Part shown: one piece after another, positions 1 through 29,846 of the stretch | Layout: each line of letters begins with the position of its first letter | Numbering within the stretch: position 1 is the first letter of the stretch | Origin: a virus | Length of the DNA stretch: 29,846 nt | Strand: one strand, 5' to 3' | IMG/VR virus record: IMGVR_UViG_3300035182_000180 | Coordinates: 1-29,846 of that record | Notes under the pieces: generated by a model | Databases searched by the model: none | Told to the model about the DNA's origin: nothing | Seen by the model: the letters and a program-made list of their open reading frames with translations, nothing else | Translations under genes and position numbers: made by a program

Positions 1-900
1 GGCATGATGTCAGAAGATATGTTAACTTCAATAATCTCACGGCTTGAAGACGTAAATGATTATGAAACAGACCATATTACTTTATATATCTTTCTGGACC
101 CATATCAACTACTACCTGTGAAAGGAAAACAAATACAAACCGACCCATTATTTACTAAAAATCTAACGACTCAACATCGCTCAGAGAGTCCTGACGTAGT
201 AAATTTATTCACTAAATTCGTTAATTATTTAGAGGGAACTAATAAGGTTGATCTTAGTACTCCAGAAAGTAGTAATGTTATTCTAACTGATAATGTCAAA
301 GACTTTAGAAAAGGCGATAGGCTATTAGCATATACTAATAATGCTGTAGGCTTCTATAATAAACTAATAGCACAACAATTTGGTATTACTTCATATGAAG
401 GGCAAACAGTTCAGCTTGGCAATATTGCAGATACCTTTTTAGTCCAAGATATAGTAGAGCCAAGCATTGGTCAACTACTAAACTACTATGAGTCTGGTAA
501 GTTAGTTCTTCAAAACTCACAGATTAATAAGTTGTACTTGCAAGAAAATTTGCAAGCGCTATTAGATAATGAGAATATCACTTTTATTAAAGCAGTTAAT
601 AAAATTATACCAGTAGTTGAAGGCGTTGGTAATGCTAATATAGTAAGACAGAATGCTAAATTAGCAGCAGTAGACAATAAACGTAACTTTAAGGAAGTAT
701 ATGCCTTAGGTAGAGCATTTACTATGGATTATACATTTGCATCTACTATACATAAAGCTCAAGGGTCTGAGTTCAACAGAGTATGGATTGACAAGGCAGA
801 TATTCAAAAATCAATATTTGGAGGGTCTTATGTGAATTATGCTCGACTAATGTATGTTGCTATTAGTCGTGCTAGACAAACTATTTTTATTTTAGGCTAA
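1..900 (+). CDS. SF1 (RecD/Dda-like) DNA helicase, 5' partial
   Basis: This is the C-terminal part of a superfamily 1B-type helicase, which uses ATP to unwind duplex DNA at the phage fork. The reading frame is open to base 1, so the start and the Walker A region lie outside the window. The first residues (G-M-M-S) look like the tail of motif II, just after the DE pair. Numbering from the first visible Met, motif III is LDPYQLLPV (31-39), QHR at 57-59 fits motif IV, ASTIHKAQGSEF (246-257) is motif V, and YVAISRAR (284-291) is motif VI with its arginine finger. The order and spacing match Dda/RecD-like helicases. It heads the replication arm. The family is fairly certain; whether it acts in replication initiation, recombination or branch migration cannot be told. 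Confidence 0.88.
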   Translation, partial: GMMSEDMLTSIISRLEDVNDYETDHITLYIFLDPYQLLPVKGKQIQTDPLFTKNLTTQHRSESPDVVNLFTKFVNYLEGTNKVDLSTPESSNVILTDNVKDFRKGDRLLAYTNNAVGFYNKLIAQQFGITSYEGQTVQLGNIADTFLVQDIVEPSIGQLLNYYESGKLVLQNSQINKLYLQENLQALLDNENITFIKAVNKIIPVVEGVGNANIVRQNAKLAAVDNKRNFKEVYALGRAFTMDYTFASTIHKAQGSEFNRVWIDKADIQKSIFGGSYVNYARLMYVAISRARQTIFILG

Positions 901-908
901 TTTTAATG

Positions 909-935
909 TTGTTTTAATAAAACGTACGTTATAAT
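909..935 (+). promoter_or_regulatory. Probable sigma70-type promoter
   Basis: A perfect TATAAT at 930-935 lies upstream of the 985 gene, with TTGTTT at 909-914 as a possible -35. The 15-base spacing is short. A second -10-like TATACT sits at 936-941. The leader would be about 40 bases, with AGGAG at 975-979 before the ATG. This is the only noncoding gap between the helicase and the next gene. Confidence 0.5.
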
Positions 936-984
936 TATACTTGTAACGGGAATAATCCTAAACACAAAATATAAAGGAGCCACA

Positions 985-1521
985 ATGGCATCGAAAAAAG
1001 AAACACTCGAAGAAGTAGAAAAAGTACTAAAGGCACACAAAGCGTCACCTGAATTGACTGCAGCACTTGTTAGCCTGTTGGCGCCTAAAACCGGTGGGGC
1101 TACTGTTGATATCGCCTCTGTAACTAAGTCAAATGACAAAGGTGTTATTACTCATATCCTGTGTTCACTATCTGGTAAGTTCTTGCCTGCTACTGAAGAG
1201 TTCTTCTACTGTGAAAAAGACGGAAAAGGCATCAATGGCCTTAAACGTATTTCAAAACAAGGTGAGAGTGTTAAAAAAGCGTTTGATAAAGTTCAAAAAA
1301 CTTCTGAGCGTGCAATCATGCAAGATGTTCTTGACAAAAAACTTACTCCTGAGCAAGGTACTGCTAAGCTGGCTGAGTTAGCTAAAGCAAAACCTGACTA
1401 CTCAAAAGTTACTGACAAACCTGCTGTCATTGCTGATAATGCTCCTGACAGTCCTGATGTAGCTGCTGATAAAGTTACTGACAAACCTGCTGCGGGTGTT
1501 CCAAACTTCGCTGCAAAGTAA
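985..1521 (+). CDS. Unknown early phage protein with repeated Lys-rich tail
   Basis: I do not recognise this 178-residue protein. The start is well set: AGGAG at 975-979 precedes the ATG by five bases. Residues 1-35 look helical and charged. A central part (about 55-95) carries two cysteines (C60, C76) in a Gly/Lys-rich stretch, too few for a clear zinc site. The tail from about 130 is Ala/Lys/Asp/Pro-rich and probably disordered. It holds KVTDKPA twice (141-147 and 163-169), encoded by an exact 22-base direct repeat. The gene sits between the helicase and the single-strand binding protein, and has its own likely promoter, so a DNA-replication or host-takeover role is a reasonable guess only. 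Confidence 0.75.
   Translation: MASKKETLEEVEKVLKAHKASPELTAALVSLLAPKTGGATVDIASVTKSNDKGVITHILCSLSGKFLPATEEFFYCEKDGKGINGLKRISKQGESVKKAFDKVQKTSERAIMQDVLDKKLTPEQGTAKLAELAKAKPDYSKVTDKPAVIADNAPDSPDVAADKVTDKPAAGVPNFAAK
1405..1492 (+). repeat. Two copies of a 22-base direct repeat
   Basis: The same 22 bases occur at 1405-1426 and 1471-1492, starting AAAGTTACTGAC. The copies are 66 bases apart, a multiple of three, so both encode KVTDKPA in the tail of the 985-1521 gene. It looks like an in-frame duplication in a disordered tail. Confidence 0.9.
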
Positions 1522-1621
1522 GTTTAATCTGCCCTCTATGAGGGTGGGCTTAAGTTTATGGGTAACTTACTAGAGTCGTAGCAATACAATATATAACACA
1601 GTGATAACAGAAGGATAACAG

Positions 1622-2275
1622 ATGGCAAAGGGTAGAAAAGTTAAAACAATGGTAGCAGACTTGCGTTGGGTATTTATCACAGGTGAAGGTCGTAATAACG
1701 CTATGAAGGGTGAAGAACCTCATATGCAGTATACCGCTTCAGTTCTTCTTGATAAAAATGGGCCTGAGCACAAAGCTATTGAAGCTCAAATTGACGCTGA
1801 GTGGGAAGCTTACAAGAAAGAATTTGGCGTTAAAGGTAAGCCAAAAACTAACGGTATTAAAGACTACATGATTCCTTCTCCCACCGGTGAAATTGACCCT
1901 GAGACTGAAGAAGTTCTTAAAGTTGAGTCAGGCAAAGTATTAGTTACATTCAAAAGTAACACTACTTGGAAAGACGGTAAACCTCAAGTGATCAAAGTGT
2001 TTAAGCCTGACGGTAGTGATATTACAGCTGCAGTTCACTCAGCGGCATGGTCAATCGGTGAGGGTTCACGTGGCATTATTCACGGCGTAGCTCAAGGTAA
2101 TAGCGTTGGTGGTAAAGACAAAGTAACACTTTATCTAAGTGCAGTACAGCTTCAAAAGTTAGTTAAATACGAAGGCTCTTCAATTGAAACTGAAGTAATT
2201 GACGACGGAGAAGATATTGATCTTGGAGATGATGGTATGGAAGCAGTTAGTACTGATAACAAGCCAGCGTTGTAA
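1622..2275 (+). CDS. Single-stranded DNA-binding protein (gp2.5/DUF2815-like)
   Basis: This is probably the phage single-strand DNA-binding protein, which coats ssDNA at the fork and recruits the polymerase and helicase. At 217 residues it is the size of T7 gp2.5-type and DUF2815 proteins. The N-terminal half has the family pattern of a basic strand (KGRKVKTMVADLRWVF), then a YTASVLLDK strand and a helix with acidic and aromatic residues. The C-terminal end is strongly acidic (IDDGEDIDLGDD, about 194-205), as in gp2.5-like proteins where the tail binds partners. GAAGGA lies just upstream of the ATG. A hairpin terminator follows directly, so its message can end here and be made in excess over the polymerase. 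The family call is from pattern, not from a search. Confidence 0.8.
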   Translation: MAKGRKVKTMVADLRWVFITGEGRNNAMKGEEPHMQYTASVLLDKNGPEHKAIEAQIDAEWEAYKKEFGVKGKPKTNGIKDYMIPSPTGEIDPETEEVLKVESGKVLVTFKSNTTWKDGKPQVIKVFKPDGSDITAAVHSAAWSIGEGSRGIIHGVAQGNSVGGKDKVTLYLSAVQLQKLVKYEGSSIETEVIDDGEDIDLGDDGMEAVSTDNKPAL

Positions 2276-2280
2276 TCTTA

Positions 2281-2307
2281 GGGAGGCTTAGGCTTCCCTT
2301 TATTTTT
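2281..2307 (+). terminator. Rho-independent terminator after the SSB gene
   Basis: GGGAGGC (2281-2287), loop TTAG and GCTTCCC (2292-2298) form a seven-pair stem with one G-U pair, followed by TTTATTTTT (2299-2307). It stands six bases after the SSB stop codon. Some read-through is needed for the polymerase gene unless a promoter lies in the short gap at 2308-2346, where I see none. Confidence 0.85.
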
Positions 2308-2346
2308 AAGCAATTTCTGCAATTCAATTAAACTAAAGGAACTACT

Positions 2347-3990
2347 ATGATAAAGTTCATAGTTCTAACTTCACTCACAGAACTTCCTAGCTTCACAACT
2401 ACTAATCCTATGTTTTGCGATATTGAAACTCAAGCGTTATATGTTGGCACTCGTATGGTCCAAGTGTATCAGCCAGACGTTGATGAGCATATATGGCTAT
2501 TAGATACTGATATTATATCTGAAGATAGCATTAAGGAGTTTTTAAAGCCTTTTCATACAGTTTGGTATGGCTGTAACTATGACTTCGGTACTCTAAACAT
2601 GACTACAGCTAAGTTTGATGACTTACTATATGCGTGTCGTACAGCATATCCTGAGTGGCAAGAATATCCTTTGAACGTTGCTATTAATAAGTTAGGCTAC
2701 GATCATCTTTATGCTGGGCTTGATAAAAAAGCTATGCAAAAACAAGGCTTTATTAAAGGCGCTTATTTATCAGACGCTCAACTAAGATACTGTGCTACAG
2801 ACGTATATGCTCTTAGTTTGATGTGGCAAGACAAGAAGATACAAAACGTTGTACAAAATAATCTAGCGTACAAAGTTGACATTATGTCAATGGAATATGC
2901 TATACAGTATCAGCAAAATGGCATACCTGTTGATCAACATTTAGTTAGAGAAGCTCTTGATTCACTAACAGATACAATTGCTAATAACTATGTGATGCTA
3001 AATGGGTTGAACCCTAACTCACCATTGCAATGTAAGAACGCTCTTGGAACTACTTCAACAGATAAAAATACACTTATTAAACTTATTAACAAAGGTAATA
3101 AACTAGCTAAACTAATTTACGACCAACGCCGTTTATTGAAGCGTAAAGGCATGTTAGAGTCGTATAATTATCCTCGTGTATATACCAGATATAATGTAGC
3201 TGGCGCAGGCACAGGACGATTTACAGCTACAGGCGGTGATATTGAAAGAGGTATTAACGCCCAACAAATTCCTCGTGACCTTCAACATATGTTCAGATCA
3301 ACTAACGGTAAAACAGTGGTTATTGAAGCTGACTACTCTACTCTTGAACTGCGATTAGCTTGTGCTATTTTTAATGAGCCAAATATGTATAAGCAGCTAA
3401 AAGATGGAGAAGACCTACATACATCGATGGCTCAATCAGTATCTGGTAAACAAGACATTGACAAAGATGAGCGTATTAAAGCGAAAGCTATTAACTTCGG
3501 CTTCGTATTTGGCATGTCAGCACCATCGTTCCAAGAATATGCTTTCGTTAATTTTGGTGTAACAACTACTGATGAAGAAGCGAAGTACACTCGTGATAAG
3601 TACTTTATTAAATATCCATCTATTGGCAAGTATCATAAGTATGTTTGGAATGAAGTTAAAAAAGGCTCTTATGTTTATGAAACAGCTTTAGGCAGACGTG
3701 TTAAGCCAAAACTTGGAACTGACGGCATTAATGGACCTGTTCAGGGGTCAGGGGCTGAAACAACTAAGTTAGCAGTACATTATATGGTTAAAGAAACTAA
3801 TGGTGCATGCTTAAAGTATATTATCAACGTAGTTCATGATGCTATATATCTTGAAGTTCCTATTGAGGAAGAAGAGTACTGGACAGAAATGCTTGAGAAA
3901 TGCATGTTGAAAGGCTGGACTGAAATTAGTAAGACAGACCTTTTTAAATTTAAAGATATCCCAATGATTGCAGAGGTAAAAAGAGTATGA
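2347..3990 (+). CDS. Family A DNA polymerase with 3'-5' exonuclease
   Basis: This is the phage replicative polymerase. The 547 residues carry an N-terminal DnaQ-like proofreading domain and the PolA palm-fingers-thumb, with no 5' nuclease domain. Exo I is D25/E27 (CDIET), Exo II is around NYDF (77-80), and Exo III is Y148/D152. The polymerase has GTGRFTATGG (288-297), motif A D329/Y330 with E334, motif B RIKAKAINFGFVFG (376-389; K380 and F384 correspond to E. coli K758 and F762), VQGSGAE near 465, and motif C VVHDA (495-499). The usual motif C Glu after Asp is Ala499 here. Phe in the F762 position suggests normal exclusion of dideoxynucleotides. A separate 5' nuclease follows with an ATGA overlap, as if the E. 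coli Pol I parts were split over two genes. Confidence 0.96.
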   Translation: MIKFIVLTSLTELPSFTTTNPMFCDIETQALYVGTRMVQVYQPDVDEHIWLLDTDIISEDSIKEFLKPFHTVWYGCNYDFGTLNMTTAKFDDLLYACRTAYPEWQEYPLNVAINKLGYDHLYAGLDKKAMQKQGFIKGAYLSDAQLRYCATDVYALSLMWQDKKIQNVVQNNLAYKVDIMSMEYAIQYQQNGIPVDQHLVREALDSLTDTIANNYVMLNGLNPNSPLQCKNALGTTSTDKNTLIKLINKGNKLAKLIYDQRRLLKRKGMLESYNYPRVYTRYNVAGAGTGRFTATGGDIERGINAQQIPRDLQHMFRSTNGKTVVIEADYSTLELRLACAIFNEPNMYKQLKDGEDLHTSMAQSVSGKQDIDKDERIKAKAINFGFVFGMSAPSFQEYAFVNFGVTTTDEEAKYTRDKYFIKYPSIGKYHKYVWNEVKKGSYVYETALGRRVKPKLGTDGINGPVQGSGAETTKLAVHYMVKETNGACLKYIINVVHDAIYLEVPIEEEEYWTEMLEKCMLKGWTEISKTDLFKFKDIPMIAEVKRV

Positions 3991-4889
3991 TTGAAGATTT
4001 TGAAGACTTGAACGGAATAAATGAAGTAGCTGACATTAGTATTGATGCTTTTGGCGGTTTAGTCATGCCTAAGAATAGCTTAGTAGCTCTTATAGACGCT
4101 GACACTATAGCGTTTACAGCCTGTTTAGCTACTGAAGTTGAATGCACTGCACTGCCAAGAGACTTTTATACTGAAGAAGAGTGGCGTATGCTTAACATAG
4201 TAGATGGAGTATACTGGGAAATCGACTTAGACTTAGCATTACAAAAGGCAGAAGAGAAGATACAGCGTATTCTTGATAAAACAGGGTGCAGTAGTGTTGA
4301 GCTGCATTTCACCGGTGGTAGAGAAAACTTTAGATACGATGTATATCCTGGGTATAAAGCTAAGCGTGTTGACTTACGTACTCCAGCAGGGTTAAATGAC
4401 TTGAAAGTAATGTTATGTGAAAAGTATAATGGCACTATTCATACTAAATGGGAAGCTGATGATGCAGTTGTGTATAACCGTAAAAAGTTTCCTGAAAAAT
4501 ATATTATGTGTGCGGTTGACAAAGACGTTTACAACTCAGTTGCTGGTAAACATTTTAACTACTATGAGTCAGGGCATTACAATATTGATATGAAGTGGGT
4601 TGAGGTTAGTGAGCATACTGCTCGAATGTGGCCTTATTTACAAACTATTACAGGCGATAAAACAGACGGCATTTCTGGCTGTGATGGCATTGGTCCTAAG
4701 AAAGTTATGAAGTTCATTAGTGAGTCAATGACTGAAGAAGAGTTGTGGGAAGGCGTATGCTCAGCATATGCTAGCAAAGGCCTTACTATGATTGAAGCAC
4801 TAATGACTATGAATGCTGTTAATATGAACTTATTAACTGAGGTAGATGGTGAGTTACAAATAGTGCTTTGGCACCCTGATCAAGTTTAA
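3987..4889 (+). CDS. FEN/T5-type 5'-3' exonuclease
   Basis: This is a structure-specific 5' nuclease that removes RNA primers and flaps and may degrade host DNA. Metal-binding acidic residues are where the family needs them: D37 and D39 (LIDADT), E156/D158/D159 (WEADDA), D178/D180 (AVDKD), and D224/D227 (TGDKTDGI). A helix-hairpin-helix (GCDGIGPKKV, 231-240) binds the downstream duplex, and YPGYKAKR (120-127) is the family's arch-region motif. It is 300 residues long, like T7 gp6 and the Pol I 5' nuclease domain. The first 30 residues are an extra acidic extension. The start overlaps the polymerase stop by four bases (ATGA), so the two are probably co-translated and work together in primer removal before the ligase seals the nick. 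Confidence 0.93.
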   Translation: MIEDFEDLNGINEVADISIDAFGGLVMPKNSLVALIDADTIAFTACLATEVECTALPRDFYTEEEWRMLNIVDGVYWEIDLDLALQKAEEKIQRILDKTGCSSVELHFTGGRENFRYDVYPGYKAKRVDLRTPAGLNDLKVMLCEKYNGTIHTKWEADDAVVYNRKKFPEKYIMCAVDKDVYNSVAGKHFNYYESGHYNIDMKWVEVSEHTARMWPYLQTITGDKTDGISGCDGIGPKKVMKFISESMTEEELWEGVCSAYASKGLTMIEALMTMNAVNMNLLTEVDGELQIVLWHPDQV

Positions 4890-4897
4890 TATTAAAC

Positions 4898-4906
4898 TGG
4901 TATAAT
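4898..4906 (+). promoter_or_regulatory. Extended -10 promoter
   Basis: TGGTATAAT (4898-4906) is a perfect extended -10 element, TG one base before TATAAT. It lies nine bases after the exonuclease stop codon, in a 40-base gap. No good -35 is seen, which is normal for extended -10 promoters. It would start transcription near 4913, just before the ribosome site of the 4930 gene. Confidence 0.6.
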
Positions 4907-4929
4907 TTAACATAAATAAAGGAATTAAA

Positions 4930-5268
4930 ATGAGCCACGAGTTTATAAAAGAGTCACTTCATACGCGTAAACCTATGTTTTTTGCTATTGAGCCTGAGTT
5001 TACTTTAGGAATGGCAGAAGTACTAGCATTTGGCGCAGAAAAATATGGTAGAAATAACTGGAAGAAATGTAGTCAAGAGCAAATATACTTATACTGGGAT
5101 GCTCTTGAGCGACATTTAAATGCTCGTAAACGGGGTGAAGAAAATGACAGTGAGACAGGCATTAGCCATTTATCACATGCAGCTTGTAATCTAATGTTTA
5201 TTCAGTATCTCGAAGCTAACAAAGTGAATGGCAAAAATAAAACAGGAGCTAATAATGATGACCTTTAA
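4930..5268 (+). CDS. dATP/dGTP diphosphohydrolase-family protein (DUF5664/MazZ-like)
   Basis: This 112-residue all-helical protein has the signature of the family now named dATP/dGTP diphosphohydrolase, N-terminal. The pieces are FGAEKYGRNNW (34-44), a YWDALERHLNAR helix (about 56-67) and RGEENDSETGISHLSHAACN (68-87), with Glu, Asp and His residues fit for metal binding. The family includes MazZ of phages that replace adenine with 2-aminoadenine, where it removes dATP and dGTP from the pool, but most members come from phages with ordinary bases. A TATAAT box and AAGG precede the start. The next gene overlaps its end by 14 bases. The family is fairly sure; the exact substrate is not. Confidence 0.78.
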   Translation: MSHEFIKESLHTRKPMFFAIEPEFTLGMAEVLAFGAEKYGRNNWKKCSQEQIYLYWDALERHLNARKRGEENDSETGISHLSHAACNLMFIQYLEANKVNGKNKTGANNDDL

Positions 5269-5938
5269 CGAAAAAGCGCTTTACGAGGGACCACTTTATA
5301 AACTGTATGAAAAATTAGTTGCTGAAGACTTCGTTGAAGTACGTGGTAACAAAACAGTTGAGCTAATTAATGCTACTATTGAATTCGACGCCCACTCATC
5401 AGGTATTATTAACATTAAAGATATATTTAAAACTAGCGTAGACTATATTGCTAAAGAGACTGAGTGGTATTTATCACAGTCACCAAGCAATGAGTTTATT
5501 AAGCAGTATGCTCAAATTTGGAGCACTGCATGTGATAACAATGGGATGACTAATAGTAACTACGGTTTTCTAATGTTTAGCCCTCAGAATGGGTATCAGT
5601 TTGAGAATGTAGTAAAAGAACTAAAACGTGACCCACTATCTCGTAGAGCAATAGCTTACTACACAAACCCATTCATGCATTACACAGGTGGCAATGATCA
5701 TATATGCACAATGTATGTTAGTTATACTGTTAGAAATGACAAACTTCATGCTATTGTATCTATGCGTAGTAATGATATTCGTTTTGGCTTAATTGGTGCT
5801 GACCTTGAATGGCAACGCCATATGTTATGGAAAATAGCAGATAAAATTGGCTATGACGTTGGAACTATCTATTGGCATGCTGCTAGTCTTCATTTATATG
5901 AAAGACACTTTGAGCAACTTAAGAAGATTTACAAATGA
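5255..5938 (+). CDS. Thymidylate synthase-like pyrimidine C5-methyl/hydroxymethyltransferase
   Basis: The enzyme belongs to the thymidylate synthase fold, which transfers a one-carbon unit to C5 of dUMP or dCMP. Using the start at 5255, the family landmarks are RDPLSRRAIAYY (125-136, phosphate-binding Arg pair), the catalytic Cys151 in NDHICTMY, MRSNDIRFG (170-178), and SLHLYERH (211-218). Where ThyA has GLPFN, with the Asn that reads the uracil edge, this protein has GLIGAD (178-183), one residue longer and with Asp. Asp in that place is typical of dCMP hydroxymethylases, so thymidine or 5-hydroxymethylpyrimidine are both possible products. I chose 5255 because AGGAG (5244-5248) is six bases ahead; 5258 (also ATG) is equally possible, and a 5228 ATG lacks a ribosome site. 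It is shorter than E. coli ThyA (264). Confidence 0.85.
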   Translation: MMTFNEKALYEGPLYKLYEKLVAEDFVEVRGNKTVELINATIEFDAHSSGIINIKDIFKTSVDYIAKETEWYLSQSPSNEFIKQYAQIWSTACDNNGMTNSNYGFLMFSPQNGYQFENVVKELKRDPLSRRAIAYYTNPFMHYTGGNDHICTMYVSYTVRNDKLHAIVSMRSNDIRFGLIGADLEWQRHMLWKIADKIGYDVGTIYWHAASLHLYERHFEQLKKIYK

Positions 5939-5990
5939 AATTACTATTAACATAACTATTCAGTTATTTTAATTTAATATGATATTACAC

Positions 5991-6087
5991 ATTACAGAGC
6001 ACGTCTCAGAGCTGATATAAACGCTTAAAAAATTTTATACGATATATTTGTCGTATAAAATAAATAAGCGTCCTGAGAGAATTACAG
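5991..6087. repeat. Nested inverted repeats flanked by a 7-base direct repeat
   Basis: The only long noncoding gap of the left arm (5939-6149) holds three nested inverted repeats. TCTCAG (6004-6009) pairs with CTGAGA (6073-6078), ACGCTTA (6021-6027) with TAAGCGT (6065-6071), and ATTTTATACGA (6032-6042) with TCGTATAAAAT (6051-6061) around an eight-base loop. All are perfect. ATTACAG occurs on both sides as a direct repeat (5991-5997 and 6081-6087). There is no U-tract after it, so it is not a plain terminator. It could be a replication origin, an operator for the HTH gene just downstream, a structured RNA, or a small inserted element with a target-site duplication. Confidence 0.85.
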
Positions 6088-6114
6088 TTTAACAAAATTT
6101 AAACTTATATTGGG

Positions 6115-6120
6115 TATAAT
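6115..6120 (+). promoter_or_regulatory. Probable -10 box before the HTH gene
   Basis: TATAAT at 6115-6120, preceded by TGGG, sits 30 bases before the GTG start of the HTH gene. No convincing -35 is present at normal spacing. The nested palindrome ends 37 bases upstream, so a protein bound there could control this promoter. Confidence 0.5.
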
Positions 6121-6149
6121 ATAGCTGATATTAATAATTGGAGGAATAA

Positions 6150-6383
6150 GTGGAGTTACAGTTTGTTAAAGATTACTTAGATCGTCGTGTTGAAGATGGA
6201 GAACTTGGCTCTTATATTGCAGAGTCAATTGGTGTGTCTACAAGTATGGTATCCAGTTATAGGAATCATAAGTATAACCCATCTATATCAGTTGCTAAAA
6301 GAGTATATACTCTTGATGGAATTACACTTCACCCATTTAGTGAAGCATCATTAATCCTAGAGATTGAAAGAGATAACAAATGA
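6150..6383 (+). CDS. Small helix-turn-helix protein (Cro/CI-like)
   Basis: This 77-residue protein is probably a DNA-binding regulator. Residues about 19-42 (GSYIAESIGVSTSMVSSYRN) read as a helix-turn-helix of the XRE/Cro type: a helix with Ala/Glu, a G-V turn, then a recognition helix S-T-S-M-V-S-S-Y. The start is GTG, supported by GGAGG (6140-6144) five bases ahead; no ATG in frame is better. It follows a gap with nested inverted repeats and a -10 box, so autoregulation is possible. The next gene overlaps by four bases. One small HTH gene with no integrase is not evidence for lysogeny; such proteins also time early and late expression in virulent phages. Confidence 0.75.
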   Translation: MELQFVKDYLDRRVEDGELGSYIAESIGVSTSMVSSYRNHKYNPSISVAKRVYTLDGITLHPFSEASLILEIERDNK

Positions 6384-6736
6384 ATAACTTGCATACGCTA
6401 AGAGACTTAACACTTGAGTGGTCTCATAAAAATGGCATTCTTACTAATGGCAAAGTTACTACACAGGCGCTTAAATTAACGTCAGAAGTTGGTGAGTTAT
6501 GTGACAATGTAGCTAAGGGTAATGATATTAAAGATGATATTGGCGATTGCTTAGTGGTGCTAACTAATCTAGCGTCATTAGCTGGCCTTACCTTAGAGCA
6601 ATGTTGGGCTCATGCGTATAATGATATTAAAGATCGCGTTGGCTTTCTAACGCCTAGTGGCACGTTTGTTAAATCAACAGACCCAAGGTACGAACAGCTC
6701 ATGATGAAGTTTGAAATTGAGTCTAAAAATGCTTAG
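6380..6736 (+). CDS. MazG-like nucleotide pyrophosphohydrolase
   Basis: The protein cleaves nucleoside triphosphates to monophosphates and pyrophosphate, or acts on alarmone-like nucleotides, as MazG-fold enzymes do. The metal-binding pattern is ExxE at SEVGEL (E36, E39), followed by DDIGD (52-56) with D53 and D56 in the EExxD/DxxD position. WAHAYNDIKDRVG (76-88) is the typical N..K..R helix. At 118 residues it is a single-domain MazG. The start overlaps the HTH stop as ATGA. It is the second nucleotide-cleaning enzyme in this arm, with the one at 4930. Substrate unknown. Confidence 0.85.
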   Translation: MNNLHTLRDLTLEWSHKNGILTNGKVTTQALKLTSEVGELCDNVAKGNDIKDDIGDCLVVLTNLASLAGLTLEQCWAHAYNDIKDRVGFLTPSGTFVKSTDPRYEQLMMKFEIESKNA

Positions 6737-6815
6737 TCATATTATGCTAGATATTGAAACACTTAGTACAGAGCAGTTTGATTTAGCAACTGCAGCTTAT
6801 AAGGCTTTAAAATGA
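6729..6815 (+). pseudogene. 28-codon relic of a DnaQ-like 3'-5' exonuclease
   Basis: This tiny frame begins MLSHIMLDIETLST. HIMLDIETL is close to the N-terminal Exo I motif of phage exonuclease VIII/RNase T-like 3'-5' exonucleases, where the consensus is HIM(L/I)D(L/I)ETLGT. After it the family sequence is gone, and 14 unrelated residues lead to a TGA. The frame overlaps the MazG-like gene by eight bases and the ligase start by four (ATGA), so it may still be translated and couple ligase translation. It is either the stump left by a deletion or a chance match; the position of the motif at the very N-terminus favours a stump. Confidence 0.5.
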
Positions 6816-7687
6816 TGTTTGCACCCCAGAAAGGTAAAGCTTATGATAAGTTACCTATAAAGGTAGAAGCCTCGTTTGACACAGACGTATGGTTTGTATC
6901 TACTAAGTTTGATGGCAATCAAATTTTCATCACTAAGATTTCAGGTAGAGTAAGAATGTTTACCTCTGACTGGAAAGAATTTTACATACGGGAAGTAGCT
7001 AATGAAGTTCATAAAATTACTGGCGACTTCGTTATTATTGGTGAGTTTCTTCATGATAGCATTGGCAAGCTTGGCGATCGTACTAAGTGTGGAGTACTTA
7101 CAACGTACAGAACAAATTTTAGTAAGAGACTAAGTAATGATGCGGGTAGCGAGAGTAAGTCATTAATTAAAGTATTTGACATGATGTTTTATGACTATAA
7201 AGGTCAACCTAGCGTGAATGTTCCATACTTAACTAGACTTGAGATCGCTAACATTCACACTAGCTATTTAAACTACTTACAAGTAGTAATTGGTGGACTA
7301 ATGACTGGTAAACAAGCCAAACTCCATGCTAAGGCACTTGTTAAGTTAGGCTGGGAAGGGTGTATGTGTGTTAATCCAAAGTCATTGTATCAACCTGGAA
7401 AGCGAGTCAATTACTCTGTTAAACTAAAGTATCGTAAAACAGCAGATTTACGTTGCATTAACGTAGAAGAAGGAGAAGGAAAGTATGTCGGGCTTATTGG
7501 GGCACTTATTCTTGTTGACAGTATGGGTAGGACTTGTAACGTTGGTAGTGGTCTCACCGATGCCGATCGTAGTAAAGATACTAGTTATTTTATTAATCGG
7601 GTTATAGAGATTGAGTATGAACAAATCATTGATACATACATTCAGCCAACGTTTGTATGTGTTAGAGAAGAAAAGGAGATTGACTAG
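6812..7687 (+). CDS. ATP-dependent DNA ligase
   Basis: The enzyme seals nicks using ATP through a lysyl-AMP intermediate. Motif I is TKFDGNQ (31-37) with nucleophile K32; motif III is IIGEF (75-79, E78), motif IIIa VFDMMF (121-126), motif IV WEGCMCV (181-187, E182), and motif V YSVKLKYRK (201-209, K204/K206). A C-terminal OB-like part carries RTCNVGSGLTDADR (240-253), as in T7-type ligases. At 291 residues it is a minimal phage ligase. The residue after KxDGx is Gln instead of the usual Arg, which contacts the AMP or nick phosphate in relatives. Two start codons lie in tandem (6812, 6815). It would act after the polymerase and the 5' nuclease to join Okazaki fragments. Confidence 0.92.
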   Translation: MMFAPQKGKAYDKLPIKVEASFDTDVWFVSTKFDGNQIFITKISGRVRMFTSDWKEFYIREVANEVHKITGDFVIIGEFLHDSIGKLGDRTKCGVLTTYRTNFSKRLSNDAGSESKSLIKVFDMMFYDYKGQPSVNVPYLTRLEIANIHTSYLNYLQVVIGGLMTGKQAKLHAKALVKLGWEGCMCVNPKSLYQPGKRVNYSVKLKYRKTADLRCINVEEGEGKYVGLIGALILVDSMGRTCNVGSGLTDADRSKDTSYFINRVIEIEYEQIIDTYIQPTFVCVREEKEID

Positions 7688-8092
7688 ATGCATGATGTAA
7701 TGATGCAGACTGCTAGATTATGGTCTAAAAAGTCATACTGTAAACGTAGTCAAGTAGGCGCTATACTTGAGAAAGATGGTAGAATACTTGGCACTGGCTA
7801 TAATGGTACATTAGTTAAAAATATTAATGACTGTGAAGATTCTAATGGCAATACAAGGCCTAATGTAGTGCATGCTGAGCAAAATCTAATAGCTTTTGCC
7901 GCAAGACACGGTATTGCGACTATAGGGTGTACAGTGTATGTAACGTTATCTCCCTGTGAGCATTGTGCTAAACTACTAGTACAGGCAGGAATTACTAAGG
8001 TAGTATACGACACTGAGTATAGAGATACTACTGGGCTAATACTACTCAGTGAAAATGGTGTTGAGGTAGTACAATATGTCGATTGGGACTGA
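7688..8092 (+). CDS. dCMP deaminase
   Basis: The enzyme deaminates dCMP to dUMP, the substrate for thymidylate synthase. The zinc site is clear: H62-A-E64 with the catalytic Glu, and PCEHC (89-93) with C90 and C93. The length (134) is normal for the phage and ComEB-type family. The ATG follows the ligase stop directly. With the thymidylate synthase-like enzyme at 5255 it could form a path from dCMP to dTMP. If that enzyme instead uses dCMP, the deaminase would compete for the same pool. Confidence 0.93.
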   Translation: MHDVMMQTARLWSKKSYCKRSQVGAILEKDGRILGTGYNGTLVKNINDCEDSNGNTRPNVVHAEQNLIAFAARHGIATIGCTVYVTLSPCEHCAKLLVQAGITKVVYDTEYRDTTGLILLSENGVEVVQYVDWD

Positions 8093-8366
8093 GCAAAAGA
8101 TACAGAAGAAGATCATTGATTATCTTGAAGGTCAAGGTGCTTACGTTATTAAAGTAATCTCTGCTAGTAAAGCGGGAGTGCCTGATATACATTTCTGTTA
8201 CGAAGGCTTCTATGGTGCAATTGAAGTTAAAACGCCTGCTACTAGCAATAACGTTAGTAAACTACAAGCTTATAATTTAGATTGCATTTGTAACGCAGGT
8301 GGATACGCTATAGTAGCTTGGGAGTTAGAACAAGTTAAAGATATGCTAGTAAGGATGCTGTCATGA
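8076..8366 (+). CDS. VRR-NUC domain nuclease
   Basis: This is a small PD-(D/E)xK-fold nuclease of the VRR-NUC family. GVPDIHF (34-40) supplies the Asp (D37), and YGAIEVKTP (46-54) supplies E50 and K52. Q64 in KLQAYNL fits the conserved helix after the core. VRR-NUC proteins of phages are found alone at about 90-110 residues, and cut branched or single-strand junction DNA in the cases studied. It overlaps the deaminase by 17 bases and the helicase by four (ATGA). Nuclease plus SF2 helicase is a frequent phage pair, probably for recombination or for resolving replication intermediates. Confidence 0.9.
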   Translation: MSIGTEQKIQKKIIDYLEGQGAYVIKVISASKAGVPDIHFCYEGFYGAIEVKTPATSNNVSKLQAYNLDCICNAGGYAIVAWELEQVKDMLVRMLS

Positions 8367-9658
8367 TAACGCCTAAGCAGCATCAACTACACTACTCAAA
8401 GCTCGTATATGATCAAGTAAAGTCTAAAGGGTATGCATATCTTGCAGGTAAACCACGTAGTGGTAAAACTTATACAGCTATTTTAGCTTGTGAATGCTCT
8501 GATAAAATTAACAGAGTACTTGTGTTGACAACTAAGAAAGCTATTGAGGGCTGGCATGTGTTTATAGACGACACGTTGAAACATAAGTATGACATTATAA
8601 ACTATGAGCAAGCTGGTAGTGTTAAGGCTATTACGCATGATGGGAGTGGTAGAAAGTATAAGGTACCTAAAATAATTATACAACTTAAAGTTAATCCAGA
8701 GTTGTATGGCCTTGTTATTATTGATGAGTCACATAACACTGGGGCATTCCCAAAACCTTCTGGCCGTTATAAAGTTATTAGTAAGATATGCGCTAACTTA
8801 CCTCATATTCATCTCAGTGGCACAGCTATAGTTGAGAGTCAGGCTAGTATTTATCATCAAATGAACATTAGTAAGTTCTCACCTTTTAAGCATAAAAATT
8901 TCTATGACTTTCATAAAGAGTTTGGTGAGCCTTACTATATTAAAGCAGGTGGCAGGGATATTAACCAGTATGATAAAGTTAAAGACACTTTATTACCACT
9001 TATTAATACTTTTACTATCTACATGACTCAAGAAGACGCTGGGATATCTGAGGAGTTCCAAGCTGTTGATATTAAACATTATATAGTGCTATCTGATAAA
9101 ACTAGACAACTATATAATGATCTACAAGATGATAATATAGTTGATGTGTTTACTAATATACTTAGCGAAACTAGCGTAGAAGCTAATGAAGCATACAAGC
9201 TAGTATGTGATACTGTAATGAAACTAAGAACATCATTACACATGCTAGAGGGAGGCGCTGCTAAGATAGATGACACATATATTGACTTAGGGAATAGAGA
9301 GAAAGTTAACTATATTAAGGAGCACTTCGGTGATATTAGTACAACTGGTATTATGTGTCATTTTATTGGTGAGCGGCAGATTTTAGAAAAGGAGTTTAAG
9401 TATGCTGAAATATACTCGTCACAGTCACATGCAGAAGGTGTTGATCTTAGTCATCTCGAGAACTTTGTTGTGTATAGCGCTGGGTATAGTGGCGCTAAAT
9501 ATATACAACGACGTGACAGAACTGTCAATCTTGAAGTGAAGAAGGAAAGACTAGTACATCATTTACTTGTCAAAGGAGCTGTTAGTGAGCAGGTCTTTAA
9601 ACGAGTAACAAAGAAGGAGGATTTTAACAATGCAACATATGAACACACTAGGGTTTAA
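8363..9658 (+). CDS. SF2 (SNF2/DEAD-like) helicase or translocase
   Basis: This 431-residue protein has the full superfamily 2 core. Walker A is GKPRSGKT (29-36), motif II is DESH (121-124), motif III is LSGTA (151-155), motif V region is SHAEGVDLS (355-363), and motif VI is IQRRDRT (381-387). DESH with SGT and a Q..R.R motif VI is usual in SNF2-like proteins of phages, many of which move on duplex DNA and do not open it. No extra nuclease or zinc domain is visible. It is co-translated with the VRR-NUC gene. Role in replication, repair or recombination is inferred from context. Confidence 0.9.
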   Translation: MITPKQHQLHYSKLVYDQVKSKGYAYLAGKPRSGKTYTAILACECSDKINRVLVLTTKKAIEGWHVFIDDTLKHKYDIINYEQAGSVKAITHDGSGRKYKVPKIIIQLKVNPELYGLVIIDESHNTGAFPKPSGRYKVISKICANLPHIHLSGTAIVESQASIYHQMNISKFSPFKHKNFYDFHKEFGEPYYIKAGGRDINQYDKVKDTLLPLINTFTIYMTQEDAGISEEFQAVDIKHYIVLSDKTRQLYNDLQDDNIVDVFTNILSETSVEANEAYKLVCDTVMKLRTSLHMLEGGAAKIDDTYIDLGNREKVNYIKEHFGDISTTGIMCHFIGERQILEKEFKYAEIYSSQSHAEGVDLSHLENFVVYSAGYSGAKYIQRRDRTVNLEVKKERLVHHLLVKGAVSEQVFKRVTKKEDFNNATYEHTRV

Positions 9659-9827
9659 ACTACAGGAAATTACTGCTAATAAATTAAACATGATTAAACA
9701 GCTGAATGCAGAGATAGAGCTAGCTGTAAAAAATGGGTGGAAGAACCATGAAGCAGACTGCTTAAAAGAGCTAGCTAAAACTAAGTATGAGGCAATGAAG
9801 CCTCATACTGTTTTTATTTCTTCTTAG
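9630..9827 (+). CDS. Small helical protein of unknown function
   Basis: A 65-residue frame begins inside the end of the helicase gene, with GGAGG (9616-9620) nine bases before its ATG. The translation is a single long amphipathic helix (about 8-52) rich in Lys, Glu, Ala and Leu. I do not recognise it. Its last 15 codons contain the stem-loop and U-tract of the terminator at 9784-9815, so many transcripts may end inside the gene. It could be a real short protein with a coding terminator, or a chance frame behind a good ribosome site. Confidence 0.6.
   Translation: MQHMNTLGFKLQEITANKLNMIKQLNAEIELAVKNGWKNHEADCLKELAKTKYEAMKPHTVFISS
9784..9815 (+). terminator. Strong rho-independent terminator at the convergent junction
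   Basis: AGTATGAGGC (9784-9793) pairs perfectly with GCCTCATACT (9800-9809) around the loop AATGAA, followed by G and TTTTT (9811-9815), then more T-rich sequence. It ends the rightward arm. On the other strand the stem is followed by AGTTTTAG, a weaker U-tract, so it may also slow leftward transcription. Confidence 0.88.
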
Positions 9828-9858
9828 GTGGTTTAGTAGTTTTTGTTTTGCAACCCAT
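9814..9858 (-). CDS. Possible 14-residue Lys/Pro-rich peptide
   Basis: After the 1106-residue gene, leftward, TAATG joins its stop codon to an ATG that opens a short frame, MGCKTKTTKPPKKK. GAAGGAG lies five bases ahead of the ATG, inside the end of the large gene, which is a strong ribosome site. Its stop falls four bases before the terminator stem. The peptide is highly basic. It could be a real micro-protein, or the ribosome site could be chance from the Lys/Glu-rich end of the large protein. Confidence 0.35.
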   Translation of the reverse strand: MGCKTKTTKPPKKK

Positions 9859-12800
9859 TACTTCTCCTTCTTTTGATTTTTAGGTAGTAATGCTACGGCT
9901 GCGGGTAAAGCTAAGATTGACTTATTAATCTTCTTACCCTTAGCTTCTGCAGCGGTGATCTCTTTTAAAGCGATATGTACTTGAGTATCAGTAACTACTT
10001 TATCAACAATAGTAAAGAACTTTCCTGGCTTCATTAACACTTCAGCTTCACCACTATTACTTCTACTAGCTAAGTCATGACCAGTTCCCACTATAGTTAG
10101 CATAGTTGGCTTTTTACCACTTAGCGTTTCTCCCTTAACAAAATCAGCAGCTTTTGTTCTGTCAACTGATGTACTTAATATAGATGCATTAGATAACACG
10201 TCATTATCAGTTAACTTAGATAGTATACGCTGCTGGTCAACATCAAGCCTAGTACCTCTATATACTCCTCCACTAAAGTTTTCAGGCGCTTCAGTAACGA
10301 ATTTAATAATTTTAGAGTTACTTTGTCCGCCTTGTCTAAGTAGTCTATTTGTATCGGCATAACTAGTTCCTGTATATGCCTTTATAGCGTCTGCATACTC
10401 TGAGTAGTCTATAGATTTATCTATCTTATTCTCAACTTTGCTTGTAAATACTTTGTCTACTGTGCCATTTCTACTAGCAGGCTTTAGTGGCCCACCACTC
10501 GCGCTATACTCTTTATCAAGCTTAGCCATAGCTGATAACTCACTAGGACTGGCTTTACTAAATTCACCAGATATATTAAGCCCTTCAGTTGACTTATTCA
10601 TGATCTTAGCCCCATTTTGAATTAACTCATCATAGGCTGTATGAACTAAGTTTCCATCAACATCATTTAACATAGCTGTGAAGTCTAGTATTTTACCCCA
10701 TACTGTAGTATCAGCATTACCATCTTTAACTGGTATCTTCATAAGTGCATCTCTAACTTCCGGGTCTGACCTGCCCCACGATAAGAACTCCTTAGCGTTA
10801 TCAAGTAAGTTATTCTTACCTTCAACTGCTTTTTGTATAACTGGCATATCTTTAAGAGTAGTGTTTGCGTTCTGCTTAATAACGTCCATAAGCATATTAA
10901 CACCTTGAAGTCCTTGAGCCTCTACTGTTCCTGGGTGGGTCATAGCATAATTTACACCTGAATTAGTAGTTGCATGAAGCATCTCATGGGCAACTAATGT
11001 TGACTTGTCTGCTTCAGATAACCCTTCAGTTTTAAGTAATACTTCTATGCTATTAGTCTTCTTATCTAACGGCATAGTTACTCCAGTTACATCAGGGTCA
11101 CCTATACCCTTTGTGGCTTGACTGATACTCATAGAGTCAGAAGTATAATCTTTAACATCTACTTTTACTCCAGCTTCTTCAAACTTTTGCAGTGTTTCTT
11201 TAAGACTTTTTGTAACTTGAGGATTTAAGTCTGTAGCAACTTCTAACTTATCAACAATCTGTTGTGCTGTATTAGTGTTAATATCTTTCCAAATACTTTG
11301 TTCTACTGGTTTACCGCCATTAAACAGCGTTGACAATGGACTTCTCATGTCTTCTGGTATCTTACTATCGTTAAGAATTTTATCAACAAACTCAAAGTCT
11401 TTTTTACTAGACTCTAAGTCTTTCATGATAGTCTTAAAGATACTTTGTTGAATACGTAAGTTCTCTCCAAGATTAGAGTGTACTCCCATTCCAATTTCAC
11501 TCTTAGCAACAATATTTCTTGCTCCATTAATTATATAGCCCCAAGCGCCAAGTACACCGCCACCATTTGAACTTGACCCAGACTGTAATGCTGCGTTAGC
11601 TAATGCTCTACTATTACCAAATTTCTTATCAAACGCCTCAGCAATTCTAAGTGAGCTAACTGCTTCAGGTGATCTAAGTTTTGCTTCAGCAATCTCTCTA
11701 TGAACTGCCGTCCAGTTAACTGCATAACCTGCCTCGTTAGTGTTCTTAGCAACTATATCCATAATCTCATTGTTCTGAGCTACTCTTGAATACTCACTAA
11801 TAGCACTATCTAATGCTGCTTTTTCTTCTGGCGTTGATACGCTTTCAATAAACTTATCTAGTGAGTCTTTGATACTATTTAGTTTCTTAAGCTCTCCGCC
11901 ATTAGTTGTTTTTCTAATAACAGCGTTTAGTTGCGGGCGAATTTCCACAGCATCTCTAGCTGACATTGTAGGTATACCTGATGAGTCATCAACCATAGCC
12001 TTAAGTGATCTTGCTACCTGTCCAGCTTTACTAGGAACTATCCCATGAATAGTATATAGATTATTAATATCTTTTACTAGGCCTGAGGCATCATGAAGTT
12101 CTGTTTTATTGTCATACATAGCAGTAGCATCAGCATATTTAGCCTTTACTCGTCCCATGTCATGTTCACCAACACTATCTTTAAACTGCTGTATTTCCTG
12201 ACCTAGTTTAGCTCTTAAGTATCCAGCTGCTCTACCATCTTTTTCTGTAGCAACATTTACTAATTTTGACTCATCAGTAGCTCTTGCTATAGCATATGCT
12301 TGGTCTTTAAGTGGAACATTGGCAACTAAGTCTTTAACTTGTTCTTCTGTAATCTCAGGATGACGGGCAATAAGGTATGTAGCTTCTTTACTAAGAGCAT
12401 CTTTTGTATTAACTGCAGTATTAAAGTACCCACCTCTGGCTGCAACACTAGCAGAGTCTTGCCCAAACGCAGTTCTAACATCGCTAGCTACTTGTACTTT
12501 CGATGCTTTGCCCAGAGCACCTATGGTTGATAGCTCAGATAACGCTGGGTTAAAGTATGTTAATGGCGCTACAGCATCTCCTATTGCTGTAACGTCTTTT
12601 TGTCCTTCTTGAGTCCTTGGACTATACGTCATAGCACTAGCAGGTGCTGATGCATAGTCTTCAAACTCTTTGTCAGTCATTTGTGGCTGACCAGTTATAC
12701 CATTTTTAATTTGCTCTGTAATAGCAGCGCCTGTACCTATTATAGTGCCCAGTACGCCACCAGTAGCCGCTGTACCCATAGTTAATGCAGCTTCACCAGC

Positions 12801-13178
12801 ACCTATAGCCTTATCTAAGAAACTACTTGGCATTACTACTTGTGGAGCTGGTGTTTCCCATGTGTTAGTTTCGTTATTAAACTGCTGCCCATCAGTGCCG
12901 TTAGTAGATTTAATAGTACTAATATGCTGTCTAATTTCATCATCTGTATACCCAGCTTTACGCGCTCCCTCAACGTCAAAGTTCTTCTCTTTGCCTGCAG
13001 AGACTAAGCTAAGAGAGTCTAAGTGTTGTTTTACTTCATCTCTACTATAGCCAGCCCTTAGTGCGGCGGTAACGTCGAAGTTCTCTTTCTTACCTTGCTC
13101 CTCAAGTGACTGTACGTCACCGGGAGTTTGCTTGTCTACCTGAACTGGTGATCTACTGTATCCAATATCTCCTGACAT
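9858..13178 (-). CDS. Probable ejected virion protein with metallopeptidase-like and ADP-ribosyltransferase domains
   Basis: This 1106-residue protein is the last large gene of the virion cluster. Residues 33-53 and 66-86 are two copies of an NFDV..A.(R/K)AGY..DE(V/I).QH(L/I) unit, a repeat often seen in ejected phage proteins. Residues about 122-155 are Gly/Ala-rich and hydrophobic and could enter a membrane. The middle is helical. H731-E-M-L-H735 is an HExxH zinc motif, with E797 in NAKEFLSW as a likely third ligand. The C-terminal 140 residues fit an R-S-ExE ADP-ribosyltransferase: VYRGT (R974), LSTS (S1002-S1004) and GEAE (E1044, E1046). In T4, Alt is such an enzyme, carried in the head and injected. 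The tail ends Lys-rich. AAGGA seven bases ahead supports the start. Location in the virion is inferred. Confidence 0.85.
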   Translation of the reverse strand: MSGDIGYSRSPVQVDKQTPGDVQSLEEQGKKENFDVTAALRAGYSRDEVKQHLDSLSLVSAGKEKNFDVEGARKAGYTDDEIRQHISTIKSTNGTDGQQFNNETNTWETPAPQVVMPSSFLDKAIGAGEAALTMGTAATGGVLGTIIGTGAAITEQIKNGITGQPQMTDKEFEDYASAPASAMTYSPRTQEGQKDVTAIGDAVAPLTYFNPALSELSTIGALGKASKVQVASDVRTAFGQDSASVAARGGYFNTAVNTKDALSKEATYLIARHPEITEEQVKDLVANVPLKDQAYAIARATDESKLVNVATEKDGRAAGYLRAKLGQEIQQFKDSVGEHDMGRVKAKYADATAMYDNKTELHDASGLVKDINNLYTIHGIVPSKAGQVARSLKAMVDDSSGIPTMSARDAVEIRPQLNAVIRKTTNGGELKKLNSIKDSLDKFIESVSTPEEKAALDSAISEYSRVAQNNEIMDIVAKNTNEAGYAVNWTAVHREIAEAKLRSPEAVSSLRIAEAFDKKFGNSRALANAALQSGSSSNGGGVLGAWGYIINGARNIVAKSEIGMGVHSNLGENLRIQQSIFKTIMKDLESSKKDFEFVDKILNDSKIPEDMRSPLSTLFNGGKPVEQSIWKDINTNTAQQIVDKLEVATDLNPQVTKSLKETLQKFEEAGVKVDVKDYTSDSMSISQATKGIGDPDVTGVTMPLDKKTNSIEVLLKTEGLSEADKSTLVAHEMLHATTNSGVNYAMTHPGTVEAQGLQGVNMLMDVIKQNANTTLKDMPVIQKAVEGKNNLLDNAKEFLSWGRSDPEVRDALMKIPVKDGNADTTVWGKILDFTAMLNDVDGNLVHTAYDELIQNGAKIMNKSTEGLNISGEFSKASPSELSAMAKLDKEYSASGGPLKPASRNGTVDKVFTSKVENKIDKSIDYSEYADAIKAYTGTSYADTNRLLRQGGQSNSKIIKFVTEAPENFSGGVYRGTRLDVDQQRILSKLTDNDVLSNASILSTSVDRTKAADFVKGETLSGKKPTMLTIVGTGHDLASRSNSGEAEVLMKPGKFFTIVDKVVTDTQVHIALKEITAAEAKGKKINKSILALPAAVALLPKNQKKEK

Positions 13179-15017
13179 TTACAGTCCTTCGTTAGTGTTT
13201 TGTGGCAGTTTTAGTTGACTACTCATTGGCCCAGGTTGACCTGACTGACCTTGTAATGCACCAGTCTGCATCGCTTGTGCAGCCGGGTGACCTTGACTAA
13301 GCATAGCTGCTGTTTCTTCAAAGATAGCAGCAATATCTGGACTATATCTAGCCTTAACAGATTTAATAGACATACTAACTGTTTTGAAGTAACCAGCCGG
13401 ATTAACCTGACTAAGCATTTGGCCAGCTGGACCTTGTAATACAGTTTCCATCATTAACTGGTTTTTCTCGTCCTCATCATTATATGAAGCAGCACTAATA
13501 GATATATCTACGTTAGTAAAAGAGATATCAGTTTCCTTAGTAGGAACAGGTGACTGAAGTATATTACCATGCTCATCTTTCATCTCTTTACCACTTGCTG
13601 GGTCAATAGAAATTTCCATAACTGGTACCATTACTGGTTGTTGCTGTGCATCAAATTGTCCAGTCCATCTAGTCATTGGCTTATTAATCTCAATCCATCG
13701 TTGCCCAGTAGTTGTATCAGCAATACGAATAGCTTGATTAGCAGTATAGTATTGTTTAATAAGATTTACTGTATCCCAACCAATTGACTCATAAAACTGC
13801 TCAATACGACCAGTAACATATCTTAGTGACATAATAGTAGCATTTTGCTGTAATTTAACTTTACGCCCACTATCAGACGCATATGCCATACCGAGGAAAC
13901 TATCATTAATTCCTAAAATACGTTGTATACGATCAAACGCTTTATCAATAATAGTGTATTGATCTAATACTTCACGGGTCAAGTTCTCAATACGAATGCC
14001 GTTAAGACTCTTGACTGGAATTACAGCATTTACTCTATTGAATGCTGTAGTAAAGTCTGATACGTTATCAACTGAGTCAACCTCAATGAACGCCTTCTGA
14101 GTATTAACCATTAGTTGAATTTTAATAAGCGCTTGGTTAATAGCTTTTTGTGTTTCAACTACTTCTCTGAATATACCATAGTGTTCAGTTTTGTTACTAG
14201 TATGTAACTTATGAACTCTATAAGTAAACTTAACTTCTTTGAAAGTAATCTCAGAGCGCTTAAGCTCTACACTATTGCTCCAAAAGATATTCCATGACTT
14301 ACCATCATCATCAACAATGACAGTTTCAACTATAAGATAGTTATCCATAACTTTATATTTGCCATTAAATCTTGCGCCATAATTATATTCAAAGTCAGCT
14401 TCATTAACTTGTAATTCATTATAGTAAGCAACTAGTTTATCTAACGCTTCTTTGCCAAACTCAGCAATAATATGATCGTCACTTACCCACTTAAACCGAT
14501 GTAACCATCTAGCATCAGAGTAATCTTCTTTACTACTCATTGGGTCTAGCACAATCTCAAGTGAAGGAGTATACTCAGTAATCACACGTCTAATTGGTCT
14601 ACCAAACTGATCTTTCTTCTTAGTATCAACTACATCAATATGAGCGCATAGAATACCTGAAATAAGGCCATCTAGTTTAATCTTATCACCCTCAGCATTA
14701 AACTTATTGTCCTTAGCAATATATGATACTAAATCACCAAGAAGTGCTGCTGTTGGTATGTCATCTTCTTGAACTGGGTCAACATTAACTGTATTAACTA
14801 ATGTTGAGTAGTATCCAAGTAGCATTCTAGCGAACAACTTAACTACGTTAAAAGTCTCTTTAGGTTGCCCACGAGTTTCAAGAGTGTTTAGTTGACTATC
14901 AGTATAATGTCTATTATGAAATAGGTCCCATACTTCCTCAGCCTCAATACGACTTTCTTCATATGCATTATAGCCAACACTAAAGGTATTTTTAAGAGTC
15001 TCAATGTCTGTTTTCAT
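13179..15017 (-). CDS. Portal protein (P22-type)
   Basis: The dodecameric portal forms the vertex for DNA packaging, exit and tail attachment. At 612 residues it has the N-terminal pattern of P22-type portals: AEEVWDLFHNRHYT, then RGQPKETFNVVKLFARML and GYYSTLVNTV, followed by LDPMSSKEDYSDARWLHRFKW, shown here in pieces. The Pro/Gln-rich C-terminus (about 580-612) is probably the disordered barrel end. AAAGG lies eight bases before the ATG. The 1106-residue protein starts one base after its stop codon. Its place at the far end of the cluster, behind the fibres and lysis genes, is unlike most phages, in which the portal stands next to terminase and capsid. Confidence 0.93.
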   Translation of the reverse strand: MKTDIETLKNTFSVGYNAYEESRIEAEEVWDLFHNRHYTDSQLNTLETRGQPKETFNVVKLFARMLLGYYSTLVNTVNVDPVQEDDIPTAALLGDLVSYIAKDNKFNAEGDKIKLDGLISGILCAHIDVVDTKKKDQFGRPIRRVITEYTPSLEIVLDPMSSKEDYSDARWLHRFKWVSDDHIIAEFGKEALDKLVAYYNELQVNEADFEYNYGARFNGKYKVMDNYLIVETVIVDDDGKSWNIFWSNSVELKRSEITFKEVKFTYRVHKLHTSNKTEHYGIFREVVETQKAINQALIKIQLMVNTQKAFIEVDSVDNVSDFTTAFNRVNAVIPVKSLNGIRIENLTREVLDQYTIIDKAFDRIQRILGINDSFLGMAYASDSGRKVKLQQNATIMSLRYVTGRIEQFYESIGWDTVNLIKQYYTANQAIRIADTTTGQRWIEINKPMTRWTGQFDAQQQPVMVPVMEISIDPASGKEMKDEHGNILQSPVPTKETDISFTNVDISISAASYNDEDEKNQLMMETVLQGPAGQMLSQVNPAGYFKTVSMSIKSVKARYSPDIAAIFEETAAMLSQGHPAAQAMQTGALQGQSGQPGPMSSQLKLPQNTNEGL

Positions 15018-15026
15018 CTATTACCT

Positions 15027-16733
15027 TTATTTAAGTCTAAAACTATCTAGTGGCGGTCTACCAGTGCTACCTGGCGCTACAGCGCCATTACCTAAGTTAA
15101 CTGAATGGCCTGAAGACTGTCCAGCCGGTCTTGAACTATCAGGTAATACTAGTTGTGGTGGTGGAATTAAATCCTTAGGCGTATAATGTCCAGGTGTAGC
15201 GCTACCACTTGTTGACGAGTTACGTTCACCTTTTGAAGGCTGCACATTGCCATCTAGCATGCCAGATATACTATTTAGCTGTTTATCAGCGGCTGAGTAT
15301 TTAAGGTTATATAATTCTGGATTTAGCGCTTTAATAGCTTGGAAGTTACTTCTTATCTCATCGAATTTTACTTTAACCCCGGCCATATTAGTCTTAGTAT
15401 TCTTATTTAGAGTACCCATTGACTGCTCAAAATTATTACGCTCAGCATCAGATACCGTTAACCCAGACTGTATTTTAAGCATAGCCGAAGCAGTACTTAG
15501 GTATACTTTTCTAAACTCAGAATTAGCTAAATCCTTATCGTCAACGCTTCTCCATGACTCAGGTAAGTATTCTTTTACTGACTCAATCATATTTCTAACT
15601 GCACTAGTTTGTACATGCTCACTACTAGCTAGTTTAGAAAGTTTTACAGCATTAGTCATTACTGCACCAATACCGCCTTCAATATCCTTAGCGACCAGTT
15701 TAGTAACTTCCTTACCAGATGGGGTATCTTCTAAGTTTCTTGTAATACGACTAACTTCTTCTTGTGCTTGAGGAGGTAATGAGTTTACATCAACAGTCTT
15801 AAGGTCTACGTTATACTTCTTCTCAAAATCTGAGTTGTCAGACTTCATAGCTATGTTAGTCTTATACCCAGTACCAGCAATCTCTGTACGATGCTGATCT
15901 AGCTCAGCTCTCTCAGCCTGAGTTAGTGTACCATTGCTTTCTTTAACTACTAAGTCACCAAAGTGTTTAGCTGTTTGTATGCTAAAAGGCTCAGTACCCT
16001 TAGACTCTTTTTTCGTAGCTAGATATTGGGTATAAGCATTTTCGACAGTCTTAGAGTCAGCGTCTGGGTATAGGTTACGGTAATCAGCCGTAAACTTGCC
16101 GAGGTCACCAACTATAGGTTTATCATCTTTCTGAGGTGTCATAGCAGTCTTTGCGTCTCTAAAACTACTATTAATATTATCCCATTGGCTAGACGCTAAG
16201 TTTGTACGCATATTAGTCTGCTTCATAACGTCTTCAGCGCTTCTCACTGACCAATTACCAGTGTCATCTTGTACTTTAAAGAACATTTTACTAATTTTAG
16301 CCTTAACTGCAGGGTCAGTATACTGCTCGGGAGTAAACCCAATAGAAGCTAGCATGCTAGAGTCTTTATCAAAGTTAATATTGTCAACCCTAGAAACTCC
16401 CTGTGACTTCCATAAAGCTGCGGCATCTGGATTGCTATCTAAGTACTTTTGTGCTGTAGTGAAGTCACCAGTCTCAATAGAATTACTAAACTGTAACGCG
16501 CTATCCTTAGCAGTAATTAAATTCTGCTGAGCTTTTAGCTGTTGCTGAACTAATGCTAATTGCTTTTGCATTACATCCTGTTGTTGCCCACCAATGCCAG
16601 AAGTAGCAGGTGTGCCATCAGCATTATATCCCATCTTAGATAGTTGTGCATTTTGAACAGCAGCCTGCTGTCGTAATTCTTCTCTTCTATTTTGATCAGT
16701 TGCTACCGCATTATATCCTTCAGCAAGTCCCAT
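15027..16733 (-). CDS. Internal virion (ejection) protein candidate
   Basis: I do not recognise a catalytic domain in this 568-residue protein. The N-terminal 75 residues are Gln/Ala-rich with a likely coiled coil (QKQLALVQQQLKAQQN region). The middle is helical and charged. The last 70 residues are Ser/Gly/Pro-rich and disordered. This make-up, and its position between an S74-type internal protein and the portal, fits P22 gp16/gp20-type ejection proteins or T7-like core proteins. I chose the ATG at 16733 because GGAG stands six bases ahead of it. An earlier TTG at 16745 overlaps that ribosome site and is unlikely. The start overlaps the end of the upstream gene by 14 bases. Confidence 0.72.
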   Translation of the reverse strand: MGLAEGYNAVATDQNRREELRQQAAVQNAQLSKMGYNADGTPATSGIGGQQQDVMQKQLALVQQQLKAQQNLITAKDSALQFSNSIETGDFTTAQKYLDSNPDAAALWKSQGVSRVDNINFDKDSSMLASIGFTPEQYTDPAVKAKISKMFFKVQDDTGNWSVRSAEDVMKQTNMRTNLASSQWDNINSSFRDAKTAMTPQKDDKPIVGDLGKFTADYRNLYPDADSKTVENAYTQYLATKKESKGTEPFSIQTAKHFGDLVVKESNGTLTQAERAELDQHRTEIAGTGYKTNIAMKSDNSDFEKKYNVDLKTVDVNSLPPQAQEEVSRITRNLEDTPSGKEVTKLVAKDIEGGIGAVMTNAVKLSKLASSEHVQTSAVRNMIESVKEYLPESWRSVDDKDLANSEFRKVYLSTASAMLKIQSGLTVSDAERNNFEQSMGTLNKNTKTNMAGVKVKFDEIRSNFQAIKALNPELYNLKYSAADKQLNSISGMLDGNVQPSKGERNSSTSGSATPGHYTPKDLIPPPQLVLPDSSRPAGQSSGHSVNLGNGAVAPGSTGRPPLDSFRLK

Positions 16734-17556
16734 TATGTTCTCCAATATAATTTAGTACTACTGAGTAGTCAACTGCTAGATATCCATTTTGAACATACAC
16801 ACAGTCAGGAATAACTTTAGCGACTTCTTGGGCTATAACTCCAAAGCTTTTGCCAACATAACCTAAGTTATTAGCTATAGAATTCCAAGTCCAAGTGTAA
16901 AAAGTTACACCATTTAGAGTATGAGAAACAACTAAGTTATCTTTAAGCGCTATATCTGACGCCATTCCCATACCAATTAGAGTTCCCATAGTATTTGAGT
17001 TACTTTGTGATAGTGACGTAGAGTTATTAAGTGAACTATTAGCGCTATTAGTAGCGTTAGATGCTCCATTATTAGATACATTAGCAATAGTGCCAAGCAT
17101 TTGCGCACCTTGTCCAAGCCCTAGTCCTAAGAAACTCATCTTTTGTTGATTCACTTTCTCTGGGGCCGTAATACGTGCTTCAGTAGTAGCGTTAGCTAGT
17201 TGTTGAGTAAGTGATGTGGCTGCAGCAGCTGCAATGCCAGAGTTAGAAATACCACGCTGAGCTAATTGTTCCTGTAACTGCGTGTTAGCTTTTGAGTACT
17301 CTTGTTGTACCTGAGTTACGCCGCGAGCTTCATAGTCAGAAGCTGAAAGACTCTTATAGTAATCTCCTAAGTTAGACTGTATATCACCATAGATATCTTT
17401 CCAGTCACTATATTGTTGCTTTTGGAAGTCAAGTTGTTCAGTAGTTAACCCATTAGCAAATGCTTGCTGATTAGCAGCGTTATTAGCTGCCCTCTTTTGA
17501 CCTGCTACATCAGTTAATCCTACAGCATCAGTTACATCACTAATAATACTACCCAT
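16720..17556 (-). CDS. Internal virion protein with C-terminal S74 chaperone domain
   Basis: The N-terminal 140 residues are Gln/Ala-rich and helical (AANNAANQQAF, then YSDWKDIYGDIQSNLGDYY), a pattern found in podoviral DNA-transfer-type proteins. A Gly-rich stretch (142-156) and a Ser/Asn-rich linker (160-190) follow. The C-terminus (198-270) is an intramolecular chaperone of the endosialidase type (peptidase S74): ASDIALKDN with the cleavage-site Ser200-Asp201, then FGVIAQEVAKVIPDCV and LAVDYSVV. S74 domains help a trimer fold and then cut themselves off before Ser; here that would free about 78 residues. S74 is more usual on tail fibres. AAAGGG is the ribosome site; the start shares one base with the stop of the GNAT-like gene (TAATG). 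Confidence 0.82.
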   Translation of the reverse strand: MGSIISDVTDAVGLTDVAGQKRAANNAANQQAFANGLTTEQLDFQKQQYSDWKDIYGDIQSNLGDYYKSLSASDYEARGVTQVQQEYSKANTQLQEQLAQRGISNSGIAAAAATSLTQQLANATTEARITAPEKVNQQKMSFLGLGLGQGAQMLGTIANVSNNGASNATNSANSSLNNSTSLSQSNSNTMGTLIGMGMASDIALKDNLVVSHTLNGVTFYTWTWNSIANNLGYVGKSFGVIAQEVAKVIPDCVYVQNGYLAVDYSVVLNYIGEHNGTC

Positions 17557-17957
17557 TAGATACCCTTTCTATATATAATCTTATTCTGGCAAGCGCCAAA
17601 CTTTTCAAGTAATTTTTGGCTACTAGGAAGTATACTTTCAGCTTCCCAATGTGTATAACTAGATGGTATAGCCCACTCACTAGCAACAAGTAGTCTTAAT
17701 GCATAGTATCTATACTCTTTTACTATATATATTGCTGAGAAATAGAATACATCACGCTTACCATATCCTAGTGTAAAGCCAACAAGCACATTATCTTTGT
17801 ATAGGCCTAGAACTATAGAGTCTTTGAAAGTTAACTCTTGTAGTAGTGATGCAAGGCATGAGTATCTATTAGTATACCCAAGCTCTACACACATTAAATA
17901 ATGTAACTCTTGAAGAATGCCAAGGTCACTATCGTCAATCTTTTTTATCTCAATCAT
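17556..17957 (-). CDS. GNAT-like acetyltransferase fold protein
   Basis: This 133-residue protein looks like a small GNAT family N-acetyltransferase. It opens with a beta strand and helix (IEIKKIDDSDLGILQEL), has the central strand VLVGFTLGYG (57-66), then FYFSAIYIVKEYRYYALRLL, where the acetyl-CoA loop should be, and ends with ESILPSSQKLLEKFGA, the common SN.....EK.GF-type C-terminal helix. The usual Q/R-x-x-G-x-G/A loop is degenerate (KEYRYYA), so activity is doubtful. Such proteins are found among head genes of other podoviruses with unknown role. The ribosome site AAGGA is unusually far (11 bases) from the ATG, and the leader is very AT-rich. The 45 bases upstream (17958-18002) hold nothing else I can name. 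Confidence 0.6.
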   Translation of the reverse strand: MIEIKKIDDSDLGILQELHYLMCVELGYTNRYSCLASLLQELTFKDSIVLGLYKDNVLVGFTLGYGKRDVFYFSAIYIVKEYRYYALRLLVASEWAIPSSYTHWEAESILPSSQKLLEKFGACQNKIIYRKGI

Positions 17958-18002
17958 TATATATTATATCCTTTTTATTATTAAAGTTTTATTAAATGTT
18001 AG

Positions 18003-19943
18003 TTATTTATGAAACACTGTAGCAGTCATATTTCTATTTCTAATAGCCTGATAAGGAGAAGCTGACCTGGAAGAAGTCGCAAACTGAGCATAGTATGTAT
18101 AAGTGCCAGCTGATAACGTCTCATTAAAAAATAATGTGTCTGCAGTCCACACGTTAGATGCGTATGTAGAATTAGCCCATAATGAACTGGCAGAGTTAAT
18201 TGTAGAGTCACCATATACTAATGTAGAATCTCTAAGAATACGTAAGTTAATTCCGACAGTATTATTACCTTTATTATCATTAAATGACACAGTAACGTCT
18301 ATGCTTAATGTTTGATCAATAGTTAATGTTACTTGAGCAAAGGTAGTCCAAGTATTATTAGCACTTAGAGTTATTGTAGCTGGGTCGCTATATCTCCATG
18401 CTGAAGTAATAACTGGTATCCTATCTATAAATAGTGTACCAGTATTAATTACATCAGCATTAATTGTGCCAGCAGTAATAGTTCCTATGTTAGCACAAAT
18501 AGCTGATAGCGTTGATACAGATATCTTATCAGCAGTAATGGCATTAGCTGCTACTTTAGCGGCTGTAACAGCATTAGCGGCTAGCTCATTGGCAGTAATA
18601 GTTAATGCAGCTATATTATTGGCAGTAATAGTATTAGCCGCTAGTTTATTACCTGTAATAGTATTAGCGGCTATAGCGGCAGCTAATATGCTTAGAGCTG
18701 TGATCTTACCACCATCTATTGTAGTAGTATTAGCGTTAATAAGAGCAGCTAGATCAGCGTTAGATGGTAACTTAGCGTCTGCTGCACTTTGTGCCGCATC
18801 GGCCAATGCTTTAGCCTTAGTATAGATAGCATTGAGAAGTGTTTGTCGAGCAGCATACACATCAGTAAACTTAGTTCTAAACGTATCACCAACGATAGTG
18901 GTATCTCCTGTAGTTACATTCCATGCGACTGGAGCGGTGAGCGTTCCTAGATAGGTTGTTAGTGCTGATACTGCATTATCATACGTTGTTTTCTCAGTAG
19001 TTATTCCATATGCTGTCGCCTGGGCGTCAATTCCAGTTTGTTCAGCATCGATAACCGCTTTATCAGAGACTACTGCTGACTTCTCTACAGGGGAGAGAAT
19101 ATTGTCTGACGCGATATTAGTTAGCTGACTAAGTGCTGCTGTGGCATTTGTACTGGCAGTATTGGCAGTAGTTTGTGCTGTAGCCGCGTTGGTAATGGCC
19201 GTGTTCGCTACTGTATTATCAGTCCATCCTGCACTATTTATAATTCTACTAGTATCTAAATTACCTGTTGTATTAGTGAATGATACTTTACCATTAAAAA
19301 TAATATCATATGAAGCGCCATTCCACTGTATTAAGAATGCTGGTATAATTTTACTAGTATTAGTGTCATACATGGTGCCATAAGGTAAATTATGAGCTTG
19401 CACATAGGCTAACTCAGATGGATTAGTAATATCAGAAATAGCCTTGGCTACTGAAAAGTTATCAGCACTAATGGCAAATGTACTACCAGCTGTTCCAGGA
19501 GTGGTGGTGTCAGTATCTACGCCAGAAACTGTAAATCCAGATATTAACTCTCCAGACTTTACAGTTAATCCATACCATGCTGCAGCGGTAGTTAAGTCTT
19601 TAAACGCACCAAACTGCTGTGCTATAACTGCTAAATTTTCTTCGTTAGCAAGTACCTGAGTAGTAAGTGTATTTGTGATATAGGTTTTAGCTTCTTCTGT
19701 AATAGCATTAGTTTTTACAGCAGCGTCTAATAGATTACTTGTATATGCACCTAATATATTAAGAACAGCCGTTGGTACTGTAGGATTATTAACTCCATAA
19801 GTAATTGGGTAAGTAACTAGAGGATTAGTATTTAACTTAGCTACTAAGTCAGTTAAAAATCGCTTTAAGGTAGTAGAGTCATCGACATTAGTAGGTACTG
19901 ATATGAGCTTCTCTTTTATCATTGTAAACATACTACCTACCAT
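18003..19943 (-). CDS. Tail fibre/tip protein with DUF1983-like region and decapeptide repeats
   Basis: This is probably a trimeric tail fibre or tip for host contact. Residues about 150-220 (STFAISADNFSV then PAFLIQWNG and YDIIFNGKVSF) resemble the DUF1983 domain at the C-terminus of lambda J-like proteins. Residues 280-390 hold a helical module starting DNILSPVEKSA, seen in other J-like proteins. Residues 425-474 are five tandem decapeptides of the type AANTITxxxI. The C-terminal 130 residues are all beta and Ser/Thr/Asn-rich and end with TATVFHK, as in receptor-binding tips. The ATG at 19943 has GAAGGAAG ahead and overlaps the upstream gene by 11 bases. Exact position in the tail is unknown. 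Confidence 0.78.
   Translation of the reverse strand: MVGSMFTMIKEKLISVPTNVDDSTTLKRFLTDLVAKLNTNPLVTYPITYGVNNPTVPTAVLNILGAYTSNLLDAAVKTNAITEEAKTYITNTLTTQVLANEENLAVIAQQFGAFKDLTTAAAWYGLTVKSGELISGFTVSGVDTDTTTPGTAGSTFAISADNFSVAKAISDITNPSELAYVQAHNLPYGTMYDTNTSKIIPAFLIQWNGASYDIIFNGKVSFTNTTGNLDTSRIINSAGWTDNTVANTAITNAATAQTTANTASTNATAALSQLTNIASDNILSPVEKSAVVSDKAVIDAEQTGIDAQATAYGITTEKTTYDNAVSALTTYLGTLTAPVAWNVTTGDTTIVGDTFRTKFTDVYAARQTLLNAIYTKAKALADAAQSAADAKLPSNADLAALINANTTTIDGGKITALSILAAAIAANTITGNKLAANTITANNIAALTITANELAANAVTAAKVAANAITADKISVSTLSAICANIGTITAGTINADVINTGTLFIDRIPVITSAWRYSDPATITLSANNTWTTFAQVTLTIDQTLSIDVTVSFNDNKGNNTVGINLRILRDSTLVYGDSTINSASSLWANSTYASNVWTADTLFFNETLSAGTYTYYAQFATSSRSASPYQAIRNRNMTATVFHK
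18522..18671 (-). repeat. Five tandem 30-base repeats coding decapeptides
   Basis: Codons 425-474 of the fibre gene are five units of 30 bases, each coding A-A-x-(T/A)-(I/V)-T-x-x-x-(I/L/V). Units differ at several bases, so they are old and kept by selection on the protein. A repeat of this length in a trimeric fibre suggests a regular beta or coiled shaft. Confidence 0.85.
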
Positions 19944-21456
19944 TTTGTCTTCCTTCAGCTTTATATTCTACCTCTATAACTTCACCAGTACCATAAAACT
20001 CCAGTTGCACACTGTATCCGTGCCTTAATTCCTGTGGGGGCTTAACTTCATTTAGTCCGTCTACTAGTTGTTTAGTAATAGCTAGAGTATCATCTATATA
20101 TAACTTAAGTTGTATGGCTCCAACTACGTATACATAAAATACCTTATAGTTCTTTAACATGGTCACTGACCCATCAGAGATTTTACCACTTTTATATGTT
20201 AAAGGTAGTAATGAGTTTCCATTAAATAGACTATATAGTTGCCCATTAATATCAGTATAAAATAACTTATCTAGTATAGAACTATACCATGCACCATTGG
20301 CGATTATACTATACTCTTTAAAAATAGGAGAGCTATATCTAAAATCAGCCACTAGTATGCCAGTAGTATGAAATAGAAAGTATTGACTATCCCATATTTC
20401 AGCAGTAATAGGCGTATATGATAGTTTACCCAGTGCTTGCAGCGATAGTACTTGTACCTGGCTACCACTTGAAGTACATAGGCCATCAGCGCTCATCCAA
20501 GCTAGATTATTATCAGTATAGTTAATAGTCTTATGGTTAATACATCCCTGTGAACCATGCAATAGTGATTTAGATAATCCTAGAGGTGACGTACCAGTAA
20601 TGATATAAGTTTTATCACTAGTGAATACTAACAACCCATTTTGAGTACTACCAAGTCCAATAATAGTTGAGTCAAAGTCTAAATAAAAGAATGGACTCCA
20701 GTTATTAACAAGCGCAATACTAGTATAGTATAACTTATCATCCTTAGCACCGAAAAACATAGCAGAATACTCTACTAGATGGGATAGCCCACTAGGAGCT
20801 TGCATAACAGTATAAGTAGTCATAATACTGCCATTAATAGCAGTGTCAGCGATTGTATCAGTATATGACCCAGTAGTATTCGGTAAAGTAACTACCAATG
20901 ACATTTCTGCAATAGCTCCGCCGAGTCTATATAGTCTAATATTAGTAACTTGAGCATCTGTAGAAGCAATTAGTCCACTAATAGTGATATCTTGAGTAGT
21001 ATAACTAAGATTAACTGAGTAGGCAGATGGAGATGACTCAGCGCCATCTGCGCTATTATAGTACGTATACGCGTACTGCAATACCTTAGTATGTGATGGG
21101 TCTAATGTTCCATTATACACTGTAGTAAGAGTATTTGTAGGACCCTCTATACCCAGATTATAAAAGTATACGCCGTCTAAGGTTTTTTGTGGCACTCCAA
21201 CTGCATCTGAGAAGTATAAATGATCTTGGAATAACACAAAGTCAGTATTATAAGGTTTAGCAATCCACTGTCCTTTAAAATAGTAGAAACTAGAGTTACT
21301 ACCAAAATTATGGGGCTCAGTTAGACTACTAGGTATAGGTCGTAGTGTCTCAGCTGAGTTATCAATATTCTCATACACTACACTAGCACCTAATGGTACT
21401 AGAAATGGTGATACCCTTGAGTATTTTCCAAGGTTGAATTTTGATAACTGAGCCAT
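19933..21456 (-). CDS. Tail nozzle/hub-like beta-propeller protein candidate
   Basis: This 507-residue protein is almost all beta strand with repeated short strands ending in aromatic residues (WIAKPYN, LVFTSDKTYIITG, NNLAWMSADGL, DSQYFLFHT), about one per 40-50 residues. This fits a beta-propeller, as in the nozzle or hub of short-tailed phages (P22 gp10, T7 gp12). The N-terminus AQLSKFNLGKYSRVSPFLVP is similar in style to podoviral tail proteins annotated as stabilisation or nozzle protein. AAAAGGA precedes the ATG. It lies between the 3TM holin-like gene and the J-like fibre. The function is from fold pattern and position only. Confidence 0.6.
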   Translation of the reverse strand: MAQLSKFNLGKYSRVSPFLVPLGASVVYENIDNSAETLRPIPSSLTEPHNFGSNSSFYYFKGQWIAKPYNTDFVLFQDHLYFSDAVGVPQKTLDGVYFYNLGIEGPTNTLTTVYNGTLDPSHTKVLQYAYTYYNSADGAESSPSAYSVNLSYTTQDITISGLIASTDAQVTNIRLYRLGGAIAEMSLVVTLPNTTGSYTDTIADTAINGSIMTTYTVMQAPSGLSHLVEYSAMFFGAKDDKLYYTSIALVNNWSPFFYLDFDSTIIGLGSTQNGLLVFTSDKTYIITGTSPLGLSKSLLHGSQGCINHKTINYTDNNLAWMSADGLCTSSGSQVQVLSLQALGKLSYTPITAEIWDSQYFLFHTTGILVADFRYSSPIFKEYSIIANGAWYSSILDKLFYTDINGQLYSLFNGNSLLPLTYKSGKISDGSVTMLKNYKVFYVYVVGAIQLKLYIDDTLAITKQLVDGLNEVKPPQELRHGYSVQLEFYGTGEVIEVEYKAEGRQNGR

Positions 21457-21457
21457 G

Positions 21458-22012
21458 TTAGTCCTTTTTACTTAATAAATCTGTTTTAACATCAGACCCA
21501 TGTGATGAGCCAAAGAAATAGTCATAGATAGTACCCATACGAGTTAGTAGTGCGCCAAATCCCATATATAGCATCTCGTATGCGCCGCTATTTTTATCCA
21601 GCGTAGTATGTAATAGCACTGCAAAAATAACAAATACTCCAAGAACGGTAATCCATGCTAGGCCAGTCTTGTTCCAGTCAATATGGCCAGTTGACTTAAC
21701 TACTTCAACTTCAGTTTTACGCGCATCTTGTCTATCACTTAAGTATGCTTCATCATGTGAGTAGTCAACCTTTTTATTCTCTAACTGGCTTTGCATATCA
21801 GCAATCGCTTTAGAATTCTCAAGCTCTTTAATCTTAACTAAGGCGTCAGGATTATTTTTAAGCGCATCAATTACAGCGTCTGGCTTTTCTTCAACACCAA
21901 GAGTTTTAGATATTAATGAGCCTACAGCTGCGCCAGCTGGGCCTCCTAATAGCCCACCAACAACTGGTGCTGCTGCACCTATAAAACTAGTTACGTCTGA
22001 CCATGTAGGCAT
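21458..22012 (-). CDS. Holin-like 3TM membrane protein (GTA_holin_3TM type)
   Basis: This protein resembles the GTA_holin_3TM family, which forms pores in the inner membrane at lysis. A Gly/Ala-rich hydrophobic N-terminus (residues 11-35, APVVGGLLGGPAGAAVGSLI) is typical, followed by a charged middle with NNPDALVKIKELE (53-65) and DRQDARKTE (93-101). Two more membrane segments are at about 117-137 and 144-160, and GSSHGS..K ends the family's C-terminus. The size (184) suits the family. AAGGAG supports the start. A separate small holin is placed with the endolysin at 25233, so this one may be a second holin, an antiholin or a virion membrane protein. Confidence 0.75.
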   Translation of the reverse strand: MPTWSDVTSFIGAAAPVVGGLLGGPAGAAVGSLISKTLGVEEKPDAVIDALKNNPDALVKIKELENSKAIADMQSQLENKKVDYSHDEAYLSDRQDARKTEVEVVKSTGHIDWNKTGLAWITVLGVFVIFAVLLHTTLDKNSGAYEMLYMGFGALLTRMGTIYDYFFGSSHGSDVKTDLLSKKD

Positions 22013-22013
22013 A

Positions 22014-22274
22014 TTATTCTCCTTCTGACCTATTACAGTGATTCTGCTGCATATGTTTTAGTATGCAACATACTTTATTATCAAACCAAGTTGCTGTACC
22101 AGCATTCTGTCTACGAGCTATATGAGAACTAATAGTCTCATCTTGGCTACCATTCCAGAATACTACATTACATAGTTGATCTAGTGCTAGTAGAAACCTA
22201 TAAAATCTGGTGCGCTTAGCTACGTCATGTTCAAATTTAGCTATAAGCATAGCTTTTGTTGCTTGGTCTGTCAT
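22014..22274 (-). CDS. Small conserved phage protein
   Basis: The 86-residue protein has a central LDQLCNVVFWNGSQDETISSH (31-51 region; shown in part), followed by RR and a Cys/His-rich end (CC at 68-69, HC near 78). The LDQ..N..F.(N/D)G..DETIS pattern occurs in many small phage proteins near lysis genes, for which I know no function. The N-terminal 25 residues are basic and helical. The start has only a weak ribosome site and lies two bases after the upstream stop, so translation is probably by coupling. Cysteines and histidines could bind a metal, but the spacing is not a known motif. Confidence 0.7.
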   Translation of the reverse strand: MTDQATKAMLIAKFEHDVAKRTRFYRFLLALDQLCNVVFWNGSQDETISSHIARRQNAGTATWFDNKVCCILKHMQQNHCNRSEGE

Positions 22275-22276
22275 GA

Positions 22277-22762
22277 CTAACTCGCAAAGAACTTATTACG
22301 TTCTGTAGTAAACCATACAGCGAATGATGTAAACTCAGTCACTGTTATAGGCATACTAACTCCATTCTCAAATTGCATAACAGTATAGGTAATAGCACCC
22401 ATTTGAAACGCTACTGCTACTGCAACGATAGTGTCTTGCGTATCTTTAGTAAGCGGAACCAGAAATCCTTTATAGTCTTTTCCCAGTTTCTTTTGTTGCT
22501 CAACAGTCAGTTGTAATGGTGTAGGTGCTACCCACTTAGACCCATCCCATGTAGACCCATCATTAGGATTAGTAGGACGGATATCAATAGGAGCATCACC
22601 CTGTTTAATAGTAAAGTTTTCCAACCCTAGTGAGAAGCTTGCCCCGTAAATTGGAAAACTAACCTCACACTGAGTATCGTTCATAGATACTACAGTACCA
22701 ATCTCAGTCCCTATAGCTAAAGCTATAGGAAGTTTACAAGATTCTTTAAATTGAGCTGTCAT
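22277..22762 (-). CDS. Tail fibre-assembly-like protein (DUF4376-like C-terminus)
   Basis: This 161-residue protein follows the large surface protein at 22773. The middle has PTNPNDGSTWDGSKWVAPTP (63-82), the 'W.G..W' linker common in tail-fibre assembly and DUF4376 proteins. The C-terminus (about 105-160: FQMGAITYTVMQFENG, VTEFTSFAVWFTTERNKFF) matches the layout of DUF4376, where a helix pair follows a short strand. The N-terminal 55 residues look like beta strands. A chaperone or small accessory role for the neighbouring fibre is inferred from position. AAGGAG precedes the ATG. Confidence 0.6.
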   Translation of the reverse strand: MTAQFKESCKLPIALAIGTEIGTVVSMNDTQCEVSFPIYGASFSLGLENFTIKQGDAPIDIRPTNPNDGSTWDGSKWVAPTPLQLTVEQQKKLGKDYKGFLVPLTKDTQDTIVAVAVAFQMGAITYTVMQFENGVSMPITVTEFTSFAVWFTTERNKFFAS

Positions 22763-22772
22763 TTACTACTCC

Positions 22773-24767
22773 TTACTTATATGTTACGTTAACAACAACA
22801 CCTGCTGCAACAGCAGTTGTATCTGAGTCAGCCGAGTTTGCAGTAATAGCCATTGATATACCAGTTGTAAAACCGTCGCCATAGTAGTTTGATACCTGTA
22901 TATCTCTAACTCCTCCAGCCGGGACTAAGTATCTTAGTGCTGGAATATCAGTGCCCACAGTAGGGGCAGAGGCTTTATTAAACAATTTAACCCATACAGC
23001 TGCAGCAGTTGGATTACTCATCTCAACTGTGTATAAACATTTAGCAGCTGCAACTATGTTTACTGCATTTGTTGTAGCAGCACCTACTAGACTATACATA
23101 CTATTGCCATTTGAAGCAGTACCTAACCCAGTTGGTGTAACATTTAGTGCAATTCCAGCTGCTAAATATACTGGTAGAGCCTTATCAACATTTACTTCGC
23201 CTTGGCCATCAATTAACACATGCATTGTATTATATGAAATAGCTTTAACGTCGTGTAGTCTAAGAGTAGTACGCATAAATACAGCTCCACCACAGTTAGT
23301 AGTACCCAATGTAGTAAGTGCTGGTGTTACAGGTACTGCATTACCATTAATAGGAATAGCGCCCATAAGATTCTTAACTGCTACTAATTTCATAGTGGTA
23401 GTAGTAATATTAATTACTTGATACGCGCCATCAAATCCTAAGTCTGCCCCTGACGTATTATCGCGTAGCCCATATAGATTAACATATTCACCTATAGTAA
23501 TATTAGCCCATGCAGCATTACCAATAAGAGTAACTACCCCATAAGTATCAATAGCAATAGATTGTACTGACTGCGAAGACATACCAGTCATTGCGTAATA
23601 GCCATTACGAATAACTACCATCCCACCGTATGACGTACCAGTATATACTCCAGCAATAACTACAGTAAATGTATTAGTGCCAGTTACAGTAGCAGTAACA
23701 GCTGTAGTAGCAACAAAGTTTACTTGATCTCTAATACCAACAACATCAACATACTGTCCAGTTTGTAGTCCGTGTGGTACGTCAGTAGTGATAGTAGTAG
23801 TAGTTGCACCAGCTTTAGACGCGCTAATAATTTTAGCAATAGGCCGTGAGACTGACTTAGGCACAGTTGATCTAAACTGTGTGTTATAATTAATACCTGA
23901 GTCAGGAACAAATGTGTCAAATACCTGTCTAACTGTTGAAGCTGCTTGGGTCGAGTCAGGAACCCAGTCTAAGATAGTAACTTTATCTCTACTAATCTGC
24001 ATCTCATATATATTAGCTTCAAGGAATTGTAGTTGTCCAGCACCATCAGACGATATATTTGGTGTGGTAGTTCCAATAGTAACCGACTGTGAGCCACCAA
24101 TAGTTCCTGTTGAGCGGATATTACTTCTATTTGCTGCTACTAGCATAGCAGCTAGTGTTGATGCGCCACTAAATCTAATAGCTGCGCCATTATTTTGCTT
24201 GATGGCTCGTTTTTGTCTTGTAAAATAGCTACCAGCTGCTGATGGAGTAGCTGTTATAGATGGTATAGTAGCTTCATCAGTAGTAGTAGCTGTGATAGTT
24301 AAACCATCATATGATACTGACAACGCATTCATATTGCTATAGTTAAATCTATTATCAACGCACCCGCTAATATCAAACCACTCGTTTCGTTGAATATCTG
24401 TACGCGACGCTAGCGTAATAGTCAGTGTAGTCGCAGTTTGACTAATAGCACTAATAGCTATTGGTACTGGTGCATCAACTGATGGCTCAGTACTAACTGC
24501 CTCCATACTAAAATACTGTCCTCTAGCACGTTGACTAATGGACATAGCTGCAGAGATATGAGCCTCTCTTACACTAATAGTATTATAGTATAATACAGAC
24601 TCATGATCATCAGTTAATGGGTCAACTGATAAGACAGTTAATAACTGTCCATTATTAGTATTAACTGTAGTCATAAAGTCACCATTAGAAATTACTGACT
24701 TCCCTGTAAATCCTCTAGTATCATTTGTAGAGTATGAATACTCTCCTGTAAAGTCAAATTGCAACAT
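22773..24767 (-). CDS. Large virion surface/tail appendage protein
   Basis: This 664-residue protein is Thr/Ala/Val/Ser-rich and nearly all beta. Residues 1-75 (LQFDFTGEYSYSTNDTRGF to LLTVLSVDP) look like a structural N-terminal domain. Two similar modules of the form (D)VPHGLQTGQYVDVVGIRDQ, near 330-350, and the TIGEYVNLYGLRDNTSG segment, near 427-443, are small beta domains common in phage tail and head proteins. The C-terminal 110 residues (YTVEMSNPTAAAVWVKLFNK, then RYLVPAGGVRDI) are a beta-sandwich type often seen on tail-associated proteins. No enzymatic motif is seen. It sits between the endolysin and a fibre-assembly-like gene, so a fibre or appendage is likely. Confidence 0.7.
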   Translation of the reverse strand: MLQFDFTGEYSYSTNDTRGFTGKSVISNGDFMTTVNTNNGQLLTVLSVDPLTDDHESVLYYNTISVREAHISAAMSISQRARGQYFSMEAVSTEPSVDAPVPIAISAISQTATTLTITLASRTDIQRNEWFDISGCVDNRFNYSNMNALSVSYDGLTITATTTDEATIPSITATPSAAGSYFTRQKRAIKQNNGAAIRFSGASTLAAMLVAANRSNIRSTGTIGGSQSVTIGTTTPNISSDGAGQLQFLEANIYEMQISRDKVTILDWVPDSTQAASTVRQVFDTFVPDSGINYNTQFRSTVPKSVSRPIAKIISASKAGATTTTITTDVPHGLQTGQYVDVVGIRDQVNFVATTAVTATVTGTNTFTVVIAGVYTGTSYGGMVVIRNGYYAMTGMSSQSVQSIAIDTYGVVTLIGNAAWANITIGEYVNLYGLRDNTSGADLGFDGAYQVINITTTTMKLVAVKNLMGAIPINGNAVPVTPALTTLGTTNCGGAVFMRTTLRLHDVKAISYNTMHVLIDGQGEVNVDKALPVYLAAGIALNVTPTGLGTASNGNSMYSLVGAATTNAVNIVAAAKCLYTVEMSNPTAAAVWVKLFNKASAPTVGTDIPALRYLVPAGGVRDIQVSNYYGDGFTTGISMAITANSADSDTTAVAAGVVVNVTYK

Positions 24768-24768
24768 A

Positions 24769-25236
24769 TTATCCTACCTTCTCATAGTGTACGCCATCGG
24801 CGGTTGTAAAGAAACCTTTAAAGTCTCCGACTGACATAGATACCTCAATATGAAGCCATCTACCTTCCTCAATAATTACCTTACGTAAATCAGGCAGTAA
24901 CCCGTCTCTATAAGCATTTTGAATCGCTCTAAATGCATCATTAAGTGACATTCCTATAGGTACAACATCAGCAGCCTCAAACCTAGTATGGCTTGAACTA
25001 GGTACTATTGACCCTACTGCAGTATTTAACTCTGGGTCTCTGCAACCACTGTTAGTAATCATACCTCTATCACCAAGTATATGACGTGTAGTCTCTAGTA
25101 ATTTAGATAGTCGTTTGCCAGAGTTAATATACTTTTTAGCATACTCTCTATTATTCGCTACTAACTCTGGATGCTTTTTACTATCTGTTAACTCTAAGAA
25201 TGAAAAGAACTCAGAGTAGCCATCTTCTTGTATCAT
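24769..25236 (-). CDS. Endolysin, peptidase M15-type
   Basis: This is a peptidoglycan endopeptidase that opens the cell wall at the end of infection. The M15 zinc site is clear: H83 and D90 in SSHTRFEAADVV (81-92), with H129 in RWLHIEV (126-132), and E123 or E124 ahead as the likely catalytic Glu. SGCRDPELN (63-71) is the usual loop before the site. The 155 residues are one catalytic domain with no binding domain or signal peptide, so a holin is needed for export. The ATG overlaps the holin stop by four bases (ATGA), the classic holin-endolysin arrangement. Confidence 0.9.
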   Translation of the reverse strand: MIQEDGYSEFFSFLELTDSKKHPELVANNREYAKKYINSGKRLSKLLETTRHILGDRGMITNSGCRDPELNTAVGSIVPSSSHTRFEAADVVPIGMSLNDAFRAIQNAYRDGLLPDLRKVIIEEGRWLHIEVSMSVGDFKGFFTTADGVHYEKVG

Positions 25237-25556
25237 AAATCATCTCCCTTTTTAGTCTTAATATAACTCATTAATTTAGCTTCGACAAAAATTAACACTG
25301 GTGTGCCCATATGAGCTGACACAGCAACTAATGATACTGTAAACCAAAACTCAATACTATAATGCACGCATAATGCGGCGGTGATAATACCTATAAAGAT
25401 TGACACTATAGCATTTGCAGTTAGTCGCCCAATTAATCTCCACCCATAAACCTTTTCTTGGATGGATATAGTTCTTACTATACCTCCCAATACTGACATA
25501 CCAATTACCCAAAGCCACGTTAGCAATGGGAAGTTATCTGGGTTATTATTTGGCAC
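25233..25556 (-). CDS. Holin (LydA/3TM-like)
   Basis: The 107-residue protein has three membrane segments at about 11-31, 45-66 and 70-92, and a short Lys/Asp-rich end, fitting LydA-type and related class I holins. It would make the inner-membrane lesion that lets the M15 endolysin reach the wall. GLY-rich SVLGGIV and an RLIGRL loop between segments are typical. The start is GTG at 25556, in TAGTG overlap with the upstream gene, with GGGAG ten bases ahead; the next Met lies within the first membrane segment. It is followed at once by the endolysin gene. A second holin-like gene is at 21458. Confidence 0.8.
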   Translation of the reverse strand: MPNNNPDNFPLLTWLWVIGMSVLGGIVRTISIQEKVYGWRLIGRLTANAIVSIFIGIITAALCVHYSIEFWFTVSLVAVSAHMGTPVLIFVEAKLMSYIKTKKGDDL

Positions 25557-25903
25557 TAGATCATACTCCCTTCAGGATAAATAGTCATTAATTTAGCGTA
25601 TAGTAAATTATAGCAGTCTACACCGCTAACATATTCTACTTGAATATTATAACTATAAACTACATTGTATTTTACTTCAACTCTGCTAGGAATAGCAGCA
25701 ACTTCAGGAACATAACCAAACTCTCCAGGAAACCCAACAGCATCTGTACCTTGTACTTCAGGAACTGTAGTTTCTTCAACAACACATATCTCAACTAATG
25801 CATTCCAGTGTTCTTTACTAGAGCCAAATATACGATTAATTCTGATCGTAGCTTCAGGTATAGTCACGCCTGAGAGTACTAAGTTATTTACTTTAATAGA
25901 CAT
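25556..25903 (-). CDS. Unknown small protein after the first fibre
   Basis: I do not recognise this 115-residue protein. It is beta-rich with a Val/Glu/Pro-rich centre (about 43-73) and a YNVVYSYNIQVEYV strand pair, and ends in a helix (NLLYAKLMTIYPEG). No membrane segment or signal peptide is seen. AAAGGAG is a strong ribosome site. It lies between a fibre and the holin, sharing one base with the holin start. A tail-completion or fibre-attachment role would suit the position but is a guess. Confidence 0.7.
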   Translation of the reverse strand: MSIKVNNLVLSGVTIPEATIRINRIFGSSKEHWNALVEICVVEETTVPEVQGTDAVGFPGEFGYVPEVAAIPSRVEVKYNVVYSYNIQVEYVSGVDCYNLLYAKLMTIYPEGSMI

Positions 25904-25914
25904 TCTCTTCTCCT

Positions 25915-27768
25915 TTAATTTGCTTGCATAATAGTCCAGTTAGTGCCATCACTAACTAATTCTGCATATTTACCAGCAGTGGCTGCTAATATGGCTGTTC
26001 CAGCAGTTGCACTAGCTAATGGTACAACATTCGACGAAGCTGATACCACAGTAAATGCAGCAATAGTTTTAATGCGTAATGATCTACCAATATATGAAGC
26101 TGCAGTTGGTAACGTAAGTGTAATTGTGGCAGTTCCATTACAAATTACGTCAGACTCAGTAGTAAGAGTTGCATTTGCCGTTTTAGTTACTGGCGCTTTA
26201 GCAATCATATTAGGAGTATCTAATGCGCCTGACATAGTAACAGTGCCATCAGACTTACATATTAGTCTATCTATGTTATTAGTTCTTAGTACAATAGCCC
26301 CAGTAGAATTACCAGTCTTAATCAGAATACCACCGGTAGAAGTCTTGTTAACGTCTACTTGATTACCTGATAATATGCTATAAAATCCTAGACTACCACT
26401 ATGGCCATACACATAAGCGTAACCATAACTATTCTGATCACCCACATATAAGTCAACTTCTGTTGTTCCATTAGTAAACGCGGCATTACCAAATACCTGT
26501 AATTTACCCATACCAGTATCATTAGTCTGACCTATAAGCAATGACCCATTTTGATGGACTCGCATAGCTTCTACGCGTCTATCTGAAGTTCTAGCACCAG
26601 CAGGAGTTACATAGGTAGATTTGTATGCTGACCCATCAGTATTAAATACTGATAAATCAGATACTAGTGGAATAGCATTCTCATTATAGTGACCTAAGAA
26701 AGTATTACATGAAGTTGAAGCACTACCATACGAATTACGTAGTGCTATACCAGCTCCTGTATTATTTCCAACTATGCTTGCTGCATTGATATTAGTAGTA
26801 GAAACATTAATAGAACCAGCTACTTGTAATTGATCTACACCATTATCAGTAGTTTTGTTAAGTAACAATCTACCAGCCGCATTTAGTCTCATACGTTCTG
26901 CCAATGAGCCAGACTGGTTTTGGGTATAGTAAGCTAAATACTGCGGAACAATACCTGTTGATACAGTGCCGTCTACAGCATTTTTTTGTGCTAATCCATT
27001 TATATATGAAGTTCCATCCCACCCAAGCGTGTTATCAACTCTGGTTAAATCTCCATTAGTTAGTGCAGTTTTTGCTACTAACGTACCACGTGAGGCATTA
27101 ACATTTATACCGCTTCGCATAGAAGCCACATCGCCTGCCGCATACATATTAAAGGCATTAGCTACGTCAGTACTTAATGATATATTAGTTGTAAATACTG
27201 GGTTATCAGTCGGAGCTTTAGCATTAAACTGTGTTTGTATATTATCGCTTACGCCGTCAAGATATGACAACTCAGTTGTAGATAACTCATGATGTCTGAA
27301 AGCTATACATTTCCAATTTCCATTTACACCATCTATACATAAAAATGTTGCATTACTTCCTATAGATAACTGCATGGGAGCATTAGCCATTGTTTGCATA
27401 GAAACAGCGTTATATACGATATTTACAATAGTATCTGCTATGATAGTAACTATCTTACCAGTCGTAGAAACTCCAAATGAACTAATATTAGTAGTTCCAG
27501 TAATATGTACTATCCCTGCCGGCGTTTGCCCTATATTAGTAGTTGCTGCGGCAGTTAGTTGAGCTCCCATTACTTTATCAACTCTATATCCATCTGCTGT
27601 AAGCATATTAATTACTTCACTCACAGTAGTAGTGTTGTCTAACGGTAGGTTTCCAACATTAATCTGAGTTACTGGTACTAACTCCCCATTTCGTAGTTGT
27701 TGTTCTACTAAGGTTCCGAATGTTAAATCTTCTAACCCTGCTTTTTGTCTGTTAATACTTACAGTCAT
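25915..27768 (-). CDS. Tail fibre protein
   Basis: This 617-residue protein begins with a short virion-binding part (MTVSINRQKAGLEDLTFG, then ELVPVTQINVGNLPLD). ELSYLDGVSDNIQTQFNAK (about 167-185) is the common 'ELxYLDGVTSxIQxQLxxK' shaft element of phage fibres. AERMRLNAAGRLLLNKTTDN and RRVEAMRVHQNGSLLIGQT are two copies of the 'ERMRI...G.(L/V)GIG' type of fibre repeat (about 288-307 and 397-415). The last 100 residues are a compact beta domain (TLTLPTAASYIGRSLRIK to YAELVSDGTNWTIM) often found at fibre tips. No S74 chaperone follows here. It overlaps the adaptor stop by four bases. Confidence 0.85.
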   Translation of the reverse strand: MTVSINRQKAGLEDLTFGTLVEQQLRNGELVPVTQINVGNLPLDNTTTVSEVINMLTADGYRVDKVMGAQLTAAATTNIGQTPAGIVHITGTTNISSFGVSTTGKIVTIIADTIVNIVYNAVSMQTMANAPMQLSIGSNATFLCIDGVNGNWKCIAFRHHELSTTELSYLDGVSDNIQTQFNAKAPTDNPVFTTNISLSTDVANAFNMYAAGDVASMRSGINVNASRGTLVAKTALTNGDLTRVDNTLGWDGTSYINGLAQKNAVDGTVSTGIVPQYLAYYTQNQSGSLAERMRLNAAGRLLLNKTTDNGVDQLQVAGSINVSTTNINAASIVGNNTGAGIALRNSYGSASTSCNTFLGHYNENAIPLVSDLSVFNTDGSAYKSTYVTPAGARTSDRRVEAMRVHQNGSLLIGQTNDTGMGKLQVFGNAAFTNGTTEVDLYVGDQNSYGYAYVYGHSGSLGFYSILSGNQVDVNKTSTGGILIKTGNSTGAIVLRTNNIDRLICKSDGTVTMSGALDTPNMIAKAPVTKTANATLTTESDVICNGTATITLTLPTAASYIGRSLRIKTIAAFTVVSASSNVVPLASATAGTAILAATAGKYAELVSDGTNWTIMQAN

Positions 27769-28526
27769 ACTTCAAACCCACCTTTGTAATGAGTACTAAT
27801 AGTAGCGTTTCGCGTAGAGTTAACTATAACTTTTCTAGTTAATAATGTTAAGTCATTAACATATAGTTTAAGTTCTTCAGCGCCAAACGCCCTATTTTGT
27901 TGGTCAGCGTCATCTCTTAGAGCCATCCCTGCTATATAATGAATAATGGCGTTATCCCATACTTTACCAATTTGTAAATCAGCGTCTAGCGTCGTTAATA
28001 ATACTTTATCAGGCACTTTTGTGTAGTAAACAACTAAGTATTTTGGTATACTTCCTAGATCAGCTACTGATGGTAAATTAAAGATATCATCGAAAGTAGT
28101 AATGTCAATAATAATACCATACTGACTATTACTAGTAATATAATCACTTGATATATCAGTTATTCTTGGAAATATTTTGAAAGTCCCAGGATTAAGTAAG
28201 TTAGTAACTACATTAGTCACTTCTGAGCCAGTCTTAGTTTCCCATAATGGGTCTAACATATCCATATCATCGTGAGAGGTAACTAATATAGTGGTATCTA
28301 AGTATTGAACTCTAGTAATCTCTAAGACTTCATCAGGCATTTTATAAGTATTAATATTAGACTCTAATGCTACAAAAGCTTTCCCTTTTACTATACCACT
28401 AGTAATTACTATATCAATTAAACACTGATTGAATAGTGATAGTAATCGTGTGTCTGAGTATCTATCAGCTGTTAAGTCAGCTAATGTGCATCTAACAGCA
28501 GTAATGATATCAGTAACTCTTGCCAT
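27765..28526 (-). CDS. Head-tail adaptor-like protein
   Basis: This 253-residue protein looks like the adaptor ring protein that joins the portal to the tail in short-tailed phages. VTDIITAVRCTLADLTADRY then SDTRLLSLFNQCLIDIV (4-40) is the helical opening seen in this family, where a 'R(Y/W)sD..LL..lN.a..dl' pattern is typical. The rest is mixed, with KVWDNAIIHYIAGMALRDDAD (about 188-208) as the second conserved helix and a GTxKIFP-type strand near 113-119. AAAGGG supports the start. Its place between capsid/decoration and the tail fibre suits this role; sequence identity is not strong, so the name is by pattern. Confidence 0.75.
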   Translation of the reverse strand: MARVTDIITAVRCTLADLTADRYSDTRLLSLFNQCLIDIVITSGIVKGKAFVALESNINTYKMPDEVLEITRVQYLDTTILVTSHDDMDMLDPLWETKTGSEVTNVVTNLLNPGTFKIFPRITDISSDYITSNSQYGIIIDITTFDDIFNLPSVADLGSIPKYLVVYYTKVPDKVLLTTLDADLQIGKVWDNAIIHYIAGMALRDDADQQNRAFGAEELKLYVNDLTLLTRKVIVNSTRNATISTHYKGGFEV

Positions 28527-28551
28527 ACTATCCCTTTCTAATTAACATAAG

Positions 28552-28573
28552 TAAGTGCTCCTAAGAGCACTTA
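28552..28573 (-). terminator. Hairpin after the capsid and decoration genes
   Basis: TAAGTGCTC (28552-28560) and GAGCACTTA (28565-28573) form a perfect nine-pair stem with a four-base loop in the 52-base gap between the 28579 and 27765 genes. On the leftward RNA the stem is followed by CTTATGTTAATTAG, U-rich but with no run of U, so this is a weak terminator, an attenuator or an RNA-processing site. It would leave capsid and decoration messages more abundant than the rest. Confidence 0.6.
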
Positions 28574-28578
28574 TTATA

Positions 28579-28974
28579 TTAGTCTGTGTACGTACCTTCT
28601 GAAAGTTCTACTTCCAGATATTCCATAACAACACGAATAACACCAGCGGCATCAGGTGCATCAGCCCCAGCTACAACTGTAACAGACCCGCCAGTAGCAA
28701 AGAATGTTTTATTAAGAGTAGTTGGAGCTTTAACACCAACTACGCCAACAACGATTTCATCACCAACAACTGTAGAACCAACTTTAACGTCAATAGTGTC
28801 AGTTGCTGTTCCAGACGCAGTCTCAACGACAGCCCATACGTTTAATACTACTGAATTCTTTGGCAAAGTAAACAGTGTATCATTCATAGTTGAGGACGTT
28901 GCAATTTGGCCAGAAGCAAAGAAGCTTCCTTCTTTCTTCTGGTTATTTTTATACTCAAAACGACGATCAGCCAT
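28579..28974 (-). CDS. Small beta-rich virion protein, decoration-like
   Basis: This 131-residue protein follows the major capsid gene by ten bases, with AAGGAG ahead of its ATG. Residues 1-20 are basic (ADRRFEYKNNQKKEG), and the rest is a regular beta protein (VVLNVWAVVETASG, DEIVVGVVGVK, GVIRVVMEYLEVE), Val/Thr/Ala-rich and without Cys. Position and make-up suit a head decoration (cement) protein on the capsid surface; a head-fibre or minor head protein is an alternative. A hairpin follows it, which suggests high-level expression with the capsid protein. Confidence 0.65.
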   Translation of the reverse strand: MADRRFEYKNNQKKEGSFFASGQIATSSTMNDTLFTLPKNSVVLNVWAVVETASGTATDTIDVKVGSTVVGDEIVVGVVGVKAPTTLNKTFFATGGSVTVVAGADAPDAAGVIRVVMEYLEVELSEGTYTD

Positions 28975-28984
28975 CTTCTACTCC

Positions 28985-29846
28985 TTACGCTTGTACTGTG
29001 ACGTCTACGAAGATAGACCCATAGTTATAACCGGCAACTTTTGCTTTTTTGTTGTCAGAGTTTTCAGCTTTAAGCTGCACGTTTTTAGAACCACACCATA
29101 CTTCCATAGCTGATTCAGAGAATTTCTCAAAGTCAGTAGCTTCGTATTTATAGTCAGGCATTTTACCCATCGCAGTTTGGAATGCAGCAGCGCCAAGAAT
29201 AATACCACGGGATTTCAACGTCGCCGCTTGATTAAATCCAGTCTCACCAGTCCATTTGTTGTTTACGATATCATGTTGACGCATACCAGCAAACTCAACT
29301 TCCGTCTGGTCATACTGATAGTAGCCATCGCTATCAAGAATTGACCCAGTAGTAGTTCCAAAGAACACATCAGCTTCAACATACAAGAAATTACCAACTT
29401 TACCTAGTACTCCAGCAATCATACGGCCATCATTACCGCGAACGTCTGAATCACGAAGTACTTGCTGCGCCCCAGATGACTTCATAAACATATGTTTCAT
29501 AGCTGTATCAATTAAGAACAACCATACTTTTTGTCCATTAGCCATAGTATATGGTGCTAGCGGCATGCGAGTCGTAATACCACTTGGAGTAGTTGTAAAT
29601 CCGCGGCCTGTTTTAACTACATACTCAAGATCAAGTGACTGATCGAACGTAAATGTAGACCCTAAGTCAACACCGAACTGCGCGCCTTGCTGAGCTAAGT
29701 CAAAATACCCTTGGTCAGATGAGCGTACCCATAAATCAGCAAGCATACTACGTGAGTCAGTATGTTCATTGATAGTCAAGTCGCCAATAGATTTACCATC
29801 AAATTTAGTTCCGTTATCGACTACATAACGATAGTCTGTAACCACA
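28985..29846 (-). CDS. Major capsid protein (N4-gp56 type), 5' partial
   Basis: This is the C-terminal 286-287 residues of the main shell protein. The frame runs past the right edge, and the GTG at 29845 is only a Val codon inside it. The pieces SSDQGYFDLAQQGAQFG, then FTFDQSLDLEYVVKTGRGF, LRDSDVRGND and GVLGKVGNFLYVEADVFFG match the layout of the N4-gp56/DUF4043 capsid family, with a GAAAFQTAMGK loop. A full protein of about 400 residues is expected. AAGGAG precedes the next gene. Terminase and scaffold genes are not seen and may lie to the right. Confidence 0.88.
   Translation of the reverse strand, partial: VVTDYRYVVDNGTKFDGKSIGDLTINEHTDSRSMLADLWVRSSDQGYFDLAQQGAQFGVDLGSTFTFDQSLDLEYVVKTGRGFTTTPSGITTRMPLAPYTMANGQKVWLFLIDTAMKHMFMKSSGAQQVLRDSDVRGNDGRMIAGVLGKVGNFLYVEADVFFGTTTGSILDSDGYYQYDQTEVEFAGMRQHDIVNNKWTGETGFNQAATLKSRGIILGAAAFQTAMGKMPDYKYEATDFEKFSESAMEVWCGSKNVQLKAENSDNKKAKVAGYNYGSIFVDVTVQA

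Follow-up and report, generated by a model that had tools for sequence, protein, structure and literature searches.

A nested palindrome upstream of an HTH-MazG gene pair in uncultured phages as a probable regulatory DNA site

A nested palindrome built from perfect inverted repeats stands between the thymidylate synthase gene and the TATAAT box of a small HTH gene in the viral DNA analyzed here (IMG/VR record IMGVR_UViG_3300035182_000180, positions 1 to 29,846; this whole stretch is referred to as the window). The best explanation, to which we assign a probability of roughly 0.58, is that the palindrome is a regulatory DNA dyad (i.e., an operator) of the promoter serving the HTH and MazG genes, with the HTH protein as its likeliest binder. 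It would most likely be a control site of a fairly ordinary kind in an unstudied phage group, and it provides a group without a close cultured relative with a likely early regulatory switch.

The palindrome and its genomic setting

The plus strand of the window encodes DNA polymerase A, an exonuclease, a dATP/dGTP diphosphohydrolase-like protein, thymidylate synthase (5228-5938), MazG, and DNA ligase, and the minus strand carries structural genes, including those for the portal and the major head protein. According to the ORF list, no other gap in the early half is as large as the one that contains the palindrome (5939-6149, 211 bp), as a previous sequence-only reading of this DNA had noted. 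That reading had also described three nested perfect repeats around one centre; the repeats (11, 7, and 6 pairs) are real, and the centres of the inner and middle ones differ by 0.5 base, but the outer repeat is centred at 6041, a shift of ~5 bases that produces an asymmetric internal loop whose 5' side has 11 bases and whose 3' side has 1 base (Table 1). The ATTACAG copies reported on either side are present, although the pair is probably a product of chance, judging from the sequences compared.

Table 1. Positions of the palindrome, its component repeats, and the adjacent promoter and genes in the window
Feature	Position	Strand	Details
Nested palindrome (outer, middle, and inner inverted repeats)	6004..6078	.	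Proposed regulatory DNA dyad
Outer repeat	TCTCAG 6004-6009 / CTGAGA 6073-6078		6 pairs; centre 6041
Middle repeat	ACGCTTA 6021-6027 / TAAGCGT 6065-6071		7 pairs; centre 6046
Inner repeat	ATTTTATACGA 6032-6042 / TCGTATAAAAT 6051-6061		11 pairs; centre 6046.5
Inner dyad	6032..6061	.	8-base centre; left half TTTATACGA common to L003 and L012
Left ATTACAG	5991..5997	+	Absent from nearest relatives L003 (read) and L012 (aligned)
Right ATTACAG	6081..6087	+	Absent from nearest relatives L003 (read) and L012 (aligned)
TATAAT	6115..6120	+	Proposed -10 box of HTH promoter; ≤50 nt from HTH start in 24/27 gap loci
GGAGG	6140..6144	+	Ribosome-binding site of HTH gene, read from sequence
HTH gene	6150..6383	+	77 aa, GTG start; Cro/CI-type DNA-binding domain (profile, model, and fold matches)
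MazG-like gene	6380..6736	+	Overlaps HTH gene end; second gene of proposed operon

When folded as RNA, the palindrome reaches -26.3 kcal/mol, compared with a shuffle mean of -12.5 (z -4.6; 0 of 200 shuffles as low), and the opposite strand folds equally strongly. The best hairpin of the entire gap scores 16.8, a value reached by 0 of 25 shuffles. There is no U-tract, and a search of 5850-6450 returned 0 terminator-like sites, which upholds the previous statement that this is not a simple terminator and led to the rejection of an intrinsic terminator. Within its own 29,846-base record the palindrome is a single copy, the second match being the hairpin aligned with its own reverse complement.

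Searching for cultured phage relatives by blastn with 1.8 kb of the window gave no match. The window polymerase is at best 30.5% identical to that of a cultured phage among the matches listed (Pseudoalteromonas phage PH1), and the HTH protein matched only four cultured-phage records, all of one phage name, at a non-credible E of 0.7. A literature search on the phage group and on a palindrome beside a Cro-like/MazG pair yielded no description of the element among the papers listed. A 15.6 kb contig within a Spirochaetia MAG (L218; GTDB SABI01000031.1) encodes a helicase with 55% identity; this is probably a stray phage contig, and possibly a hint of the host.

Recurrence in related phages

Relatives were collected from viral contigs by scanning with protein queries (thymidylate synthase, HTH, MazG, exonuclease, and helicase; the best 80 loci being taken from each of the MazG and exonuclease scans), resulting in 36 distinct HTH-gene loci, including the window, after removal of duplicates. 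With L172 left out of the gap count (its contig starts 102 bases upstream), 27 loci have a gap of 108-219 bp before the HTH gene, and the other 8 have spacings of -26 to 43. The genes that adjoin the 27 gaps on the upstream side form six protein clusters without detectable mutual similarity (deaminase/diphosphohydrolase, 12; thymidylate synthase, 7; the L099 type, 3; a cluster that we take to be carbamoyltransferase-like, 2; the L006 type, 2; the L092 type, 1), which ties the gap to the HTH gene and not to the gene preceding it. Next to the element in L003 and L012, which are the nearest relatives, stands the carbamoyltransferase-like gene and not thymidylate synthase. The gap always precedes the HTH gene, but the loci were picked by that gene. 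Start codons of L010, L090, L092, L093, and L114 were corrected by hand for the gap, neighbour, and TATAAT counts, and were left uncorrected in the mismatch counts, the shuffle tests, and the count of CATATCT-type dyads.

Long palindromes recur in the gaps before the HTH gene (HTH gaps), with sequences that differ between phages. The best hairpin exceeded all 20 shuffles in 17 of the 27 HTH gaps, in 21 of 27 gaps before ssb genes, and in 22 of 120 other gaps (HTH versus other gaps, Fisher p 9e-6), leaving 10 of the 27 HTH gaps that fail to beat every shuffle. In an earlier run with 25 shuffles, which covered 32 of the 36 loci (all except L106, L113, L172, and L204), no shuffle was as good in 15 of the 27 HTH gaps; the hairpins of L093, L096, L098, and L114 were unremarkable in that run, and the hairpin of L107 was weaker than its own shuffles. 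Other strong palindromes were seen elsewhere in these genomes, namely a very strong nested one before a VRR-nuclease-like gene in L101 (8835-8985), a locus whose HTH gene lacks a gap, and several more that are long and perfect in L102, again in other gaps (~4116-4222, 5637-5843, and 6300-6380).

Plain alignment of the three nearest loci did not line up the outer arms, so that the inner dyad alone is comparable amongst them. The half-sites of the window and L003 are alike, as is the left half of L012, whose right half has two mismatches, and the remaining loci differ. A second dyad, [CT]ATATCT-N(4-6)-ATAT[GA], occurs in 11 of 27 loci, the pattern having been picked after the sequences were viewed, and an A/T run resembling TTAAAAATTTT is visible by eye on the 5' side in many loci. 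An alignment of five further loci was excluded from the counts, and column-wise covariation is not claimed. No repeat of the half-sites of the gap was found at other promoters, and 13-base words from the gap appear only sporadically elsewhere in the same locus. These words are mostly AT-rich, and the idea of a global operator in many copies was rejected on this basis.

The recurring gap is linked to a promoter-like sequence. Of the 27 gap loci, 24 have TATAAT no more than 50 nt from the HTH start (the exceptions being L070, L090, and L096), compared with 1 of 8 gapless loci (L108) and 266 of 5000 random 50-mers. On sequence grounds this box would be a working promoter; it lacks a TTGACA box and follows a TTTAA-rich stretch, an arrangement that may resemble Campylobacterota promoters. 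Since the palindrome lies upstream of the box, it would stay outside the HTH transcript. In L108, a bare TATAAT promoter occupies a 43-bp gap without a palindrome. Elsewhere in the window, a perfect 10-bp palindrome (AACGTACGTT, 923-932) abuts another TATAAT box before the gene that starts at 985.

DNA-like stems and the predicted regulator

Stems selected as RNA should tolerate G-T but not A-C mismatches, and this difference was used to compare the HTH gaps with the hairpins associated with ssb genes in the same phages. The stems of the HTH gaps (27 loci, i.e., all but L011, L091, L101, L106, L108, L111, L113, L172, and L204) contain 39 G-T and 33 A-C mismatches, where composition predicts a ratio of 1.16, and the ssb-gene hairpins (33 loci) contain 65 and 21, where the expected ratio is 0.92. 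The two sets differ both overall (39:33 versus 65:21, Fisher p 0.007) and amongst gaps beating every shuffle (11:18 versus 42:17, Fisher p 0.005), with p values that are optimistic because related loci are not independent. Inverted matches in coding sequences show 92 G-T and 86 A-C mismatches, and an earlier count over 21 loci found 3 of each. The lack of a G-T excess in the HTH-gap stems suggests symmetry kept as DNA and not as RNA; to judge from these counts, the HTH-gap palindromes appear to be maintained as DNA, whereas the hairpins before ssb appear to be maintained as RNA. When combined with a control from the same genomes, a tally of G-T and A-C mismatches offers a cheap means of separating palindromes kept as DNA from hairpins kept as RNA in unprocessed phage contigs.

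The adjacent gene encodes a predicted DNA-binding protein. The HTH_3 (Cro/CI) profile matches 20 of 24 members of the family (best E 9e-7), the protein of the window itself scoring 18.1 bits, under the curated cut-off of 23. An AlphaFold model of this protein has a pLDDT of 95.8. Foldseek returned no match to the model under E 0.001 (best 0.028), and the matches listed by VIA-align include HigA, P22 c2, N15 Cro, the 434 repressor, C.AhdI, and YdaS at middling Z values of 5-6, mostly over ~60 residues (mainly residues 3-64 of the model). The HigA and P22 c2 matches are structures with operator DNA. Sequence profile and fold therefore agree on a Cro/CI-type DNA-binding domain, and the protein models as a Cro/CI/HigA-type domain.

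The dyad-symmetric DNA lies beside the proposed promoter of a gene for a Cro/CI-type HTH protein. As an operator or an upstream activator or repressor region, the palindrome would act in cis on the HTH-MazG promoter, with at least one dimer of a DNA-binding protein sitting on the dyads, which precede the -10 box by ~40-110 bp, and tuning transcription of the two genes. The likeliest binder would be the Cro/CI-type protein made from the first gene of the operon, which, judging by the arrangement of the genes, is probably autoregulated; we infer both the binding of the HTH protein to the dyads and the direction of control. An operator for this protein was amongst the candidates of the sequence-only reading, and it has since gained a promoter-relative place kept in relatives, DNA-like stems, and a Cro/CI-type fold, while its status is that of a predicted site.

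Cro/CI operators usually consist of short sites overlapping the -10 box. The operators of P22 c2, 434, and N15 Cro resemble the present element in two respects, a small HTH regulator of matching fold class and palindromic DNA adjoining the promoter of its gene; in contrast, the dyad here is nested, 75 bp long, and well upstream of the -10 box, and no tyrosine-type integrase was found in 18 records. Proteins with this type of domain are described as often binding palindromic sites beside their own gene (PMC12204516; PMC3758141). The controllers C.AhdI and C.Esp1396I likewise combine a small Xre-type first gene with operators upstream of the regulated genes (PMC3758141), but the operon partner here is MazG and not a restriction enzyme. 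Autoregulation by Xre/HigA antitoxins (PMC12204516) shares the fold class and the use of a palindromic repeat at the promoter as a binding site (predicted in the present case), whereas no toxin was recognized beside the HTH gene, which is followed by MazG.

Competing explanations and other conserved elements

The main weakness of the operator reading, as far as the sequences allow a comparison, lies in an uneven conservation, the part of the HTH protein responsible for recognition being well conserved while the dyads vary greatly between phages. Binding by a different protein, or recognition by shape, would also fit this pattern. It is conceivable, though on balance unlikely, that the palindrome is bound by a different protein (e.g., a regulator of the host or some other protein of the phage) or works through its shape, as a cruciform, and not via the HTH protein, as the sequence drifts between phages and the pairing is kept in many of them. 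Long AT-rich dyads beside a promoter could extrude. Cruciform formation under negative supercoiling is described for some inverted repeats (PMC6060812). Against these ideas, the inner TTTATACGA is common to the nearest relatives and the CATATCT-type dyad is present in 11 of 27 loci, both of which point toward sequence recognition.

A narrower version, which we consider rather improbable, is that the palindromes are selected for shape, with a hairpin or cruciform upstream of the promoter being recognized or switched by supercoiling and the sequence being free to drift. If true, this would represent a structure-gated early promoter in lytic phages with a layout unlike that of N4, and would be of wider interest. 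The N4 hairpins are short and located at the promoter itself, and the longest ORF of the window (1106 aa) is presumably too short for a virion RNA polymerase. The hairpin promoters of the phage N4 virion RNA polymerase (PMC4496689) are similar to the element in using a DNA-level hairpin as a promoter feature, but the element here is ~75 bp long and lies upstream of the TATAAT box.

A structured RNA within a read-through transcript from upstream (e.g., a processing site, attenuator, or terminator), one of the candidates raised previously, seems improbable. The fold is strong and RNA-like ssb hairpins exist in the same phages, yet the stems of the HTH gaps have no G-T excess (39:33), there is no U-tract, the hairpin is upstream of the -10 box, and the upstream gene varies; the mismatch counts and the position disfavor this candidate. 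Searches of Rfam with five sources returned no family at gathering score (the element itself has two matches, E 2.8 and 3.7, both far under gathering), and a known RNA family was rejected accordingly.

A replication origin, also proposed from the sequence, is very unlikely. An AT-rich dyad within the replication gene block would suit an origin, but GC skew, a weak origin marker in lytic phages, keeps its sign at the element and reverses near 9.9 kb, together with gene direction; the skew is alike to the left and right in 33 loci, and 8 relatives lack a gap before the HTH gene. Least credible of all is a MITE-like insertion whose target duplication would be ATTACAG, or a site for telomere resolution or recombination, since the flanking direct repeat and the nested outline, which is similar to that of telomere-resolution sites, are set against a place conserved in 27 loci across divergent phages, a single copy in the record, nearest relatives without the ATTACAG pair, and a centre that is an 8-base loop and not a perfect palindrome. 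Additionally, the protelomerase family PF16684 and the tyrosine recombinase family PF00589 were found in 0 of 18 records (which may be fragments) under conditions where controls matched, and a protelomerase or integrase site was rejected on this basis.

Two further conserved stretches were observed near the start of the window. Positions 1522-1621, before an ssb-like gene, form a second conserved structured stretch that occupies the same place in relatives, and in several of these the ssb leader contains a long stem closed by a ATTAAGTC-like sequence, along with a hairpin that resembles CCTCGGTGTGCAGAGG, the stems being RNA-like. The leader of the gene matching 985-1521 of the window carries a conserved stretch (GGCTTGGGAAGGCC...AAACTATCTAATAAATTCG...CACTTAAAGGA) in many relatives, the window itself lacking it before its own copy of the gene. 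With five sources, including L003, L006, and L013, this stretch had no Rfam match at gathering score. It is possibly an undescribed RNA element, and occurs in L013 (~1430-1496) as well as in L003, L006, L007, L089, L092, L093, L097, L179, and L209.

Follow-up and report, generated by a model that had tools for sequence, protein, structure and literature searches.

Head-packaged ADP-ribosyltransferases (ARTs), MuF-fused ARTs and zincin-containing polyvalent proteins are already known from phages (PMC9503650, PMC5576092, PMC5512222). Phage ARTs, of which T4 Alt is a head-packaged example, occur in about 3% of podo- and siphoviruses and are rare in podoviruses; packaging of phage ARTs in heads has been described (PMC9503650). 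In Pseudomonas phage ZQG1 (Bradleyvirinae), an R-S-ExE ART ends a large minor head protein that is encoded right after the portal. The genes of MuF toxins also lie right after the portal, and these proteins, found in temperate phages, end in toxin-type enzymes including ARTs and metallopeptidases (PMC5576092). In polyvalent proteins, which are encoded in virion gene clusters, a zincin-like metallopeptidase and an ART are found in one phage polypeptide, and Iyer et al. proposed that the zincins cut these proteins into working units after delivery (PMC5512222). The ARTs described for the polyvalent class belong to the H-Y-D (Tox-ART-HYD2) clade, which is a trait of those ARTs and not a requirement of the class, and polyvalent proteins with an R-S-ExE ART were reported absent in 2017 (PMC5512222). 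An earlier note on the DNA analysed here had presented its ART as a new effector strategy, which overstates the case, since ARTs fused to portal-adjacent head proteins and zincin polyvalent proteins have both been published (PMC9503650, PMC5512222, PMC5576092).

The analysed DNA (the window) is an entire virus record of 29,846 bases. No end repeats were seen, and the record is probably a genome fragment. Its P22-type portal gene (13179..15017, minus strand; PF16510, 4.3e-81) encodes a protein with 53-57% identity by tblastn to the portals of Pseudoalteromonas phage PH1, Vibrio phage VPMS1, Edwardsiella phage KF-1 and Dickeya phage Amaethon, and therefore we assign the virus to the KF-1-like podoviruses. 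Directly beside the portal gene begins an open reading frame of 1106 amino acids with an ATG start (9858..13178, minus strand). Upstream of it and transcribed in the same direction are genes for a predicted DNA ejection protein (16720..17556, minus strand; phrog_21132, 1.2e-33) and a predicted internal virion protein (19933..21456, minus strand; phrog_511, 5.4e-73). Within this tail and ejection cluster, a 133-aa ORF (17556-17957, minus strand) has a weak match to a phage acetyltransferase (phrog_1249, 1.9e-4). On the other side, the 1106-aa ORF is separated from a convergent helicase-like gene (8363..9658, plus strand) only by a 14-codon ORF, which bears out the earlier placement of the gene directly after the portal and last in the virion cluster. 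The small ORF, MGCKTKTTKPPKKK (9814-9858, minus strand), has an ATG that overlaps the stop of the ART gene (TAATG); in KF-1, VPMS1 and Amaethon its place is taken by an ORF of 61-66 aa. Between the two convergent gene sets, at 9784-9815, an inverted repeat (AGTATGAGGC..GCCTCATACT) with a T-run behind it is likely a terminator.

As read from its sequence, the 1106-aa protein consists of an N-terminal trunk (residues 1-616, 11331..13178), a zincin-like region (residues 617-881, 10536..11330; core 728-867 at 10578-10997) and a C-terminal ART domain (core 913-1070, 9969..10442), in this order and all on the minus strand. Full-length tblastn in phages and pattern scans found no close relatives of the whole protein or of its ART, and an NCBIfam search returned nothing. 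The earlier account of the protein was right about the ART, but it missed both the zincin-like domain and the modular swapping of cargo described below.

Residues ~913-1070 form a well-supported R-S-ExE ART domain of the Vis/Tre1 type. The motif residues are exactly where the earlier note had put them, with R974 in VYRGT (972-976), S1002/T1003/S1004 in LSTS (1001-1004) and E1044/E1046 in GEAE (1043-1046). R974 is the Arg of the first core strand; this residue, the S-T-S motif and E1044-A-E1046 with the VLMKPG that follows were all aligned with Vis and phage ARTs. The range given earlier, residues 965-1065, was too short, as the domain spans about 9969-10442 and takes in the motif of the N-terminal ART helix, AIKAYTGTSYADTNRLLRQG (from residue 931). 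The isolated domain matched the Vis ART (PDB 4xzj) at 7e-4 by phmmer, with the R, STS and ExE all aligned. It also matched the C-terminal ~150 positions of PHROG 595 at 8e-6; that family is labelled head maturation protease, and some of the related phage proteins that tblastn recovered are ‘minor head proteins’. Aligned to the ARTs of phage minor head proteins by hhalign, the window ART gave an E value of 2e-9. A ten-sequence family profile searched against the PDB found Tre1 (6dre) at 4e-25, Vis at 5e-24 and then other R-S-E ARTs, scores that are partly owed to the relatives in the profile.

The signature could in principle have arisen by chance, and the low Pfam scores (PF03496 at 0.0016 and PF01129 at 0.0036, both below the curated cut-offs) and the low-confidence AlphaFold2 model (mean pLDDT 44) would fit such a reading. 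The best Foldseek match of this model was Vis at 8e-5 (VIA Z 4.1, rmsd 3.7 over 76 residues), a weak resemblance. However, the window ART scored 56.9 bits with a profile of nine relatives lacking the window, mildly circular in that the alignment was originally made with the window included, whereas the best of 20,000 same-residue shuffles reached 19.5 bits. Together with the matches to several ART families and the presence of ARTs at the same slot in two related loci (L034 and L127), this largely refutes a chance motif, which we find hardly credible, and the signature noticed earlier is real.

The zincin-like region contains HEMLH (731-735, at 10974-10988), with H731, E732 and H735 as predicted zinc site residues, and NAKEFLSWG (794-802, at 10773-10799), in which E797 is the predicted third ligand. 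The region matched PDB 9sfn_G, a structurally solved internal virion protein, at 7.2e-5 (phmmer), and the phiKMV-like internal virion proteins at about 1e-3 by tblastn and at 8e-10 by hhalign to the set. With a window-free profile the region scored 40.4 bits, and none of 20,000 shuffles exceeded 12.7. LUZ19 gp37 has 1337 aa, the same length as 9sfn_G, and we infer that 9sfn comes from LUZ19 or a phage close to it. The gp37 proteins of LUZ19 and phiKMV share with the window protein a homologous HExxH...KE..WG region within an internal virion protein, but they belong to the Autographiviridae, and LUZ19 gp37 carries an endolysin-domain annotation. The low-confidence AlphaFold model of the region (mean pLDDT 52) gave nothing significant in a fold search, the zincin PPEP-3 appearing only at an E value of 2.2. 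A zincin-profile match in VPMS1 was disregarded (0.0026, over 46 residues only). The same motif occurs in the middle of a 2109-aa phage protein (L101:151-6480; HELLHAATV...NVKELVAWG), which is probably a large polyvalent protein, and an HExxH domain is also present in the N4 vRNAP (PMC12633501).

An early region (residues 268-528) of the PhiM1 ejection protein TEP has been read as endolysin/exotransglycosidase-like (PMC11440229). Because of this reading and the endolysin annotation of LUZ19 gp37, we treat a protease role of the zincin-like region as putative; the HExxH region may instead serve the ejection channel, structurally or by acting on peptidoglycan, with the ART acting while still attached. 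We regard this as possible but somewhat doubtful, since the window, L175, LUZ19 and L101 all retain HExxH (H731-H735) and the KE..WG motif with E797, as a zinc site would predict. It overlaps with the explanation that we prefer, a delivered protein whose ART may be released, and would alter the release step only.

The trunk was compared with the proteins found at the same position in relatives. Two IMG/VR portal scans and the annotated phages together gave 94 distinct portals, 68 of them with a complete following ORF. All six annotated relatives encode a protein of 961-1299 aa (PHROG 21759) after the portal, and most IMG/VR loci have a long ORF there, the slot proteins of relatives ranging from 400 to 1500 aa. 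A single-linkage family holds 70 of the 73 post-portal proteins of the first survey set, including that of the window. PHROG 21759 members (KF-1 gp37, VPMS1 MS_022, PH1 gp53) share with the window protein the slot, a similar size, an N-terminal repeat motif and this family, but have no HExxH and no C-terminal ART. In the window, the repeat ‘FDxxxARxAGYxxDEIxxHL’ occurs twice in residues 33-88, and a weak glycine-rich hydrophobic stretch was seen by hydropathy at residues 124-157. The body of the trunk is common to the post-portal proteins of relatives; its profile had no match among proteins of known structure, and its alignment held no stretch conserved enough for scanning. Since the zincin-like region is homologous to the solved internal virion protein 9sfn_G and the synteny holds across relatives, we infer with good reason that the 1106-aa protein is part of the virion or ejected from it.

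The C-terminal cargo at this slot, compared at the sequence level, is modular and varies between related phages. A 753-aa protein (L037) matches residues 33-616 of the window protein (blastp 3.6e-63) and then has a different end, with neither zincin nor ART. A 1207-aa protein (L175:9827-13450) aligns with residues 260-860 at 1e-34, a stretch reaching through the zincin; right after the zincin it has a different C-terminus with no Pfam match. This C-terminus contains ‘VLNEFQSDWAQ’, which we take to be reminiscent of large polyvalent-protein-associated domains. The post-portal protein of a further locus (L087:9873-12839) ends in a LysM domain (5e-12) and an endolysin-like stretch. The C-termini of four others (L013, L016, L029, L039) share the end ‘MYKQS..GKGVYFVDK.KNP...GF.GIK...A.LFP’, which resembles a degenerate ART domain of the H-Y-D type; Pfam and profile searches of these C-termini gave no support for such a domain.

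R-S-ExE ARTs were found at the slot in only three of the surveyed phages (the window, L034 and L127), and the ART is therefore an accessory at this position; a profile scan for ART in 50 related records found only that of L034. The L034 ART is a separate 248-aa ORF (L034:7046-7792) that overlaps the stop of the trunk gene and matches Vis at 3.5e-7. L127 has two free-standing ART-like ORFs in tandem (L127:12136-13503), with the post-portal gene on one side and the convergent helicase gene on the other; the motif of the first is weaker (SRIG, ATS, ETE), and the second matches Vis at 2.3e-5. The slot ends at a similar convergent helicase gene in L034, L127, L175 and the window. Fusion to the trunk was observed only in the window. 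Because the L034 and L127 ARTs are separate ORFs lacking a trunk, packaging by fusion is not general, and the window ART might be real but act only once expressed late in infection, with no virion delivery. We consider this unlikely, since in the window protein the ART is joined in frame to the trunk and to a zincin-like region resembling part of an internal virion protein, and its gene lies beside the portal within the virion cluster.

With two unrelated predicted enzymatic domains, zincin-like and ART, in one polypeptide encoded directly after the portal and among virion genes, the window protein has the domain combination and the phage-type neighbourhood of polyvalent proteins, but its ART is R-S-ExE and not H-Y-D. 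ZQG1 is of another family (Mesyanzhinovviridae), and its similarity to the window, ~30% identity, is confined to the ART; the window trunk and zincin region had no match in ZQG1-type minor head proteins. T4 Alt resembles the window ART, predicted to be phage-carried, in being head-packaged, but the match was weak (PHROG 802, 0.031) and partial, restricted to residues 38-102 of the isolated window domain, and similarity to the Alt family did not extend beyond this fragment; the window ART also shares its polypeptide with a trunk and a zincin-like domain. The earlier suggestion of an Alt-like RNA polymerase target found no support in these comparisons, in which Vis, Tre1 and the ARTs of phage ‘minor head proteins’ were closest, and RNA polymerase could be named as the target only by analogy to T4 Alt.

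The nearest solved relatives, Vis and the interbacterial effector Tre1, would also suit a polymorphic toxin that inhibits competing bacteria or phages in the manner of MuF toxins instead of serving early host takeover, and ART-bearing MuF toxins sit just after the portal (PMC5576092). This use is very unlikely in our view. Pfam detected no MuF domain (PF04233/PF06152) in the window protein up to E=1, and a MuF fusion was dropped from consideration. No ADP-ribosylglycohydrolase gene of the immunity type, nor a Macro gene, was found in the window, which as a genome is probably incomplete; an early takeover enzyme thus fits better than a toxin-immunity pair. Furthermore, the KF-1 relatives are treated as lytic (PMC8472413), whereas MuF toxins occur in temperate phages (PMC5576092).

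Taken together, the product of the gene is probably a polyvalent-like protein of the ejection type, with several domains, from a KF-1-like podovirus; delivery would fall to the trunk, possible release to the zincin, and modification of a host molecule to the ART. The N-terminal trunk, common to relatives, would position the protein close to the portal inside the head and take it into the cell along with the DNA. The zincin-like domain, as the literature on polyvalent proteins suggests, may then cut the polypeptide and free its C-terminal part. The ART, whose chemistry is predicted from motif and homology, would modify a host molecule early in infection using NAD+.

A broader proposal, which we advance tentatively and at somewhat less than even confidence, is that the post-portal protein of KF-1-like podoviruses is an interchangeable delivery vehicle, with a conserved ejection trunk, in some cases a zincin that trims the C-terminus inside the host, and varied payloads (ART, another C-terminal domain, LysM/lysozyme) or separate ARTs. 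If so, one of these vehicles would be a polyvalent protein whose ART is R-S-ExE, the kind reported absent in 2017 (PMC5512222). The idea of a delivered, self-processed effector protein rests mostly on genomics so far. One group of ~42 kb phages with isolated members (KF-1, PH1, VPMS1, Amaethon) has trunks with and without the zincin and with different C-termini, and packaging, ejection, cleavage and host modification are therefore separately testable in it; these natural variants of the post-portal protein can show which part does what.
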